Part shown: positions 1-64,000 of the stretch, in pieces | Numbering within the stretch: position 1 is the first letter of the stretch | Layout of the letters: every line of letters starts with the position of its first letter | Assembly (NCBI GenBank): GCA_028293125.1 | Contig: JAQGPJ010000041.1 | Span: 124,001 to 188,000, forward strand | Length of the DNA: 64,000 bases | From: Verrucomicrobiales bacterium | GTDB taxonomy: Bacteria; Verrucomicrobiota; Verrucomicrobiia; Verrucomicrobiales; V1-33 | Direction of reading: 5' to 3' | Program-made: the position numbers and the translations under genes | Notes under the pieces: generated by a model | Seen by the model: the letters and a program-made list of their open reading frames with translations, nothing else | What the model was told of the DNA's origin: nothing | The model's database searches: none

Positions 1-57
1 CCTGCCGGGAGGACCATGGAAATCGAACCGGACCAGCGTGCCGGGACCCGGTGCTGA
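1..57 (+). CDS. Possible 3' end of an unidentified gene (partial)
   Basis: One frame is open from the window edge to a TGA at 55-57 and gives an 18-residue tail ending in QRAGTRC. A hairpin follows the stop after six bases, which fits a gene end. A second frame is also open from the edge to about base 149, so the assignment is not secure. The protein family cannot be recognised from this fragment. Confidence 0.25.
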   Translation, partial: PAGRTMEIEPDQRAGTRC

Positions 58-63
58 CGGGAT

Positions 64-85
64 CATGCCACCTTCATGTGGCATG
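64..85 (+). terminator. Hairpin after the first stop codon
   Basis: CATGCCAC (64-71) and GTGGCATG (78-85) form a perfect 8-bp stem with a 6-base loop, just after the stop at 55-57. There is no strong T-run behind it, so it is only a candidate terminator for a gene entering from the left. Confidence 0.35.
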
Positions 86-179
86 GGGGCAGGACCTCCA
101 CTTTCCGCCAAATTTTCCCCGGCGGAGGATTTCGAATTCAAGCGCTGACCTTGCCGGATCGGAAAAACCGATTCATTCA

Positions 180-255
180 GCCCGGATAGCCCAAAAGCAG
201 AGGCACGGCGTCGAGAGCGCCGCCAGTGCGGGTGCGAGTCCCGCTCCGGGCACCA
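180..255 (+). tRNA. tRNA-like gene, anticodon GAG (Leu codons), non-canonical loops
   Basis: The 76-base sequence folds into a full cloverleaf. The acceptor stem is GCCCGGA/TCCGGGC (7 perfect pairs) with an encoded ACCA end. The D-arm is GCCC/AGGC (3 pairs plus one mismatch). The anticodon stem CGGCG/CGCCG encloses the loop TCGAGAG, with GAG at 213-215. The T-stem is GCGGG/CCCGC. Several features are odd. The variable loop has only 5 bases, whereas a bacterial tRNA-Leu normally has a long arm. Position 33 is C, not U. The T-loop is TGCGAGT, with G at position 55, and the D-loop AAAAGCAG lacks the usual GG. U8, A14, C56 and A58 are kept. It may be a divergent or element-borne tRNA, or a decaying one. 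The fold is clear from the sequence, but its charging identity is inference. Confidence 0.62.
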
Positions 256-275
256 TTTTCAGTTTTCCTTTTTCA

Positions 276-346
276 GGACCGCAAGCTTTGCAGCGAAGCA
301 GCCGGCTTTTAACCGGCAGAGCACGGGGCGGCACCGTGGCGGTCCA
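276..346 (+). tRNA. tRNA-like gene, anticodon UUU (Lys), degenerate T-loop
   Basis: This second cloverleaf lies 20 bases after the first, and all 21 stem pairs are Watson-Crick. They are acceptor GGACCGC/GCGGTCC, D-stem GCTT/AAGC, anticodon stem GCCGG/CCGGC and T-stem CACGG/CCGTG. The anticodon loop CTTTTAA (306-312) is the standard Lys-UUU loop. The rest is not standard. Position 8 is A, the D-loop is TGCAGCG, and the T-loop is GGCGGCA instead of TTCRANY. CCA is not encoded after the discriminator A346. The perfect stems argue against chance, while the T-loop argues against an ordinary elongator tRNA. It could be a specialised tRNA, a tRNA-like decoy, or a relic. Confidence 0.5.
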
Positions 347-373
347 CTTGGTTTTGGTGGTAACAAAAAGGGG

Positions 374-417
374 GCCTGATAACGCCCGTCACTGCGGCGC
401 GGGCCGCGTGATGAGGC
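374..417 (+). other. Strong hairpin in the leader of the HNH gene
   Basis: GCCT (374-377) pairs with AGGC (414-417). Inside lies an 8-bp stem, CAC-(T)-GCGGC against GCCGC-GTG (390-410), with a single bulged T and a 4-base loop. It sits between the second tRNA-like gene and the HNH start. It may be a transcript end, a leader structure or a third, degraded RNA; no cloverleaf could be fitted. Confidence 0.3.
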
Positions 418-496
418 GTAGTTGGTGTGTGAAAAAAGAACAGACACCCATGCCGGACCTCTTCGGGACGACCGCGCCTTCAACCGTCCCTTCGTT

Positions 497-1075
497 ATGA
501 CCGAAGCCATCCACACCTCCTCCGTGCTCGTGCTGAACCGCCACTGGCAGGCCATCGACGTGAAAACACCCGCGCAGGCCTTCGCCATGATGGCCACGGG
601 CTCCGCCCAGGCGCTGGATATTTCAGCGAATGCGCTGCTGCCGGTCTCTTGGTCAAACTGGCTGAAGCTGCCGGTGCGGGAGCACGACCGCAGCATCGGG
701 ACCGTCCACGGCCCGGTGCGCTCGCCAACGGTCCTGGTGCTGGCCCGCTTCGCCAGAATGCCGCGCCGGCGTCTGACCTTTTCGCGCCGGGGGCTCTTCA
801 TGCGCGATGGCGGGGTCTGCCAGTACAGCGGACGGGCGCTCCAGTTCGATGAGGCGAATATCGACCATGTCATCCCGCGCAGCCGGGGCGGCCCCACCTC
901 CTGGGAAAATTGTGTGCTGGCCGACAAGCGCGTCAATCACCGCAAGGGTGACCGGACTCCCGAGGAGGCCGGACTGCGCCTCGCACGGCCTCCCCAGCCT
1001 CCCCGTGAAATGCCCGCCGCCGCCCTGATCCGGAACACCCTCGGCATTCAGGACTGGACCATGTTCCTCGGCTGA
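497..1075 (+). CDS. HNH endonuclease family protein
   Basis: The predicted product has 192 residues and belongs to the small stand-alone HNH nuclease group. The N-terminal segment VLVLNRHWQAIDV and the C-terminal core CQYSGR ... IDHVIPRSRGG ... ENCVL ... VNHRKGDRTPEEAG match that family. The catalytic His lies in IDHVIPRS and the metal-site His in VNHRK. The zinc-ribbon cysteines found in many relatives (CxxC and CxxC) are reduced to single residues here, giving CQYS and an RVN where CxxCN is common. ATG 497 was chosen because the conserved segment begins there; an upstream in-frame start at 422 would add 25 residues without family character. The biological role of these small HNH proteins is not established. 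It follows the two tRNA-like genes, which may hint at a mobile origin. Confidence 0.85.
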   Translation: MTEAIHTSSVLVLNRHWQAIDVKTPAQAFAMMATGSAQALDISANALLPVSWSNWLKLPVREHDRSIGTVHGPVRSPTVLVLARFARMPRRRLTFSRRGLFMRDGGVCQYSGRALQFDEANIDHVIPRSRGGPTSWENCVLADKRVNHRKGDRTPEEAGLRLARPPQPPREMPAAALIRNTLGIQDWTMFLG

Positions 1076-1172
1076 CGCCGCTGAATACGCGGACGCCTGT
1101 GGTCAGGCATTTGCCCTTTTTCCTCAAAGCCAAAAACACGAGTGGACCGCTGTCCTGCCCCCTTGGCTGGCT

Positions 1173-2624
1173 TCACGCCAGGACTTCATGGATCACATGT
1201 CCATGGACATCGGTCAGGCGGCGGTCCACTCCGGCGTGGCGGAAGGTCAGCTTTTCGTGGTTGATGCCCATGAGGTGCAGGATGGTGGCGTGCAGATCAT
1301 AGCACTGGGTGCGGTTGACCTCCGCCTTGAAGCCCAGGCTGTCGCTTTCGCCGTAGGACACCCCCGCTTTCACCCCTGCGCCCGCCATCCAAGTGACAAA
1401 GCTGCCGCCATTGTGATCCCGCCCCCCGTTGCCCTGGGCGAACGGTGTGCGGCCGAATTCCGAAGTCCAGATCACCAGCGTGTCCTCCAGCAGGCCCCGC
1501 GATCCCAGATCCTCCAGCAGCGCCGCCGCCGGCTGATCCATGCCCAAGGCAATAGGCGGCAACTCGGCGGTGATGCTGCCATGGTTGTCCCAATTGTTGG
1601 CTGCGCCCTGCGGCCCGCTCCACACCTGCACAAACCGCACCCCGCGCTCCACCAAGCGGCGTGCCAGCAGGCAGCGGCGGCCAAAGTCCTCCGTGGCCGG
1701 CTGGTCCAGACCATAGCCTTTTTTCGTGATCTCGGTCTCCTTGGTCAGATCAAAAGCCTCCGGGGCGCTGAGCTGCATGCGGGCGGCCAATTCATAGGAA
1801 TCGATCCGCGCCTCCAGCCGGGAATCCCCCGGATGCTCCGCCGCATGGGCGCGGTTCAGTTTCTCCAGCGCCGCCAGACCGCGGCTGGACACGTCCCCGC
1901 CGGTTTTATTCCAAGCAGAACCGGGAAACAGATCCGGCACCGCGGCATTCACCCCCGCCCGGATGATAGTGCCCTGATGGCTGGCCGGCAGAAAGCCTGA
2001 CGAGAAATTTCCCCGCTGGTTGTAGGGCAGCCCCCGGACGTCCGGCAGGACCACATAGGCCGGCAGGTTCTCATTCTCCGACCCCAGCCCATAGGACAGC
2101 CACGCGCCCAGCGAGGGAAACCCCGGCAGCTGAAAGCCGGTGTTCATGAGGTAGCTGCCAGGCCCATGCACATTGGTGGCCCCGGTCATGGCCATGAGAA
2201 AAGCCATGCGGTCCACATGCTTGGCCTGATGGGGAAAAACACTGCTCACCCACCGTCCGCTCTGCCCGTGTTGTTTGAACTCAAACGGGCTTTTCATCAC
2301 CGCGCCGGACATCCCTGTCTGACCCTCCGGTTTCTCCTTGGGACCGGCCATTTCGCCGTGCCGGCGCTCCAGTTCCGGCTTGTAGTCAAAGGTGTCCATC
2401 TGGCTGGTCCCGCCATTCATGAAAAGCTGAATGATGCGTTTGGCTTTGGGCTTGTGATGCAGGCCGCCGGCCAGCGACACCGACGCCTGGCTACCGCCCG
2501 TCAGCAGATGCGACAACGCCAGCGCGCCGAAGCCGCCGCCGTAATTTTGCAGAAACCGGCGGCGCGACAGCACGGAGGCCGTGCGCGGATCCCCTCCGGG
2601 GTTACGGGACAAAAAGGAATTCAT
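1173..2624 (-). CDS. DUF1501 family protein, Tat-exported
   Basis: The product has 483 residues and begins near a twin-arginine signal (SRRRFLQNYGGGFGALALSHLL, arginines about residue 21-23). The body carries DUF1501 (sulfatase/alkaline-phosphatase-like fold) hallmarks, including FMNGGTSQMDTFDYKPEL, MTGATNVHGPGSYLMNTGF, VIWTSEFGRTPFAQG and GRDHN. The start at 2624 lies inside the end of the upstream DUF1549/1553 gene (a 23-base overlap), so the two are surely co-transcribed. DUF1501 and DUF1549/DUF1553 pairs are very common in Planctomycetes and Verrucomicrobia. They are thought to act outside the cytoplasm, but no reaction has been settled. A linked role in polysaccharide or sulfated-compound use is inference. 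Confidence 0.9.
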   Translation of the reverse strand: MNSFLSRNPGGDPRTASVLSRRRFLQNYGGGFGALALSHLLTGGSQASVSLAGGLHHKPKAKRIIQLFMNGGTSQMDTFDYKPELERRHGEMAGPKEKPEGQTGMSGAVMKSPFEFKQHGQSGRWVSSVFPHQAKHVDRMAFLMAMTGATNVHGPGSYLMNTGFQLPGFPSLGAWLSYGLGSENENLPAYVVLPDVRGLPYNQRGNFSSGFLPASHQGTIIRAGVNAAVPDLFPGSAWNKTGGDVSSRGLAALEKLNRAHAAEHPGDSRLEARIDSYELAARMQLSAPEAFDLTKETEITKKGYGLDQPATEDFGRRCLLARRLVERGVRFVQVWSGPQGAANNWDNHGSITAELPPIALGMDQPAAALLEDLGSRGLLEDTLVIWTSEFGRTPFAQGNGGRDHNGGSFVTWMAGAGVKAGVSYGESDSLGFKAEVNRTQCYDLHATILHLMGINHEKLTFRHAGVDRRLTDVHGHVIHEVLA

Positions 2625-5346
2625 TGGTGTTGAACAGAATACGCGCCACCTCCGCCAGCCCATCCTGGGCGGCGCAGGCCCGCATGGTCTCCCGTTCTTC
2701 CGGCCGGGGATCCCGCAGGAGGACGAGCCGATACATGCGGGCCACGGGATCGGCGGCATCCTCATTCCCTGCCCGCTCCGCCAAGGCGGCGGCATGATGC
2801 AGGATAAAATTGTTGTTCCAGAGCACCAGCGCCTGCAGAGGCGCGGCGGTGAATCCGCGGACCGGCGTCAGCACTGCGGCATCCGGGAAGTCCAGCGCAT
2901 CAAAAAGCGGGTCGGAGATGCCCCGCCACACCACCCGGTAGATGCTGCGGCGGCCCGAGCCCGGGGAATTCCAGTCATAGGCCGCATAGTCCAGGGCCGG
3001 CGTGGACTGCGGACCGGGGGAGCTGATGAAGTGCGCCACGCCGGGCCCGCCGGCAGTCAGATCCAGTTTTCCGGACGCCTGCAGCACCGCATCACAGAAA
3101 CCTTCGGCCTGCAGCCGCCGGCTATTCATGCGCCACAGCAGACGGTTGTCAGGATCGAGCTTGGCCTGCTCCGCGCGGTGTTCGGCGGATTGCCGCCAGG
3201 TGTGGCTGGTGAGGATGAGACGGTGCAGCTTTTTCAGCGATCCGCCATTGTCCCGCAGCTCCGCCGCCAGCCAGTCCAGCAGGGCCGGGTGCGAGGGCTG
3301 CTCGCCCATTTTTCCAAAATCGCCCGGAGTGGAGCTGAGGCCGGCTCCAAAGTGGAACTGCCAGACCCGGTTGGCGATGCTGCGCCATGTAAGGGGATTG
3401 CGGCCATCCGCCAGCCAGCGGGCCAAAGCCACCCGGCGTTGGCCCTCCCCTCCCTCCATGGGAAATCTGGAGGGCAGCGCGCTGATTTCCGACAGGGCTC
3501 CTGGCGGGGCCTCCGCGCCGGGTTTGGAAAGATCCCCGCGCTGCAGCACCCGGATTACTCTCGGCTCATTCAGGGTGGCCACTCCACCACCACTGTTGTA
3601 GGTCCGGCCGGCGGCATACACTTGGGCCTGCGGCGGCAGGGCCGTCAAATCCTGCGCCGCCAGAATGCCCAGCACCGTGGAGGAAAGGCTAAGGGTTTCC
3701 TCAGGGGTGCGCTCGGCCGGCGGTTTGGCCAAGGCGGCGTCAGCCGTGGGATTCAGCGCCAGCATGAACGCTGGCGGGGCCGAGGTCACAGACAGCCGGA
3801 AACGTCCGATGATGTGCGCCCCGCCATGCCATTGATTCAGCGTCACCGTCAGCTTCGCCCCCGGCGGCACCTCCACAGGCGCGGCGAGGGTGAAGACTGC
3901 CTGATGCGCCTGCCCGACTTTGGGATAGATCCCCCACTCCGTGGCCGGATCCGCATCGATCACCTTATCCGCGGACCAGCCTCCCGGCTCATCCCAATCC
4001 GACGAGGCGGATAAAATGGACACGGCGGTGCTCTGGTTGGCTCCCGGAGCAAACATATGGACCCCGATGCTGGTCAGGTGCAGATTTCCATTGTCCGCCC
4101 GGCCCGGGCCGCCAGCCGGCAGGCTGGGATCCGGCATCACCTCCAGCCGCAACGCCGTGACGCGCTGCAAATCCGTCCCGGCGGTGACCGTGAGGGTTTC
4201 CTTGTCAGGACGTTTTCCCGCTGCCAGCAGGGAGGCGTCGGGCTGCCGGGTCAGCGTGGCTCCGCCGGCGGAAACAAAGGTTTCCGCCTGCAGCACCCGC
4301 CAGCCATCCACGGCCCGGCGCTCCTCCTCCCATTTGGCCAGACGGACCGCATGCTCCGGTTGGGTCAGCACCCCGGCATTGCCCGTCAGGGCCGCTGTCC
4401 GGAGATCCATGGCCCGCCGCCGCGCCTGGGCGGTGGCGGCGGTTTCGTCATAGAAAATGTCCCCTTTTCCCACGCCGGCAAAAACCGCCTGCAGGGCGTA
4501 ATAGTCCTCCTGCGGTATGGCGTCGAATTTATGCGCGTGGCAGCGCGCGCAGTTGGCCGTGGTGCTCGTGAAGGCGGACATGGTCTGCGTCACCAGGTCA
4601 TCGCGGTCCAGATTTTCAAAACTCATCGGTGCCGTGCCCGCCGCACTGGCGTCATACGGGCCGGCCCCCAGAAATCCAAGGGCGGGCATCAGCTCCGGCT
4701 GGTCCGGGAAAAGCACATCCGCCGCCAGCTGCTCCTCAATGAAGCGGCCCCACGGCGTGTCGCGGTTCAAGGCCCCTATCACGTAGTCCCGGAACCGCCA
4801 CGCATGGGGACGGAAAACATCGTGCTCAAAGCCGTGGGTGTCTGCAAAGTGGATCACATCCAGCCAGTGCCGCGCCCAGTGCTCGCCGTAATGCGGTGAG
4901 GCCAGCAGCCGGTCCACCAGTTTTTCCCACGCATCCGGCGAGGAATCCCCGCAAAATTCCCGGATCTGCTCCAAAGTGGGCGGCAAACCCAGCAGGTCAA
5001 AGTACAGGCGCCTCGCCAGCACCTCGCGCCCCGCCTCCGGCGACGGCTCCCAGCCTTCAACCTTCAGCCGGTCCTGGATGAAGGCGTCCACTGGATTTCC
5101 TTCCCCCGCCGGCACCGCCGGACGCACAATGGGCCGCAGGGACCACCAGGAGGTATCCGGTGCGGCGATTGGCGGCGGTGTTTTACCAGACAATGGCACT
5201 GAGGCTGATTCCACAGAGACTGCCGGCACCTCCTCCGCCACTGGATCAGCCGCCACGGCGGCAAACGGCTGGCTTGCCGGCAGCAGCATCCCCGCCAGCA
5301 GCAGCGCCTGCCTTAACAGAAGATGTGAATTCAGCATACCGCTCAT
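2602..5346 (-). CDS. DUF1549/DUF1553 domain exported protein
   Basis: The product has about 914 residues and an N-terminal signal peptide (LLLRQALLLAGMLLPASQPFAAVA). The DUF1549 part (about residue 85-300) contains VDAFIQDRL, LARRLYFDLLGLPPT and the cysteine motif CARCHAHKFDAIP, a CxxCH heme-like site typical of the family. A middle beta-rich insert follows. The DUF1553 part (about 640-910) has RVALARWLADGRNPLTWRSI, NRVWQFHFGAGL, TPGDFG and HPALLDWLA. The start at ATG 5346 gives the best signal peptide; a GTG at 5361 and an ATG at 5337 are alternatives. It is the first gene of a two-gene unit with the DUF1501 gene. The family is abundant in this phylum and its biochemical role is unknown. Confidence 0.9.
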   Translation of the reverse strand: MSGMLNSHLLLRQALLLAGMLLPASQPFAAVAADPVAEEVPAVSVESASVPLSGKTPPPIAAPDTSWWSLRPIVRPAVPAGEGNPVDAFIQDRLKVEGWEPSPEAGREVLARRLYFDLLGLPPTLEQIREFCGDSSPDAWEKLVDRLLASPHYGEHWARHWLDVIHFADTHGFEHDVFRPHAWRFRDYVIGALNRDTPWGRFIEEQLAADVLFPDQPELMPALGFLGAGPYDASAAGTAPMSFENLDRDDLVTQTMSAFTSTTANCARCHAHKFDAIPQEDYYALQAVFAGVGKGDIFYDETAATAQARRRAMDLRTAALTGNAGVLTQPEHAVRLAKWEEERRAVDGWRVLQAETFVSAGGATLTRQPDASLLAAGKRPDKETLTVTAGTDLQRVTALRLEVMPDPSLPAGGPGRADNGNLHLTSIGVHMFAPGANQSTAVSILSASSDWDEPGGWSADKVIDADPATEWGIYPKVGQAHQAVFTLAAPVEVPPGAKLTVTLNQWHGGAHIIGRFRLSVTSAPPAFMLALNPTADAALAKPPAERTPEETLSLSSTVLGILAAQDLTALPPQAQVYAAGRTYNSGGGVATLNEPRVIRVLQRGDLSKPGAEAPPGALSEISALPSRFPMEGGEGQRRVALARWLADGRNPLTWRSIANRVWQFHFGAGLSSTPGDFGKMGEQPSHPALLDWLAAELRDNGGSLKKLHRLILTSHTWRQSAEHRAEQAKLDPDNRLLWRMNSRRLQAEGFCDAVLQASGKLDLTAGGPGVAHFISSPGPQSTPALDYAAYDWNSPGSGRRSIYRVVWRGISDPLFDALDFPDAAVLTPVRGFTAAPLQALVLWNNNFILHHAAALAERAGNEDAADPVARMYRLVLLRDPRPEERETMRACAAQDGLAEVARILFNTNEFLFVP

Positions 5347-5361
5347 ACGCGGTCCCGGCAC

Positions 5362-5760
5362 GGGCTTCGCATAAAATTGCGCATTGCCGGATAGGGGGAC
5401 TCAACTTGGACTCCCGAAAGACGGTATGAAGGGCTTCAAATCCTTGGCCGGCACGGATTATCCGATGCTTTGACCGAACCCGTTCCGGAGAACTTCCAAG
5501 ACCAGCTCACCGGTTTCTTTAGGTCATTTCCCCACCATCACACCAGTGCCCCACTGTTCAGAAAATCTCAAAAAAGTTTCTTGTTTTAAGCCTTTTTCCG
5601 AAATGTGAAATCCGCCTCTTTCAAGAAAAGCAGGCTTCTTTTCCAGCCCTGATCCCAGCCAGCCACGTTTATTCGTATCAAGAGTAAATGCCTGCGTCCA
5701 AATGCCACAGCAGCTCCTGAAGGGCTTGCATCCATCGTAATTTTAAGCCATTCCAACCGT
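5362..5760. other. Intergenic region between divergent genes, no gene seen
   Basis: About 400 bases separate the leftward DUF1549/1553 gene from the rightward yceD-rpmF unit. Base composition is more AT-rich than the flanks around 5560-5680, with runs such as AAAAAAG and TTTTTCC. Promoters for both directions must lie here, but no pair of -35 and -10 boxes stood out enough to call. No open frame above about 15 codons with support was found. Confidence 0.6.
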
Positions 5761-6273
5761 ATGCCACTCCCTTTGATTCACCTGAACGATCTGCCTCCGG
5801 GCGGACGGAACTACTCCGGAGAACTGCGCACGGATATTTTCGAGCTCTCTGGAAAGTTTGATCCCAAGTTCACACCGCCTTTCAAGTTTGACCTTGCGGT
5901 GCGCGTGGACGACGGGGATATCATTGTGCAGGGATGGGCTGAAACCGTGTTTGAGATGCAGTGTTCCCGCTGCACGCAACAGCTTCCCTGGCGGGTGCGG
6001 CTGGATCCGTATTTCACCTGTGAGGAGCGGGATGGTGCCGCCACACTGGACTTGACAGCCCAATTACGGGAAGATACACTGCTCGCCCTTCCCGGGTATC
6101 CCCGCTGCGAGGAGTCCAATGTTGCGCCGCGTCCCTGTTCCAGGGATGGCGGATTTGCCCCGGAGAGCGAGTATGTTCCGCTGGATGGGGAGGAGACTGT
6201 GGATCCTGGCCAACGCGATGCCTGGGGGGCGCTGGACAATCTTCCTTCCGCCGATCCGAAACCAAAATCTTAA
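5761..6273 (+). CDS. yceD: YceD/DUF177 family protein (23S rRNA accumulation protein)
   Basis: The product has 170 residues, the usual length for this family. The core motif VDDGDIIVQGWAETVFEMQC leads into a CSRC pair, and a second Cys-containing patch (CEESNVAPRPC) follows near residue 118. YceD proteins bind or support large-subunit rRNA accumulation in bacteria and chloroplasts. As in most bacteria the gene lies directly before rpmF, here with 22 bases between them, so the two are expected to be co-transcribed and to link 23S rRNA with ribosomal protein L32. The identification rests on both sequence and this conserved neighbour. Confidence 0.88.
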   Translation: MPLPLIHLNDLPPGGRNYSGELRTDIFELSGKFDPKFTPPFKFDLAVRVDDGDIIVQGWAETVFEMQCSRCTQQLPWRVRLDPYFTCEERDGAATLDLTAQLREDTLLALPGYPRCEESNVAPRPCSRDGGFAPESEYVPLDGEETVDPGQRDAWGALDNLPSADPKPKS

Positions 6274-6295
6274 ACTTTAACCGAGACCGAATCCC

Positions 6296-6481
6296 ATGGC
6301 CGTACCCAAGCGCAAATCCTCCCGTGCCCGCCAGAAAACCCGTGCGGCTGCCCACCGCTGGCATGCTCCGAAACTGAACTCCTGCTCCGAGTGCGGTGCG
6401 GCGGTGCCTTCCCACATTGTGTGCCCCACCTGCGGCACCTACAAAGGCCGCAAGATCATTCAGGTGGCGGAAATCGCCTGA
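6296..6481 (+). CDS. rpmF: 50S ribosomal protein L32
   Basis: The 61-residue protein starts MAVPKRKSSRARQKTRAA, the classical L32 N-terminus. It carries the zinc ribbon CSECG ... CPTCG (four cysteines at about 31, 34, 44 and 47), so it is the zinc-binding form. It follows yceD closely and is followed by a clear intrinsic terminator, which makes yceD-rpmF a short complete transcription unit. Confidence 0.97.
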   Translation: MAVPKRKSSRARQKTRAAAHRWHAPKLNSCSECGAAVPSHIVCPTCGTYKGRKIIQVAEIA

Positions 6482-6497
6482 TTTTTTCTGCTTTATC

Positions 6498-6540
6498 AAC
6501 GCCGGGCTGCCTTTTGAGGCGGTCCGGCGTTTTTGTTTTT
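6498..6540 (+). terminator. Intrinsic terminator of yceD-rpmF
   Basis: AACGCCGG (6498-6505) pairs with CCGGCGTT (6524-6531), with a smaller inner stem GCC/GGC. A T-rich tract with two runs of five T follows. It starts 16 bases after the rpmF stop. Confidence 0.85.
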
Positions 6541-6718
6541 GGGCGTGGGGTGGCGGGCTGCCGGTGGGATGGACTGGATGGACTGAAGTGGACATTGGCA
6601 AGGAAGGCGCGGGGGGCCTTTCCTGAAACTTCCCAGGCAGCACCGTCGTAGTCGTTGGAGCCGGCCCGCCTTGACCCCGCGCTCCCCGGCTGCGCATTTA
6701 CCTCTCCCCCGTTTTTTC
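6541..6718 (+). other. G-rich low-complexity spacer
   Basis: The spacer between the rpmF terminator and the next gene contains a short imperfect tandem of the unit GGATGGACT (6569-6586). A related G-rich patch occurs near 63440-63460. No gene is seen. Confidence 0.4.
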
Positions 6719-7939
6719 ATGATCCGCCGCACCACCCTGATTCTGCAATCCACCGTCTGCACCTTGGCGCTGGGAGGAGCCTTTGTGGCGGGCCGTGTCA
6801 CGGGTGGCGTGGGCGCTGGAAATGACTCCGGCAGCCGGAAAAGCGCGCAGGTTCTCCCGGGTATTGGTGCCAGTTCCCCGCTGGCTCCCAAGGGCGCAAA
6901 TGGCGGCGCGGCGGCGGAAGGATCAGGCAAGGGTTCCAGTCCGTCAGCCAGCAAGGTTTCCACGCCGGAGCTGGCCGCAGCCCGGCTCAAAGCCATTTTT
7001 GAGCAGCAGGACCCCGTGGCCCGGATGACGGATTACCTGGCCTTCCTCAAAACGCTGAAGGACAATGATTCACGCAATGCGGCGGTGGGGGCTTTGCTGG
7101 AGAATTTCAATCCCCGCGAGCGTGGACGGGAACTGCAGATGCTCATGACACAGTGGGGGGCCGTGGATCCTCAGGCGGCCCTGGCGTCCGTAAAGGAACG
7201 CAAGGACTGGGTGGGAGGTATGGCCGCCAATATGGTGCTGGGCAACTGGGCGCAGAAAAGTCCGGACGCCGCCATCGCCTGGGCCACGGAGAACGGCAAG
7301 GAGTCCGCCACCACCGATGAGGGCAACCGTTACCTGGCAGGTGTGCTGGGAGGTCTGGCCAAAGCCAATCTTGACCGCGCCGCCACCTTGGCGGAATCCA
7401 TGCCCGGCAGCAATGCCCGCGGCGAGGTGATGGACCGTCTGCTGGATCAGTACTTTGCCCAGCGCACACCGGATGCCGCCCGCGACTGGGTGGGCGGGCT
7501 GCAGGACGGCGCTTTCAAATCCGGTCTGCTTGGAAAGCTGGCCGGCCGGCTGGCGGACAAGGACGCCGCCTCCGCCGCCACCTGGGCTGGATCCCTCCCG
7601 GAGTCCGACGCCAAGCCGAATGTGCTTTCGCAGGTGGTGGAGCGCTGGTCGCGGGAGCAGCCGAACGAGGCCGGTGCCTGGCTGAACCAATTCCCGCCCT
7701 CCGCCTCCACCGACCAGCCGCGCGAAACCTTTGCCCGGCAGGTGCAGAAACAGGACCCTGAGGCCGCTCTGGCCTGGGCCTCCACCATCACCGATGAGCG
7801 CCGCCGCAGCCGCGCCACCCGGGAACTGGTGCGCACGTGGGCCGAACGCGAGCCTGACGCCGCGCGTCAGTGGGTCAGCAGCAGCAATCTCCCGCCGGAG
7901 GTTAAACAGCGCTTCGCCAACCGCCCGCCCAATGGCTGA
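6719..7939 (+). CDS. Exported or membrane-anchored helical repeat protein
   Basis: The product has 406 residues. An N-terminal hydrophobic helix (LILQSTVCTLALGGAFVAG) is followed by a low-complexity Gly/Ser/Ala linker. The rest, from about residue 100, is built of about 30-residue helical repeats whose signature is W-x-x-x-x-P-[DE]-A-A-x-x-W. Examples are NWAQKSPDAAIAWATE, YFAQRTPDAARDWVGG, RWSREQPNEAGAWLNQ and TWAEREPDAARQWVSS. This resembles TPR- or HEAT-like solenoids, so protein-protein contact in the periplasm is a reasonable guess. No enzyme motif is present. A paralogue lies at 19140-20594. ATG 6719 was chosen because it puts two arginines directly before the hydrophobic helix. Confidence 0.8.
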   Translation: MIRRTTLILQSTVCTLALGGAFVAGRVTGGVGAGNDSGSRKSAQVLPGIGASSPLAPKGANGGAAAEGSGKGSSPSASKVSTPELAAARLKAIFEQQDPVARMTDYLAFLKTLKDNDSRNAAVGALLENFNPRERGRELQMLMTQWGAVDPQAALASVKERKDWVGGMAANMVLGNWAQKSPDAAIAWATENGKESATTDEGNRYLAGVLGGLAKANLDRAATLAESMPGSNARGEVMDRLLDQYFAQRTPDAARDWVGGLQDGAFKSGLLGKLAGRLADKDAASAATWAGSLPESDAKPNVLSQVVERWSREQPNEAGAWLNQFPPSASTDQPRETFARQVQKQDPEAALAWASTITDERRRSRATRELVRTWAEREPDAARQWVSSSNLPPEVKQRFANRPPNG

Positions 7940-8083
7940 CAGGCTGTGGGGTGATGTCCGTGATGCTGCAACATATAGACCGCCCGCATTGTGTTTTGAA
8001 GTTAACTTGCGCTAAAAGCACCAGTCCCCGCAGCGGAAAAAGCTTGCCCAAACAAGCGGGTGCGACAGGCTTCCCACACAGCT

Positions 8084-9037
8084 ATGAACCGCCGTCATTT
8101 CCTCCAACAGACTACCGCCGCCGTGGCCACCGCCGCCCTGTCACCGTCGCTCAGCACCACGGCCAAAGCGGCTCCGGAAGTTTTCGCCGCCACCGGCAAG
8201 CCCCGGTTCCAGTTCTCCGTGAAATGGGGCATGATCGGCGAGCCGCTGTCGGTCATGGACAAATTCAAACTCCTGAAGGATCTGGGCTACGACGGCGTGG
8301 AGATGGACAGCCAGTATGCCGTGCCTGCAAAGGAGCTCACCGCCGCCATCGAGGCCACGGGCATCCCCGCCCAGGGCGTCGTAAACGCCAATCACTGGTC
8401 CACCCGCCTTTCCGACCCCAGCGCCGACATCCGCGCCAAAGCCCTGCAGGAGCTGCTGGACGGCATCCGCTACACCCACGACATCGGAGCCTCCTCCCTG
8501 CTGCTGGTCCCCGGCGCTGTGCGCGATCCCCAGAACGAAAACAGCCAGCAGGTCTGGGAGCGCAGCATCGCCGGCATCCGTCAGGCCCTCCCCCTCGCCG
8601 CTGAAAAAGGAGTGCGCATCGGCATCGAGAACGTCTGGAACCAGTTCCTCTACCAGCACGGCAATGATGCCCCGGCGGACCAGAAACCGGACCAGTATAT
8701 CAAGTATGTGGATGAAATCGCCTCCACCTGGGTCGGCATCTACCTCGACCTCAGCAACCACCGCAAATACAGCTATTGCCCGGACTGGATCCACGCCATG
8801 GGCAGCCGCATCATCAAGATCGACACCAAGGACTACCTCCTGGCCAAGGACGCCAAGGATGGCCGCAAGGAAGGCTTCTGCGACATCGGTGACGGCTCCG
8901 TGGACTGGGAGGCCACCCGCAAGGCCCTGGTGGATATCAATTACTTCGGCTGGATCTCCAGCGAGGTCGCCGGCGGCAACCGCGCCCGCTTGGCGGACAA
9001 TCTGGAGCGCATGAAAAAATACATCCAAGGGGCCTGA
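8084..9037 (+). CDS. Tat-exported sugar-phosphate isomerase/epimerase-like TIM-barrel protein
   Basis: The product has 317 residues and belongs to the xylose-isomerase-like/AP endonuclease 2 fold. It begins MNRRHFLQQTTAAVATAAL, a twin-arginine signal. Barrel landmarks are LKDLGYDGVEMDSQY, RIGIENVWNQFL, YLDLSNHRKY, IIKIDTKDYL and FCDIGDGSVDWEA. The last patches supply the Glu, Asp and His residues typical of metal-dependent isomerases. Exported members are very frequent in Planctomycetes and Verrucomicrobia and usually act on sugars, but the substrate cannot be read from the sequence. The gene stands alone and is convergent with nadB, separated by a strong symmetric hairpin. Confidence 0.88.
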   Translation: MNRRHFLQQTTAAVATAALSPSLSTTAKAAPEVFAATGKPRFQFSVKWGMIGEPLSVMDKFKLLKDLGYDGVEMDSQYAVPAKELTAAIEATGIPAQGVVNANHWSTRLSDPSADIRAKALQELLDGIRYTHDIGASSLLLVPGAVRDPQNENSQQVWERSIAGIRQALPLAAEKGVRIGIENVWNQFLYQHGNDAPADQKPDQYIKYVDEIASTWVGIYLDLSNHRKYSYCPDWIHAMGSRIIKIDTKDYLLAKDAKDGRKEGFCDIGDGSVDWEATRKALVDINYFGWISSEVAGGNRARLADNLERMKKYIQGA

Positions 9038-9118
9038 TCCGCAGCGGCGCGGCACGATCCACTGGGATCGGAGCGGACGGACATTTCATTTCCATCCTGT
9101 TCTGTCAGGGACAAATAA

Positions 9119-9154
9119 CATCAGCCCTGGAAGCATATGCTTCCGGGGCTGATG
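9119..9154. terminator. Bidirectional hairpin terminator between convergent genes
   Basis: A 36-base inverted repeat is symmetric around ATAT. CATCAGCCC and GGGCTGATG form the outer arms, and GGAAGC/GCTTCC the inner arms, with one G-T wobble. It separates the rightward isomerase gene from leftward nadB and so probably ends both transcripts. Confidence 0.85.
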
Positions 9155-9159
9155 CCGTT

Positions 9160-10761
9160 TCAAAGCACCCGCCGGAGCAGCGTATCCTTGGCTTCACGCG
9201 GATCGGGCTCGGGATAGTCCAGCGTGTAGTGCAGGCCGCGGCTCTCGTGCCGGTGACTGGCGCTGTCCACAATGAGGGCGGCAACCTGGGCCAGGTTGCG
9301 GAGCTCCAGCAGCTCGGTGGTGATTTTGAAGTTCCAGTAAAAGTCCTGCACCTCGCGCTGGAGATTGCGCAGGCGGGTGGCGGCCCGCTGAAGGCGTTTG
9401 CCGGTGCGGACGATGCTGACGTAGTCCCACATCAGGCGGCGGATCTCATCCCAGTTGTGATAGATGACGACCAGTTCGTCCACATTGGTGACGTTGCCGG
9501 TTTTCCATGGCGGGACCTTGTATTCCTCCAGCACCGTCTGCCCCAGCGGGCTGCGGCGCAGGATATCGACCGCCGCCCGGCGGGCCACCACCGCGGCCTC
9601 CAGCAGGCTGTTGCTGGCCAGGCGGTTGGCGCCGTGCAGGCCGGTGCAACCCACCTCGCCCACAGCGTAAAGGCCGCGCAGGCTGGTGGCCCCGTTCACA
9701 TCGGTGCGGATGCCGCCGCATTGATAATGCGCCGCCGGCACCACGGGAATGGGCTGGGTGGCCATGTCGATGCCTGCTTTCCTCAGGGTTTCGTAGATGT
9801 TGGGGAAGCGCTCGCTGAGGAACTCGCGGGATTTGGAGGTGATGTCGAGATAGACGCAGGGATGTCCCGTTTTCTTGATCTCGCGGTCGATGGCGCGGGC
9901 CACGATGTCACGCGGGGCCAAGGATTTCCGCACGTCGTATTTGTGCATGAACTCCTGCCCGTCCGCGCCAATGAGCACCCCACCCTCACCCCGGATAGCC
10001 TCGGTGATGAGGAAGCTTTTAATCGTGGGATGATAAAGGCAGGTGGGGTGGAACTGGATAAACTCCATGTTTGCCAGGGTGGCCCCCGCCCGCCAGGCCA
10101 TGGCCACGCCGTCGCCGGTGGCGATGGAGGGATTGGTGGTGTACAGGTAAACACGGCCGCAGCCGCCCGTGGCCAGCACCACGCGGTCACTGCGGAAGGT
10201 GCTCACTTCGCCCGTGGATTCATCCAGCACATACAGTCCCAGGCAGCGGTCCCCGGTCGCCAGCCCCAGCCGCGCGGTGGTGATGAGATCGATGGCGAAG
10301 TGATTCTCAAAAAACGTGATGCCCGGCGTGCGCCGGCAGGCCTCCAGCAGGCGGGTGGCGATCTCCTTTCCCGTAGTGTCGCCGTGGTGCAGGATTCTCC
10401 GTTTGGTGTGCCCTCCCTCCCGACCCAGATTAATCTCCTCCACCCCGTTGCTTTCATGCATGTCGAACTGCACGCCGCGGGCGATGAGCTCCTCGATGCA
10501 GCCCGGTCCCTCGGTGACGATGGCGCGCACCACCTCCTCCTGGCAAAGCCCCGCGCCGGCGTCCAGGGTGTCGGCCACGTGCAGGTCCATGGAGTCGTCG
10601 GGGCTCATCACCGTGGCGATTCCCCCCTGCGCCCAGGCGGTGTTGGAGGCTTCCGCGCCACGTTTGGTGAGGATGGCCACGGAACCGCTGGAGGCGGAGC
10701 GCAGAGCGAAACTGAGTCCGGCAATACCGCTGCCAACAACAAGGAAATCAAAGGTTCTCAT
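9160..10761 (-). CDS. nadB: L-aspartate oxidase
   Basis: The product has 533 residues, the expected length. It oxidises L-aspartate to iminoaspartate with FAD, the first step of de novo NAD synthesis. The FAD-binding motif VVGSGIAGLSFALR is near the N-terminus. AQGGIATVMSPDDS, HVADTLDAGAGLC, VLATGGCGRVYLYTTNP and HGANRLASNSLLEA are typical of NadB and separate it from fumarate reductase flavoproteins. The C-terminal helical domain (MWDYVSIVRTGKRLQRA) is also present. nadA and nadC are not in the window. The start lies 89 bases from the divergent GHMP kinase gene. Confidence 0.96.
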   Translation of the reverse strand: MRTFDFLVVGSGIAGLSFALRSASSGSVAILTKRGAEASNTAWAQGGIATVMSPDDSMDLHVADTLDAGAGLCQEEVVRAIVTEGPGCIEELIARGVQFDMHESNGVEEINLGREGGHTKRRILHHGDTTGKEIATRLLEACRRTPGITFFENHFAIDLITTARLGLATGDRCLGLYVLDESTGEVSTFRSDRVVLATGGCGRVYLYTTNPSIATGDGVAMAWRAGATLANMEFIQFHPTCLYHPTIKSFLITEAIRGEGGVLIGADGQEFMHKYDVRKSLAPRDIVARAIDREIKKTGHPCVYLDITSKSREFLSERFPNIYETLRKAGIDMATQPIPVVPAAHYQCGGIRTDVNGATSLRGLYAVGEVGCTGLHGANRLASNSLLEAAVVARRAAVDILRRSPLGQTVLEEYKVPPWKTGNVTNVDELVVIYHNWDEIRRLMWDYVSIVRTGKRLQRAATRLRNLQREVQDFYWNFKITTELLELRNLAQVAALIVDSASHRHESRGLHYTLDYPEPDPREAKDTLLRRVL

Positions 10762-10850
10762 GGAGGATGTGCGGAGCCACCTAAGCAGGGGGAAACGGTT
10801 TGGAAAGAAGGATTGCGGCCTGTCGGATTCCCGCCGAATGGCACTGCCCG

Positions 10851-11693
10851 ATGTCCCACCCGACCGCTTTCTGCCCCGCCAACATCTCCTTGATATTCGA
10901 AACCTACGACGCCGAGCCGCCCCATCCCCGCGGCTCCCTGGGAGTGGGCATCACGCTGGATGCGGGGGTCACGGCGCGGGTTTCCCGGCTGCCCGCGGAG
11001 GTCCAGGAATCGGAAATCCTGGTCGCCGGCCAGCATTGGAGGTTTCCCACGGTCCGCGGCGTTCTGACTGCCCTGACATCCGAGCCCCTGCGCGTGGAGC
11101 TGGAGGCCGCCTTTCCCTTTGGCTGCGGATTCGGCATGAGCGGGGCCAGCGCACTGTCCACGGCGCTGGCGGTGAATGCCCTGCTGGAACTGCATCTCGA
11201 CCGCAGTGCCTTAGCGATGGCCGCCCACCGCGCGGAGGTGGACAACGCCACCGGGCTGGGGGACGTCGGCGGGCAGTTCAATGGCGGCATCATGATCAAA
11301 ACCCGGCGTCATGAGCCCCTGCTGGTGGAGCGTCTGGCCCTGACCGCGCAAACACTGCACTATCGGATCCACGGCCCCATCTCCACCGCCGAAGTCATCA
11401 ACAGCCGGGAGAAACTGCTGCACATCAACCGCGCCGGTCATGCCGCCATGGCGGAAATCCGGGAGGCCGGCAACACTCTGACCCTGGAGCGGCTTTTCCG
11501 CATCTCCCACCGCTTCGCCACCGGATCCGGGCTGCTGCGGAGTCCCGCCGTGGCCGCCGATATCGCCGCCGCCGAAGCCGCCGGACACGCCGCCAGCATG
11601 ATCATGCTGGGTGAGGCCGTCATCAGCACCGGCCCTTTTCCCGGCAGCCGGGAGGCGGGCGTGGTTTTTGAGGGCGCACAGCTTGTAGCGTGA
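10851..11693 (+). CDS. GHMP kinase, pantoate-kinase-like
   Basis: The product has 280 residues. The GHMP ATP-binding motif appears as PFGCGFGMSGASALSTALAVN-type sequence at about residue 89-109. The N-terminus, CPANISLIFE followed by PRGSLGVGITLDAGV, resembles archaeal pantoate kinase, where the equivalent patch is a Gly-Ser-Arg-Gly-Ala-Gly turn. Further GHMP patches are GLGDVGGQFNGG and MLGEAVIS. In archaea this enzyme phosphorylates pantoate on the way to coenzyme A; bacteria normally use PanC and CoaA instead. No CoA gene is adjacent, so the substrate remains open. ATG 10851 was preferred because the upstream 17 codons show no family character. Confidence 0.72.
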   Translation: MSHPTAFCPANISLIFETYDAEPPHPRGSLGVGITLDAGVTARVSRLPAEVQESEILVAGQHWRFPTVRGVLTALTSEPLRVELEAAFPFGCGFGMSGASALSTALAVNALLELHLDRSALAMAAHRAEVDNATGLGDVGGQFNGGIMIKTRRHEPLLVERLALTAQTLHYRIHGPISTAEVINSREKLLHINRAGHAAMAEIREAGNTLTLERLFRISHRFATGSGLLRSPAVAADIAAAEAAGHAASMIMLGEAVISTGPFPGSREAGVVFEGAQLVA

Positions 11694-11885
11694 TGTCTCT
11701 GCCTTTGAAAGGCACAGCATGCGGAAAGGCTGAAATCTTTCTCCCAGCCTTTCCTTCCCGGAAATCCGTGCTTATCCGTGCCGCCTCCGTGGCATGGAAC
11801 CGAGTTCCAGCGGCCTTTATGGAACTGCCCTCCGGCCACGCAAAAGTCCCCTTCCCTCTCTTTTCCTCCGCCTCCCTCCCGCTTC

Positions 11886-12986
11886 ATGTTTGTCCACAAT
11901 TCAGCCGACGCCGCCGCCTTCCGCGATTCCCTGCATACCGCCGGCAAGCGCCTTGTTTTCACCAGCGGCTGTTTTGATGTGCTGCACGCCGGCCATGTGC
12001 GTTATCTGGCCCAGGCCCGGGCGCTGGGAGATGCGCTTATCGTGGCGCTGAATTCCGATTCCTCCGTCTCGGCTCTTAAAGGCCCCTCCCGGCCCGTCAA
12101 TTCCGAGGCCGACCGCGCGGAAATCCTGCTGGGCCTGAAATCCGTGGATGCCGTGATTGTGTTCGGCGAACCCCGCACCACGGAGCTGATCCGGCAAATC
12201 CGGCCCCATCTTTTTGCCAAGGGGGGTGACTACACACCTGAAACCCTCGATGCGCAGGAGCGCCATGCCCTGGAGCAGATCGGCGCGGAGATCCACATCC
12301 TCCCCGCCGTTCCCGGACGGTCCACCACCGCCACCTTGGGCCGCCTGGCATATCCGGAATCCCCGGAGGCCACGGCTCCGGCAGCAGCAAAACCCGTCCG
12401 CCGTCCCCGGCTGGGGGTGCTGGGATCCGGGGAAGGCACCAACTTCGGCGTGATTCTCAAAGCCATCGAGGCCGGCACGCTGAACGCGGAGGTCGCGCTG
12501 GTGCTGTCCGACAACTTCCACGCGCCCATCCTCGACCGCGCCAAGGTCAAAGGCATTCCCTCCACTTGGGTGGATCCCGGGGAGCATCCCAACCGGTTTT
12601 CCCTGAAGGCGCAGCAGGAGGCCAGCCGCCGCTTTCAGGAGGCGGACTGCGATCTGATTGTCTGCGCCGGCTTCATGCGGCGGCTGAAAGACCCGGTGCT
12701 CACCGATTTCGCGGGCCGCATTGTCAATGTCCACCCCTCCCTGCTTCCAGCCTTCCCCGGCCGCTCGGCCTGGGTGCAGGCGTTCGAGGCGGGCGTGGAA
12801 GAGGCCGGCTGCACGGTGCATCTCATCGACGCCGGCATCGACACCGGCCCCATTCTGGCCCAGAGCCGCGTCCCGGTGCTGCCCACCGACACCGCCGACA
12901 CCCTGCGCCAGCGCATTCAGGCGGCGGAGTATCAACTCTTCCCCGCAGCCATTCAGGACCTGCTGCTCAGGCTGCCGCCGCGCTGA
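11886..12986 (+). CDS. Fusion of heptose-1-phosphate adenylyltransferase (HldE C-terminal domain) and GAR formyltransferase (PurN)
   Basis: The product has 366 residues in two complete domains. Residues about 22-155 match the cytidylyltransferase-like domain of HldE/RfaE2, with FTSGCFDVLHAGHVRYL, ALNSD, LKGPSRPVN, AKGGDYTPE and GRSTT. This domain transfers AMP to heptose-1-phosphate for lipopolysaccharide core sugars. After a Pro/Ala linker (about 157-173), residues about 175-363 match PurN. These include GSGEGTNFGVIL, CAGFMRRL, NVHPSLLPAFPG (catalytic Asn281 and His283) and DAGIDTGPIL (Asp319). PurN formylates glycinamide ribonucleotide in purine synthesis. The start at ATG 11886 begins just before the HldE-like fold. 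Joining these two pathways in one chain is unusual. A role of the second domain as a sugar formyltransferase was considered, but all PurN residues are intact. Confidence 0.88.
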   Translation: MFVHNSADAAAFRDSLHTAGKRLVFTSGCFDVLHAGHVRYLAQARALGDALIVALNSDSSVSALKGPSRPVNSEADRAEILLGLKSVDAVIVFGEPRTTELIRQIRPHLFAKGGDYTPETLDAQERHALEQIGAEIHILPAVPGRSTTATLGRLAYPESPEATAPAAAKPVRRPRLGVLGSGEGTNFGVILKAIEAGTLNAEVALVLSDNFHAPILDRAKVKGIPSTWVDPGEHPNRFSLKAQQEASRRFQEADCDLIVCAGFMRRLKDPVLTDFAGRIVNVHPSLLPAFPGRSAWVQAFEAGVEEAGCTVHLIDAGIDTGPILAQSRVPVLPTDTADTLRQRIQAAEYQLFPAAIQDLLLRLPPR

Positions 12987-13186
12987 GGGTGTCAGGGCTT
13001 CCGGACAGCCTTGATTTGTCCATGGTTGGGCTTTTAGGGAAGTTTTTCCATGCCTATGGACGGGGGCAATTCAGTGCCGCAGTCCGGATCATTTCACCGG
13101 ATAAGCGTGAGTTGAAAAAATGCCGTGGGATTGCCGGTGCTTCCGTCGTTTCAAAGGCACACTTTCCCCTCTTTCCCCGCAGCAAC

Positions 13187-13771
13187 ATGGACTGGAACAA
13201 CCTCGGCACTTTCTTCACACACGGCGTCAAACATGTCCTCGAGGGCTGGGATCATCTGCTTTTCGCCTCCGCTCTGGTGCTGGCACTGACCGGATTTTGG
13301 GAAATCTTCAAAGTCATCGGGGTATTCACGATTGCCCACTCCCTCACCGCCGCCCTGACGGTGGCCCGCGGAGCGCCTCTCCTGTCGCCGGCCATCGTCG
13401 AGCCCTGTATCGCGGCCAGCATTATTTTCGTGGCTTTGGAAAATATCTTTTATCCGGCCGCGGCCACCAGCCGCCGCCGGCTGATAGTGGCTTTCGGCTT
13501 TGGTCTCGTGCATGGGATGGGGCTGGCGGGGGCGCTGCTGGAGAACCTCGCAGGTCTTGAAGGCCAATTTGTGGCCTGGGCCGTGGTCGCCTTCTGCCTC
13601 GGGGTGGAAATTGGGCATCTCTGCGTGGTGGCGCCGCTTTCCGGGGTGCTGAAGATCGGACGGGACCTGTGGAAAGAGCCCTTCCACAAAGTTGTTCTCA
13701 CCTATGGCTCCGCGCTCATTGCGGTGGGGGGTGTTTATTACCTTCTGGCAGCCCTTGGTGTTCTGGGATAG
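13187..13771 (+). CDS. HupE/UreJ-like membrane protein
   Basis: The product has 194 residues and about six membrane helices. It belongs to the HupE/UreJ type-2 group, shown by the opening FFTHGVKHVLEGWDHLLFASAL and later AHSLTAALT, ALENIFYP and GLVHGMGLAGAL. Family relatives are linked to nickel or other metal entry, but many members in this phylum have no hydrogenase or urease nearby, and none is seen here. Histidines in THGVKH, WDHL, AHSL, VHGM and GHLC could bind metal. It is convergent with the desaturase gene. Confidence 0.82.
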   Translation: MDWNNLGTFFTHGVKHVLEGWDHLLFASALVLALTGFWEIFKVIGVFTIAHSLTAALTVARGAPLLSPAIVEPCIAASIIFVALENIFYPAAATSRRRLIVAFGFGLVHGMGLAGALLENLAGLEGQFVAWAVVAFCLGVEIGHLCVVAPLSGVLKIGRDLWKEPFHKVVLTYGSALIAVGGVYYLLAALGVLG

Positions 13772-13990
13772 CCGCCATGGGCCACCTGCCGCAAGCAGTG
13801 TCGGACATGGGCCGGCGTGCCGGACTGTTCCCCATCGATTTGGTATGGCTCCCTGCCCTCTCCGGCATTTCTCCCGCAACCGGCAGCGGAGTCCCCAACG
13901 TTCGGCGTTCAACGTCCAGCCTTGGGCAGACTCCGCATTGCCCGGCTTTGAACTGTGCGGGCCTTGCAGGCTGTTTCGCGGCGCAGCTGG

Positions 13991-15097
13991 TCAGGAATCC
14001 GCACCCTGAGGACCACGCTTCATGCCCTTGACCGCTTTAAAATTGGTGAGCCGGCGGCGGTTTTCATCCCACAGCCGGAAGCCCAGGGATTTCAGGCTTG
14101 TGCGGATGGTGAGGGGTTTGACACTGTTGAACATGGGCTCGGCATTGTGGGCGCGCTCAAGCTCGTAATTGGGAATGCGGGGGCTGAGATGATGGATGTG
14201 ATGGAAACCGATGTTGCCTGAGAACCATTGAAGGATCCGGGGCAGTTTGTAGAACGAACTGCCCTCAAGGGCGGCTTTGGCGTAATCCCAATCGGGACGG
14301 CGCTCCCAGTAAACATCCTCAAACTGGTGCTGGACATAAAAGAGCCACACCCCGGCGGCGCTGGCGATCGTCAGAATGGTGAGTTGAATCACAAGCCAGG
14401 CGCCAAATCCGAATATGGACACCAAGCCGCAGGCCACCAGCAGGATGCCCAGATTGGTGAAGTGGAGCCCGCGCCTCTCCTTTTTGCCGGCTTTTGGGGT
14501 CGGAATCCTTTCCAAAATCAGAAACAGCACCAAGGGAGCGATGATGAAAAGCACAAGTGGGTTCCGGGCCAGCCGGTAAGCAAAACGGCGCGCGCGGGAG
14601 GACTCCAGATACTCCTGCACGGTCAGCGTCCAGACATCCCCCATTCCCCGGCGGTCCAGATCCCCGGTTGTGGAATGATGAACGGAGTGCTCCCAGCGCC
14701 AGTGATGGTAGGAGGTGAAGACGAGAATGCCGGTGATGAATCCTGTGATTTCGTTGGCGCGCCGGGATTTGAAAAAGGAGCCATGGGTGCAGTCATGGAA
14801 AATAATAAAGATGCGGACATGAAAACCCGCCGCCAGAACCGCTAGGGGAATGACCAGCCACCAGGAGACTCCAATGCTGAAATACATCAGAACCCACAGT
14901 GCCACGTAGGGGACGAGGGTGTTGACCAGCTGCCACGCACTTTTCCAGCGCGAGGGATTCTGGTATTTACGCACAATCCCCTTCCAACCGGCGGTTTGCT
15001 CCTCAAAACGCGGATCTTCAGGTGAAATCGTGGACGGGGAATTCATGGGGTTGATGCTGGAATTTTTAAAAGGAGGTTTGATCCGCATGGTTGCCAC
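13991..15097 (-). CDS. Membrane fatty acid desaturase
   Basis: The product has about 368 residues and the three histidine boxes of the di-iron desaturases: HDCTHGS (His101, His105), HSVHH (137-141) and HHIHH (299-303). Four or more hydrophobic segments lie between them. The enzyme should introduce a double bond into acyl lipids and so adjust membrane fluidity. Box spacing resembles acyl-lipid omega-type desaturases. The GTG at 15097 is preceded by a purine-rich AGGTGGAG at suitable distance and is preferred; ATGs at 15088 and 15046 are alternatives. It is a single-gene unit. Confidence 0.9.
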   Translation of the reverse strand: MATMRIKPPFKNSSINPMNSPSTISPEDPRFEEQTAGWKGIVRKYQNPSRWKSAWQLVNTLVPYVALWVLMYFSIGVSWWLVIPLAVLAAGFHVRIFIIFHDCTHGSFFKSRRANEITGFITGILVFTSYHHWRWEHSVHHSTTGDLDRRGMGDVWTLTVQEYLESSRARRFAYRLARNPLVLFIIAPLVLFLILERIPTPKAGKKERRGLHFTNLGILLVACGLVSIFGFGAWLVIQLTILTIASAAGVWLFYVQHQFEDVYWERRPDWDYAKAALEGSSFYKLPRILQWFSGNIGFHHIHHLSPRIPNYELERAHNAEPMFNSVKPLTIRTSLKSLGFRLWDENRRRLTNFKAVKGMKRGPQGADS

Positions 15098-15287
15098 TGC
15101 TCAAATCTCCACCTGATACGGCACGGGGATTGTCATGGAAACGAAACTTTGAGGCCTTGGTTGAAAACAGGGGCGCCGGATGACCTGCGGCTGGCCCAAA
15201 AGAAACGCTCCACCACCATCGGGAGAAACGAGTCTGGCCGCCTTCAGTTCGGTCCGGAGTTTCCGGTGGCGTATCAAAACTCCGCCG

Positions 15288-16955
15288 TCAACTGCGTGGC
15301 CGGAACCACTTCAGCGGATTCAGAAAATCCCAAGGACGGCGGTGGCTGGAGCGGCGGAGCAGCATGACCGTGCCAATCACCAGAAAAATCCCATTGATCA
15401 TCCAAGCTCCGGCGGCGGGCGGCAGATAGAGCCCCTCCCCGGCCTTCAGCGACAGAGAGGAAAGGAAATACACCGCCACAAAAAGCCCCACTGCCATGCT
15501 GATGCCCCCCAGCAGTCCCCGCCGGGCGGAGACAATGCCCAACGGGGCGGCCAGCAGCACCAGCAGGAAGCAGCGGAACGGCAGAGCGAAACGCCAGTGC
15601 ATGGTGGCCTCGTATTTCGCCAGACTCCGGGCGGGCAGCGACTCATTGGTGTGCAGGTAGGAAATAAGTTCCGGCACCCCCAGAAACTCCGGGCTGAGGC
15701 GGTCACTCAGAATACTGCCCGGCGTCTCCTTCCACGGCTCCGGAATGACCAGTTTGTCCGCCGCCCTCAGTTTGACCCACGTCATGTCCGGCCCGGCAAT
15801 GGTGATCTGGGCCTGATGGAAGGTCCACGACTTCCGCACAGGGTCCCATACTGCCTTTTTCGCCATGATCACGCGGTCGGGATCGCCGTTGGGCTTCTGC
15901 TGGAACACCCAGACCTCGCTAATGGCGTTTTTGGCCGAAATATCGTAGGGCAGCTTGTAAATAAGCCACGTCCGTTTGTCCTCCCGGTTCCGGTAGGGAA
16001 CATTGTACTCCACGCCGACGGTGCTCTGACGGCTCTTTTTGTCCTCATTCCGCATCTCCTCGGACTGCCGGTCCGCCTTGGGGGCCAGCTGGTAATTCAG
16101 GGCCGCCACCGCCAGCGAGCACCACGCACCGAAAATCAACACCGGAGCAATGACCCGGATGACGCTGCGGCCGGCCGACATCATGGAGGTGATCTCATTG
16201 TAGCGGGACATGCGCCCCAGACAGTAGAGCGCCGCCAGCAGCAGTCCGGCCTCCGTGATAGTCACCAGGATTTTCGGCAGGATGACCAGGTAATAGAGGA
16301 CGATCTTCCAGAATCCAAACTTCGCCTCCACAAAATCGCGGGCATTGTTCAGCAGATCCATGGTGATCATGATCGCGGAGATGCCGCAGATGCAAAGCAG
16401 GAACGGGAAGAGAAAGTTCCGCACCAGATACCGGTCCATGATGGTGGACCGGTAGTAGAGCCACCACAGCAGCGGCACGCTCATGATCAGAAAGCCCACC
16501 AGCGCCAGTTTCACAAAGTAGGCCCCGGGCGTGGCCACCATGCCCAGCGGATCACTGAAGGCGCGTTGCAGGTTCCCGTGCAGATCGGCTCCCAGCCACC
16601 AAACAAAAAACCACGTGCAGACCAAGGTGATGGGCAGCAGCAACTGCGGGCGGCGCAGTCTCAGCAGAGACAACAGCAGCGCCGGGGCCATGCAGGCCGC
16701 CAGCTTCACCCAGTGGCGGGAGAAAAACGAGTAGGCCAGATCCCAAGCCTCGTCGGGATGGGCCACAGCCTTCACCTGAAGCCCGGTCTGGGCGTCACTG
16801 TTCAGCGCCAGGAGATACCTGACGGTGATCACCATCCAGACCGCTGCTCCCAGCAGGGACAGCACTGTGCCGGCACAGGGCACCTTTTCGATCCAGGCTT
16901 TGACACGCCCCGGGATACGGAACGCGGAGTGCTGATGGAGACTGGACCAACCCAT
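15288..16955 (-). CDS. LptF/LptG (YjgP/YjgQ) family permease with extra N-terminal membrane region
   Basis: The product has 555 residues. From about residue 168 it matches the LptF/LptG permeases, with TIMDRYLVRNFLFPFLLCI, LLNNARDFVEA, LPKILVTITEAGLLLAALY, GRMSRYNEI and MMSAGRSV. A periplasmic beta-jellyroll segment (about 290-450) and C-terminal helices follow. These permeases pull lipopolysaccharide from the inner membrane as part of the LptB2FG exporter. The first 165 residues add about four more membrane helices and are not part of the standard family, whose members have about 360 residues. The LptB ATPase is not in the window. The region 16956-17105 holds no gene. Confidence 0.85.
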   Translation of the reverse strand: MGWSSLHQHSAFRIPGRVKAWIEKVPCAGTVLSLLGAAVWMVITVRYLLALNSDAQTGLQVKAVAHPDEAWDLAYSFFSRHWVKLAACMAPALLLSLLRLRRPQLLLPITLVCTWFFVWWLGADLHGNLQRAFSDPLGMVATPGAYFVKLALVGFLIMSVPLLWWLYYRSTIMDRYLVRNFLFPFLLCICGISAIMITMDLLNNARDFVEAKFGFWKIVLYYLVILPKILVTITEAGLLLAALYCLGRMSRYNEITSMMSAGRSVIRVIAPVLIFGAWCSLAVAALNYQLAPKADRQSEEMRNEDKKSRQSTVGVEYNVPYRNREDKRTWLIYKLPYDISAKNAISEVWVFQQKPNGDPDRVIMAKKAVWDPVRKSWTFHQAQITIAGPDMTWVKLRAADKLVIPEPWKETPGSILSDRLSPEFLGVPELISYLHTNESLPARSLAKYEATMHWRFALPFRCFLLVLLAAPLGIVSARRGLLGGISMAVGLFVAVYFLSSLSLKAGEGLYLPPAAGAWMINGIFLVIGTVMLLRRSSHRRPWDFLNPLKWFRPRS

Positions 16956-17105
16956 GGGGAAATGCGGAAATCGAAGGAAGCGCGAGCCTTGCTCCCGCCC
17001 TCCCCGTCGTCAACCCGGTAAACAAACCCTCAGCCATTCCCCGGCGGTCTCGGGAATCAGGGCCACTATCCCTGCCCGGCCCACCCGCCGCACAGCCGGG
17101 GGTGA

Positions 17106-17639
17106 TCAACAACGCTGCTTCTCCAGCGCCATGCCAACGCGGGGATCGCTGCCCTCCAAATGGGTGATGCCGATGGCCAAGGCGTCGGCGGCATCGTGCG
17201 GCGGGGTCTCCGCCAGCCCCAGCAGCGCCCGGACCATAAAGGCCACCTGCGCCTTGTCGGCGGAACCCCGGCCCACCACCGCCTGTTTCACCCGGCGCGG
17301 GGTATATTCGTAAATTTCCAGCCCCGTCTCCGCCGCCGCCACCAGCGCGGCTCCCCTTGCGGCTCCCAGGGTGATGGCGGTCTGGAAGTTTTGGACGTAA
17401 ATGGTGGCCTCGATGGCGCAGACGTTGGGCTGATGTCCGGTGATGATTTCCCGGAAGCAGCGGCAGATTTCCGCCAGGCAGGAGCTTGGCAGAAGTTTGG
17501 GTTTGTTCCGGATCACCCCCCAGGCCAGGGCCACGTTTTTACGGCCTTGCCGCTCCACCACCGCCCAGCCGGTGTTGCGGAGGGCGGGATCGATCGCGAG
17601 CACGCGGGGAGGCCCGCCGGTGTTCGGCGGCGGCAGCAT
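17106..17639 (-). CDS. ruvC: Crossover junction endodeoxyribonuclease RuvC
   Basis: The product has 177 residues. RuvC resolves Holliday junctions together with RuvAB. The RNase-H-like core is intact, with LAIDPALRNTGWAVVE (Asp17), CAIEATI (Glu77), and HDAADALAIGITH (Asp149 and Asp152) giving the four acidic catalytic residues. The pair ATG 17639 / upstream TTG 17669 was decided for ATG. ruvA and ruvB are not next to it. Confidence 0.93.
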   Translation of the reverse strand: MLPPPNTGGPPRVLAIDPALRNTGWAVVERQGRKNVALAWGVIRNKPKLLPSSCLAEICRCFREIITGHQPNVCAIEATIYVQNFQTAITLGAARGAALVAAAETGLEIYEYTPRRVKQAVVGRGSADKAQVAFMVRALLGLAETPPHDAADALAIGITHLEGSDPRVGMALEKQRC

Positions 17640-17690
17640 TCCCGGCGGATGGGGGATCACGGACAGCAAACGTAATTCCGAATCCCGGTC

Positions 17691-18956
17691 TCAGCGGCGT
17701 TTTTTGCCCACGCGCAGCCGTCCGCGGCTCAGGGATTCGCGGAGGGAATTCTGCGCCGCCCGGCTGTCGTCGAGCAGCGTGGTGTATTCGTAATCGAAGT
17801 TCGGCAGGCGGCGGCGCTCCACCTTCTGACCGATAAAACGCTCCACCGCCTCGGCGGCGGGCAGCTCATCGGCGGAAAGAATGGTGAAGGCGTCTCCCTC
17901 CTTCTCAGCGCGGCCCGTGCGGCCGATACGGTGCACGTAATCCTCCGGATTTTCAGGGACGGAGTAATTGATCACATGGCTCACGCCGGTCACGTCCAGT
18001 CCCCGGGCGGCCACATCGGTGGCGATAATCACATCGAATTCCCCGGACCGGAATCCGCCCAGAGCCTTGGCCCGGTCCTTCTGGGCGATGTCGCCATGCA
18101 TCAGCGCCACTTTGAACTCGCCCTGCGACTTCACTCGGGCGGCCAGCAGATCGGCGTCGGACTTGGTGCGGGTGAACACCATAACGCTTTTGAACTCCGT
18201 CTCCTTCAGCAGGGCCAGAAAAAGCTCCTCCCGCTGCAGACGGTTCACCGGATAAAAATAATGGCTCACGGTGGTCGCCGCGCCACGGGGCCGGCCCACC
18301 TCAATCTTAAAAGGATCCTTAAGGGCAAAAGACGCCAGGGAGGCGATTTCCGAAGGGATGGTGGCGGAGAAAAGCAGCGTCTGGCGTTTCTCCGGGCATT
18401 TCTGGACAATGCGGCGCACATCCGGCAGGAAGCCCATGTCCAGCATGCGGTCCACCTCATCCAGAATCAGGACCTCCAAATCCCGCAGATCGATGGCCCG
18501 CTGCTGCATCAGGTCCAGCAGGCGGCCCGGAGTGGCGATCAGGACATCCACGCCCCTTTCCAGACCCTCGCGCTGTTTGCCGTAACCCACGCCGCCGTGA
18601 ATCAGCAGGCTGCGGATGCCCGCCTCGCCCCCGTATTTCAAAAACTGCTCCTCCACCTGGGCCGCCAGTTCGCGCACGGGCTCCAGTATCAGCACCCGGA
18701 GTTTTCCCGGAGCGCCCAACATTGAAAGAACCGGCAGCGCGAAGGCCGCCGTCTTGCCGCTGCCGGTCTGGGAGGATCCAATCACATCACGCCCCTCCAG
18801 AATCACAGGAATGGCCTGCGCCTGAATGCCCGTCGGGCGCTCATAGCCGGCCTTGGTCACACCGGCAAGAACCGCTTCGGACAAACCCAAATCCGCAAAC
18901 GTCACCGGCACCTCTGCCGGCTGCTCCGCCGGCTCGTCAATAATTTCTTCAGACAC
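17691..18956 (-). CDS. DEAD-box ATP-dependent RNA helicase (RhlE-like)
   Basis: The product has about 421 residues. The motifs appear in order: Q motif (FADLGLSEAVLAGVTKAGY), Walker A (SSQTGSGKT), PVRELA, GVDVLIATPGRL, LILDEVDRMLDMGF, SATIPSE, FTRTKSDAD, ATDVAARGLDV and HRIGRTGRAEKEGDA. Motif II reads DEVD rather than DEAD. The lack of a long basic C-terminus fits the RhlE group. The GTG at 18956 (after AAAGGGCGC) is preferred because the preceding 44 codons up to an ATG at 19088 look non-coding. Such helicases act in ribosome assembly and RNA decay, and the exact target is not readable here. Confidence 0.9.
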   Translation of the reverse strand: MSEEIIDEPAEQPAEVPVTFADLGLSEAVLAGVTKAGYERPTGIQAQAIPVILEGRDVIGSSQTGSGKTAAFALPVLSMLGAPGKLRVLILEPVRELAAQVEEQFLKYGGEAGIRSLLIHGGVGYGKQREGLERGVDVLIATPGRLLDLMQQRAIDLRDLEVLILDEVDRMLDMGFLPDVRRIVQKCPEKRQTLLFSATIPSEIASLASFALKDPFKIEVGRPRGAATTVSHYFYPVNRLQREELFLALLKETEFKSVMVFTRTKSDADLLAARVKSQGEFKVALMHGDIAQKDRAKALGGFRSGEFDVIIATDVAARGLDVTGVSHVINYSVPENPEDYVHRIGRTGRAEKEGDAFTILSADELPAAEAVERFIGQKVERRRLPNFDYEYTTLLDDSRAAQNSLRESLSRGRLRVGKKRR

Positions 18957-19139
18957 GCGCCCTTTCTGCCGCAGCCGCCGCTTCCCCGCAAGCGCCGATT
19001 GACAGTCTGAAACCGGCCTCCGCTGCAGGTGTGCCATTCCACTGGACCGCCTGATGAGCAGTGGGATTACTTCAGTGTGAAAATGCATACTTGATTCGCA
19101 TGCTACCTTGTATTACATGCATTAGGCCATTTCTTCACC

Positions 19140-20594
19140 ATGACTGCTTCGCCTTTTTTGCGCCCGCTGATGGCACTGCCGATTGTTTTTGCTCTGGGAG
19201 TATGGGCGGGCCAAAGCCTGATTCCTACCGGATACTTCGGTGCAACAGTATCCGTGCCTCCCGTTGCCACAGACAGGCCATCCGCCAGCGGACCCCCCGG
19301 ACCTGAAGCCGCCTATCCTGGCCCCAATGTCAAAAACGGAAGACCGGATACGGTTTCCATTCCCGATCTGTCCGGCCTGCCTCCGGGAGAGGCCCGGAAG
19401 CTTCTGATGGCCATCAAAAATCCTGAAATCCGTGCCGCCGCCATCCGGCAATGCTTCGCCTCCATGCCACCGGAAGAATGGAAAGGTTGGATCGACGGCT
19501 TGGGATCCGGCGAAATGCGGAGGGTCAGTAAAGTCGATTTTGGCGCTTTGGCGGAGCGCTATACGCTGATCAATGATATTTTCGCCGGCATCGCCGCGGT
19601 GGATCCGGTGGGATTCATGGCTGTCCAAACCTCGAAGGGGGAACGCAACAACGACAGCGAGCACGAGTCCCGGCTGCTGGTGATGAGGAAGTGGGCGGAA
19701 ACGGACCCAGCGGCGGCCATGTCATTTCTGACCAAACACCTCGCGGGAGGAAATGCCGCGCCGGGACTTGCCGATTCGGCGGCGCATATGGCTACCGTGA
19801 TGGTCCGCAATGGCCGGAGCGGGGTGCTGGAATGGGCAGCGGCTTTGCCTCCGGAGGAACGGGTGGAGGCCACTTCCGCAGCCATCTCGGAAATGGCGGC
19901 CACTGATCCGCGGGCGGCCGCTACAAAGTTGGAAGCATTGAAGGACCTTCCGGAAATGAATTCCGACAAGGACAAATTGAACACACGGGAGCTCGCCGAG
20001 GTGATCGCCTCATCATTGGCTTGGACCAATCCCTCCGAAGCGGTGGCTTGGGCGCAGGCTCAATCCGGCGACATGCGCAAAAAAGGGCTGGAAGGAGTGC
20101 TCAGCGGATGGGCGGAACGGGATTTTGATGCCGCGCTGGGTGCCGTCAAAAACCTGACTCCGGAAACCCAAGCTGATGGTTTGTCCGTGCTGCTGGGCAA
20201 ATCCAAGCCGGAGCGGATAGGAGAACTGGCCCAGCTGGTGGAAAACCAGCCGGAGAGCGCGGCGCGTGCCGAAGCCAGCGCCAAGGTGATGTCCGCTTGG
20301 ACACACCAAAACCCGGAACAGGCCAGTGCCTGGATGGCGCGGCAGCCTGCCGGGGATGTCCGCGACAGCGCCATCTCCACCTTTGTCCGCTGGGCGGATG
20401 TGCGCGATCCGGAAGCCGGCCTGATCTGGGCCGGCAGCATGTCCAATGCCGATAAACGGATGGAGGCCATCAATCACATCATTGAACAGCTTGGCCCCAA
20501 AGCTCCGGCCGCCGTGCAGCCGTGGCTGGACACCAATCCCCCGATCACCGAAGCCGAACGGGCGCAGATCGTGGGGAAATTCACGCAAAAGTGA
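19140..20594 (+). CDS. Exported helical repeat protein (paralogue of the gene at 6719)
   Basis: The product has 484 residues. It starts with a hydrophobic helix (LRPLMALPIVFALGVWAG) and a Pro-rich linker (about residue 40-75). About 30-residue helical repeats of the W-x(4)-[PD]-x-A-A type follow, such as KWAETDPAAAMSFLTKH, AWTNPSEAVAWAQAQ, AWTHQNPEQASAWMARQ and RWADVRDPEAGLIWAG. The design is the same as in the 6719-7939 protein: signal helix, linker, alpha-solenoid. The two therefore belong to one family. No enzymatic residue set is seen, and a binding or scaffold role in the envelope is inferred. It is divergent from the helicase gene and convergent with murA. Confidence 0.8.
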   Translation: MTASPFLRPLMALPIVFALGVWAGQSLIPTGYFGATVSVPPVATDRPSASGPPGPEAAYPGPNVKNGRPDTVSIPDLSGLPPGEARKLLMAIKNPEIRAAAIRQCFASMPPEEWKGWIDGLGSGEMRRVSKVDFGALAERYTLINDIFAGIAAVDPVGFMAVQTSKGERNNDSEHESRLLVMRKWAETDPAAAMSFLTKHLAGGNAAPGLADSAAHMATVMVRNGRSGVLEWAAALPPEERVEATSAAISEMAATDPRAAATKLEALKDLPEMNSDKDKLNTRELAEVIASSLAWTNPSEAVAWAQAQSGDMRKKGLEGVLSGWAERDFDAALGAVKNLTPETQADGLSVLLGKSKPERIGELAQLVENQPESAARAEASAKVMSAWTHQNPEQASAWMARQPAGDVRDSAISTFVRWADVRDPEAGLIWAGSMSNADKRMEAINHIIEQLGPKAPAAVQPWLDTNPPITEAERAQIVGKFTQK

Positions 20595-20637
20595 GGAACT
20601 GCCTGCGCCCTGCCCCTTCTTGTCCAGCCAGCCGGGC

Positions 20638-21909
20638 CTACCCTGTCACTTTCACGCGCTCCATGCGGGCTCCGAGCATCCCCAGCTTGTGGTCAATGTG
20701 CTCGTAGCCGCGGTCGATGTGGTAGAGGCGGTTCACCTCCGTGGAGCCCTCGGCCATGAGGCCGGCCAGAACGAGGGCGGCCGAGGCGCGGAGGTCGCTG
20801 GCCATGACAGGCGCCCCGCCAAGACGTTCCGTGCCGCGAATGATGGCTGTCGGTCCCTCCATCGAAATATCCGCCCCCATGCGCGCCAGTTCCGGGACAT
20901 GCATGAAACGCTGCGGAAAGATATTTTCCGTGATCGTGCTCAGCCCCGGCACGGTGGCCAGCAGGGCCGTGAACTGAGCCTGCATATCGGTCGGAAAGCC
21001 GGGATAGGGCTCCGTGCGGATTTCAGCTCCGCGGGGATTTTCGATCCGGGAAATGGTGATGTCGCCCGCTCCGCTGATCTCCACGGGATAACCGCACTGC
21101 ACCAGGACATCGATAAAACCCTGCATGTGCTGCGCATCCGCCTGTTTCAGCGTGACGCGCCGGCCGGCAATGGCGCCGGCCACCAGAAAGGTGCCGGCCT
21201 CGATGCGGTCCGGGATGACGGTGTGCTCCGCACCGTGCAGTTCCTTCACCCCCTCCACGACCAGCGTGCGGGTGCCCGCCCCTTGGATTTTGGCCCCCAT
21301 TTTGATCAGGAATTCCGTGAGATCGACGACTTCAGGCTCTGTGGCCACCCCTTCGATGACGGTGGTCCCCCTGGTCAGCACCGATGCCATGAGGACATTG
21401 TCCGTGCCCAGAACCGTCGAGCCATGCTTGCCGAGCATATTCACCTCCCGGTCACCGCTGTCCGGGCTGGCTTTGACATGGATATTCCCTCCGGAAACTT
21501 TGACCTCGGCTCCCAGCTGCTCAAAGCCGCGCAGGTGCAGATCCACAGGACGGTCCCCGATCACACAGCCGCCCGGCAGGGACACCAGGCATTCCCCGGT
21601 GCGGGCCAGCAGGGGACCCATCACGCAGACGGAGGCCCGCATTTTCCGCACCAGATCGTAGGGGGCCTCGGAGCGGATGCTGTCCGCCTCCACGGTGACC
21701 ATGCCGCTGGCGCGCTCCACCTGTGCCCCCAGACTGGCGAGGATCTGCACCATATAGTTGGTGTCGCTGAGGTCCGGCACCCGGCGGATCACGCATTTAT
21801 CGCGCGTGAGCAGGGTGGCGGCGAGGATAGGCAGGGATGAGTTTTTGGACCCGCTGACGTAAACCGTGCCTTCGAGCAAATGACCGCCGTGAACGATGAG
21901 TTTATCCAT
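20638..21909 (-). CDS. murA: UDP-N-acetylglucosamine 1-carboxyvinyltransferase
   Basis: The product has 423 residues. MurA transfers enolpyruvate from PEP to UDP-GlcNAc, the first committed step of peptidoglycan synthesis. The key residues are in place: Lys22 in SGSKNSSLPILA, and Cys115 in LPGGCVIGDRPVDLHL, so it is the Cys form sensitive in principle to fosfomycin. GAKIQGAGT and GYPTDMQ-like patches (here GFPTDMQAQF) also fit. prmC lies 44 bases upstream on the same strand, so the two may share a transcript. Confidence 0.97.
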   Translation of the reverse strand: MDKLIVHGGHLLEGTVYVSGSKNSSLPILAATLLTRDKCVIRRVPDLSDTNYMVQILASLGAQVERASGMVTVEADSIRSEAPYDLVRKMRASVCVMGPLLARTGECLVSLPGGCVIGDRPVDLHLRGFEQLGAEVKVSGGNIHVKASPDSGDREVNMLGKHGSTVLGTDNVLMASVLTRGTTVIEGVATEPEVVDLTEFLIKMGAKIQGAGTRTLVVEGVKELHGAEHTVIPDRIEAGTFLVAGAIAGRRVTLKQADAQHMQGFIDVLVQCGYPVEISGAGDITISRIENPRGAEIRTEPYPGFPTDMQAQFTALLATVPGLSTITENIFPQRFMHVPELARMGADISMEGPTAIIRGTERLGGAPVMASDLRASAALVLAGLMAEGSTEVNRLYHIDRGYEHIDHKLGMLGARMERVKVTG

Positions 21910-21953
21910 GAAATGAGTTAAAACGAAAAAGGAGGGAAGACGGAGACCGTCAA

Positions 21954-22811
21954 TCAGGGAGCCTTGGCGAACAGAAACCGATCCCGCCCGGACCAGTCAT
22001 TCACCGCCTCGGCATCGCGCAGGCCGGCCTCCGTCATGTCCCGCAGCAGGATCGGCGACTGACCGGCCCCGATTTCCAGCGCCACCAGGGCACCGGGCGC
22101 GGCATGGGGCTGCAGCCCCTGAAGAAAACGGGTGATCAGCTCCGTGCCCAGCCTCCCGCCGTCGAGTGCCAGCACCGGATCGCGCTTCACCTCCTCGGAC
22201 AGGACCAGCATTTCCTCCGCAGCGATGTAGGGCAGATTGGCGGCGATGAGGTCAAAGGGGCCTCCCTCCATATCGGCCCACAGATCTGTCAGGACAAACC
22301 GGGCACGCTCCCCGGGAATGCCAGTTTTTTCCCGGTTCTCGCGGGCCAGTGACAGGGCCTCCGCCGAAATGTCCGCCAAGACCACCTCCGTCGAAGGAAA
22401 TGCATGGGCCAGGCTGAGTCCGATGACTCCGGAGCCCGTGCCCACATCCACGATTTTCGAAGGCGGCGGCGTGCCGGTCTTTTTGTAAAATCCCAGAATC
22501 CGCTCCACCAGTTCCTCGGTCTCGGGCCGGGGAATAAGGGCTCGGGAATCACATTTGAACTCGCGGCCCATAAACTCCACCGTGCCGAGCAGGTGCTGGA
22601 GGGGTTCGCGTTTGGCGCGGCGCCGGACCAGCTCGCGCAAAGGGGCCAGAATCTCCTCCTCCAGTGGCCGGTCGAACTGAAGGTAAAGCTGCATCCGCCG
22701 GCAGCCCATGACATGCGCCAGCAGATACTCCATATTCAGGCGCGGTTGCTCCACGCCGGCTTTTTCAAGCCACGGAGCCCCGCTTTGAATGGTCTGGAGC
22801 ACGGTCTTCAT
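21954..22811 (-). CDS. prmC: Peptide chain release factor N5-glutamine methyltransferase
   Basis: The product has 285 residues. PrmC methylates the Gln of the GGQ motif in release factors RF1 and RF2. The N-terminal helical domain (EPLQHLLGTVEFMGREF) and ALIPRPETEELVE are typical, followed by the SAM site VDVGTGSGVIGLSLA. The catalytic motif, usually NPPY, reads NLPY (192-195). The substitution keeps the Asn and Tyr and is probably tolerated. The gene precedes murA on the same strand. Confidence 0.93.
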   Translation of the reverse strand: MKTVLQTIQSGAPWLEKAGVEQPRLNMEYLLAHVMGCRRMQLYLQFDRPLEEEILAPLRELVRRRAKREPLQHLLGTVEFMGREFKCDSRALIPRPETEELVERILGFYKKTGTPPPSKIVDVGTGSGVIGLSLAHAFPSTEVVLADISAEALSLARENREKTGIPGERARFVLTDLWADMEGGPFDLIAANLPYIAAEEMLVLSEEVKRDPVLALDGGRLGTELITRFLQGLQPHAAPGALVALEIGAGQSPILLRDMTEAGLRDAEAVNDWSGRDRFLFAKAP

Positions 22812-22917
22812 GTCCCGCCCATCCTACCCATCCCGCCGGGAGCGCAAGGTGTGATTTTGACCCCTTCGCGTTGCGGAATCATCAGGGACAATGCCCTGCC
22901 CTGCTCCGTTTGGAAAC

Positions 22918-24336
22918 TCATTTCCGGAAGCCGTCGATCAGGTTCTGCAGACCGTCGCCACCGTCCAGCGCATCCTTCAGCAGCCCCTTGGCGAAGTTCC
23001 CCACGGCGTTGGAGATGTCCTTCTCAAAGCTTTTGCTGATGGTGACTTCGGGCCTTCCGATATCCTCCGTGGAAGTGAACGGAATGCTCAGCCGCCCGTC
23101 CTTGTCCAACAGCGCCTGCATCAGGGTCTCCCGACCGATTTTGGCCAGATTCTCCCCTTTGGAGTTCAGGAAAGCATCGACTCCCTGCACCGCGTTTTTG
23201 GTGATCTCCTCATTGGCGGCGATAAGTCCCTGGAACTCGTGCTGCTGGTCATCGGGGTCGAACCAGCTGCCGGCTTTGATTTTAATGCGGCAGGTGTCAA
23301 AATTGAAATGGGTGTCCTCCAGAAACAGGAACCGCCCGCCTTCGATCCGGGCTTTGATGGACGTTCCCTTCCGCATGTGGCCGGAAACGGGGAACGAGGT
23401 CAGGTCGAGTCCGATCTGGCCCTTCAGTTTGGCCATCTTTTTGGCCAATTTCTCCAGCGTGGGAATACGGTCGATCCAGGAGGCGGATTTGACTTGGATG
23501 TCCAGTGTGGTCCCGTCCGCCAGACGGCCGCCCGCCAGCAGGGTCACGGTGGAGGCGATATCGAGCGTGAAATCCATCTGCCGGCGTTGGTCCTTCAGGT
23601 CCAGGCTGGTCAGCTGCAGGGAGGCTTTCACCTCGCACGGCATGGAGGCCGGTGCAACCGCCGCCGCCGCCACCGCTCCGGCATCGGCGGGGGGCAGGTA
23701 GCGGAGATTGGCCACATTGAGATTCACGTCCTTCAGCTCCACCAGCTGTTTCCGCTTCTCATTGCGGATGGTGATTTTGGCATTTTCCAGCTTTGCCACC
23801 GCCAAGGCGCCGGCAAAGGGTTTGGCAGTGGACTTCGGCGATGAGGGGGGGGCGGGCTCCTCCTTTGGTTTGGCCTCGGGTTTCGGGTCGGAAGGCGGCT
23901 TGGAGAACATGGCCGACAGGGTGTTCTCGCCATTCTTCCGGCGAATGGTGTAGGCCTCCGCCCCGGTCAGCCGCAGCTGTCCGACTCTGATTTCACGGCT
24001 CAGCAGGGCGGGCAGGCTCAGGTCGGCACTGAAGGCGGGCACGGCGAGGACCGTCTCCACTTTTTTCGGTGGTTGACGGTCCTTCAGGGTCTTTGACACC
24101 TCCCCGTCGCGCGGCAGCAGCCGCAGTCCTTTGACCTCAAGTTTGGCCGGAAAGGAGAAAAGGCTGACGGAGGCGGACTCCACCTCCGCCCGGCAGTTCA
24201 GCGACTGCTCCAGACGCCGCACCAGCGCCGCCGGAGTCGTTTCCTTTTGCACATACCGATGAGCGCTCCAGGCCGCCCCGCCTGCAAGGACCGGGATCAC
24301 CACCAGCAGGACTTTCCAGAAACGGCGTTTCTTCAT
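22918..24336 (-). CDS. AsmA-like envelope protein
   Basis: The product has 472 residues. It starts MKKRRFWKVLLVVIPVLAGG, a single N-terminal membrane helix, and continues as a beta-rich periplasmic domain. A Pro/Lys-rich linker (about 147-180) splits it. The segments SLPALLSREIRVGQLRLTGAEAY and KLENAKITIRNEK resemble the AsmA/DUF748 group, whose members bridge or regulate lipid movement to the outer membrane. The similarity is of general layout, so the assignment is moderate. It lies between prmC and fabG, with 64 bases to fabG upstream. Confidence 0.62.
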   Translation of the reverse strand: MKKRRFWKVLLVVIPVLAGGAAWSAHRYVQKETTPAALVRRLEQSLNCRAEVESASVSLFSFPAKLEVKGLRLLPRDGEVSKTLKDRQPPKKVETVLAVPAFSADLSLPALLSREIRVGQLRLTGAEAYTIRRKNGENTLSAMFSKPPSDPKPEAKPKEEPAPPSSPKSTAKPFAGALAVAKLENAKITIRNEKRKQLVELKDVNLNVANLRYLPPADAGAVAAAAVAPASMPCEVKASLQLTSLDLKDQRRQMDFTLDIASTVTLLAGGRLADGTTLDIQVKSASWIDRIPTLEKLAKKMAKLKGQIGLDLTSFPVSGHMRKGTSIKARIEGGRFLFLEDTHFNFDTCRIKIKAGSWFDPDDQQHEFQGLIAANEEITKNAVQGVDAFLNSKGENLAKIGRETLMQALLDKDGRLSIPFTSTEDIGRPEVTISKSFEKDISNAVGNFAKGLLKDALDGGDGLQNLIDGFRK

Positions 24337-24400
24337 AAGGCATAAGGCGGCGGAGGGATTGGGAAACGGACATGGACCGGATAATCCGGCTGAGGCCTGC

Positions 24401-25147
24401 TCACATGACCATGCCGCCATCCACTACCAGCACCTGCCCCGTGATGTAGCGGGCTTCAGCGCTGGCCAGGAAGAGGGCGGCGGCGGCAATGTCATCCACC
24501 GTACCCATGGAGCCGAGCGGAATTTTTGCCTGAATCGCGGTTTTGACCTCGTCGCTGAGCACGTCCGTCATGTCCGAGGTAACAAAGCCGGGAGCGATGG
24601 CGTTCACCGTGAGCCCGCGTCCCGCGAATTCCCGGGCGAGGCTCTTGGTGAGGCCGATGAGGCCCGCCTTGCTGGCCGCGTAGTTCGCCTGTCCAGCATT
24701 GCCAATGAGGCCGATGACGCTGGCAATATTGATGATGCGCGCGCCTTTCTGCTTCAGCAGGGTGCGCTGGAAAGCCTTGAGCATGTGGAAGGCCCCCTTC
24801 AGATTGGTGTCAAGCACCGCGTCCCAATCCTCCTCGCTCATGCGCAGGGTCAGGCCATCGCGGGTCAGGCCGGCGTTGTTCACGAGAATGTCGATGGTGC
24901 CGAAGTCCGCCAGCACCTGTTTCCCCAGTTCGGCGACCGCCGGTCCCTGCGAGACATCCACGGCGTAGGCGATGGCCGCGCCGGGATACAGCGCGTTGAT
25001 CTCCCGGGCGGCTTTGGCGGCGTTGGCCTCCGTGCGGCTCACCACCGCGACTTTGGCTCCGGCCTTGGCGAAAGTGAGGGCGATAGCCTGTCCGATGCCG
25101 CGGCCCGCTCCGGTGACCACCGCCTTTTTGTCTGTCAGAGTAAACAT
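24401..25147 (-). CDS. fabG: 3-oxoacyl-[acyl-carrier-protein] reductase
   Basis: The product has 248 residues. FabG reduces 3-ketoacyl-ACP with NADPH in fatty acid elongation. The SDR residues are complete: TGAGRGIGQAIA for cofactor, NNAG, Ser143, and YAASK with Tyr156 and Lys160. The C-terminus VLVVDGGMVM is typical. ATG 25147 was chosen because it gives the standard N-terminus MFTLTDKKAVVTGAG. Other fab genes are absent from the window, but length and motifs favour FabG over other SDRs. Confidence 0.9.
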   Translation of the reverse strand: MFTLTDKKAVVTGAGRGIGQAIALTFAKAGAKVAVVSRTEANAAKAAREINALYPGAAIAYAVDVSQGPAVAELGKQVLADFGTIDILVNNAGLTRDGLTLRMSEEDWDAVLDTNLKGAFHMLKAFQRTLLKQKGARIINIASVIGLIGNAGQANYAASKAGLIGLTKSLAREFAGRGLTVNAIAPGFVTSDMTDVLSDEVKTAIQAKIPLGSMGTVDDIAAAALFLASAEARYITGQVLVVDGGMVM

Positions 25148-25352
25148 GGGGAGCCGATTTCCCACACCGCCCGCCGCCGCGCAATCGGCAATTGGATCCT
25201 GCGGAAAGCCGGCGTCCGGCCGCGTTCAATGCCTTTTGCGGAGAATGGCAAATCCGCATCCGCCGCAAAGAAGTGCTGGGCGCGGCGCGTTGAGCGGCAT
25301 TAACCTTCCGGCCACGCCGCCACACTCCCCACCCATCCCCATCCCCACCGTC

Positions 25353-26120
25353 ATGCGCCTCCGACTGCTTCTCTGCCTGTTGCTCAGCCTGCCGTGTCTC
25401 CATGCCGCGGAACCGGAGCCGCCGCCTCTGACCGAATACAAAGGCCGCGTCATTGCCCAGACCATGCACTGGACGGGAGCCGAATGGCTGCTGCGCCAGA
25501 ACCGCGAGCAGGAGGAGAACGCCGCGCGGATGATCAGTGAGCTGAACATCAAACCCGGCTGGACTATCTGCGATCTGGGATGCGGCAACGGCTACCATTC
25601 CCTGACCATGTCCGGAATGGTGGGCGAAAAAGGAAAGATTCTGGCGGTGGATATCCAGCAGCCGATGCTGGACATGCTGGGTGCCCGGGCCAAGGGCCGG
25701 GGCATTGACAATATCCGGACCATCCTCGGGGCCAGCCATGATCCCCGCCTTCCCGAGGCCTCCTGCGACCTGATCCTGCTGGTGGACGTTTATCATGAAC
25801 TGAGCCACCCGGAGCAGCAGCTGCAGGCCATGCACAAAGCCCTGAAGCCGGACGGTATGGTGGCGCTGGTGGAGTTCCGCGCCGAGGATTCCACGGTGCC
25901 GATCAAACCGGAACACAAAATGTCCAAGGAACAGATCCGCCGGGAATGGCTGCCGGCGGGATTTGAGATTGTCCGGGAATTCGACGGTCTGCCCTGGCAG
26001 CACCTCATTTTTCTCGGCAAGGCAAAAACCGCTCCGGCTCCGGACGCCAAAGAGGTAAAGGCTCCCGGCCAGCTGCCCTCAACCACTCCTTCCGCTCCCT
26101 CATCCAAGCCAAAGAAGTGA
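25353..26120 (+). CDS. SAM-dependent methyltransferase with a signal peptide
   Basis: The product has 255 residues. It opens with a clear signal peptide (MRLRLLLCLLLSLPCLHA), then has a Rossmann methyltransferase fold. Motif I is CDLGCGNGYHSLTM, followed by AVDIQQPMLDML and LILLVDVYHELSHPEQQL. A conserved pre-domain MHWTGAEWLLRQNREQEENA precedes it. The tail is Pro/Ser/Ala-rich. Exported methyltransferase-like proteins of this type occur in Planctomycetes and Verrucomicrobia. How they would obtain S-adenosylmethionine outside the cytoplasm is unclear, and the substrate is unknown. It is divergent from fabG. Confidence 0.82.
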   Translation: MRLRLLLCLLLSLPCLHAAEPEPPPLTEYKGRVIAQTMHWTGAEWLLRQNREQEENAARMISELNIKPGWTICDLGCGNGYHSLTMSGMVGEKGKILAVDIQQPMLDMLGARAKGRGIDNIRTILGASHDPRLPEASCDLILLVDVYHELSHPEQQLQAMHKALKPDGMVALVEFRAEDSTVPIKPEHKMSKEQIRREWLPAGFEIVREFDGLPWQHLIFLGKAKTAPAPDAKEVKAPGQLPSTTPSAPSSKPKK

Positions 26121-26208
26121 TGAGGCCAGCCGGCTTGTCTCCTTTTCCCCCTTCCTGCTCCTCTATTCCCCTCCATCCCTTCGTTTCATATTCCCGCCTG
26201 CCTCCCCC

Positions 26209-26970
26209 ATGCGACTGCTCACCACCCGCCAAACCGCTTTTCAATCCGTCGCCGTCTGGGGAAATGAGAGCGAGGTGGAGTTCCGCGTCACCGGCGCCAT
26301 TCATGCCTGGTGGGGGCGGGACCAATTTCTGACCGGACTGGCCTGGGACAATATCGCCGCCGGAGTGATCTGCCATCCGGAGCGGGCTCCGGACTCCCTG
26401 CTCATGCTGGGGCTCGGCGGCGGCACCAGCCTGCGCACGCTGCGGCACCTGTGCCCGGATCTGGAGATCACCGCCGTCGAGATCGATCCCGGCATGATTG
26501 AGCTGGCGCGTGAGCACATGGACCTGGACGCTATCGAAGCCCGGATCATCACCGGCGACGCTTATGGTTGGCTGCGGGCCAACCGACGGAAATTCGATGT
26601 GATTTTTGATGACGTTTACGGCGTGGCCAACACGGACGTCGAGCGCCCTCTGGTCTCCCTCGAAACCGTGCTGCCCGGCATCCGCCGCAGTCTGACCCGG
26701 AACGGAATCTTCGCTGCCAACCTCGTGACCGGCCCCGGCCACCGCCGCGTGCAGACGTCCTTCCGCCGCTTTTTCCGCCAGCATTTTCCGGTCGTCCGCA
26801 GCATCACCACCCCGGAAAGCCTTAATGAGTGCCTGATTGGCGGCTCCTCCCTTCAACCTTGGTCCGCTGTCCGCCCCTTGGCCCAGGCCTTCCCTTCGGA
26901 CACGGATTATTCCTACTGGCGTCGCCTGAAATCACGCCGCCTACCGTCTTTGCAACCGGCGGAAATATAA
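26209..26970 (+). CDS. Spermidine synthase-like SAM-fold protein
   Basis: The product has 253 residues with the spermidine-synthase/spermine-synthase fold. It shows LMLGLGGGTSLRTL (motif I), ITAVEIDPGMIELARE, ITGDAYGWLR and FDVIFDDVYGVA. The N-terminal beta domain is short. True SpeE proteins have a conserved GGGDG motif and a catalytic Asp in a DSSDP-like motif; here these read GLGGGT and FDDVYG. It may therefore be a relative with another role. It follows the exported methyltransferase by 88 bases on the same strand. Confidence 0.72.
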   Translation: MRLLTTRQTAFQSVAVWGNESEVEFRVTGAIHAWWGRDQFLTGLAWDNIAAGVICHPERAPDSLLMLGLGGGTSLRTLRHLCPDLEITAVEIDPGMIELAREHMDLDAIEARIITGDAYGWLRANRRKFDVIFDDVYGVANTDVERPLVSLETVLPGIRRSLTRNGIFAANLVTGPGHRRVQTSFRRFFRQHFPVVRSITTPESLNECLIGGSSLQPWSAVRPLAQAFPSDTDYSYWRRLKSRRLPSLQPAEI

Positions 26971-27116
26971 TCCACCTCTTCCCCTGCCTGTAACAGGGCT
27001 GAAGGGCGGAAGCCACCGGTTTCCGGGCTCTATTTCCCATGTTGCATCACAGCGGGAGCGTCATATCGTTTCAGGCTCAACCCCAAGGATTTCATCTTTT
27101 CAACCTTCCCAACATC

Positions 27117-27485
27117 ATGAGCCAATCCGCCCCTCAAATCACGGCTTACGTCAAAACCTTCTGCGGCTGGAGCGAAGGCATCCGGGCCATTCTGCGCAAA
27201 TACGACATCGCCTATGAGGAGAAGGACATCATCAAAAATCCCGCCTTCCGCTGGGAGATGGAGCAGAAAAGCGGTCAGCCCCTGAGCCCCTGCGTGGTGG
27301 TGAACGGCACCATGCTGGCCGACATCAGCGGCGAGGAGCTGGAGCACTATCTGGTAACGGAGAACCTGGTCGCCAACAGCGACCGCGAGGCCGACGCCCC
27401 CACCAACTCCGCCTGCACCGATGAGGCCCACGCGGCCATGGCCCGGGGGGAGGTTCCCGGCACGGCCAAAATCCGTTTTGTGTGA
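27117..27485 (+). CDS. Glutaredoxin-like protein with CGWS active site
   Basis: The product has 122 residues. The thioredoxin-fold core ITAYVKTFCGWSEGIRAIL carries a single active-site cysteine (Cys16 in CGWS), followed by YDIAYEEKDIIKN, the cis-Pro segment SPCVVVNG and GEELEHYL. The layout is that of small glutaredoxins. CGWS resembles the CGFS monothiol class rather than CPYC, so a role in iron-sulfur handling or thiol exchange is possible. The last 35 residues are an acidic tail not found in minimal glutaredoxins. ATG 27117 was chosen to begin right before the fold. Confidence 0.82.
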   Translation: MSQSAPQITAYVKTFCGWSEGIRAILRKYDIAYEEKDIIKNPAFRWEMEQKSGQPLSPCVVVNGTMLADISGEELEHYLVTENLVANSDREADAPTNSACTDEAHAAMARGEVPGTAKIRFV

Positions 27486-27555
27486 CCAAAGACGGGAACG
27501 CCTTTAAACAATCCTCAGCGCGGCTTCGGAGATTTCCAGCCCGGTGAATCAATCA

Positions 27556-27584
27556 ATGGGACTGGGCACACCAGTCCCATTTTT
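27556..27584 (+). terminator. Intrinsic terminator of the glutaredoxin gene
   Basis: ATGGGACTGG pairs perfectly with CCAGTCCCAT over 10 bp around a 5-base loop, followed by TTTTTA. It begins 71 bases after the stop codon. Confidence 0.9.
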
Positions 27585-27657
27585 ATGATCTGACGACTCC
27601 AGAGGGAGCACGGATTTTCCGGGCTGCGCCGGTCCGGATTGATGCCAGATCATCACC

Positions 27658-28077
27658 ATGTCAGGAAACCAGCCGCCGGATCCTCGGGGAATTCACTTCC
27701 CATCCTGGGAGGATGCCAATCCCTACAAGCCGCCATCAGCGGCGATGATACCTTCCGGCAACTGCCGTCTGCCCTTCCAGGGCATGACATTTGGGCACCG
27801 GCTGCTGCTCCTGCCTCTGTGGTTCTTAGCGGCCACAATTCCGACAGCGGTTGTGTTTATTTTCCTTAACTTGCTGGTTGGCCGCCATGGGGACACTACT
27901 GTTCAAACGCTAATCACATTTGCCACCGCATTTCCTCCCAGCTTTCTGCTGTACCGGTGGCTGGTGCGTCCTTTAAGATTGGACCGCCGCGCTCTTTGCT
28001 TGTGGGCTTTGATGGGAGTGCCACTGGTGGCTGTGGCATGGGGGGCGTTTTTGGCGGCTTTGGCCGCTGTTATTTAG
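27658..28077 (+). CDS. Small membrane protein of unknown function
   Basis: The product has 139 residues. The N-terminal 45 residues are polar and Pro-rich. They are followed by three hydrophobic segments at about 50-74, 85-100 and 113-138. No family was recognised. It lies alone between the glutaredoxin terminator and the convergent M23 peptidase gene. Its codon use is slightly less GC-rich than its neighbours, with several TTG, CTA and AAC codons. The coding assignment rests on length and on a coherent membrane pattern. Confidence 0.55.
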   Translation: MSGNQPPDPRGIHFPSWEDANPYKPPSAAMIPSGNCRLPFQGMTFGHRLLLLPLWFLAATIPTAVVFIFLNLLVGRHGDTTVQTLITFATAFPPSFLLYRWLVRPLRLDRRALCLWALMGVPLVAVAWGAFLAALAAVI

Positions 28078-28178
28078 GGCTTATCCGGGTACCCGATGCT
28101 TTAAAACCGCTCCCACCGTGCTGGGATGGAACATGAACATCTCCTGGCGGCACAGCCGGCAGGCTCCGCCTGCATGGC

Positions 28179-29634
<1,456 letters not shown>

Positions 29635-29701
29635 TTAATACGGCATTCCAACCGCCGGAAAGTCCTCCAAGGTTTGATCCGCAGTCCAGGTGAGGCCTCC
29701 G

Positions 29702-30382
29702 TCATTTGTCGGAAACCACGAGCCGGTATCCGATGCCCGGATCATTTTTAATCTCCACCCCACTGTCCGCGAGCTTTCTCCGCAGGTGGCCGACATACAC
29801 CCGGAGATACTGCGCATGCTCCCCGGCACTGGGACCCCAGACGGTGGTCAGGATGCGGTTGCCCGTCAGGATGCGCCCCGCGTGGCGGGCCAGCAGTTTG
29901 AGAAGACTGTACTCCGTGGCCGTGAGCTTCAGCGGCTGCCCCTCCAGCAGCACGGTGCGCGCGGTGAAATCCAAGGTCAGACCACCCAGACTCAGCACCG
30001 CCTCGTCCGGTGCTTTCCGCCGGCGCTGGATGGCTTTCAGGCGGGCAGTCAGTTCGGCGGTGGAGAAGGGCTTGGTCACATAGTCGTCGGCTCCGTTCTC
30101 AAGGGCCGCCACCTTCGTGTCCTCGTGATCCCGTACGGACAGGATCAGCACCGGCGTGTCCGTCCACTCGCGCAGTCGCTTCAGCACCTCCAGACCGTCC
30201 ATGTCCGGCAGGCCCAGATCGAGCAGGATGACGTCGAGTTTCCGGAAAGCAGCCTCGCTCAGGCCCAGGGTGCCGCTTTGCGCCTCAAAGACTTCATAGC
30301 CGCGGCTCTGCAGCGCCAGCTTCAGCAGGCGGCGGAGCTGGATTTCGTCATCAATGACAAGGGCGCGGAGGGTGGCGGTCAT
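29702..30382 (-). CDS. kdpE: Kdp operon response regulator
   Basis: The product has 226 residues, of the OmpR/PhoB type. The receiver domain has the acidic pair VIDDE, the phosphorylation site Asp55 in VILLDLGLPDMDG, and the conserved Lys in VTKPFS. The C-terminal winged helix (LTATEYSLLKLLARHAG ... YVGHLRRKL) binds DNA. It is the last gene of kdpFABCDE, and its start overlaps the kdpD stop by four bases. It should activate kdp transcription when potassium is low. Confidence 0.96.
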   Translation of the reverse strand: MTATLRALVIDDEIQLRRLLKLALQSRGYEVFEAQSGTLGLSEAAFRKLDVILLDLGLPDMDGLEVLKRLREWTDTPVLILSVRDHEDTKVAALENGADDYVTKPFSTAELTARLKAIQRRRKAPDEAVLSLGGLTLDFTARTVLLEGQPLKLTATEYSLLKLLARHAGRILTGNRILTTVWGPSAGEHAQYLRVYVGHLRRKLADSGVEIKNDPGIGYRLVVSDK

Positions 30383-33156
30383 GCGGGCAGAAGGTCCACT
30401 GGCAGCAGCAGAGTGAACACTGCGCCGCCGCCGGGCCGATTGCCAGCGGTGATGACGCCGCCCAGCGCCTGGACCAGTGCCTGGGCGATGGGAAGCCCCA
30501 GGCCGGTGCCGCCGGTGGGACTGCCGGGCAGCCGGTGGAATTTTTCAAACACTCTTTCCAGATCGGCTTTGGGGATTCCCGGACCGTGATCGGCAATACG
30601 CAGCTCCAGAGTGCCCTGATGGATGGTTGGCGCATCCTCCGCGGGCGCATCCCGCCCTTCCACAGCTTCCGCTGAAGTGTCCGCCTCCGCCACTGCTGGC
30701 CTTTGCGGAGAGGAAGCAGGGAGGGCCGCGATCGGTTTGGAATCCCGCACCGCCGCCGAGATTTCCACCCGGGTGCCGGGCGGTGTGTAAATGGCGGCAT
30801 TGTGCAGCAGATTGGCCAGTGCCTGGCAAAGGATCCCGGCATCCGTTCTGACCGCCGGCAGGCCGGACGGGACATCCGCCGCCACCTCGCGTCCGGACAG
30901 GGAGTCATCCGTCATGCCCAGAGCCTGCTGCACCAGATCGCCAACCAGGCACCACTCGCGCCGGGGCTGCACGGCAGCGGACTCGATGCGTGTCATCTCC
31001 AGCAGATTGTTCACCACCCGCCGCAGCCGTTGGGAGGCGGTGCGGATTTCGTTCAACCACGGATTGTCCGCGTCCGTCAAGCCCTCCAGAGCGGCTTGAA
31101 TCACCGCCAGCGGGGTCTTCAGCTCGTGGGAGACACTGTCCAGCAGCGTGCGCTGCAGGCGCTGGGACCGGGTCAGCATCTCCGCATGCCTGACCGCCTG
31201 TAGGAAGTGCTCCTTCTCCAGCACCAGGGCCAGCTGCAGCGCGAAGGCCTCAATGGCTTGGCGCATGCCGAAATCCATGCGCGCCGTCCCCTCCAGCTGC
31301 ACGCCGAAGACCCCTGTCAGGGTGGCCGCCGTCTGAAGCGGGAACCAGGTGGCGGCGGATTCCGGCAGCGTGCCGGTGAAGCGCCCGGCGGGTCTCCGGT
31401 TTTGATAGACCCAGTGGATGACGCCCCATTCCTTGGGTGTGGGCATGAAGGTGCTGGCGGGATGCGCGGCCTCCGGCAGGGTGTGGTCCTGCCGGCGCAC
31501 CACCAAGGCGGTGCCGGCGTCCAGCAGCTCGCTGATGGTCCGCAGAGCCTCGGCCTGGCCCTTGGCGGGATCGGCGGACAGGGCGGCGCTCTGCGTCACC
31601 CGCAGCAGGGCGGCCGTGTGCCGCTGCCGCTGGCGCTCGGCCTTCTCCCGCTGACGCAGGCGGGTGGTCAGATGCCCCATGCTGAACGCCACGATGAAGA
31701 ACATGACGAACATGATGACGTCATGCACCCGGCTGATGTGGAAGGTGAACCGCGGAGCGATGAAGAAGAAATCCCAGGACAAGGCCAGCAGGGAGGCCAG
31801 CAGCAGCACCGGCCCCCGTCGCAGCCGCAGCGAGGCCAGAATGACCCCCAGCAGAAAGACAAGCCCCACCGCCATGTAGCCCAGCCACTCCGCCGCCCCT
31901 CCGGCCAGCGAAACCAGCACAAAACCGGCGGCCAGGGCGGTGCTGTACTCCGCCACCAGCGACTCCGGCAGCCGCTCCTCCCCGGAACGGGCGGTGGGCG
32001 CGGTGGACGCCGGTCCGGAAATCACCGGGCGCACCACACAGATATCGATGTCCCCGCTGTCGCGGATCAGCTGATCCGCCAAGGAGGCACGCCACCACCG
32101 GAAACGGTCCGGCTTGCCCACCACCAGCTGCGTCACATTCCGCTCCCGCGCCGTGCGCAGCAGCGCCGCGCTGATGCTTTCGGCGGCGACGGAGATGACC
32201 TCCGCCCCCAGCCGCCGCGCCAGCCCCAGAGTGCCCGCCAGGCGCTCCTGATCCTCCTCCGTCAGCGCGCGCGGGCTCTCCACCCACACCACCAGCCACG
32301 GGCAGCCCAGCCGCGCCGCCGCCCGCCGTGTCCAGCGCAGCAGACTTTCCGCATACGGACTGGGTCCCACGCCGACCATCAGCCGGGCACTGGTTTTCCA
32401 GGGACTGCTCACCCGCCGCCGGCGGCGTATCTCCTCCAGATCGCGGTCCACCTGCTCGACGGTGAAGCGCAGCGCCAGTTCACGCAGGGCCGTGAGGTTG
32501 GCCTCCTTGAAAAAGCCCTCCATGGCCTGCGCTGAGCGCTCGCCACGGTAAACCTTCCCCTCCGCCAGCCGCTCCAGCAGCCGGGGCACGCTGAGATCGA
32601 TGAGCTGGATCTCGTCCGCCTGATCCAGGATGGAGTCCGGCACGGTCTCGGTGATGGTGACGCCGGTGATCTGGCGCACGGTGTCCACCTGGCTTTCGAT
32701 GTGTTGCACATTCAGCGTGGTGAGCACATCGATGCCCGCCGCCAGCAGTTCCTGCACATCCTGCCAGCGTTTGGCGTGGCGGGAGCCCGGCACATTGGTG
32801 TGCGCCAGTTCGTCCACAAGAATCAGATCAGGCCGGCGGCGCAGGGCGGCATCAAGGTCAAACTCCTCCACGGTGTGCCCCCGGTGGCTGCGGCTGACAC
32901 GCGGCAGGACCTCCAGCCCGTCGAGCAGCGACGCGGTGTCCGCCCTGCCGTGCGTCTCCACCAGTCCCGCCAGCACTGACAGGCCCTCCCGGCTCCGCTG
33001 GCGCGCCGCCTTCAGCATGGCATAGGTTTTCCCCACGCCCGGGCACATGCCCAGAAAAAGCGCCAGCCGGCCGTGCGCCGGGCGAGCCGAATCCGCTCCG
33101 GAGCCCCAGTGCTCCGCAAGAAGCCAGTCGGGATCGGGCCTGTTGTCCTCATGCAT
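30379..33156 (-). CDS. kdpD: Osmosensitive K+ channel sensor histidine kinase
   Basis: The product has 925 residues. Domains run in the usual order. First is the KdpD N-terminal domain with Walker A GMCPGVGKT (36-44) and the DELAHTNVPGSRHAKR motif. A universal-stress-like domain (LMVGVGPSPYAE) follows, then four membrane helices (about 425-520), a GAF-like segment, the histidine box SVSHELKTPL, and the ATPase domain (NLLHNAAIYTPP, DHGPGIP, GTGLGLPIAQALV). An Ala/Pro/Glu-rich insert of about 40 residues splits the ATPase domain between the N box and the DHGPG motif; this is unusual. ATG 33156 matches the normal KdpD N-terminus. Confidence 0.95.
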   Translation of the reverse strand: MHEDNRPDPDWLLAEHWGSGADSARPAHGRLALFLGMCPGVGKTYAMLKAARQRSREGLSVLAGLVETHGRADTASLLDGLEVLPRVSRSHRGHTVEEFDLDAALRRRPDLILVDELAHTNVPGSRHAKRWQDVQELLAAGIDVLTTLNVQHIESQVDTVRQITGVTITETVPDSILDQADEIQLIDLSVPRLLERLAEGKVYRGERSAQAMEGFFKEANLTALRELALRFTVEQVDRDLEEIRRRRRVSSPWKTSARLMVGVGPSPYAESLLRWTRRAAARLGCPWLVVWVESPRALTEEDQERLAGTLGLARRLGAEVISVAAESISAALLRTARERNVTQLVVGKPDRFRWWRASLADQLIRDSGDIDICVVRPVISGPASTAPTARSGEERLPESLVAEYSTALAAGFVLVSLAGGAAEWLGYMAVGLVFLLGVILASLRLRRGPVLLLASLLALSWDFFFIAPRFTFHISRVHDVIMFVMFFIVAFSMGHLTTRLRQREKAERQRQRHTAALLRVTQSAALSADPAKGQAEALRTISELLDAGTALVVRRQDHTLPEAAHPASTFMPTPKEWGVIHWVYQNRRPAGRFTGTLPESAATWFPLQTAATLTGVFGVQLEGTARMDFGMRQAIEAFALQLALVLEKEHFLQAVRHAEMLTRSQRLQRTLLDSVSHELKTPLAVIQAALEGLTDADNPWLNEIRTASQRLRRVVNNLLEMTRIESAAVQPRREWCLVGDLVQQALGMTDDSLSGREVAADVPSGLPAVRTDAGILCQALANLLHNAAIYTPPGTRVEISAAVRDSKPIAALPASSPQRPAVAEADTSAEAVEGRDAPAEDAPTIHQGTLELRIADHGPGIPKADLERVFEKFHRLPGSPTGGTGLGLPIAQALVQALGGVITAGNRPGGGAVFTLLLPVDLLPA

Positions 33157-33230
33157 GGCGGGATATGGATGGAGTTGGTTGATAGGGGGATGATTACACC
33201 GGTGGGAAAAGCGGGAGGCTTCCCTGTGCC

Positions 33231-33815
33231 TTATTCGGCATCGAGAGCCAAGTTCAGCCACACCACGTTCACGCGGGGCTCACCGAGAATGCCAAGACCT
33301 GGGCCCTCCGTCGCCGCGCGGATCAGTTCCCGCACCTGATCACCGGTGAGATTCCGGGCTTTGGCCACCCGGTCCGCCTGGATCTCCGCATTGCGGGGGC
33401 TGATGTGGGGATCCAGCCCGCTTCCGGACGCGGTGACGGCGTCCGCGGGCACTGGCGCCTCCGCCGCCAAGCCATTCTCCGCACGGTAGGCGGCGGTGCG
33501 CTCCCGGATCTGATCAGCCAGCTTCCGGGAAGTCGGCCCAAGATTGGAGCCGCCGGAGGCTCCGGCGTCATATCCACTGGCCCCGGCGGCGCTGGGCCGG
33601 CTGTGGAAATACAAAGGCCCGGAGAAGTTCTGGCCCAGCAGGGCGGAGCCGCGCAGGATGCCATCCCGGCCGATGATGAGGCTGCCGTTGGCCTGATGGG
33701 GGAATACCTCCTGCCCGATGCCCCATACCACGAGCGGATACAGACCGCAGCACATAAGGGTGAGGATAAGAGTGGAGACCACGGCTCCGCGGAGATGAAG
33801 GATCAAAGGTTTCAT
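33231..33815 (-). CDS. kdpC: Potassium-transporting ATPase subunit KdpC
   Basis: The product has 194 residues. KdpC is the single-pass subunit that raises ATP affinity of KdpFABC. The N-terminal helix (AVVSTLILTLMCCGLYPLVVWGIGQ) and the motifs GSALLGQNFS, YFHSRPSA, ASGSGLDPHIS and GLGILGEPRVNVVWLNLAL are typical. It lies between kdpB and kdpD. A 12-base direct repeat sits in the short kdpB-kdpC gap. Confidence 0.96.
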   Translation of the reverse strand: MKPLILHLRGAVVSTLILTLMCCGLYPLVVWGIGQEVFPHQANGSLIIGRDGILRGSALLGQNFSGPLYFHSRPSAAGASGYDAGASGGSNLGPTSRKLADQIRERTAAYRAENGLAAEAPVPADAVTASGSGLDPHISPRNAEIQADRVAKARNLTGDQVRELIRAATEGPGLGILGEPRVNVVWLNLALDAE

Positions 33816-33824
33816 AGGAAGGGT

Positions 33825-33850
33825 TTCAGTTTTCAGTATTCAGTTTTCAG
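33825..33850. repeat. 12-base tandem direct repeat in the kdpB-kdpC gap
   Basis: TTCAGTTTTCAG occurs at 33825-33836 and again at 33839-33850 with two bases between. It is AT-rich in a GC-rich setting and lies 10 bases before kdpC, where a ribosome would bind. Confidence 0.7.
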
Positions 33851-33888
33851 AAGGCTGGTTTGCGGATCCTTTTCTGAGGAGACGGGGA

Positions 33889-35910
33889 TCAAACGAGGTG
33901 GAGGACGGTGATGAGGACGTCGATGAGTTTGATGCCGATGAAGGGCAGGACGAGGCCGCCGAGGCCGTAGATCAGGAGGTTCCGGCGCAGGACCGCCACG
34001 GCGCCCACGGGACGGTAGGCCACGCCTTTCAAAGCCAGGGGGATAAGGGCGATGATGATGAGGGCATTGAACGCGATAGCGCTGAGGATGGCACTTTTTG
34101 GGGACGCCAAGCCCATGATGTTCAGCGGACTGATAGCCGGAAAGGTGACCATGAGCATGGCGGGGATAATGGCGAAATACTTGGCCACATCGTTGGCGAT
34201 GCTGAAGGTGGTGAGGGAGCCGCGCGTCATGAGCAGCTGCTTTCCGATCTCCACGATCTCGATGAGCTTGGTGGGATTGCTGTCGAGGTCCACCATGTTC
34301 CCGGCCTCGCGCGCCGCCTGGGTGCCGGTGTTCATGGCCACGCCCACATCCGCCTGTGCCAAGGCGGGGGCGTCATTGGTGCCGTCACCTGTCATGGCCA
34401 CCAGATGGCCGGCGGCCTGCTCGCTGCGGATGCGCCTCAGTTTGTCCTCGGGGGTGGCCTGGGCCATGAAGTCATCGACACCGGCCTCGGCGGCGATGGC
34501 GGCGGCGGTCATGGGATTGTCCCCCGTGATCATGACTGTGCGGATGCCCATTTTCCGCAGCTGGGCAAAGCGCTCTTTAATGCCGCCCTTGACGACATCC
34601 TTCAGCTCCACCACGCCCAGCACGTGTTGACCCTCGGCCACCACCAGAGGCGTGCGCCCGGCGCGCGAGGCGGTCTCCACCGCCTTCTCCACCTCTACCG
34701 GCCAGGCGCCGCCCAGGGAGAGCACGTGCCGCTTCACGGAATCCGCCGCGCCCTTGCGGATGCTGCGGCCATCGAAGTCCACGCCGCTCATCCGCGTTTG
34801 GGCCGTGAAGGAGACAAACGCCGCATGGGGAGCGGACAGTTCGCGGCCCCGCAGATTGAACTGCTCCTTGGCCAGGATCACAATGCTGCGGCCCTCCGGG
34901 GTCTCATCAGCCAGAGAAGCCAACTGCGCGGCATCGGCCAGCTGCGCGGCAGTGATACCAAGAGCCGGGCGGAAGTCGGAGGCCATGCGGTTGCCGATGG
35001 TGATGGTGCCCGTCTTGTCCAGCAGCAGCACATCGATGTCCCCCGCCGCCTCCACCGCGCGGCCGCTGGTGGCCATGACGTTCCGGCGTATCAGCCGGTC
35101 GATGCCGCTGATGCCGATGGCGCTGAGCAGGCCGCCGATGGTGGTGGGAATAAGGCACACCAGCAGGGCGATGAGCACGGGCAGCGGGAAGTCCACCCCC
35201 GCGTAAAGGCCGAAGGGCCTCAGGGTCACGACCACCAACAGAAACACCAAGGTGAGCGCGGACAGCAGAATGGTCAGAGCGATCTCATTGGGGGTTTTCT
35301 GCCGTTTCGCGCCCTCCACCATGGCGATCATGCGGTCGAGGAAGGTGTTGCCCTTTTCCGAAGTGATGCGGATTACGATGCGGTCACTGATGACCCGTGT
35401 GCCTCCGGTGACCGCGCTGCGGTCGCCGCCGCTCTCGCGGATGACAGGGGCGGACTCCCCGGTGATAGCGGCCTCGTCCACACTGGCGATGCCTTCGATC
35501 ACCTCGCCGTCCGCGGGAATGACGTCGCCAGTTTCACAAACCACCAGATCGCCCTTCTCCAGCTGGGAGGCGGGCACCGTGCGCTCAACGCCGCCGCGCA
35601 GCCGGCGCGCGCCGGTGTCGCGCTGGGCACTGCGCAGGCTGTCGGCCTGGGCCTTGCCGCGGCCCTCCGCCATGGCCTCGGAGAAATTGGCGAAGAGAAC
35701 GGTGAACCACAGCCAGACGGCCAGCTGGAGGATGAAGCCGCGGCTTTCCGGAGTGGTGAAAATGCTGATAGTGGTCAGCACCGCTCCGACCTCGGTGACG
35801 AACATGACCGGATTCCGGATCATGAGCCGGGGATCAAGCTTTTTAAAGGATCCGCCAATCGCCGGACCGGCGATTTTCCAATCAAGGAGGGAGGGGGCTT
35901 TCTGATTCAT
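33889..35910 (-). CDS. kdpB: Potassium-transporting ATPase ATP-binding subunit KdpB
   Basis: The product has 673 residues. It is the P-type ATPase subunit that energises K+ uptake. The signatures are TGES (150-153), the phosphorylated Asp298 in [24 protein letters not shown] and [18 protein letters not shown]. Membrane helices lie near residues 35-80, 211-260 and in the C-terminal 100 residues. Its position between kdpA and kdpC is the standard order. Confidence 0.97.
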
Positions 35911-35949
35911 GGTAATGGATTGATTTGAAATGTTGTGTTCAGAGCCGTG

Positions 35950-37683
35950 TTAGAAGAGCGACCCTTTGAGCATCAGGAAATGCTCCACGATGGGTCCCAG
36001 GGCGAGGGCCGGCACGAAGTTCAGTGCCCCGATCAGCAGCACCGTGCCCATGAGCAGAATCACAAAGGTAGCGCCGGAGACGGGGAATGTGCCCGCGCCG
36101 GGAGGCGAGATTTTCTTTTTCACCAGCGATCCCGCGAGGGCCATGATGGGCACAATCATTAGAAAGCGCCCGATAAGCATGGCGGCGGCGAGGGTCAGGT
36201 TCCAATGCGCGTCCCCATTGGCGGGGGTGGCCGTCAGGCCGGCGAAGGCGCTGCCGTTGTTGGCGGTGGCGGAGCTGTAGGCGTAGAGGATTTCGCTGAA
36301 TCCGTGGGGACCGCTGTTGTTCAGTCCCGCCAAGCCCCATTCACTGGCCACCGCCCAGGCGGTGAATCCGAGAATGCTGACACACAGCACCAGCAGGGCG
36401 ATCATGGCCATCTTGACATCAAAGGCGGCGATCTTCTTGCCCAGATACTCCGGCGTGCGGCCCACCATGAGCCCGGCGATGAAGACCGCTAGGATCACAA
36501 ACACCAGCATGCCGTAAAGCCCGGCGCCGACACCGCCGATCACCACCTCCCCCAGTTCCATCATGAAAAGCGGCACCAGTCCTCCCAGGGCCGTGAAGGA
36601 GTCGTGCATGGCGTTCACCGCGCCGCAGGCGGCGGTGGTGACGGTGGCGAAGAGGGACGAATTGAAAATGCCGAAACGGACCTCCTTGCCCTCCATGTTC
36701 CCATCCGCAGCCATCACGCCCAGACTCTGATGGATGGGGTTCCCGCAGGCCTCCGCCCACCAGCAGAACACGGCGGCACCGGTGAACAGAAGGATCATGG
36801 CCCACCACACCGCCCAACCGTGACGCTGGTTTTTCACCATACGGCCCAGATAATAAGTCAGAGCGCTGCCGATGGCAAAAATGGACAGCATCTGCACGAA
36901 GTTCGAGAGAGGTGTGGGGTTCTCAAAAGGCTGCGCCGCGTTGGCATTGGTGAAACCGCCGCCGTTGGTGCCCAGCATCTTGATGGCGGCCTGCGAGGCC
37001 ATGGGCCCTTGGGCGATAACCTGCGTGGCCGTTTCCCCGGACGGCTGGATGAGCTGCGCGGTGTCATCGGGTTTGAAGTTCTGGATGGTCCCCTGGGACA
37101 TGAGGAACACCGCCAGCACCAGACTCCCGGGCAGCAGCAGATAACAGGTCACCCGCACCAGATCGGACCAAAAATTCCCCAGCGTCTCCGCCGAGTGCCG
37201 CGAGATGCCCCGCACCAGGGCGGCGGCGATGCCGATCCCCACGGCGGCGGAGGTGAAATTGTGGATGGTCAGGGCCACCGTCTGGGAGAAATACGACATC
37301 GTTGATTCCCCCGCATAGCTCTGCCAGTTGGTGTTGGTGGTGAAGCTGATTGCGGTGTTGAAGGCCAGAGGGGCGCTCAGTCCCGGCAGGCCCTGAGGAT
37401 TTAGCGGCAGCAGGTGCTGGCACATAAGGATGACCCATGTCATCACCAGCCCCGTGAGGCTGAAGACCAGCATGGCGGCGGTGTATTGTTTCCAGCCATG
37501 CTCCCGGTCCGGCTCCACGCCCATCAACCCGTAGGTCAGGCGCTCCAGCGGGCGGAGCACAGGATCGAGAAAGGTTTTGCCATGCGGATCGAGCACCCGG
37601 GTGAGGTAAATGCCCAGCGGCCTGGTGATGAGGGCCAGCACTCCCAGAAAAAGGTCCAACTGCAGCCAGTCAGTGATTTTCAT
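35950..37683 (-). CDS. kdpA: Potassium-transporting ATPase potassium-binding subunit KdpA
   Basis: The product has 577 residues and about ten membrane helices. KdpA forms the K+ path, with the four selectivity-filter-like loops visible as SFTTNTNWQSYAGE, GTNGGGFTNANA, CGAVNAMHDSFT and SSATANNGSAFAG. It starts nine bases after kdpF and precedes kdpB by 39 bases. Length and motifs are those of canonical KdpA. Confidence 0.97.
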   Translation of the reverse strand: MKITDWLQLDLFLGVLALITRPLGIYLTRVLDPHGKTFLDPVLRPLERLTYGLMGVEPDREHGWKQYTAAMLVFSLTGLVMTWVILMCQHLLPLNPQGLPGLSAPLAFNTAISFTTNTNWQSYAGESTMSYFSQTVALTIHNFTSAAVGIGIAAALVRGISRHSAETLGNFWSDLVRVTCYLLLPGSLVLAVFLMSQGTIQNFKPDDTAQLIQPSGETATQVIAQGPMASQAAIKMLGTNGGGFTNANAAQPFENPTPLSNFVQMLSIFAIGSALTYYLGRMVKNQRHGWAVWWAMILLFTGAAVFCWWAEACGNPIHQSLGVMAADGNMEGKEVRFGIFNSSLFATVTTAACGAVNAMHDSFTALGGLVPLFMMELGEVVIGGVGAGLYGMLVFVILAVFIAGLMVGRTPEYLGKKIAAFDVKMAMIALLVLCVSILGFTAWAVASEWGLAGLNNSGPHGFSEILYAYSSATANNGSAFAGLTATPANGDAHWNLTLAAAMLIGRFLMIVPIMALAGSLVKKKISPPGAGTFPVSGATFVILLMGTVLLIGALNFVPALALGPIVEHFLMLKGSLF

Positions 37684-37692
37684 ATTTTTAAG

Positions 37693-37776
37693 TTAGAATT
37701 TCTCCGGCCACACCATGGCCGTGATGAGGTAGAGGAAGAGAAACAGGGCGGTCAGGCTGAGGAGGATCGTTTCCAT
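37693..37776 (-). CDS. kdpF: Small subunit KdpF
   Basis: A 27-codon frame reads METILLSLTALFLFLYLITA and ends VWPEKF. It is one membrane helix followed by a short polar tail, the KdpF pattern in size, sequence style and place. The stop lies nine bases before the kdpA start. KdpF binds at the lipid side of the KdpFABC complex and stabilises it. The gene is too short for common length cut-offs. Confidence 0.88.
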   Translation of the reverse strand: METILLSLTALFLFLYLITAMVWPEKF

Positions 37777-38182
37777 ACCAGTGGGAGGGTTGAATATCAG
37801 AAACGCGGGCACCAGTTCCGGGACCCCGGACGGGTTACCCATGAGGTCCTGTGCCGCAGTCCGCGGACAACTTTGGTGGAACAGCTGCGTGGCGTGTTTT
37901 TTGGTGTTCGGTTCATGAGCACATGCTTCCCCACCCTGCCGGAGCCACGAATCAAAAGACCCGGTCCAGGCGTAAAAAAGGTATAAAAACCAAGGCTTCC
38001 TGGCTTCCGGTGGATTTCCTTCCTCCCCTTCCCTTCAGGTGAATCCGCTGCAGAGGTTTCCCTCATCAAGAAGCACGTTGGAAACGCAGGACTGAAAACG
38101 GGATTGAACCACATCCTGTCAAGTGCCCGGATTTTGGACACTTCCGCTTCAGGCACGTGCCAATCATCCGCTGCCCGGATGC
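37777..38182. other. Leader and promoter region of kdpFABCDE, no gene seen
   Basis: About 400 bases separate kdpF from the stop of the RCC1-repeat gene, which is transcribed toward the same side. The AT-rich stretch at 37966-37990 (CGTAAAAAAGGTATAAAAACC on the plus strand) is the most promoter-like part for the kdp operon. A c-di-AMP riboswitch was looked for and not found. No supported open frame lies here. Confidence 0.5.
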
Positions 38183-40825
38183 TTACGGATCACCATCCAC
38201 CGCCGGTGCCACCTTCACCCTGCCAAAACGCGCGGAGGGGGAGGGTGTGACGGTGTCCTGTACGGTCACCCGCTCCCAGTAGGCATCAATGGGCTCCACC
38301 GTCTCCACACCCCCTGCCGCAAGTGTCCATTCATCCTCCCGGTCCGGAGCCGATGAAAACTGCGGCGTGTAAACCAGCCTCTCCTCCGCGGATCCCCTCA
38401 GTCGGAGATACCGCATTGCCAGCATGGGAACACCGGCTTTTTCCCGCAGGAGGATAGTCGGCAGTCCGGCCGTGCCGCCCTGCTCCGGCAGCTGTTCCGT
38501 TCCCGGCTGGAGCGGAGGCAGATTGAAGGCCCGCTCCAGCAGATTCGGCACGCCGTCCCGGTCAGGGTCCGCATCCCAGTCCGTGACTGCCGGATTCTCC
38601 GCCAAGGCCCCGAAATGTTCCCGCTGCCAGGGGCTCAGCCGCACCGGGGCCAGATAAAGGACAAAAGTGGGTGAGGACTGTTCCCCCAACGAGAGACCCA
38701 GCTGCCCTTGGGAATTGTCACCCGCCGCCATCACGGTGCCGTCGGTTTTCACAAACAGGCTGTGGGTTCCGGCCGCTGAAACCGCCCTGATATCCCTCAG
38801 GTCCGGCAGCGGCGCCGGAGGCGGTCGCTTGTTATCAACCGTGCCATCGCCCAGCTGGCCGTAATTATTGTTTCCATAGGAAGCCACCGTGCCATCCGTC
38901 CGGAGGAACAGATAGTGGCTGGAGCCACTGCTGAAATCGGAGGCCGACATCGACTGGACCGAGTCCAAGCGGTCGCTGATCACCGTTGGGCTGAATTCAT
39001 CATAATCGACCACAAAAATATTCCGTTCACTATCCAAAAAGAAGCCACGGCCTCTGGCCTCGATGTCAATGACGTTCCGTTTCCCCAGATCAACCCGGGC
39101 TATGCCCGTTTTGATGTCCGAAGTGGGAAAAGAGGCCCTCAGCTCACGGCCCGCCACCCAGACGGAACCATCCGCTTTGAGAAAAAAGCTGCCGCTGATG
39201 CCTGCGGAGACAGCCTGCACTCCGGCAAGATCCGGCACCTGTATGGCGGTGATCCGATTGACCGTGGTGCCGTCCCCCAGTTGTCCGTCGTGATTGCGGC
39301 CCGCTGCCCGGACTGTGCCATCCTCCATTAGAAAAAGGCTGAACAATTCCCCCATGGAGACAGCCTTCACTCCGGCCATATCCGGCAGCAGGGCCGGAGT
39401 TTTATTTGAGGCTGTGGTGCCGTTGCCAAACTGTCCTTCTGAATTCCGTCCCCACCCCATGACCGTGCCGTCATTTTTGAGAATCAGCGCGGTTTGCACA
39501 TACTCCGCGATGGACTTCACATCCGTCAGCCCGGGCACCGGCCTGGGGATGTGCCAGTTGGACCGGCTGAGGACGGCATTGCCGGCATAACCGCTGCCCA
39601 TGGCCATGACCGTGCCATCGTTTTTGATCATGAGGCTGGCGGTTAAAGTGGCCACCGCCGTCCGGACATCCGTCAACCCCGGCACCGCCACCGGGGTAGG
39701 ATAATAACCCCGCGCCCTGGTTAACCCGGTTCCCAGCTGCCCCTCATCATTGCGCCCGGTGCCCCAGACGGAGCCGTCCGCTTTAAGAAAAAAACTGTGA
39801 CCTCCCGCCGCCGCCGCCACCACTCCGCTGATTCCCGGCACCCGCACGGGAACAGACCGGTTCACTGCGGTGCCATCCCCCAGCTGGCCGTAGTAATTGC
39901 TGCCCGCCGCCATCACCGTGCCGTCCTTTTTGACGAACAGGCTGACCCCTGCGGATATTTCCGTATAAGAGCCGCCTGCCCAAATGGCGCGGGCATTCCG
40001 GAGGACCGGCACCGGCGGGGTGCGGCTGGTGGTCGTGCCGTCCCCCAACTGGCCGGAGGCGTTTGCTCCCGCGGCCAGCACGGTCCCATCCTCCCGGAGG
40101 AACAGGCTGTGCTCCTGTCCGGCTGAAATGGCCACAATCCCGCTCAGACCCGGCACCTGCATCGGAATCAGTCGGGTGATCCTGGTGCCGTCCCCCAGCT
40201 GCCCCTGGGAATTGTCACCCGCGGCCCAGACGGTGCCGTCGGCTTTCAGAAAAAGGCTGTGCGCCCCGCCGGCCGCCAAAGCGGTGATCTCCGTGACCAC
40301 GCGGACTCCCGCAGGCAGCGTGCGGCTGGAGGTGGAGTTGTTGCCCAGCTGGCCGCCTCCGTTGTAGCCCACGGACATGACGGTGCCGTCATCCATTAGA
40401 AACAGACTGTGGGATGACCCGGCGGCGATGGCCCGGACCCGGTCCTGGAAAACAGTCAGCAGCGTTGGGGTGCGGCGTTCGTTTTTAGTGCCGTCCCCCA
40501 GCTGGCCTTCGGAATTGTCACCCGCGGCCCAGACCGCGCCTTCGGTGTCCAGAAACAAACTGTGATCCATGCCCGCCGCTATCGCCTGGATTCCGGAAAG
40601 GACCGTCACCGGTGTGGATTTGGAATCCCAAGTGCCGTCCCCCAGCTGTCCAAAGGTGTTGACTCCCGCAGCCAGCACCTCACCGTCGGCATTCAGAAAG
40701 AGACTGTGCTGATATCCGACCGCCACCGCCGGCACGGCGGCCTCCAGTGAGGCCGGGGAGGAAAACAGAAGCATGGTCAGCACGGTGGACAGCCAGCCGG
40801 CAAAGAGGGGCGGAGGATATTTCAT
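38183..40825 (-). CDS. Exported RCC1-repeat protein, 14 repeats
   Basis: The product has 880 residues. A signal peptide (LFAGWLSTVLTMLLFSSPASLEA) is followed by about 14 RCC1 repeats of roughly 51 residues. Each has the pattern AISAGQEHSLFL..DGTV.AAG.N..GQLGDGT. Repeats 8, 11 and 12 are degenerate. Fourteen blades would fill two seven-bladed propellers. After them comes a DADPDRDGVPNLLE calcium-type segment and a C-terminal module ending ARFGRVKV, like other exported proteins in this window. RCC1 folds bind proteins or ligands; nothing points to an enzyme. The start at ATG 40825 leads directly into the signal peptide. Confidence 0.88.
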   Translation of the reverse strand: MKYPPPLFAGWLSTVLTMLLFSSPASLEAAVPAVAVGYQHSLFLNADGEVLAAGVNTFGQLGDGTWDSKSTPVTVLSGIQAIAAGMDHSLFLDTEGAVWAAGDNSEGQLGDGTKNERRTPTLLTVFQDRVRAIAAGSSHSLFLMDDGTVMSVGYNGGGQLGNNSTSSRTLPAGVRVVTEITALAAGGAHSLFLKADGTVWAAGDNSQGQLGDGTRITRLIPMQVPGLSGIVAISAGQEHSLFLREDGTVLAAGANASGQLGDGTTTSRTPPVPVLRNARAIWAGGSYTEISAGVSLFVKKDGTVMAAGSNYYGQLGDGTAVNRSVPVRVPGISGVVAAAAGGHSFFLKADGSVWGTGRNDEGQLGTGLTRARGYYPTPVAVPGLTDVRTAVATLTASLMIKNDGTVMAMGSGYAGNAVLSRSNWHIPRPVPGLTDVKSIAEYVQTALILKNDGTVMGWGRNSEGQFGNGTTASNKTPALLPDMAGVKAVSMGELFSLFLMEDGTVRAAGRNHDGQLGDGTTVNRITAIQVPDLAGVQAVSAGISGSFFLKADGSVWVAGRELRASFPTSDIKTGIARVDLGKRNVIDIEARGRGFFLDSERNIFVVDYDEFSPTVISDRLDSVQSMSASDFSSGSSHYLFLRTDGTVASYGNNNYGQLGDGTVDNKRPPPAPLPDLRDIRAVSAAGTHSLFVKTDGTVMAAGDNSQGQLGLSLGEQSSPTFVLYLAPVRLSPWQREHFGALAENPAVTDWDADPDRDGVPNLLERAFNLPPLQPGTEQLPEQGGTAGLPTILLREKAGVPMLAMRYLRLRGSAEERLVYTPQFSSAPDREDEWTLAAGGVETVEPIDAYWERVTVQDTVTPSPSARFGRVKVAPAVDGDP

Positions 40826-41097
40826 AGGCGGAAACGGCCTGCCTGAGGAGAGGGAGGACTGGGCCAGCAAGGTTCTCCCCGGCATCACCGTCCGCCTGTT
40901 TCGGCAACGAGCAGCCCCTGCATATCATGAGCGCTATCCGCCCATCAATCAGAAAAATTAAAATCGGAACTTATTCATTCACTGCGCCATATTGATGCCT
41001 CCACGTTTTCTGACGCCAGTTATCCGGAACGCTTTACTATCAAAAAAACCACGTAATCTCATCCACAAACTGAACCGCCCTTATTGCCGGAATGACT

Positions 41098-42741
41098 TCA
41101 CCTCACCGGCTCCGTTGCCTTCGCAGCGCCGGGTTTGGCATAATATTCCATCATCTGCCGGCGCAGGGTCTCACGTTCAGCAGCCCGCTTCTGGTCGAAG
41201 ACCTCGGCCTGCTGCGATGTCAGGTTCCCGCGGATAATGCGGTCGCGTGCCTCTTCCCGCGACCCGATTTCCGGGAAGGGGTCCGCCTCCGTAGCCACGA
41301 GGGCTGTCTGCGGCTCCAGCGCCTGCCGGGCCAGCTGCTGGAAAATCCGGTCCTTCTGGTCCGGAGTGAGATCAAAGGTCCGGCTGATGAATTTCAGGGT
41401 GTCGCCGGCGGCCTCCTCCGCCGCGCCGATGCGGCGGGCCTCCTGCATTTGAGCATGGGTTTCATACTGCTCCGGGGTCAGAATGGTTTTCAGTTCCTCA
41501 TCAATGACGGGCGGGGTGGATTTGCGGGGGTCCACCTTTGCCATCGCGTTCAGTGCCTCCTTCCCGGCGGCGGTCAGGTTCCGTGGGTCCTTCACAGCGT
41601 TGGCCACGGCTCCTGACTGGAAAGCGTGCAGGATACTGTCGATCTCCGCCAAAGATTTGCGCTCCAGCGCCTCCCTGATTTGGATTTTCTGCTCCGCCGT
41701 GAGGTCCGGCAGATTCAGGCACAGGCGGGTGAACTCCGTTTCCGCGAGACGCAGCGCCTTGTCCCGGCCTTTTTTCAGTATGGCCCCAGGCACCTGATCC
41801 GGCGCGGTTGCGGTGGCGGCCGGACTGGATTCCGTAGACTTTCCGGCCTGCGGTCCGGCTCCTGACAAGGTGCCGAAGGCTGGAGGTTCCGAGCGTTGGG
41901 CGGGCTTGGCTGTGTTCCCCGCCATCCGGTCAGCCGCCTGAGCCTGCAGGCGCAGATTGGCGGCCTCAAGTTCAGCGTTTTTCCTCCAGAGCATGGTGAG
42001 GGGAATGGCGGCCAGAACGAGAACAACGGCGGTGGTTTTGACGGCGGGGCCTGTCTTCATAAGGTATAGGGCGAGTTTGACTGATGGCGTAAGGTGAAGA
42101 TTGGGCGCGGCCCTGAGCGCGGCGGAGGCCAGGGCGGCGGCTGAGGCTGGTGGAGCGCACAGACTTTGCGCGGCCAACAGGGCGGCCAGAGTGGTGCCGG
42201 TGCAGGAAATTCCTCTCCGCCGCAGCAGGGACTCCAGCAGGCACAGGGACCGTTGGAGGCGCTTGCGGCAGGTCTCCAGGTTTTTGCCGGTGGCGGCGGC
42301 CACCTCCGCCAGTGGACGGCGCTCCAAGTAGCGCAGGACCACCAGATGCCGCGCGTCGGCGGGCAGTCTGGCCAGGACTTCGTCAAGGTGCGGGCGGAGT
42401 TCCTCCCACGCGGCGTCTCCGGAGGAGGGCGGGCTTTTCATATGGTCGCTCAGGTGGTGCAGGACCTTGCGGTAGCGCGCGGCTTTGCGGACGGCATTGA
42501 CCGACTCCAGCACCGCCGCGCGGTGCAGCCAGCCGGCCAGGCTTTCGTGCTTCAGAGCACCGGCCTTCCGCGCCAGGATGGCGAAGACGTTCTGCGCCAC
42601 CTCCTCGGCAGCGGTCCAGTCCTGCGTCCGCCGCCATGCCACCCCGCGCACCATGCCGGCGTGACGGCCCACCAGTTCGGTGAAAGCCGCCTGATCGCTG
42701 GTCGCGGCAAAGCGTTGAAGGAGGTCGGAATCGCTGTCCAT
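41098..42741 (-). CDS. ECF-type RNA polymerase sigma factor with membrane-spanning C-terminal extension
   Basis: The product has 547 residues. The first 175 are a sigma-70 family ECF protein, with region 2 (AFTELVGRHAGMVRGVAWR ... AEEVAQNVFAILARKA) and region 4 (RLPADARHLVVLRYLERRPLAEVAAATG). Then come a hydrophobic segment (183-198), a membrane helix (236-252), a coiled-coil-like stretch and about 250 helical residues with heavy Glu/Arg content. Such carboxy-extended ECF factors are known in Planctomycetes and Verrucomicrobia. The design suggests a sigma factor tied to the membrane and controlled by its own outer domain. No separate anti-sigma gene is adjacent. Confidence 0.88.
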   Translation of the reverse strand: MDSDSDLLQRFAATSDQAAFTELVGRHAGMVRGVAWRRTQDWTAAEEVAQNVFAILARKAGALKHESLAGWLHRAAVLESVNAVRKAARYRKVLHHLSDHMKSPPSSGDAAWEELRPHLDEVLARLPADARHLVVLRYLERRPLAEVAAATGKNLETCRKRLQRSLCLLESLLRRRGISCTGTTLAALLAAQSLCAPPASAAALASAALRAAPNLHLTPSVKLALYLMKTGPAVKTTAVVLVLAAIPLTMLWRKNAELEAANLRLQAQAADRMAGNTAKPAQRSEPPAFGTLSGAGPQAGKSTESSPAATATAPDQVPGAILKKGRDKALRLAETEFTRLCLNLPDLTAEQKIQIREALERKSLAEIDSILHAFQSGAVANAVKDPRNLTAAGKEALNAMAKVDPRKSTPPVIDEELKTILTPEQYETHAQMQEARRIGAAEEAAGDTLKFISRTFDLTPDQKDRIFQQLARQALEPQTALVATEADPFPEIGSREEARDRIIRGNLTSQQAEVFDQKRAAERETLRRQMMEYYAKPGAAKATEPVR

Positions 42742-42931
42742 GCGTGTTTCCGGTGACACGTTGCGGCCTGCGGAAAGCGGGACAATTTATTTCAGATTCA
42801 CCAGTGCGCCCAGTGCGGACTGTCCGTCGGACAACACCTTCCCGCGTCGAAAAATCAGGGATGAATGCACGCTGGGATCACCAGTTGCCGGCAGCCGGGC
42901 CAAAACATCGCCCCCGCGCGGCACGGGTTGG

Positions 42932-43348
42932 TCAGATTTCAAAATACATGCTGCTCCGCGGAGCCTCCCGCGTCAGCACATCCGCCAGGGTCATGCTGTT
43001 GAGGTGGGCATTCACCAGTTCGGTCAGTTCCTCAAAACAGGCCACAAGACCGGCGCTGATGCTGGCGGGGTTCTCCCCGATGGGCAGAAACGGACCATCC
43101 ACGGCGCGAAGGATTTCCCCCACTGTGATCTGCCGGGGCTCGCGCACCAGTTGATAGCCGCCACCCACACCCCGCTTGCTGGTCAGCAAATCCGCCTTTT
43201 TCAGCACCAGCAGGATCTGCTCCAGAACCTTCGGCGGCATGCCCTCGGATACGGACAACTCCTCAATCTGGGAAACCGCCGACATGGGCCGCCGCGCCAT
43301 GGCAGTGAGGGCGCGTAGGGCATACTCCGCTCGTTTGGACAATCGCAT
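42932..43348 (-). CDS. Rrf2-family transcriptional regulator
   Basis: The product has 138 residues. The N-terminal winged helix (MRLSKRAEYALRALTAMA ... PKVLEQILLVLKKADLLTSKRGVGGGYQLVR) is typical of Rrf2. IscR-type members bind an iron-sulfur cluster through three cysteines; here only one Cys (in VACFEEL) is present. It therefore probably senses something other than an Fe-S cluster. It is divergent from a methyltransferase gene with about 200 bases between. Confidence 0.88.
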   Translation of the reverse strand: MRLSKRAEYALRALTAMARRPMSAVSQIEELSVSEGMPPKVLEQILLVLKKADLLTSKRGVGGGYQLVREPRQITVGEILRAVDGPFLPIGENPASISAGLVACFEELTELVNAHLNSMTLADVLTREAPRSSMYFEI

Positions 43349-43545
43349 CACCCGGCGCTCATAGCACACCGGCACCGGGCGGAAAGTGGGAAGTCACAAG
43401 CCTGCCGCCGGTTTTTCCGGTTTTGCGGACCTTTTGCCGTTTGCTCCGGGGCACCGGCAGCCTGCATCGCAGCGGATACAGCTTGAATTCCTCTCCTGCC
43501 CGCAGCTGACAAGAGGCTTTTCCCGCGCCCCCTTTTCCAACGTCC

Positions 43546-44223
43546 ATGAATTTCGACCGCATGGCCCCGCACTACCGGTGGCTGGAGTTTCTCTTCGCCG
43601 GAGGGACGCTTCAGCGCTGCCGCACGGCTTGGCTGGAAAAGGTGGCACACTGCCGGTCCGTGCTGATCACCGGGGAGGGCGATGGCCGGTTCCTTGAGGA
43701 ATGCACCAAGCGGCTCCCGGAAGCGGACATCCTCTGCGTGGACGGCAGCCCGGGAATGCTGGCGCTGGCTCAAAAACGGACCTTGACCACCGGCGATGGC
43801 GGAGCCCGGGACGGCGCCCGCATCATCTTTCAGCACGCAATACTGCCGGGGTGGGAGCCGCCAGCCGGGCAGTTTGATCTGATCGTGACCCACTTTTTCC
43901 TCGACTGCTTCACGTCAGAGGATTTGAGGCGCGTGGTCGAATCCCTCGCAGCGGCGGCGAAGCCGGACGCCATCTGGCTGCTGGCTGATTTCCGGGTTCC
44001 GGACCGTCCGCCGCCGGCACGTGTGCGGGCCCGGATGGTCATTGCCACCGCTTATGCTTTTTTCCGGATCGTGACCGGGCTGAAAGTGGGCCGCCTGACG
44101 GATCCCTTTCCCCTGCTGGAGGCGCAGGGATTCCGGCTGGAACGGATGAGCGGCCGGAGCTGGGGGATGCTTTACTCCAGTGTCTGGCGGCGGAGGCGGC
44201 AGGCCGGCCCGGCAAACGGATAG
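43546..44223 (+). CDS. Class I SAM-dependent methyltransferase
   Basis: The product has 225 residues. It opens MNFDRMAPHYRWLEFLFAG, as in UbiE-like enzymes. The SAM-binding strand reads SVLITGEGDGRFLEE, with VDGSPGMLALAQ and FDLIVTHFFLDCF following. Motif I has GEGDGR instead of GxGxG with three glycines. The substrate is unknown. A lipid or quinone target is possible from the opening segment, but this is a guess. Confidence 0.78.
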   Translation: MNFDRMAPHYRWLEFLFAGGTLQRCRTAWLEKVAHCRSVLITGEGDGRFLEECTKRLPEADILCVDGSPGMLALAQKRTLTTGDGGARDGARIIFQHAILPGWEPPAGQFDLIVTHFFLDCFTSEDLRRVVESLAAAAKPDAIWLLADFRVPDRPPPARVRARMVIATAYAFFRIVTGLKVGRLTDPFPLLEAQGFRLERMSGRSWGMLYSSVWRRRRQAGPANG

Positions 44224-44251
44224 CTGCTTTTCGGTTTCTTTTCGTTTCCAT

Positions 44252-44314
44252 GATCCAAAGGATTTCCAGCGACGGACCGGCTTTTGGTTGAAAGCCGGCC
44301 CGTCCCTTTGGATC
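44252..44314. repeat. Long imperfect inverted repeat after the methyltransferase gene
   Basis: The outer arms GATCCAAAGG (44252-44261) and CCTTTGGATC (44305-44314) are perfect. The inner 14-bp arms GACGGACCGGCTTT (44271-44284) and AAAGCCGGCCCGTC (44291-44304) have one mismatch and a 6-base loop. Nine unpaired bases lie on the left side only. It could terminate the methyltransferase transcript or be the remains of an element end. Confidence 0.75.
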
Positions 44315-44322
44315 GGAGCCAA

Positions 44323-44415
44323 TCACCGCAGACCGCCGGTCACGTAAAGCGTTTCCCGGTGATCCAGGAGGCATCATCCGAAGCAAAGAAAACAACTGCC
44401 AGCGTCCCGGGCCGG
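44323..44415 (-). pseudogene. Remnant of a short-chain dehydrogenase C-terminus
   Basis: The minus strand reads LAVVFFASDDASWITG, which is the usual end of SDR proteins (AAVVFLASDDASWITG in many). A one-base loss after ITG shifts the frame. In the shifted frame the next codons spell ETLYVTGGLR and a stop at 44323, exactly the normal SDR ending. Everything upstream of about 44415 has lost SDR character, so this is a decayed gene tail. Confidence 0.65.
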
Positions 44416-44594
44416 ATGAGCCTGACCGGACGGCACAGCCATCGTGATCAACGCCACTGGCGGAACTGGCCGGGCGATTGAATCTTTACCCAGTTGCACC
44501 GGGCAGCGCCGCTCCGGCATCAAAGCTACGGATTTTTCATCCAGTTTGAAATTTTCCTGCCTTTTGTAAAGACATAGGATATACATTCCCCGTC

Positions 44595-45407
44595 ATGAGC
44601 ACCCCCTTTTCCCGTCTCCTTCCCCTCCCCGCCATTGCCTTCTGCCTGGTCCAGCCCGCGCAGGCCCAAGCCCGGAATGACGACTGGCAGACCACGGCAC
44701 GCACTCTCTTTGGCTACTACGCCGATGCCATGGTCGGAAAAAACTACTCCATCTTCCTCAATGCCTGCGAAAGCAAGTCCCGCAGCCTTTTCCGGGAATT
44801 CACGCTTTGGCAGATGGACATGATGTCCGATGAGGATCTGATGCGGGTGCTGCCCAGCGATGAAACCGGCCGCCCCATCCCGCTGAAGGATCTGGCCATG
44901 ATGAACGACAACCGCTTCTGGACCGTTTACACGGAAACCATGAAAAAGCGGGAAATGGCCGTGGGGGAAGCGGCCTACAAGCAGCTGGGCCAAAGCGGCC
45001 TGCCCACCTACAAGCTGAAGGTGCTGACCAAATACAACGACGGCATTTACATGATCGTGGAGCGAACCTTCGCCAAGCCTTCCCCCGTGCCCATTCCCCT
45101 CACCGTGCTGGAGGCCATCCTGGAGGAGGGAAAGTGGCGGCTGGTGCTGCCACGGGAAATCATGTGGGACGCCATGATCTCCGGCCAGCACCGTCAGATG
45201 GAGCTCGAACGTGCCGCCGCCGCCCTGCCCTATGATATAAAGCCGCCTCTGCGCCCCACGGAAAACACTCCGGCGACACTTCCCGGTGCCCCGGACGAAA
45301 AATCTGCCCCAGCCGAAAAGCCCACTCCCACTCCACCTGCTGCGCCTCCGGCAACCCCTCCGGCTCCGGCTCAGGCACCAGTCCCCGCTTCTGCTCCTGC
45401 CAAATAA
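44595..45407 (+). CDS. Exported protein of unknown function with Pro/Ala-rich tail
   Basis: The product has 270 residues. A signal peptide (LLPLPAIAFCLVQPAQAQA) is followed by a compact alpha/beta domain of about 190 residues, with few motifs (FGYYADAMVGKNYSIFL, VIVERTFAKP-like). The final 60 residues are made of Pro, Ala, Thr and Lys. No family was recognised. A strong intrinsic terminator follows, so it is a single-gene unit. Confidence 0.78.
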   Translation: MSTPFSRLLPLPAIAFCLVQPAQAQARNDDWQTTARTLFGYYADAMVGKNYSIFLNACESKSRSLFREFTLWQMDMMSDEDLMRVLPSDETGRPIPLKDLAMMNDNRFWTVYTETMKKREMAVGEAAYKQLGQSGLPTYKLKVLTKYNDGIYMIVERTFAKPSPVPIPLTVLEAILEEGKWRLVLPREIMWDAMISGQHRQMELERAAAALPYDIKPPLRPTENTPATLPGAPDEKSAPAEKPTPTPPAAPPATPPAPAQAPVPASAPAK

Positions 45408-45428
45408 TCCGGCTGCCCTTTAACTGAA

Positions 45429-45478
45429 AAGGGGAAGCGGTGGCGGCCTCCGCCGTCCGCTTCCCCTTCCCTTTTGTT
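45429..45478 (+). terminator. Intrinsic terminator
   Basis: AAGGGGAAGCGG pairs with CCGCTTCCCCTT (45457-45468), with an inner GGCGG/CCGCC stem. TTTTGTTGT follows. It lies 21 bases after the stop of the exported protein gene. Confidence 0.85.
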
Positions 45479-45549
45479 GTGATTTTCAGTATTTCAAACC
45501 GGGCCCGGAGGCGGAATGACTGCCACCCGCCGGTCTTGCCCCGCTTTCC

Positions 45550-47565
45550 TCACTTCACCAGGCGGTAGAACCTCGTTGGCGGATCGCCGACAGGAAACTC
45601 CACTACATTCTGGAAGTCGGTGACGGTCGGGGCCTCCGTCACGGGCTGCCAGATATTGTCCCCATGCGGATCGATGTACTGGAGATTCCAGTTCTGGCCG
45701 GCGGCCCAACGGAGGCGCAGCACGTCATTCTCCCGCACGGCGGTGATCGGCGGTTTGGCTCCGTCCAGCAGATTCCGGCCGGCATTGGCCCCGCAGGGCC
45801 GGATCACAGCGTAGCGCACGCGGCTGAAAGCGATTTTCCCTGTGGTGGCAAAACGCGCGGCGGCCTGCGGGCCTTGATTAACACCCTCAAATTTCACCCC
45901 GTCGAGTTCGAAGTAGGACTCCACCCAGCGGTTGCTGCCCTGAAGCGTGACTGTCTGGCTGCCGGGCACGAACTGGAAGGTGATGGCACCGTCGGGTTTT
46001 TCCGTGCGGTAAACCTCCGGGCGGAAGGATTGGCCGGCGAGCGCAGGATCATCAAAGTAGGTCATGGCCACCGCCAGGCGCGCATTGGGCTGGGAAGTGG
46101 GCCCAAGGCGCTGCTCAGTGATGGAGAAATTGAGGTAAAGATGAGCAAATTGCGGTGAGCCATCATTGCCCGCCGGGCGCACCGCCGGACGGCGGTCATT
46201 TGCGGGGCCGGCCTCCTCCTGGATCATTTCCTGATCCCCGCCCGAAGTGCCGGGTGCCAGTCCGTCCAACAGTCCGGAAGCCAAATCCATTTCCGCATAA
46301 TCACCGTAGGCGCCTTCACAGATTCCAGGACCAGTCTGGCAGTTCGCCAGCGGATCCTGACCGGCCAGAGGGTGCAGGCCCTCGCGCAGCACGGCCATAT
46401 CGATCCGTGAAATGGAGACCGGTTGCGAAAAATAAAGCCGCGGGCCCCCGGTGTCGGCACCAGTGTTCACCCCGCGCAGATTCACACCGCCGACCAGCCA
46501 GGAGCGGCGCTTCCACTTTCCGCTGCCCTCCAGCACCTGATATTTCGCCGCCGGGACAAAGCCCACGCCATTGGTGGGATCCGTGGCGTAGGCTTCAGGG
46601 CCAAAAGATTCACCGGCCCGCGCCGGGTCATCGTAGTATTCCACACAGACCTTCACAGGATGCGGGTCATTGCATTTCAGACCCAGATAGTTGTCGGTGA
46701 TGCCGAAATTCATATAACTCCCCGAAGCGCGGAGCGCTCTGCGTTTGTCGTCCACCGGTCCGATACCCTCCTCGAGCTCCACCTGCTGATCCCCTTCGTC
46801 AAGCATCACGAGATGGTTCGCGTCAGTATGGTTGAAGTCCAGCCACACTAGATTGGTCTCCGGCTCCGGCTGGCAGACGTCCGAGGAAGCGAAGGTATTG
46901 ATTTCCTCCGGCTCGCCAAAGGCCCCCTGCTGGCCGAAAGCCACCACACGCACCCCCAGACCGGGCACATTTTCCATGCGGAATGTGCCGCCATTCACAC
47001 CGCCACGGGTGAAATCGCCGACGGCTCCATCGGGCAGCGTCCCTACAAACCGGCCGCCATCGGCGCGCTGGTCGTTATTGATGCGGAAGAGAATCCAGTT
47101 CCATTTGAAGTTCTTGGCCTCCGGGGGGGCTTGACCACCCACGGGAAACGCGATCGCCGGGAGGACACCGATCAGAAAATTGAAGTTTCTCGGATCGCCT
47201 GCGGCATCGAGGATGGCCGCATCTCCGTAAACCTGCATAAGGATATCGATCACCGGCTCCTCCGCCCAGTCGGCGTAGCCGGTGTCGGCGAAGTTCAGGT
47301 AGATGCCGCCCGCCCGCAGGCCCTCCTGGCCGGAGACCTGAAGAGGCACCGTCTCCTGATCCCCGCCGGAAAGGATAGTGACCGTGGAGTTGTCCCAGCC
47401 CGCAGCGCCCTGAGGGGCCTCCAGGGTGTCGTTGACCACTTTGAAATGGACTTTTTTGGTTTTATCGATGGTTGGAGGCCAAGCCGCCGGATCGAAGGGC
47501 GCAGTCTGCGCGGGAAGCGTCCTGATGCTGATCAGGAGCAATAGGAGAAAAGTTGCTAGTTTCAT
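45550..47565 (-). CDS. Exported protein with three tandem beta-rich repeats
   Basis: The product has 671 residues and a signal peptide (MKLATFLLLLLISIRTLPAQ). The body has three related units of roughly 190 residues, best aligned at GIYLNFADTGYADWAEEPVID, GSYMNFGITDNYLGL and HLYLNFSITEQRLGP. The second and third also share YYDDPARAGESFGPEAY / YFDDPALAGQSFRPEVY and the segment ending ISRIDMAVLR / FSRVRYAVIR. The first unit has diverged. The last 60 residues form a module ending TRFYRLVK, shared in type with neighbours. No enzyme motif was seen; carbohydrate or surface binding is a guess. It lies downstream of the CotH-like gene on the same strand. Confidence 0.82.
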   Translation of the reverse strand: MKLATFLLLLLISIRTLPAQTAPFDPAAWPPTIDKTKKVHFKVVNDTLEAPQGAAGWDNSTVTILSGGDQETVPLQVSGQEGLRAGGIYLNFADTGYADWAEEPVIDILMQVYGDAAILDAAGDPRNFNFLIGVLPAIAFPVGGQAPPEAKNFKWNWILFRINNDQRADGGRFVGTLPDGAVGDFTRGGVNGGTFRMENVPGLGVRVVAFGQQGAFGEPEEINTFASSDVCQPEPETNLVWLDFNHTDANHLVMLDEGDQQVELEEGIGPVDDKRRALRASGSYMNFGITDNYLGLKCNDPHPVKVCVEYYDDPARAGESFGPEAYATDPTNGVGFVPAAKYQVLEGSGKWKRRSWLVGGVNLRGVNTGADTGGPRLYFSQPVSISRIDMAVLREGLHPLAGQDPLANCQTGPGICEGAYGDYAEMDLASGLLDGLAPGTSGGDQEMIQEEAGPANDRRPAVRPAGNDGSPQFAHLYLNFSITEQRLGPTSQPNARLAVAMTYFDDPALAGQSFRPEVYRTEKPDGAITFQFVPGSQTVTLQGSNRWVESYFELDGVKFEGVNQGPQAAARFATTGKIAFSRVRYAVIRPCGANAGRNLLDGAKPPITAVRENDVLRLRWAAGQNWNLQYIDPHGDNIWQPVTEAPTVTDFQNVVEFPVGDPPTRFYRLVK

Positions 47566-47691
47566 GGTTGCTGCAAGGGGAATGTCAGGGAATGGGGTCT
47601 GCCATCCCAGCAGACCGGCCCCGGCGGCGTCAATAACGGAATTCAATGTAATTAAAAAGACATTTTGGCCTGTTTTGACAGAAAAGCTGTC

Positions 47692-50382
47692 TCAGGGCGT
47701 GTGCAGGGCCCGGTAATAACCTGCGGGCTGGCCGGTCCTGGGTGGCGGCAGGATGTGTGTCCAGCGGCCTGCCGAATCGGTGGTGAAGGTCTCCACGCCC
47801 GTCCAGCGGGTCAGGTCCGTGGAGAACTGCAGCTGGTAAACCATCCCGGGCAGTCCGGCCATCACAACCGGCATGCTCCCGTCGGGCAGCCTCTCCACGC
47901 GCTCCCAACGGGGAGCCACCGGCCGGAAGCGGGCCGTGACAGCGGTGGGGCCGGTGGGCAGCAGGCTCAGTGACGGACTGGAGTTCTCCCCGGACGGAGT
48001 GATCCATTTATCGAATTCCATGCCCAATGCCGGCAGGGCGGTGAGCATCACCGGCACCTGGCGGAAATAAGTGCCCGTCCAAGGATAGACGGTGGCTGTC
48101 ACGCCCGGCAGGGCGGCATTGATTTTCAGCCGGTTGACCTGCACCTCCCCGCCGCCTGCCGGTCCGCGGTCCACCGTCAGCGGGGCGTAACCGCCAAGCC
48201 CCAGCATGGCAGTGAAATGCTGGCGGACATAGAGCTCCCGCTGCGAGGCCCAGGCGCGCACCGTTCTGACCTGCGCCGCCCATGCGGCGGGATCGGGCTG
48301 GCTGCGCCACCGCCTGATATGCTCGGCCATGCCCGGCTCCAGTTCCGCTTTGACGGCATCCGCCAAGGCGGTGGCCCGGCTGGCTTTTCCGTGGGAGTTC
48401 AGCAAATCCGCCGCCTCCGTGGCGAAAGCCGCCTTGACCGCGGGATTTTTCAGCAGGGCCCGCAGCAGGCTGGTGGCCTGGGGATTGCGGATGCCGGACC
48501 GGCCCGTCTCCGAAAGGGCGAAGTTGAGCGTGTTCTCGCCGGAGCCCCCAGCCCATGGATGTGCCGCCGCCAGATCCAGATCGAAGAGGATCCACCGCCA
48601 GCGGCCATCCTGGCCGTGCGGCACTGTGGCCGGATCCACCGGGCCGCCTGTCCTCCGCATCCGCCACAGCCGCACGTTGTTCTGCGGCCAGTCGGCATTG
48701 CCCAGATAAACCTCCGCCGCCTGCCAGCGCAGGAAATTGCGCAAGTCCATCCGCGCCTCCACCCAGGACAGATGCTCCGGCAAGGACAGGTCGTGCGTTT
48801 CCGCATAGGTTCGCAGGGCCACGAAATCCTGGGTGTCCGACGCCCTGCCCTCCTCCGGCGATCCATCGCCGTTCAGGATGACCACATCATCCGGATCCAC
48901 GCCGTAATGAGCTGCAAAATAGGCCGCATCCTGCTCCTCCCGCATCTCCAGCATTCCCCAGTACTCGCCATTGAGATACACCGACACCGGTCGCCAGGCC
49001 GTGGTGTCCAGTTCCAGGCCGGCAACGAGTTGCTGGCAGAATCCGTCACGCATCGTGGCATACGCCCAGTCATTGCCGAAATTCCGCAGCCGCAGGTGCT
49101 GGAAGATCTGAAGCGGAGTGCCATCACCCATTTTCACCAGCCCCGGAAACAGATCATACCCCAGCGCGCCCTCCGGCAGCTCAGTGCTTTGGAAATCGAG
49201 ACCGAAGGACTTCTGCCGGAAGGACCGTGACGACTGTCCTTTGATGTCCAGCCACGCCGGGGCGGTCCAAGCCCGGCCCGCAGCCCCCGGCTCAAAGAAC
49301 TCCACCGAGCACTCCCGTTTCCAAGCCGTGCCCCGCTGGGTGTAGTTGGCCGGGGTGTGCCCGGTCAGTCTCTCCCCCGGATGGGCGGCCACATAGTCGT
49401 CGAAGACCTTGCCCAGCATGTAAATGCCGGTCCGGTAATCGAAAAGCCCCGCTCTGTCCGACATCAGACTGATCACCGCCAGACCATCCGTCCGTCTCGC
49501 CTCCGGACCGATGAACCAAGTGTGGGAAACCACGGGCGACGGCACCATGCCCTCCCGGAAGGCCCTTGCCCGCACTGCCCACGCCTTGCGCCCCGGCTCC
49601 TTCGGGGCCCTCCATCCATCCGTGTGCTCATTCACGGTGGCCGTGCCCTGGATCAGCGCCAGCACATCCGGCTCCCCTTGGCGGCTGGCCAGCGCAAGCG
49701 GTGCTGTCCACTGCGGGGAGGTTTCCACAGGCTCCGAACCATCGAGCGTATAACGCACCACGGTCTGCGCGTCCGGGGAAGTCAGGGTCAGGGATACCGG
49801 CCCGTCAAAAAATCCGCCGGCCACGGAAAATACCGGTCCCTCTTTCACCACGCCGGCAAAGGAGGCTCCGGCATTGGCCCTGCCAGGCGTCGGTGCCGGG
49901 AAAAACCGCCATGCCCCGTCCGGGGACGACCGGCCCAGACTCATGTCCCGGCGCAGTTCCACAGCCGGCACCGTGTCCACCATCCCCCCGCCGGGAGCGG
50001 TCAGCGTCACTGTCTCCCCCTGACGGCTCAGAGAGAAATTGGTGTGCAGCCGGGAACCGGTCCGCCGGTCCTCCCCCGAGGCGCACACCACCAGATAACC
50101 GCCCACCGCCAGGCTTCTGCGGGGAAAGGTCCATTTGAAGGGCGTGTTCCCCCGGTCCGAAAGCCCGTAACCCTCCAAAGCCACGGCATCCGGCCCGGTA
50201 TTGCGCAGCTCGATCCAGTCCGGAGTGGCCCCAGTCTCATCACGGAACGATCCCCCGTTGGAGGAGAGCACCTCATTGATCAGGAGTGCCGCTCCCGCTT
50301 TTCCGGCAGGCAGTGCCGCCAGCAGTACCCCCGCCGCCGCCGCCATCCAGGGTGCCGGTGTCCGCCGCCATTCCGATGCCAT
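47692..50382 (-). CDS. CotH-kinase family protein with lamin-tail domain
   Basis: The product has 896 residues. Signal peptide, then a lamin-tail-like domain (LLINEVLSSNGGSFRDETG ... DWIELRNTG ... GYGLSDRG, about 30-150), a chitobiase-type segment (VRYTLDGSEP), then the CotH domain (about 310-660). CotH landmarks are ECSVEFFEP, WLDIKGQSSRSFRQKSFGL, NFGNDWAYATMRDGF and EYWGMLEMREEQD. Spore-coat CotH is an atypical protein kinase, and many exported bacterial relatives are of unknown activity. The C-terminal module (YQLQFSTDLTRW ... GYYRALHTP) recurs in this window. ATG 50382 has GAAGGA seven bases before it and is preferred to ATG 50406. Confidence 0.88.
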   Translation of the reverse strand: MASEWRRTPAPWMAAAAGVLLAALPAGKAGAALLINEVLSSNGGSFRDETGATPDWIELRNTGPDAVALEGYGLSDRGNTPFKWTFPRRSLAVGGYLVVCASGEDRRTGSRLHTNFSLSRQGETVTLTAPGGGMVDTVPAVELRRDMSLGRSSPDGAWRFFPAPTPGRANAGASFAGVVKEGPVFSVAGGFFDGPVSLTLTSPDAQTVVRYTLDGSEPVETSPQWTAPLALASRQGEPDVLALIQGTATVNEHTDGWRAPKEPGRKAWAVRARAFREGMVPSPVVSHTWFIGPEARRTDGLAVISLMSDRAGLFDYRTGIYMLGKVFDDYVAAHPGERLTGHTPANYTQRGTAWKRECSVEFFEPGAAGRAWTAPAWLDIKGQSSRSFRQKSFGLDFQSTELPEGALGYDLFPGLVKMGDGTPLQIFQHLRLRNFGNDWAYATMRDGFCQQLVAGLELDTTAWRPVSVYLNGEYWGMLEMREEQDAAYFAAHYGVDPDDVVILNGDGSPEEGRASDTQDFVALRTYAETHDLSLPEHLSWVEARMDLRNFLRWQAAEVYLGNADWPQNNVRLWRMRRTGGPVDPATVPHGQDGRWRWILFDLDLAAAHPWAGGSGENTLNFALSETGRSGIRNPQATSLLRALLKNPAVKAAFATEAADLLNSHGKASRATALADAVKAELEPGMAEHIRRWRSQPDPAAWAAQVRTVRAWASQRELYVRQHFTAMLGLGGYAPLTVDRGPAGGGEVQVNRLKINAALPGVTATVYPWTGTYFRQVPVMLTALPALGMEFDKWITPSGENSSPSLSLLPTGPTAVTARFRPVAPRWERVERLPDGSMPVVMAGLPGMVYQLQFSTDLTRWTGVETFTTDSAGRWTHILPPPRTGQPAGYYRALHTP

Positions 50383-50612
50383 TCTGCTGTCCTTCAATTT
50401 CCACATTCAGCCAGCCTATCAGGGCGGATGGCGTTTGGCTTTCAGAAAGTTAAAACCCCCGGAAAACGCTTTGGACGCCGTCCTTGGATCATTTGACCTA
50501 TGTAAAACCGGATCTGTGCCACCCCATCCATGCATTGTCTGGAAAGAACCTTGGGCCGCCGCCGGGATTCCTCCCTTGCAGCCGGAACGCCGCACCGCAT
50601 GCTCCTGCCCCC

Positions 50613-51716
50613 ATGTCCGACATCTGGCAACACGCAAACCCGCAGCTCCGCGACCTCGTCGCCTACGAACCCGGCAAACCCATTGATGAGGTGGCGCGGG
50701 AGCTGGGTCTTGAGCCCCGCGACATCGTCAAGCTCGCATCCAACGAAAACCCGCTCGGCCCCTCGCCGAAAGCCTTGGCCGCCATGCATCAGGCGCTGGA
50801 GCAGGCCCATCTGTATCCGGACGGCGGCGGTTACCGGCTGCGCCAGGCCATCGCCTCCAAATTCGGTTTGGAAATGGGCAATATTGTCCTCGGCAACGGC
50901 TCCAACGAGATCATCGAGTTTGTGGGCCACGCCTTTCTGAAGCCCGGCGACGAGATCATCACCGCCCAGCATGCTTTTGTGGTTTACAAGCTCATGGCCA
51001 CCCTTTTCGGAGCCACGACCATTGAGGTGCCGGACCCCGGATTCAAACACGACCTCGACGCCATGGCCGCCGCCATCACGCCGCGCACCCGCCAGATTTT
51101 CATCGCCAATCCCAACAATCCCACCGGCACCCTGTGCCATCAGGAGGAGATCGACCGCTTCATGGCCAAGGTGCCGGATCACGTCATTGTGATCTTTGAC
51201 GAGGCATATTACGAGTTTCTGGAGGAGCCGCTCGACACCATCAAATTTGTCCGCGAAGGCCGCAACGTGGTCATCATGCGCACCTTCTCCAAAATCCAGG
51301 GTCTGGCCAGCCTGCGCATCGGCTACGGCATCGCTCCGGTGCACCTGGCGGAGATTCTTCAGAAAACCCGCCAGCCCTTCAATGCCAACGCCATCGCTCA
51401 GGCCGGAGCCCTCGCCGGTCTGCTCGACGAAGAGCACCAGGACAAAACCCGCGCCGTCAACAAGGAGGGTCGCCTCTTCCTCGAGGGCCTCTTCGCGGAG
51501 CTGAATCTGGAATACGTCCCCAGCCACGCCAACTTCGTGCTCGCCAAAGTCGGTGACGGCGACGCCCTCTTCCATTACGCCATGAAAAAAGGCGTCATCC
51601 TCCGCGCTATGCGCGCCTACGGCCTCCCCGGCTGGATCCGCATCTCCATCGGCACCATGCCGCAGAACCGGAAATTCGCCGGGGTGCTGCGGGAGTGGCT
51701 GGCCACGCGGGGATAA
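50613..51716 (+). CDS. hisC: Histidinol-phosphate aminotransferase
   Basis: The product has 367 residues. It is a PLP enzyme of the class I/II aminotransferase fold acting in histidine synthesis. The signatures are KLASNENPLGPSPKA, YPDGGGYRLRQAI, GNGSNEIIEF, FIANPNNPTGT and the PLP lysine in RTFSKIQGLASLRIGYG. These match HisC of the 2 type. Related aminotransferases for aromatic amino acids cannot be wholly excluded. No other his gene is near. ATG 50613 begins the conserved N-terminus; upstream codons to 50484 look non-coding. Confidence 0.9.
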   Translation: MSDIWQHANPQLRDLVAYEPGKPIDEVARELGLEPRDIVKLASNENPLGPSPKALAAMHQALEQAHLYPDGGGYRLRQAIASKFGLEMGNIVLGNGSNEIIEFVGHAFLKPGDEIITAQHAFVVYKLMATLFGATTIEVPDPGFKHDLDAMAAAITPRTRQIFIANPNNPTGTLCHQEEIDRFMAKVPDHVIVIFDEAYYEFLEEPLDTIKFVREGRNVVIMRTFSKIQGLASLRIGYGIAPVHLAEILQKTRQPFNANAIAQAGALAGLLDEEHQDKTRAVNKEGRLFLEGLFAELNLEYVPSHANFVLAKVGDGDALFHYAMKKGVILRAMRAYGLPGWIRISIGTMPQNRKFAGVLREWLATRG

Positions 51717-51735
51717 TGGGGTTTGCTTTCCGGAA

Positions 51736-51757
51736 GTCCCGCCGGATCCGGCGGGAC
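51736..51757. terminator. Bidirectional hairpin between hisC and the kinase gene
   Basis: A perfect 22-base inverted repeat with arms GTCCCGCCG and CGGCGGGAC around GATC. TTTTT follows ten bases later on the plus strand. It separates two convergent genes. Confidence 0.85.
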
Positions 51758-51772
51758 CTGCAGTGCTTTTTG

Positions 51773-53404
51773 TTATCTTCCAAAGAGGCTTCCCACCCAG
51801 GAAAGCAGTCCCTGCGCGCTCCGCCGCGGCTGCCCGCAGCCAGTGCCTGGCGGTAAAGCCGGGACCGTGCTGCTCAGACCCAGGCTGGAGGCGACTTCCT
51901 CAATGCCTGCAGGCCGGTCCGCAGGATCGGGACTGAGGCACAGCAGAATAGTGCGCGTCCACTCCCTGTCCACCTGCTGGCGGCGCCTGTTTCTTTGAAA
52001 CCGGAGTTTATTGATGTCCGGCAAATATCCCAGCTGCCGTTTGATGGAGACCGGCGACTGGCCTGTGAGCAGATAAAACAGCGTGGCTCCCAGGGCATGC
52101 ACGTCCTGGGCGGGAGCGGGCGGTGCGCCGGCAAACTGCTCCGGGGCGGAATATTCCGGATTTCCGCATGCCCAGGCGTGAAAAACCCGGGTGCCGCCCC
52201 GCGCCTCAGCGAATTGACGGGAAATGCCGAAATCTGCTAGAATGAGCCTGCCGGACTCATCAATCAGGCAGTTCCGGCAGCTCACGTCCTGATGGATGAC
52301 TCCCCGGCTGTGCGCATAGGCGAGCGCTGAGCACAATTGCTCTGTCCAAGCCTTGATCTCCAAAGGATCAAAGAAGGCGTCCCGCTGCATTTGGCGCATG
52401 GTTTCCAAATCCCGGCCCTCGATCCAATCCATCACCAAAGCTCCAACGCCGGCATCCCTCGCAAGATCAAAAACCCGGATGATGCCGGGATGCGCCAACC
52501 GTCTGGCCTGGGCGGCCTCCCGCAGCAGGGACACCTGGGCTCCCCCGTCAAACTCATGTCCGGAGACAAACTTCAAGGCCACATCCTGCTGCAAATGAAT
52601 GTCGTGCGCCCTCCATATCATGCCCGTGCCCCCCTCGCCGGCCTGCTCCAGCAGTTCGTAACGCTGGCAGAATATTCTCCCGGACTCCGGATGGAATCCC
52701 CCGCTCCGTTCCTCGGCGAATTCCCGCAGCCGGTTTCTGGCGGTCCGGAAGCATGATTCGCAGAAATTCGAAGGATAGGACTCCAGATCGTAAAAACCGG
52801 CGTGGCTGACCTCCCCCAGCATGCAGCAGTCGATCCTGGGGCTGAGCGGGTGGTCCGGCAGGTCCAGATTATGGCCGATTTCATGCAGGCAGACAGAGCG
52901 CGCCCGCAGCAGCAGGGTCTGCGGATCAGGTGAGTCGCCGCGCAGCGGATAATAACTCAGGCAGGCCGCCTTCCACCCCACATAGGCGTAACCAAACAGC
53001 CACGGATTTTTGGCATCCGAGACAATGTTGTCGGATGTGATGGCCACGTTGGTGAGCGTGCCGGGAGTATCACGCTCTAGCAGCTGCCGGAGTATCACAT
53101 TGCCCGACCTGCCATGCCATTTTTTCCGCTCGCTGGGGCGGGGATCAAGGCGGGCGGGCTGCACCACCACCGGCACCCCCAGAGCCATCTCAACGGATTT
53201 CGCCAGTTCACTCACCTCACGCAGGGGAATATCGCCCAGCATCCAGAATGACAGGGCACCCTGACTGGAGATTTTCAGCATGATCCCGCATTTACTGCAA
53301 TGGTGCCCCAGACAAGGCTGCCGGCTCCCGCAGTTCGGGCAGAGATTGACCGGATCCGGCTTGGGTGAGGCTTGTGCAGCCGGCGGAGGAAGGGATTTAT
53401 TCAT
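51773..53404 (-). CDS. Zinc ribbon - archaemetzincin-like protease - Ser/Thr protein kinase fusion
   Basis: The product has 543 residues in three parts. Residues 22-39 form a zinc ribbon (CPNC ... CSKC). Residues about 50-235 resemble archaemetzincin. The match includes ILRQLLERDTPGTLTNVAIT, LFGYAYVGWKAACLSYYPLR, the zinc site HEIGHNLDLPDH (His174, Glu175, His178, third ligand Asp184 or His185), then CCM (193-195) and CESC (215-218). This reproduces the HExxHxxxxxH...CxM...CxxC layout, though the family Gly is Asp181. Residues about 247-515 are a Hanks-type kinase with GEGGTGMIW, VALK (Lys278), HQDVSCRN (371-378), DFG (391-393) and SAPE. The usual Lys of HRDxK is Ser375. No signal peptide or membrane helix is seen, so it is cytoplasmic. 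The pairing of protease and kinase suggests one controls the other; that is inference. Confidence 0.85.
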   Translation of the reverse strand: MNKSLPPPAAQASPKPDPVNLCPNCGSRQPCLGHHCSKCGIMLKISSQGALSFWMLGDIPLREVSELAKSVEMALGVPVVVQPARLDPRPSERKKWHGRSGNVILRQLLERDTPGTLTNVAITSDNIVSDAKNPWLFGYAYVGWKAACLSYYPLRGDSPDPQTLLLRARSVCLHEIGHNLDLPDHPLSPRIDCCMLGEVSHAGFYDLESYPSNFCESCFRTARNRLREFAEERSGGFHPESGRIFCQRYELLEQAGEGGTGMIWRAHDIHLQQDVALKFVSGHEFDGGAQVSLLREAAQARRLAHPGIIRVFDLARDAGVGALVMDWIEGRDLETMRQMQRDAFFDPLEIKAWTEQLCSALAYAHSRGVIHQDVSCRNCLIDESGRLILADFGISRQFAEARGGTRVFHAWACGNPEYSAPEQFAGAPPAPAQDVHALGATLFYLLTGQSPVSIKRQLGYLPDINKLRFQRNRRRQQVDREWTRTILLCLSPDPADRPAGIEEVASSLGLSSTVPALPPGTGCGQPRRSAQGLLSWVGSLFGR

Positions 53405-53577
53405 ACCCTATAATAATAGACAGCGATTTCAAGGGATTGGCAGGATGGTTCTCCCATGCTGTATGATCTGCGCGTGGAATTTTCACGTGGAAAAGCGGCT
53501 TGGCACCAGCAAACTGTAAAGGGATTACAGAAGCCGGGAACCAAGGAGAATAAGCTCCCTTTTTCCAAAAAACTCTG

Positions 53578-53963
53578 ATGCTGCCAACCTTGAGCCGGCA
53601 AGGGGCCCTCTTCGCCCGCAACGCCGTGGTGGCGCGCGCGTGGACGGACCGGGAGAACTTCGCGCTCTTTTGGGACTGCTCCACGGAGGAGGAGGCCATG
53701 GCCTTTTTCAAGGTATGTGAGAGGAAAGTGAACCGCTGCCAAGGCCTCCAGCCCATGAAAAAGGGGTGCCGCCACCCTGCGCCGGCACCTGGGCGGACTG
53801 ATCAACTGTATCACCCAGCCGCTGACCAACGGGCTGGCCGAAGGCATCAACAGCCTCATCGCTGTTCTCAAGGTAGCCGCCGGGAGGCCTGCGCAACTTC
53901 AGCAACTTCAGCATCCGGGTCCTCTTCTTTTTAGGCAAGCCCGATATGCTGCCTGCCGTTTGA
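53578..53963 (+). pseudogene. Decayed ISL3-family transposase
   Basis: Three frames in succession give pieces of an ISL3-type transposase. The first (from 53578) reads FALFWDCSTEEEAMAFFK. The second (from about 53765) reads HLGGLINCITQPLTNGLAEG and INSLIAVLK. The third reads GLRNFSNFSIRVLFFLGKPD and ends LPAV with a stop at 53961-53963. The last two match the conserved C-terminus of the family (HLxGLxNY...TNAxAEGxNSxIQxxKxxARGFRNFxNFRIRILFFxGK). At least two frameshifts and a missing N-terminus show it is dead. Confidence 0.78.
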
Positions 53964-53989
53964 CACACCACGGAAAACCCGGAAAAACC
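53964..53989 (+). repeat. Probable right inverted-repeat end of the decayed ISL3 element
   Basis: Directly after the transposase stop lies a sequence of the form CACACCACGGAAAACCCGG followed by AAAAACC. It fits ISL3-family ends, which carry GGTTTTCCG-like termini. No matching left end was found upstream, in line with a truncated element. Confidence 0.5.
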
Positions 53990-54106
53990 AACAATTTTTC
54001 GACGGATGCCCGGTTTGTGCTGGAGAGTCGTCCCATGCGGGGGCGCAGATTGATCCTGGATTGAACCCTGCGGCATCAAATCCATCCCATCTCATATTAC
54101 CTCATC

Positions 54107-54910
54107 TCAAGGCATAGGCGGCAGGTTCCAGGAGCGCTGGCGGGCTTGGTATTCCTTTTTAGGAAGAAGCACGTAGAGGGGCCGGGCCTGGGGCTGGATC
54201 CAAGTGATGAGGGAGACGAGGTTCTGCCGGGCCATGGTGGTGCAGCCGTGGGTGGGGGTTTTGGGGCCGCGGCGGATGTGGAAGAAGATGGCGCTGCCCT
54301 CGTTGCGGCGGGGCGGGTCAGCGTTGTGGCGCACCTCGAGCAGGAACTCGTAGGCGAAGTCCCCGAGGCGCATCCTTTCCTTGGCATACCATGGGGGCGG
54401 GTTGGAGGGGTCCACCACCACATGCCGGTTGTAGTCGGGCAGGTCCGGGTTGTCGATCCAGCAGTCGCGGGCCGTGACGTGATAGTAGGGCACGCGGGCT
54501 CCGGTGGGGGGGGACGGAGCATAACCATACAGCGTGCCGATGCGGAACATGCCGGCGGGGGCGCGGGTGTCCTTTTCCCGCTTGGAGGGAATTCCGTCCT
54601 GACCGTGAGGGACTGGGATAACCCCATTCCCCCAGGCGAGCCCGTTTTTGCCCAGCATGGCCGGCACGGAAGCATCCCAAAGCGGCTTCCAAGGGGCTCC
54701 GGGACCTTGGCGGGAGTACGCCTGCAGCTTCCCGTGGTCAGAGTTCCAGCCATCGGCCACGCAAACCACCACCTGTCCGGTGGAGTCCGGCACTCCGGAC
54801 AATGTCTGGGCTTGGGCCGTCAGGAGCAGTCCCAGCGCGGCCAAGGGGAGTGTCAGGAGCGTTCTGACAAACTTGGAGCGGCGGCATTTCAAATTCAGCA
54901 TGTTGTTCAT
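54107..54910 (-). CDS. L,D-transpeptidase family protein
   Basis: The product has 267 residues with a signal peptide (FVRTLLTLPLAALGLLLTAQAQ). The catalytic patch SAIFFHIRRGPKTPTHGCTT supplies His and the Cys of the YkuD-type fold. KREKDTRAPAGMFRIG and ARVPYYHVTARDCWIDNP are also typical of the YkuD relatives seen in many Gram-negatives. It should cross-link or attach material to peptidoglycan. Its start overlaps the stop of the upstream SH3-domain gene by four bases, so the two are coupled. Confidence 0.85.
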   Translation of the reverse strand: MNNMLNLKCRRSKFVRTLLTLPLAALGLLLTAQAQTLSGVPDSTGQVVVCVADGWNSDHGKLQAYSRQGPGAPWKPLWDASVPAMLGKNGLAWGNGVIPVPHGQDGIPSKREKDTRAPAGMFRIGTLYGYAPSPPTGARVPYYHVTARDCWIDNPDLPDYNRHVVVDPSNPPPWYAKERMRLGDFAYEFLLEVRHNADPPRRNEGSAIFFHIRRGPKTPTHGCTTMARQNLVSLITWIQPQARPLYVLLPKKEYQARQRSWNLPPMP

Positions 54911-56391
54911 TCCTGCGGGGCGGAGGGATTCACAGCGGCGGGAGCCGGAGCCTGGGTCGGAGCTGCGGGAGCAGGTGCCGGGGCATCTGTGGATTCATCG
55001 CCGGCCTTTCCGGGTGGGAGTTCCGGTTCCGATTCTGAACCCGGTTTCGGCTCCGTGGGGGAGGCCGGGGGATTGCCCTCCTGACCGGGGGATGTCTCGG
55101 GGGATTTTGGAGACTTCGGAGCCTCAGAATCCGTGGAGGTCTTCTTTGACGGCAAAGTGAGCCCGGCAGGAGGGGTGGCCGGGGCAGGCAGAGGATCGGA
55201 GGTGTCCGCAGCCGGTTTGCCATCCTGGATCTCCAGCGTTTTAACCACATCCCCCGGATTCAGAGGAGGCTCATCCAGTGAAGGAGGATCAATGGCGGGG
55301 GGGCCTCCCTTGCCGGCGTTTTTGGCCGCCGTTCCTTTCTGCCCTTCAAGCGGGGGCAAAAGGAACAGGGAGTTCTCCGTGCCTGCAGCCATGGGAAGCT
55401 CCGGCAGATCCGGTGCCTGGGGGGCCGGAGTCCACGGCTGGAGGCTTTCACTGCGGGCCGCCACCTGAGTGGGCGCGGGACCGGGACCGGGACCCGGCCC
55501 GGCGAAGTCGGATTCCTGCGCTGCCCGCACCACGTCCGAGCCCACATAGCCAAGCCGTCCATTCTCCAGTTCCACGCGGGTCCAGCCCTTGCCAGCTTGG
55601 GCGACTTTGACCACCATCCCTTTGCCCAGCCGGAAATCCGGACCACCGGACTGACTGGGGCCGAACATAAAAAACGCGGTGCCGTCCTCCGTGATCACCG
55701 AGCGCTCCTGCCAGTCCGCCGGGCGTTCCGGTTTTTCCATGCCGGGCACCTCCCCGGCTGCATCCGTTCCTTTGAGTTTGTTTTTCAGGCGGGCAAAAAA
55801 GCCGGGCTTTTTGGTTTCCTCCACCGCCATAGGGGCCGGTCCCGGAGCAGGCGCAGGGATGATTCCCGCCGGGGCCGGGGATGGCGCGGTGGCTCCCCGC
55901 TTTCTGCTTTCAGCCACTGCAGGGGCGGACCCGGGCCGGGGTTGAGGTTGAGTCTGCACTGTGGCCGGCCCGGCCGGGACAGGCCTGCCGCCACCTGTGC
56001 CCGCTTTTCTTGCTGCTCCGGGGGGAGCACTGGTGGAACCAGGGCCGGCAGGCGCGGGACCGGCAGGTTTGGCCCGGTTGTTTTTGGCAGAGGTTTTGGA
56101 GGCCGCAGGCTTTTCTGCATTGGGGGCCGGCTCCGGGGATGGCGCGGGGCCGGGCTCCACAGCGCCCCCCCGTTTGAAGGGTGATTTAAGGCGCTTCAGC
56201 CAAGAGGGTTTCGGGGCCGGCTCCACCACCGCGCCCGGGGGAGGTGAAGAGGACGCGGGCGGGCTGGAGGCTGCAGCCTGCTTCTTTTTGGCAGGTGCCG
56301 CAGCCGCAGTGCCGGCGACCGCCAGAACGGCGGCGGCGCAGGCGGCGCGCAGAACGGATGAACGGGGGTGGATAGGGAGCTTCAGATGCAT
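54907..56391 (-). CDS. Exported Pro/Ala-rich protein with an SH3 domain
   Basis: The product has 494 residues. A signal peptide (SVLRAACAAAVLAVAGTAAAA) opens a long low-complexity region of Pro, Ala, Gly and Lys (about 28-225). A bacterial SH3-like domain follows (about 240-300: SVITEDGTAFFMFGP ... GKGWTRVELENGRLGYVGSD). A second Pro-rich region fills the C-terminus. SH3b domains bind peptidoglycan peptides, which agrees with the coupled L,D-transpeptidase gene downstream. ATG 56391 is chosen because the signal peptide starts there; the upstream frame is only open by chance. Confidence 0.82.
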   Translation of the reverse strand: MHLKLPIHPRSSVLRAACAAAVLAVAGTAAAAPAKKKQAAASSPPASSSPPPGAVVEPAPKPSWLKRLKSPFKRGGAVEPGPAPSPEPAPNAEKPAASKTSAKNNRAKPAGPAPAGPGSTSAPPGAARKAGTGGGRPVPAGPATVQTQPQPRPGSAPAVAESRKRGATAPSPAPAGIIPAPAPGPAPMAVEETKKPGFFARLKNKLKGTDAAGEVPGMEKPERPADWQERSVITEDGTAFFMFGPSQSGGPDFRLGKGMVVKVAQAGKGWTRVELENGRLGYVGSDVVRAAQESDFAGPGPGPGPAPTQVAARSESLQPWTPAPQAPDLPELPMAAGTENSLFLLPPLEGQKGTAAKNAGKGGPPAIDPPSLDEPPLNPGDVVKTLEIQDGKPAADTSDPLPAPATPPAGLTLPSKKTSTDSEAPKSPKSPETSPGQEGNPPASPTEPKPGSESEPELPPGKAGDESTDAPAPAPAAPTQAPAPAAVNPSAPQE

Positions 56392-56548
56392 TGCCGGGAA
56401 AACTTTTCCAACCAGCCACTCATGCAGGTGCCAGGCGGGATCACAAACGTTTACATCCATACGACGGCCTCTGTTGAAAAAATGCGGGAAATCCCCGGCA
56501 ACTGCGGTTATATTGCCACCCTCCCCCTTCCCCTCCTGTTCCCTTATT

Positions 56549-56950
56549 ATGATTTCCCGGGATTCCATCCGACAGCTTCTGCTCCGTCTTGAGTCCCTCG
56601 GCGTGGCGCGGGATGACCTTGTCGAAACCTTTGTGCGTGGGCGCGGCAACGGCGGCCAGAAGATCAATAAAACATCCTCCACCGTCCGGCTGCGGCACGA
56701 GCCCACAGGCATTGAGGTGCTCTGCCAGGAGCAGAGGAGCCTGGCGCAGAACCGCTATCTGGCCCGTGAGCTGCTTTGTGAAAAACTGGAGCACCGCCGC
56801 CAAGCCCATTATCAGGCACGGCAGGCCGCCATTTCCCGGGCACGGGCGCAGAAGGCCAAACGCAGCCCTGCCCTGAAGCGGCGCATGGTGGAAAACAAGC
56901 GCCACCGCTCCGGCATCAAAGCCGGCCGCCGTTCCGTGCGCGAGGATTAA
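56549..56950 (+). CDS. Class I release factor-like protein with GGQ motif (ribosome rescue type)
   Basis: The product has 133 residues. The catalytic loop GRGNGGQKINKTSSTVRL carries GGQ (35-37), which enters the peptidyl-transferase centre and frees the peptide from tRNA. The protein has no codon-recognition domain, and its basic C-terminus (ALKRRMVENKRHRSGIKAGR) resembles ArfB/ICT1-type rescue factors that bind the empty mRNA channel. The start at ATG 56549 begins the fold at once. It lies 158 bases from the divergent SH3-domain gene. Confidence 0.88.
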   Translation: MISRDSIRQLLLRLESLGVARDDLVETFVRGRGNGGQKINKTSSTVRLRHEPTGIEVLCQEQRSLAQNRYLARELLCEKLEHRRQAHYQARQAAISRARAQKAKRSPALKRRMVENKRHRSGIKAGRRSVRED

Positions 56951-57024
56951 GACGTCCTAAAAGCGTCACTCCGTCAGGAAACTGCTTTGAGGGACAGGCG
57001 CACTGTGGCATGATCCTGCGCGTT

Positions 57025-57687
57025 ATGTCCGACCACCGCTCCGTGGAGCCATCAGACAGATCCCTGGTCCGCCGCGCGACCGGGCAGGCACTGGCACCGT
57101 CACCCGCCCCGGCGGCAGAGGGGGAGGATGATCAGGGACTGCGGATGTCCCGCCCCTTCTGTCCCAAATGCGGCATCCATCTGCAGGGAGCCAAACACAC
57201 CACCGGCATCGCCTGGCGCTGCGCGTCCTGCCAGGGCCAGTCTCTGAATTTCAGCCAGTTCCGGAAAATGATCCCGCGCGACCGGGTGGATGAGATCTGG
57301 CTGACCACCAACGAGCAGCCCGTGACCGCTCCGGGCCGCACTCCCTGTCCGGAATGCCGCCGTCCCATGAATGCAGTGCTGATCCCGCTGGAGGAGCGCG
57401 AGGTGGAGTTGGACATCTGCTGCATCTGCCAACGCCTTTGGCTGGACAGCCAGGAGAAGCTCTCCGGCATCATTGATATCAGTGAAAAAACGCGGACTGG
57501 CCGGAAACCGCCTGTGATCCGCATGACCAAACGCGGCGCGGACGATCCCGCCCAGCAGGCCTATCAGGAAAAGCTGGCCCGCGTGCAGGTCCAACTGATC
57601 CGGGAAAAGCACCGCCACCGCCCCATTGTTTTCCAACTCATGCTGTTTCTCGCGGTTTACCTGCTGTTCCGTTTCTGGTTTGGATGA
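57025..57687 (+). CDS. Zinc-ribbon protein with C-terminal membrane helix
   Basis: The product has 220 residues. Two Cys clusters appear: CPKCG ... CASCQ (about 46-69) and CPECRRPM ... CCICQRLWLD (about 110-136). The second is the zf-TFIIB pattern, where the WLD that follows is typical. The last 20 residues (IVFQLMLFLAVYLLFRFWF) form a membrane anchor. Similar zinc-ribbon proteins are sometimes fused to rhomboid proteases, but no protease part is present here. Function unknown. A start at ATG 57145 would remove a Pro/Ala-rich leader. Confidence 0.75.
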   Translation: MSDHRSVEPSDRSLVRRATGQALAPSPAPAAEGEDDQGLRMSRPFCPKCGIHLQGAKHTTGIAWRCASCQGQSLNFSQFRKMIPRDRVDEIWLTTNEQPVTAPGRTPCPECRRPMNAVLIPLEEREVELDICCICQRLWLDSQEKLSGIIDISEKTRTGRKPPVIRMTKRGADDPAQQAYQEKLARVQVQLIREKHRHRPIVFQLMLFLAVYLLFRFWFG

Positions 57688-57752
57688 GAAATCCTTTTCC
57701 GGCAGTCACTCATCCGATACCCGATACCCTCACTCCACCGCTGGCCGGCGAT

Positions 57753-57781
57753 GCAGGGCGGAGCCGCAGGTATGGCCCTGC
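57753..57781. terminator. Hairpin between two convergent genes
   Basis: GCAGGGC (57753-57759) pairs with GCCCTGC (57775-57781). It lies between the stop codons of the zinc-ribbon gene and the leftward caspase-like gene. No T-run follows, so its role is unproven. Confidence 0.4.
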
Positions 57782-57785
57782 CTGC

Positions 57786-59204
57786 TTATTTCAAGCGCGC
57801 CAAGGCCTCCAGCGCAAGCTTTTTGGCGCCGGGCTGCTTGAATTTTCCCTCGGCGGCGGCGGTGAAGTCGGATTTGGCCTCCTCCGTCTGTCCCAGAGCC
57901 AGATGCGCGCGGCCACGGTTGTAAAGAATGTAGGCATCCTCCGGAGCGAGCGCCTGCGCGGCCTGGTAGGCGGTGAGCGCCTCCTCCGCCCGGTCCAGCA
58001 GCAGCAGGCAATCCCCCAGCCGGTTCTGCGCTTTGGCGGTGAGCAACGGCATTTTGACGTGGTCCGGCGGCAGACAGTCATGCAGCCCATCCAGCACCAA
58101 AGCGCAGGTGTCCCTGGCGGTCCCGACCTCCGGCGTGGCCTCTGTGGCTCCCTTCAGCGACTCCTTCACCTGCTCCAGCAGGGCCTCCAAAGGTGCGGCG
58201 GCGAAATCACCCGGTCCCTGACTGGCCGCCATCCGTTGCAGCGCGGCCACACACTGAACCGCCTCCCCGGCGGCAGCCATTTTGGTGATTTCCGGGAGGC
58301 CGGGGGTGGACCGGGAAGGTGCACCCGCCTGGCCGGCGGGCTCCGATGAACGGCTGACGTCAGGCCCCGGCGGATTTTCCAAAGCCAATGGCGGTGCGGG
58401 GGCCGGCGGGGGCAGTCTGCCCGCGAGATAAATGTCATCACCGATGAGACGGGAGTATTCCGCGGGGATCTGGGCACCGTTGGACAGCTTCAGCACCCCG
58501 GCGCGGGTGCGCTTGAAAACCTGCTCGATGGTCAGGCCCGGCGTGCACAGGTTCCGAATCAGCTCACCGGTGTAAAGGCCATTGGTCCCTTCACCGTCGT
58601 TGGCGGTGTGGCCGGCATCGGTGGCGAAGGCAATGAGCGAGCCGGCAGGGGGCTTCATCTCTGTCAGCCCCGCGGTGCCGGAGGCATCGCGGCGGCGCGG
58701 ATTGCGGGCTACGGGGGTGCTGCGGCAGGCGTCGAGGATCACTAGGCTGCAGCGCGCGCCGGAGGCGCTCATCTCCGCCACCGCCTGTTCGGCGTTGAAG
58801 AGCCGGGTCTCCGCCAGCAGCCGCATGGACGCCTCCTCCACCCCGGCGGGGTCATAACCGCTTTTGACCGGCATCAGATAGTTGGAGCCGCCCACCTGGA
58901 TGCCGTGCCCCGCGAAGTAAAACAGGGCCACCTCCGCCGCCTTGGCTTTGCCCCGGAACTCCATCACCGCCGCCATCAGCTTGTCCCGCGTGACATTGTG
59001 GACCTCGGTCACGGCAAATCCCAGGCGGCGCAGGGCTTTGGCCACCGCCGAGGCATCGTTGCCCGCATTGCGGAGAGGCCCGACGGCGGTTTCATATTTG
59101 GCATTGCCGATCACCAGTGCAGCGCGCTGCCCCTGGGCCCGCGCCGCGGTCCACGGGATCAGCGTCAGGCAGAGAAAAAGAACAATGCCGGGAAGGATAT
59201 GCAT
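57786..59204 (-). CDS. Exported caspase-family (peptidase C14) protein with TPR
   Basis: The product has 472 residues. A signal peptide (LPGIVLFLCLTLIPWTAARA) precedes a caspase-like domain (about 26-260). It contains ALVIGNAKYETAVGPLRNAGND, the catalytic His100 in FYFAGHGIQ and Cys160 in LVILDACRS. A Pro-rich linker leads to about two or three TPR-type helical repeats at the C-terminus (NRLGDCLLLLDRAEEALTAYQ, LYNRGRAHLALGQTEEAKSD). Orthocaspases of this build are usually Arg/Lys-specific, and the exported form may act on periplasmic proteins. It is divergent from the NlpC-like lipoprotein gene. Confidence 0.9.
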   Translation of the reverse strand: MHILPGIVLFLCLTLIPWTAARAQGQRAALVIGNAKYETAVGPLRNAGNDASAVAKALRRLGFAVTEVHNVTRDKLMAAVMEFRGKAKAAEVALFYFAGHGIQVGGSNYLMPVKSGYDPAGVEEASMRLLAETRLFNAEQAVAEMSASGARCSLVILDACRSTPVARNPRRRDASGTAGLTEMKPPAGSLIAFATDAGHTANDGEGTNGLYTGELIRNLCTPGLTIEQVFKRTRAGVLKLSNGAQIPAEYSRLIGDDIYLAGRLPPPAPAPPLALENPPGPDVSRSSEPAGQAGAPSRSTPGLPEITKMAAAGEAVQCVAALQRMAASQGPGDFAAAPLEALLEQVKESLKGATEATPEVGTARDTCALVLDGLHDCLPPDHVKMPLLTAKAQNRLGDCLLLLDRAEEALTAYQAAQALAPEDAYILYNRGRAHLALGQTEEAKSDFTAAAEGKFKQPGAKKLALEALARLK

Positions 59205-59387
59205 GAGGCGGAAAGTTGAGCCAATGGAGGAAAACGAAAGCGGAAAAGAAAAGCGGATAGCCGGTTGCCGCTTCCCTCCCCGCCTGATTCAGCCCTGCTG
59301 TCCGGTGCGCATATGGAGCGGCCACAGATGAGATCCACCAGGATTTTGCCTTTCGCTGACGGCTTCTGTTATTCATGCTCCGCGCCC

Positions 59388-60260
59388 ATGCGGTTTCCTT
59401 TTCCTGTTTTCCTGATGCTGCTGGCCGCCGCCGGCTGCACCGCCACTCCCGAGGGCAGACCCCAGCCGGAGCCCGGCGCGGCTGAGGCCCGCCGTGCTTC
59501 CGCTCTGGTGCCGGGTGATCCCTCCGCCCCCTCCCAAGTGACTCCGGACGAGGCCATGGCCATCCCCCAGGCCTACGCCCGCCATCCATGGCGGCCCTTC
59601 GCCAGCAACATTCTGCACGGAAAGGACACCTCCGGCGTGCTGGTGAACACTCCCGATATCAGCCACGACCCGCAGCAGGACCGGCGTGGCTGGTGGGTGC
59701 CCGGCCAGGTCAACCAAGGCATCCCCTACAAATGGGGCGGATTTGACGATCCCTCCTCTTTTGAGGCCGCCATCGCCGGAGGCCTGGCCGCCGGGGACGT
59801 CTCCTCACCGGAGAAAAGACGTGCCAACAATGCCGCCGTCAGCCGGCAGGCGGCGGGGGTGGACTGCTCCGGGTTTGTCTCCCGGTGCCTGAAACTGCCC
59901 AGTGTTCATGATACGTCACAGCTGCCCGCCGTGTGCCGCCGGCTGGGCAGCGCTCAGGAACTCCGCGCCGGGGATGTGCTGAACATTCCTAAAAGGCATG
60001 TGCTCCTCTGCGCCGGCTGGGTGGACCCGCAGCGCACTTGGATTTATTTTTATGAAACCGGCGGCGCGCCTGATTACTGGAAGCCGGGTCTGAAACAGGC
60101 CCCGCTCGATTCCCTGCTCGCCCTGGGCTACCAGCCCCTGCGCTATAACGGCATGGCCCAGGAGCCCGTGCCGGACGGCAAGCAGCCCCGCGAGGTGCTG
60201 ACCCGCGCCGTCAAATCCACCGCTGCCGTGATCACGGATCCCACCATCGGAGAGCCGTGA
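59388..60260 (+). CDS. NlpC/P60-like lipoprotein
   Basis: The product has 290 residues. The lipobox LLAAAGC (Cys17) marks a lipoprotein. The C-terminal half holds a cysteine-peptidase core like NlpC/P60, with GVDCSGFVSRCLKLP (Cys160) and RHVLLCAGW (His204). The segment GIPYKWGGFDDPSSFE is the common pre-motif. It probably cuts peptide stems in cell wall, or may be a relative with changed target. The short motif distances are normal. ATG 59388 directly begins the lipoprotein signal. Confidence 0.85.
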   Translation: MRFPFPVFLMLLAAAGCTATPEGRPQPEPGAAEARRASALVPGDPSAPSQVTPDEAMAIPQAYARHPWRPFASNILHGKDTSGVLVNTPDISHDPQQDRRGWWVPGQVNQGIPYKWGGFDDPSSFEAAIAGGLAAGDVSSPEKRRANNAAVSRQAAGVDCSGFVSRCLKLPSVHDTSQLPAVCRRLGSAQELRAGDVLNIPKRHVLLCAGWVDPQRTWIYFYETGGAPDYWKPGLKQAPLDSLLALGYQPLRYNGMAQEPVPDGKQPREVLTRAVKSTAAVITDPTIGEP

Positions 60261-60347
60261 TGCGGATCATGGGCAGGCCGGGTGGCGCGCCTTCCATTCC
60301 CTCAGGCCATGGCTCCGGCAGTTCCACTCCCGGCGGCCCTGAACCAT

Positions 60348-61463
60348 TCAGCGGGGCCGGCGAAGCCGCCAGAAGCGGGAGGGAGCCTCCTGGACCGGCT
60401 GGGAAAGCCACCATTCCTTCAGGGTGGAGTCAAAGGACGGGGCCACGGCTTTCCAGGAATCCAGCGTCGTGGAGGTTTCCATGACAAGGTTGTCCGCGGA
60501 GGAATAACTGAACCGCACACTGTCTCCCATGCGCTCCAGCCTTACAGGAGGCAACGGATCAGCCGTGAATCCGGTGACCGACATGTGGGGTGCCGGAAAA
60601 TCCCCGGTGATGGTGGAGACCGGGCCAAAGGTGAGGCCACCGTCCAGCGTGTCCGCAAACGACATGGCAACGCCCGGCAGACCGGGTCTGTTGATAAAAT
60701 AAAGCCGCAGTTTCCCCCCGCCGAGGTCAGTCAGGCACTGCCCCTCCTGGGTATCCCCCCAGTTGGGCCGGGAAATCAGCTTGTATCCCTCCACCGGCGA
60801 GGTGTCGGAGCGGAAAAGATGGGCTCCCAAGCCGCCGTAATTGCGGCAGACCAACAGCCAATGGTGCTGGAACCGTATGACCTGGGCATCAATATGGGAG
60901 AGGGTGTTCACGGCCTCCGGTCCCTCAACCAGGGATTTTTCCGTCCATTCCGTCAGTCCGGCATTGGCTGCCTTGACGTAAAAGATGCTCCAGTGGCCCA
61001 CCGCGTTCATTTTGGCGAAAGTGATATAAACGCCGTTGTCATCCATGCACCATTCCGGTGCCCAGGTGTAACCCTCACCAGTCGGCACATTGACCAGGAA
61101 TGCCCAGTCGATCAGATTATCTGAAGCAGCGATGCCGAAATAGGTCACCAGTCCAAAGCCTCCGGCGGTGTAGGCCAGATAGTAACGGCCTTTCCAGAAG
61201 AGCAGTGAAGAGTCCCGGCAGCCATCGCCCGCGGGCGGCGTGAAATTGAACGGAGTGATTCTCTGGAAATCAATTCCGTCACTTGAAACCGCCAGCATCG
61301 GCCTCTGGTTGCTGTCATCATGGCTGCTGGCCACAAAGAAAGGCCGGGGAATTTCCCCGCCTTCAAAGGCGGCTCTCGCCTTCTCAACCGGTCCGGCGGA
61401 ACTGACGGAAATCAGCCCTGCCAAAAAGGATGCCATCAAAAAGGGAAAACGTTCAGCATTCAT
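60348..61463 (-). CDS. Exported beta-propeller protein, glycosidase (GH43/GH32-like) fold
   Basis: The product has 371 residues with a signal peptide (ERFPFLMASFLAGLISVSSAG). Repeated blades are suggested by RDSSLLFWKGRYYLAYTAGG, WAPEWCMDDNGVYITFAKM, HIDAQVIRFQHHWLLVCRN and GQCLTDLGGGKLRLYFINR. Acidic residues in these positions (RDSS, APEW) match five-bladed glycoside hydrolases. The last 60 residues form the module METSTTLDSWKAV ... SRFWRL, as in other exported proteins of this window. The substrate is unknown. The gap 61464-61697 holds no gene. Confidence 0.72.
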   Translation of the reverse strand: MNAERFPFLMASFLAGLISVSSAGPVEKARAAFEGGEIPRPFFVASSHDDSNQRPMLAVSSDGIDFQRITPFNFTPPAGDGCRDSSLLFWKGRYYLAYTAGGFGLVTYFGIAASDNLIDWAFLVNVPTGEGYTWAPEWCMDDNGVYITFAKMNAVGHWSIFYVKAANAGLTEWTEKSLVEGPEAVNTLSHIDAQVIRFQHHWLLVCRNYGGLGAHLFRSDTSPVEGYKLISRPNWGDTQEGQCLTDLGGGKLRLYFINRPGLPGVAMSFADTLDGGLTFGPVSTITGDFPAPHMSVTGFTADPLPPVRLERMGDSVRFSYSSADNLVMETSTTLDSWKAVAPSFDSTLKEWWLSQPVQEAPSRFWRLRRPR

Positions 61464-61697
61464 ACAGCAGGGTGGAATGGGGATCAGGCGGCGCATGATG
61501 CCGTCCCTGCCGGGGAAGCGCAAGGTTTTATCCCGGCACCTGCGGGGAGCCCCCCTCCCATCCCCAACACCGTGGTGATATATCGTGCCGTTTTCCCTGT
61601 TCCATTCAATCCCCGCTGACGCTGACTGTCCGGCACTCCGCCCATGAACAGGCTCCCGAATGGGAAATCCGGCTCATGGGCGGAGCACAGCGGACTT

Positions 61698-63266
61698 TCA
61701 CGGGGCCGCCGCCTTTTTCATCAGGAAGTATTCGATGCTGTCCACCAGAGCGCGCCAGGAGGCGTCAATGATATTTCCCGAAACGCCCACCGTGGACCAC
61801 TCGCCGGAGCCGTCGGTGGAGTCGATGAGCACCCGCGTCCGGGCCGCAGTGCCGCGGTGCCCGTCGATGATGCGCACCTTGTAGTCTGTCAGCTGCATGC
61901 GGGCGATATCGGGGTAGCGGGTGATCAGCGCCTGACGCAGCGCGCCGTCCAAGGCATTCACCGGCCCGCCGCCTTCGGCCACGGTGAGGATGGTTTCCCC
62001 GCCGAGGTGCAGTTTCACGGTGGCCAGGCAGTTTTCATAGTCCCGCAGGGTGTCGCGGCGGAAGACGCATTCGAACTCCACGTGGTCGAACAGCGGGGTG
62101 GTCAGTCCCAGGGTGCGGCGGATGAGGAGCTCGAAGGAGGCGTCGGCGGCCTCGAACTCGTAGCCCTCCTTCTCCAAGGTTTTGAGTTTTTCCAGAAGAT
62201 CGCGCACCACCGGCCCGCCCTTCTCGATGGAGAGCCCCATGGCTTCCGCCTTCATCAAAATATTGCTCTGGCCGGACATGTCGCTGAGCACGATGACCTG
62301 CTGATTGCCCACCAGCGCGGGGCTGACGTGCTCATAGGTGCGGGCCAGCTTCTGCACGGCGTGGACGTGCAGGCCGCCCTTGTGCGTGAAGGCCGCGCGG
62401 CCCACGTAGGGGGCGCGGAGGTCCGGGGTCACATTCGCCAGCTCATCGATGAAATGAGCGATCTCGCTGAGCCTTGTCAGATCCGGCACCGCCTCAATGC
62501 CCATTTTAAGCTGGAGGTTGGGAATGATAGTGGTCAGGTTGCAGTTCCCCACCCGCTCGCCATAGCCGTTGATGGTCCCCTGCACCTGCACCGCCCCCGC
62601 GCGGACGGCCGCCAGGGCGTTGGCCACCCCGGTGCCGCTGTCGTTGTGGGTGTGGATGCCCACCCCGCAGCCGAGGTGCTTCACGGCGGTGGCGGTGACT
62701 TCGCTGATGTATTCAGGCAGCGCGCCGCCGTTGGTCTCGCACAGGACGATAAGGTCAGCGCCTGCATCGTGGGCGGTTTTGATCACCTTCAGGGAGTATT
62801 CCGGGTCCTCGCGGTAGCTGTCAAAGAAGTGTTCGGCATCGTAGAACACGGTGCGCCCGTGGGATTTCAGGTAGCTCACCGTGTCCCCGATCATGGCCAG
62901 ATTCTCCTCCAGGCTCACGCGGAAGACCTCGGTGACGTGCAGCGGCCAGGTTTTGCCGACGATGGTGATGACGGGTGTCCGGGCGTCCAGCAGCAGTTGC
63001 ACCTGAGCATCGTCCTCCACTTTGGTATGGCCCCGCCGGGTCATGCCAAAGGCGCACAGTTTGGCGTGCTTCCAAGTGCGTTTGGCGGCCTCCTCGAAGA
63101 ATTCGACATCGCGGGGATTGGAGCCCGGCCAGCCACCCTCGATGTAGTCGATGCCAAAGCCGTCAAGCTTTTCCGCCACACGGAGTTTGTCGGCGACCGT
63201 GAAGCTGATGCCGGTGCCCTGCGTGCCGTCGCGGAGGGTGGTGTCGTAAAGAGTGACCTGTTTCAT
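61698..63266 (-). CDS. cimA: (R)-citramalate synthase
   Basis: The product has 522 residues. It condenses pyruvate and acetyl-CoA to citramalate, a threonine-independent route to isoleucine. The HMGL-like barrel opens LYDTTLRDGTQGTGISFTV and has IEGGWPGSNP, LCETNGGALP, GVGIHTHNDSGTGVANAL and GTINGYGERVGNCNL. The C-terminal LeuA-type regulatory domain is present, so leucine or isoleucine feedback is likely. The pattern GGWPGSNPRD and overall length favour CimA over 2-isopropylmalate synthase. Confidence 0.93.
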   Translation of the reverse strand: MKQVTLYDTTLRDGTQGTGISFTVADKLRVAEKLDGFGIDYIEGGWPGSNPRDVEFFEEAAKRTWKHAKLCAFGMTRRGHTKVEDDAQVQLLLDARTPVITIVGKTWPLHVTEVFRVSLEENLAMIGDTVSYLKSHGRTVFYDAEHFFDSYREDPEYSLKVIKTAHDAGADLIVLCETNGGALPEYISEVTATAVKHLGCGVGIHTHNDSGTGVANALAAVRAGAVQVQGTINGYGERVGNCNLTTIIPNLQLKMGIEAVPDLTRLSEIAHFIDELANVTPDLRAPYVGRAAFTHKGGLHVHAVQKLARTYEHVSPALVGNQQVIVLSDMSGQSNILMKAEAMGLSIEKGGPVVRDLLEKLKTLEKEGYEFEAADASFELLIRRTLGLTTPLFDHVEFECVFRRDTLRDYENCLATVKLHLGGETILTVAEGGGPVNALDGALRQALITRYPDIARMQLTDYKVRIIDGHRGTAARTRVLIDSTDGSGEWSTVGVSGNIIDASWRALVDSIEYFLMKKAAAP

Positions 63267-63756
63267 ACGGGGATGATGGGATTAGGATGTGCTGTGCTGC
63301 TGAGGTGGAAATGGAAGGGAAACACTAATGGCCGGAGGGTCCGTCATCCCGACACTGGCCTGCCTGCTTTTACGGCTGCCAGTGCTGCCCCTGCCAGCCT
63401 GCGCCGCCGGATTTCTCTGCGCGGAAGGCGGTGCCTGCGGGATGGATTGGAATGGACGGACCAGTTTCCGGTCCGGCATGGCCGGATTTTTCAAAATGCC
63501 ACGCACCGGGAGGCGCGGTTGGTCTGGCTACGCCCGCCCCTCCGGTTCACAGCCAACGGGAAACCGCCGGCCGGACCCGGAAGGGCCCGCGAATCGGGAA
63601 AGCCCCCGGTATAATCCGGAGGCAATTTATGTCGGCGCAGGGCGTCATGAGGACAAGGGGCGGCACCATTAAGGAGTTCCACGGATTTTGCAAATGGATC
63701 GTGTGGTGGATTGCGGGGCCTTCAACCTCCCTCCCATGCCCCGCATACAAGCCTGC
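63267..63756. other. Intergenic region of about 490 bases, no gene assigned
   Basis: A G-rich patch at 63434-63460 resembles the low-complexity spacer at 6569-6586. A hairpin GCCCCCGG/CCGGAGGC (63602-63623) has TATAAT in its loop. Small open frames exist on both strands but show no family character; on the minus strand at 63320-63390 the text resembles decayed intergenic repeat sequence. Confidence 0.5.
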
Positions 63757-64000
63757 TCAGGGATTCGGATATCCGGGAATATTGAAAACAGCTACCCCTT
63801 CCCTTTTCGGCAGGCGGATGGAGGCACCGTAAAAGATGCCGACCTTCGCCGCCGCAAACCGGATGCGACGCAGTCCCGGCTCCTCCGCCTCCCACAAATC
63901 CAGGTAGGAGCAATTCACGGTCCGGCCGTCGCCCAGCGGCAGGTAGCGTTGGGCGCAGACACAAGCAAACCCCGGAAGTCCCTCCAGTATGGCCACCTTG
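63757..64000 (-). CDS. Unidentified protein, C-terminal part (partial)
   Basis: The frame is open from the right edge to a stop at 63757. The visible 81 residues end FAAAKVGIFYGASIRLPKRE followed by GVAVFNIPGYPNP. Two Cys (CVCA) and a further Cys occur in the first 30. The frame runs off the window, so the true start is probably beyond 64000; a GTG at 63996 is possible but not favoured. The family was not recognised. Confidence 0.6.
   Translation of the reverse strand, partial: KVAILEGLPGFACVCAQRYLPLGDGRTVNCSYLDLWEAEEPGLRRIRFAAAKVGIFYGASIRLPKREGVAVFNIPGYPNP

Follow-up and report, generated by a model that had tools for sequence, protein, structure and literature searches.

An HldC-like adenylyltransferase and PurN joined in one protein in the order Verrucomicrobiales

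The fused gene and its surroundings

The window, that is, the whole 64,000-nucleotide stretch of a Verrucomicrobiales genome analysed here, carries a gene for a 366-residue protein in which an adenylyltransferase (AT) of the HldC/RfaE-domain-II type is followed by a linker of ~26 residues and then by PurN (Table 1). A Pfam search of this protein recovered CTP_transf_like at residues 26–125 (7.8e-16) and Formyl_trans_N at residues 177–356 (8.4e-47). An alternative in-frame GTG upstream, at position 11778, would extend the product to 402 residues; the start of L037, the nearest homologue, aligns with the ATG at 11886.

Table 1. Features of the fused gene and its product in the window.
Feature	Position	Strand	Basis
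Fused hldC-like/purN gene, 366 aa	11886..12986	+	One open frame; homologues found
AT half (rfaE_dom_II/HldC-like), residues 14–153	11925..12344	+	TIGR02199, Foldseek, phmmer
HAGH (HxGH) nucleotidyltransferase motif, residues 34–37	11985..11996	+	Alignment with E. coli HldE
Linker, predicted disordered, residues 145–170	12318..12395	+	pLDDT <50; length and sequence differ among relatives
PurN half (GAR transformylase), residues 175–360	12408..12965	+	TIGR00639, Foldseek 3auf
PurN triad residues Asn281 and His283 (N106 and H108 in E. coli)	12726..12734	+	Alignment with E. coli PurN
PurN triad residue Asp319 (D144 in E. coli)	12840..12842	+	Alignment with E. coli PurN

The fusion of AT and PurN in one protein is real. 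The gene lies in the interior of a 205,540-base contig, and the identical fused frame is found in 47 of the 71 genomes sampled from the order and in eight named records; because it recurs across so many separate assemblies, an assembly or frameshift artefact, which a preliminary description of the locus had named as a possible refutation, is ruled out for all practical purposes. The claim of that description that one chain joins the two enzymes is thus borne out by the single frame, the two Pfam domains and the recurrence.

Directly upstream of the fusion lies a gene for a GHMP kinase (10854–11690, + strand) that resembles the archaeal-type pantoate kinase (it scored 148.5 bits against NF040725, whose cut-off is 380), an unusual likeness for a bacterium. 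The – strand encodes an LptF/LptG permease at 15288–16955, so that a gene for LPS export is found near the fusion.

The adenylyltransferase half

Against the NCBIfam model rfaE_dom_II (TIGR02199), the AT half scored 164.9 bits, below the cut-off of 181.5, which is exceeded by two of its relatives, the split AT of genome G171 (186.8 bits) and that of G416 (182.8 bits). The nearest solved structure is HldC, with a phmmer match to 5x9q (3.1e-27) and a Foldseek match to 5xf2 (4.4e-13). The HxGH, NSD, KG, KGG and STT motifs of E. coli HldE are conserved in the AT half. It resembles HldC of Burkholderia pseudomallei (5x9q, 5xf2), as described in excerpts of PMC7993394, in its fold, the HxGH region, NSD, KG, KGG and RSTT, but has TSG and EPRT in place of TNG and ExTP and lacks the Phe of FEHDRSTT; furthermore, the B. 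pseudomallei enzyme stands alone, whereas the AT half is fused to PurN. The same excerpts list TNG, NSD, KG, ExTP and KGG as the putative substrate-binding motifs of HldC, so that two of the five are altered here. Of the 39 fused rows, 11 have TSG for TNG, and an xRxT-like motif replaces ExTP in most members of the class that were examined (residues ~95–99 of the window protein), which makes it a possible AT subfamily signature of the class. Therefore, the preliminary assignment of all catalytic residues to both enzymes holds for the PurN triad (see below) and goes somewhat too far for the AT half.

That description had also referred to the domain as HldE. The bifunctional HldE has a kinase and an AT in one chain, and neither Pfam nor NCBIfam models detected a kinase domain in the fused protein. 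In HldE of E. coli and in the HldE-like protein L091 of the Akkermansia-type family, the AT likewise forms one half of a fused enzyme, but its partner there is a heptose kinase from the same pathway, whereas the partner of the window AT is PurN and the kinase is encoded by a separate gene.

Because the TNG and ExTP motifs differ from those of HldC, heptose 1-phosphate should be regarded as a putative substrate. These substitutions, together with the score below the TIGR02199 cut-off, indicate that it may not be the substrate, in which case the AT half would act on some other sugar phosphate and the fusion would have the same history. We consider this unlikely, as G171 and G416 do exceed the cut-off, HldC is the nearest solved structure and the AT is accompanied by the kinase HldA. 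HldA (>240 bits) was found in 33 of 35 AT-bearing genomes (a hand-picked set of available genomes, with 33 belonging to the order) as against one of five genomes without the AT (Fisher p 0.0008). Among genomes that are at least 90% complete, it was present in 29 of 29 with the AT and in one of three without. The exceptions are G425, which has HldA without the AT, and G384 and G389 (82–83% complete), which have the AT without HldA.

The PurN half and the linker

The PurN half scored 192 bits against TIGR00639 (cut-off 150.1), and its best Foldseek matches are PurN structures (3auf, 1.9e-22). The catalytic triad is complete, with N281, H283 and D319 corresponding to N106, H108 and D144 of E. coli PurN, of which we take Asn106 to be a catalytic residue. 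PMC3261824, in excerpt, assigns catalytic roles to His108 and Asp144. The window protein has the fold, the Asn-His-Asp triad and a score above the PurN cut-off in common with the PurN enzymes of E. coli and Symbiobacterium (3auf), and differs from them in its additional N-terminal AT domain and linker. The Halobacteria provide another case of PurN inside a fused enzyme, PurN-PurH1, although both halves of that protein serve one pathway (PMC3261824, in excerpt), unlike those of AT-PurN.

AlphaFold2, run on the window protein aligned with eight homologues, predicted two confident domains (mean pLDDT 83.9, pTM 0.55) separated by residues 145–170 with pLDDT below 50. Measured from motif to motif, the linker comprises 13–45 residues in most fused proteins and 129–145 residues in G416 and G422 (two of the 39 fused rows were not measurable). 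The long linkers of the latter two (L088 and L089; ~130–145 residues) are rich in proline and alanine and contain TQSIP/TQGIP-like repeats.

Copies and partners in the genome

The preliminary description suggested looking for stand-alone copies of either enzyme and held that separate full-length copies of both, with an inactive fusion, would speak against its claim. None was found: the fusion is the sole rfaE_dom_II match in its genome and the sole PurN above the cut-off. Two weaker PurN-like matches, considered as candidates for a second PurN, proved to be PurU and Fmt, which score 398.5 and 244.5 bits, respectively, and exceed the cut-offs of their own models. The PurT model had no match above its cut-off in the genome; the best one (139.8 versus 502 bits) is presumably PurK. 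Since the genome has a single AT, a single PurN and no PurT above the cut-off, both halves are probably needed. With no other PurN and no such PurT, purine synthesis would depend on the PurN half, and formylation of glycinamide ribonucleotide (GAR) with 10-formyl-THF is its likely activity. The genome also encodes one HldA-like kinase (323.9 bits, slightly below the cut-off of 345), whose gene lies on the same contig ~67 kb downstream of the fusion, beyond the window.

These data bear on the new nucleotide-sugar formylation activity suggested in the preliminary description; in this reading, the formyltransferase half would formylate the product of the AT half, a nucleotide sugar. In its favour, the Formyl_trans_N fold is common to sugar formyltransferases such as ArnA. 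However, the fused protein scored only 40.6 bits against the ArnA-type model (cut-off 777) but above the cut-off of the PurN model, it has the full PurN triad, purine synthesis appears to require its PurN half, and the two halves are lost or decay independently of each other (see below). To our knowledge, moreover, heptose carries no amino group that could be N-formylated. We regard such a combined activity as highly improbable.

Distribution of the fusion

A survey of domain architecture of the kind proposed in the preliminary description located the fusion in 47 of the 71 genomes sampled from the order, or 47 of 53 when the Akkermansia-type family is left aside, and in two of 76 genomes of the class sample. 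In 45 of the 47 it was recovered as one stop-free match, and in G416 and G422, which have the long linker, the frames were checked. The fused frame was inspected directly in 34 of the 47 genomes; in the other 13 the evidence is a profile match listed without internal stops. As for the unfused genomes, the two genes are split but adjacent in G171, PurN is present alone in G386 and G395, and no match was found in three of the 71 (G396, G412 and G425). In the remaining 18 of the 71 genomes, those of family f2, PurN either occurs on its own or lies at a different place from the AT. In G002 of this family, the AT is part of the HldE-like kinase-AT protein L091, and in G019 the kinase and AT matches adjoin and are both listed with one 558-residue frame.

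The eight named records with the fusion, all of them MAGs, are labelled Verrucomicrobiales, Verrucomicrobiaceae, Verrucomicrobiia, Verrucomicrobia, Prosthecobacter debontii and Akkermansia muciniphila; the labels are those of the records themselves, and several of the records represent the same loci as the sampled genomes.

Gene adjacency and origin of the fusion

In the class sample (n = 76, threshold E 1e-22), apart from the two genomes with the fusion, the two genes lie on one strand less than 300 nt apart in 24 genomes (seven of these being single matches with internal stops) and 300–1000 nt apart in five; both genes are present but apart in 29, and only one was found in 16. One candidate fusion, a 464-residue frame in G015, turned out on a frame check to be two adjacent genes. 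In all 14 unfused adjacent loci that were examined, the earliest possible purN start is no more than 31 nt from the stop of the AT gene. The phylum sample (79 genomes) includes 52 from beyond the class, 15 of which hold both genes, in no case adjacent when read by eye. As adjacency is common within the class and was seen in none of these 15, it appears to be characteristic of the class.

In a tree built by a quick method from 85 rows of concatenated AT and PurN domains, the fusions of the order form one group with support 98, in which the split G171 is included. Fusions also occur in two families beyond the order, f44 (L012 and L016) and f33 (L021). The fused members of f44, G367 and G175, sit among unfused members of that family, and G260 of f33 is placed elsewhere. 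Monophyly of all fused rows was rejected with G171 left out (p-AU 0.00135) and marginally so with G171 added (p-AU 0.0454), which argues against a single fusion event across the class. More than one event is thus likely rather than certain, probably with separate fusions in the two families besides that in the order, and the number of events is uncertain because the trees were made by a quick method.

Independent loss and decay of the halves

Two genomes, G395 and G386, encode PurN with an intact triad and have neither an HldC-type AT nor a full HldA. In the PurN tree, G395 nests with support 100 among the fused members of its genus, so it has lost the AT half. In G386, which has likewise lost the HldC-type AT, we noticed a 274-residue frame (L159, G386:C62) with two weak nucleotidyltransferase-like stretches.

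The opposite situation is found in G391, G404 and G407, which keep the AT half and HldA and have a PurN half altered at key residues: Gly or Ala replaces the equivalent of Asp144, Leu that of the loop Asn13 and Gly that of Met89. Two of the three proteins were scanned (L041 and L043) and fell below the PurN cut-off of 150.1, with 133.1 and 135.8 bits. In L041, L042 and L043, the PurN half thus appears to be decaying in place, its catalytic Asp gone and the AT half intact. PurT was found above the cut-off in five of 11 genomes tested, including the congeneric G386; G391, G404 and G407 are outside these 11. By these sequence comparisons, the AT and PurN halves evolve independently, which argues against a joint reaction as well as against formylation of a nucleotide sugar.

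A probable two-headed protein

The reading that we favour, with a probability of about 0.8, is a two-headed protein that arose from an adjacent gene pair and combines an HldC-type AT and PurN without a shared reaction. The N-terminal half would catalyse the AT step of ADP-heptose synthesis (heptose 1-phosphate + ATP -> ADP-heptose + PPi), working with the separately encoded HldA kinase, and the C-terminal half would formylate GAR in purine synthesis. Ancestral co-directional neighbours, an hldC-like gene followed by purN, would have been joined in frame within the class, leaving the halves with expression and a chain in common but no reaction, so that either could be lost or decay alone. Among the three options of the preliminary description, a tolerated chance fusion comes closest; 'tolerated' fits, and 'chance' is incomplete, given that the two genes were neighbours ancestrally in this class. 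Indeed, the conserved adjacency and the probably repeated fusion exceed pure accident, and selection for co-expression could have played a part. Joint control of LPS and purine supply, the second of these options, is conceivable.

A stronger version of this argument would have the fusion selected because having both enzymes on one chain co-regulates purine supply and the synthesis of envelope sugars, or links them allosterically, so that the kept adjacency and the repeated fusion would reflect a physical or allosteric coupling of purine supply to envelope heptose synthesis. The retention of adjacency in many families of the class, the additional fusions in f44 and f33 and the rejection of a single clade all point in this direction. 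Nevertheless, we find such coupling quite improbable: the two genes are apart in 29 of the 76 class genomes, G171 is split within the fused clade, the linker varies from ~13 to 145 residues and is predicted to be disordered in the window protein, and each half is lost or decays alone in some relatives. If coupling were true, it would constitute a new regulatory link.

Literature searches for heptose or rfaE with purN, adenylyltransferase, fusion and Verrucomicrobia, in which listed papers were judged by title, did not find the AT-PurN architecture, nor did they find any described link between the purine and envelope heptose pathways; a word search of PMC4921024 and PMC11237513 found no mention of purN or heptose. 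AT-PurN brings known enzymes together in a new combination of domains. Under the two-headed reading, it offers a clean example of how enzymes from two unrelated pathways come to be fused, all the intermediates (genes apart, adjacent, fused and split, one half lost, one half decayed) being visible within one bacterial class, and a warning against taking every fusion for a functional link ('Rosetta stone' inference). It also means that annotation with one name per protein misses one of the two enzymes.

A comparison of gene neighbourhoods found no neighbouring gene common to all fused loci. One neighbour of ~670–700 residues (cluster c2), which we take by eye to be a UvrD/PcrA-type helicase, is conserved beside the AT-PurN pair in L039, L089, L090 and L098.

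Follow-up and report, generated by a model that had tools for sequence, protein, structure and literature searches.

A zinc ribbon and archaemetzincin-like domain joined to a Hanks-type kinase in two species of one verrucomicrobial genus

The 64,000-nucleotide stretch of Verrucomicrobiales DNA analysed here (the window) encodes a protein of 543 amino acids in which an N-terminal zinc ribbon and an archaemetzincin-like domain are followed, in a single chain, by a Hanks-type Ser/Thr kinase domain (51773..53404, minus strand, as for all its parts given below). The same arrangement recurs in a second species of the genus. These are known families in a new combination, and no paper describing an archaemetzincin–kinase fusion was found in the open-access literature.

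Results

Gene and domain layout

The layout of the gene follows from its open reading frame, from family matches and from a full-length homologue. The frame runs from an ATG start to a stop codon at 51773-51775, and GC content by codon position is 0.63/0.47/0.73 and 0.66/0.46/0.70 in its two halves, a shared pattern that indicates one coding gene. The motifs named in the initial annotation were all found at the residues given there, i.e. HEIGH at 174-178, CCM at 193-195, FCESC at 214-218, VALKF with K278, HQDVSCRN, DFG at 391-393 and APE at 420-422. A linker of 16 residues (231-246; 52667..52714), set by the domain limits and of low identity between the two species, separates the two enzyme domains.

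The protein had also been described as soluble, and no transmembrane helix was indeed found in it (the highest 19-residue Kyte–Doolittle mean is 1.16). Simple solubility is nevertheless not certain, since both fused proteins have a short amphipathic end. In the window protein this C-terminal segment comprises residues 530-543 (AQGLLSWVGSLFGR; 51776..51817), of which 530-540 form a low-confidence helix in the full-length model, and its hydrophobic moment lies at the 97th percentile of the protein in the window as well as in the second species (LLSWVGSLFGR and AFWQKVRRWAG, respectively). Such a tail could possibly make peripheral contact with the membrane.

The fusion in a second species

A protein of 549 amino acids from another species of the same genus (G004; contig CAMDJM010000081.1) shares 45% identity with the window protein in an alignment (E 5e-135) that begins at the zinc ribbon and extends through the whole kinase. 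Such a full-length homologue excludes a chance fusion, and thus the two parts, which the initial annotation had placed in one protein, do recur together. Judged by this comparison, the fusion is real, not a chance or assembly join, old enough for wide divergence, and maintained. By region, identity is highest in the metzincin domain (50%), followed by the ribbon and the kinase (43% each), the linker (31%) and the tail (27%), although with two fused sequences, the second from a metagenome-assembled genome, conservation statistics are thin. That the metzincin domain is better conserved than the kinase (50% versus 43%), with all its metal-binding and catalytic residues kept, argues that the ribbon–metzincin module is under constraint.

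Searches of three further genomes of the genus, which are 68-89% complete and so do not make absence certain, gave no copy of the fusion, and neither did eight other genomes of the family; a pattern-based scan of GTDB contigs with the window protein alone returned nothing. G009 gave a match at E 0.001 that contains two stops; this weak hit was rejected as a homologue because no frame continues the alignment. A plasmid match (H1) that seemed to reach residue 130 was judged a spurious extension, as it begins upstream of the annotated kinase gene; apart from this, the plasmid collection yielded generic kinases only, and no relative was found among viral contigs and phages.

Archaemetzincin identity

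The archaemetzincin-like domain spans residues 49-230 (52715..53260). Taken alone, the window protein matches NCBIfam NF033823 at E 1e-11 to 9e-11 with 42 bits, i.e. under the cut-off of 145, and the PDB entry 2x7m at E 0.005, and it does not reach Pfam M54 (PF07998) in a single-sequence search; the G004 protein scores 23.9 bits there against a cut-off of 24.4. With relatives aligned, NF033823 matches all six alignment rows (best E 8e-23), PF07998 five of the six members (best E 9e-14) and NF033824, the CarG family model, likewise five of six, and a six-row profile retrieves archaemetzincins first from the PDB (4axq at E 2e-15, then 3zvs, 2x7m and 3lmc).

AlphaFold2, run on residues 1-240 with the six-row alignment, gave a model with a pLDDT of 80.5 and a pTM of 0.80, whereas the full-length model was poor (pLDDT 59, pTM 0.43). 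The five best matches of the shorter model in a Foldseek search of the PDB are all archaemetzincins (E 5e-10 to 1e-7). VIA-align gives a Z of up to 17.4 for such structures (2.2 Å over 157 residues), whereas adamalysins and ADAMs score no higher than about 12. The predicted metzincin fold is thus common to the window protein and the archaemetzincins of peptidase family M54, which include AfAmzA (3zvs/4axq), MkAmzA (2x7m) and MlAmzA (3lmc; VIA Z 17.4/17.4/16.4) as well as human AMZ1/AMZ2. Overall, the archaemetzincin assignment, moderate from the single sequence, is strong with relatives and predicted fold taken together, and the fold expected in the initial annotation is borne out by the model, whose best PDB matches are of just this type.

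Stand-alone zinc-ribbon archaemetzincins

A query consisting of ribbon and metzincin domain was run against genomes of the order, the class, the phylum and a sister order (1,857 genome scans, with overlapping draws) and against GTDB contigs, where a three-row alignment found five loci. Kinase-free proteins of about 215-280 amino acids with a zinc ribbon and an archaemetzincin domain occur in a handful of genomes (L028/G810, L029/G790, L030/G827 with two copies, G801 with two copies, G900 and G636). The combination thus forms a sparse, patchy subfamily of Verrucomicrobiota-group genomes, normally without a kinase. Its stand-alone members, from Chthoniobacterales/Spartobacteria and other Verrucomicrobiota-group metagenome-assembled genomes (L028, L029, L030, L034, L066, L067, L071), resemble the window protein in layout at about 30-40% identity; they differ from it in having no kinase and, in most cases, in carrying the motif HExGHxLGLxHH with His as third ligand.

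In the window protein the ribbon takes up residues 18-45 (C22xxC25 ... C36xxC39; 53270..53353). All four Cys are kept in G004, and four of six relatives give Pfam DZR-type matches to it. By these comparisons the ribbon is not special to the kinase fusion, but is a trait of the whole stand-alone subfamily. Another partner occurs in G168/L031, where ribbon and archaemetzincin are joined N-terminally to a different, zincin-like HELGH domain for which there is no Pfam model.

A maximum-likelihood tree sets the ribbon group, including the fused pair, apart from the phylum's archaemetzincins of signal-peptide type (100/100) and unites the two fused proteins in one branch (100/100); the branching order inside the group is not firm in it. 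The simplest reading of these sequence relationships is that the ribbon–metzincin module existed first and was then placed before a kinase once in the lineage of the genus. We found no description of this subfamily, as defined here by its zinc ribbon, His for the first structural Cys and repeated third-ligand Asp.

Several loci of the stand-alone proteins show features of their own. L031 (947-3508, G168) encodes two tandem proteins with zincin-like (HELGH / YELGH), ribbon and archaemetzincin parts, the first without the metzincin zinc motif. One stand-alone branch (G801b, L074 7443-8093; G900, L075) reads HELGHxFGLDDM and has neither His nor Cys at the first structural zinc position. In L072, an ARPP-1 gene (PF20208), a DUF2130 gene and an archaemetzincin gene follow each other on one strand with overlapping open frames (11818-14791), and in L029 (1-6639) an ARPP-1 gene (PF20208) lies about 5 kb upstream of the stand-alone zinc-ribbon archaemetzincin. 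In G827 (L072 3-12564), some 7 kb separate the two copies; a long helicase-type gene with PADLOC MkoA/MkoC matches lies in this interval, and a large NTPase-like gene is found outside it.

Metal-binding and catalytic residues

In the archaemetzincin signature HEXXHXXGXXHCX4CXMX17CXXC, three His bind the catalytic zinc and four Cys a second zinc (PMC3427221). The window protein reads HEIGHNLDLPDH-X7-CCM-X19-CESC, with spacings of X7 and X19 against the canonical X4 and X17. Its zinc-site motif is H174-E-I-G-H178-N-L-D181-L-P-D184-H185 (52850..52885; canonical HExxHxxGxxHC), followed by the Met-turn and the remaining structural zinc ligands, C193-C-M195 ... C215-E-S-C218 (52751..52828). In common with the M54 archaemetzincins, it has HExxH, the Met-turn and a second zinc site at C-terminal Cys residues, and it differs from them in having Asp as third ligand, Asp for Gly (in the window only) and His for the first Cys of Cys4, besides the added N-terminal ribbon, the C-terminal kinase and the NF033823 score below the cut-off. 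Accordingly, the initial statement that the zinc site was complete holds for the HExxH Glu, the Met-turn, CCM and CESC, but not for three signature positions, which are changed (Asp184, Asp181 and His185).

The distribution of these changes was followed position by position in 11 zinc-ribbon and 13 other archaemetzincins. The Asp at the third-ligand position (Asp184) is also found in G004 (HEIGHTLGLHDH) and in the stand-alone proteins G801b and G900 (GLDDM), which belong to another branch, whereas most members have His; the change from His to Asp therefore probably arose more than once. At the first Cys of the Cys4 site, His185 is shared by the fused pair and most of the zinc-ribbon group, and C193, C215 and C218 of this site are retained. 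Asp181, in the place of the conserved metzincin Gly, is peculiar to the window protein, and G004 retains the Gly. All zinc-ribbon relatives in the comparison share the catalytic E175 and the Met-turn M195 with the window protein. The two fused proteins are identical at nine of nine residues (H174, E175, H178, D184, H185, C193, M195, C215 and C218), for which chance at 50% background identity would give about 0.2%, a rough figure that counts Asp184 and His185 in their present form and excludes the differing Gly position.

The metzincin consensus, with H/D as third ligand, admits an Asp there (PMC3427221), and such an Asp defines the Asp-zincins, HEXXHXXGXXD (PMC3890501). The conserved Gly is not absolutely required either, since a homologue of family M43 with a solved structure has Asn in its place (PMC3890501). 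From its residues, therefore, the window protein could possibly be a working protease. It resembles Asp-zincins or minizincins (e.g. PF06262) in its third zinc ligand and in having no signal peptide; these, however, lack a Met-turn (PMC3890501), whereas the window protein keeps Met195 and the structural zinc site.

The kinase half

The kinase domain (residues 247-510; 51875..52666) matches Pfam Pkinase with an E of 1.4e-38 over residues 249-502, and its best solved relatives are StkP and PknB. G256/G258, K278, E296, D373, N378, D391 and APE are in place. The initial annotation had been right that Lys278, Asp373, Asn378 and DFG are kept and that Ser replaces the Lys of HRDxK: the catalytic loop reads H371-Q-D373-V-S375-C-R-N378 (52271..52294). 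This Lys is present in G004 (HLDIKPQN) and in every other kinase loop that was matched in the window's genome. Its absence is compatible with activity in many tyrosine kinases, so Ser375 is no proof of inactivity. Like bacterial Hanks-type kinases in general (PknB/StkP type; PD-T4-6 and MAD6 defence kinases), the window protein has a complete domain with K278, E296, D373, N378 and DFG, but it departs from them in its Ser at the HRDxK Lys, in its N-terminal metalloprotease-like module and in the absence of PASTA repeats and a membrane helix. After G004 (221 bits), the kinase is most similar to large verrucomicrobial kinases of ordinary type, at about 162 bits. The 6.5 Mb genome to which the window belongs (G000) encodes twenty Hanks-type kinase domains at E<=1e-15, many of them in open frames of 800-1400 amino acids.

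Genomic surroundings

Two genes adjoin the window gene, one for an aminotransferase in convergent orientation (by reading, similar to histidinol-phosphate aminotransferase) and, upstream, one for an L,D-transpeptidase; CotH, caspase-type and zinc-ribbon proteins are encoded further away. Among these, a caspase-domain protein (Peptidase_C14) with TPR repeats is encoded about 4 kb upstream of the fusion gene (57786-59204). At 53578-53715, a protein-like stretch on the plus strand (LFARNAVVARAWTDRENFALFWDCSTEEEAMAFFKVCERKVNR) runs into a less protein-like frame, possibly a small or frameshifted gene. The surroundings of the G004 copy include a recombinase-like gene and small toxin–antitoxin-like open frames (both by reading) and an HKD+Snf2 helicase, which is a candidate defence gene. 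No conserved operon was seen; neighbours differ among the window, G004 and the stand-alone copies, and a promoter and terminator scan gave nothing notable. With no shared neighbour, the context provides no evidence on function, and none on defence.

Discussion

What, then, might a metzincin module do in front of a kinase? Tentatively, and without regarding it as probable outright, we favour the reading that this is a cytoplasmic Hanks-type kinase in which the N-terminal zinc ribbon and archaemetzincin module acts as a recognition or input domain. The module would stem from the pre-existing family of stand-alone zinc-ribbon archaemetzincins and would have come to precede a verrucomicrobial kinase of the typical kind in an ancestor of the lineage. 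Its archaemetzincin fold would be expected to carry two zinc ions, and the zinc-loaded cleft could bind a peptide or a terminal stretch belonging to a partner protein, which might then be cleaved, with Glu175 at work beside an Asp-type zinc site made up of His174, His178 and Asp184. Via the 16-residue linker, the module would present this partner to a presumably active kinase, or else switch the kinase.

The recognition-domain reading derives from the retention of the metal-binding residues, from the fusion itself and from the precedent of CarG of Myxococcus xanthus (NF033824), a non-proteolytic archaemetzincin fold with two zincs that serves as a protein-binding regulatory subunit with CarD as its partner (PMC8156234). 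CarG and the window protein share a bacterial archaemetzincin fold and a changed active-site motif in which an acidic residue, Glu in CarG, takes the place of the Gly (PMC8156234). Unlike the window protein, CarG keeps the third His and the four Cys and has neither ribbon nor kinase; at the catalytic position, it has Gln for Glu (PMC8156234), whereas E175 is kept here. A module that only binds would not need Glu175, and its retention speaks against a mere input domain, as do the differing neighbours in the two species and Ser375, which makes activity of the window kinase uncertain.

The main rival, less likely but inseparable by sequence from the recognition-domain reading, is a true two-enzyme protein, in which an active Asp-type protease and an active kinase regulate each other, for example by autophosphorylation of the linker opening the protease cleft or by self-cleavage of the linker releasing the kinase. 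Both species retain Glu175, His174, His178 and Met195 along with the residues of the structural zinc site, the third-ligand Asp has its parallels in Asp-zincins (PMC3890501), in the metzincin consensus (PMC3427221) and in the relatives G801b and G900, the Asn of the M43 homologue shows some freedom at the Gly position (PMC3890501), and G004 has both this Gly and a canonical HLDIKPQN loop. The window protein itself, however, has Asp for the Gly and Ser for the catalytic Lys of the kinase, and no activity is known for any zinc-ribbon archaemetzincin.

These same two substitutions could also mean that, in the window species, both catalytic centres are drifting (Asp181 and Ser375) and the protein has become a scaffold or pseudo-enzyme, with the sister species canonical. 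Two independent changes at near-essential positions, confined to the window copy, would fit this, as would CarG, an archaemetzincin proven to be inactive in which an acid stands in place of the Gly (HQx2Hx2Ex2HC; PMC8156234). The open frame of 543 codons, the uniform coding signal and the presence of all metal ligands, HExxH, DFG, K278, E296, D373 and N378 make it improbable.

Still less is to be said for the suggestion, made in the initial annotation, of a defence-like module. PADLOC models for PD-T4-6 match the kinase (E 1e-48), the G004 contig carries a recombinase-like gene and the HKD+Snf2 candidate defence gene, and the ribbon–metzincin module is sparse and patchy, which would suit an anti-phage kinase of the PD-T4-6 kind with a sensor or protease module. 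The PADLOC match is confined to residues 243-508, i.e. to the kinase domain, as many Hanks kinases would give, and no similarity to PD-T4-6 or a defence kinase was seen beyond the generic kinase domain. The window copy, moreover, stands between aminotransferase and L,D-transpeptidase genes, which are not defence genes, neighbours are not conserved, and phage and viral collections hold no relative, so that a role in defence appears very unlikely. An assembly or gene-calling artefact that merged two genes, conceivable given a total of two known fused sequences, of which the second comes from a metagenome-assembled genome, is effectively refuted by the second species, whose protein shares the junction at 45% identity, and by the single open frame of uniform codon-position composition.

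The architecture is thus clean and testable, but represented by two sequences and devoid of functional context. To our knowledge, archaemetzincins have no firmly known physiological substrates. Here the kinase fusion may serve as a ‘Rosetta stone’, in that the phosphorylation targets of the kinase could lead to what the metzincin binds or cleaves, and the zinc-ribbon archaemetzincin subfamily provides a small set of proteins with which to ask whether an Asp ligand supports archaemetzincin catalysis. Should the less likely case apply that the Asp-type archaemetzincin protease and the Ser/Thr kinase are both active in the cytoplasm and control each other, which we consider rather doubtful, such a one-chain switch between proteolysis and phosphorylation would be an intracellular role of a bacterial archaemetzincin quite unlike that of CarG.
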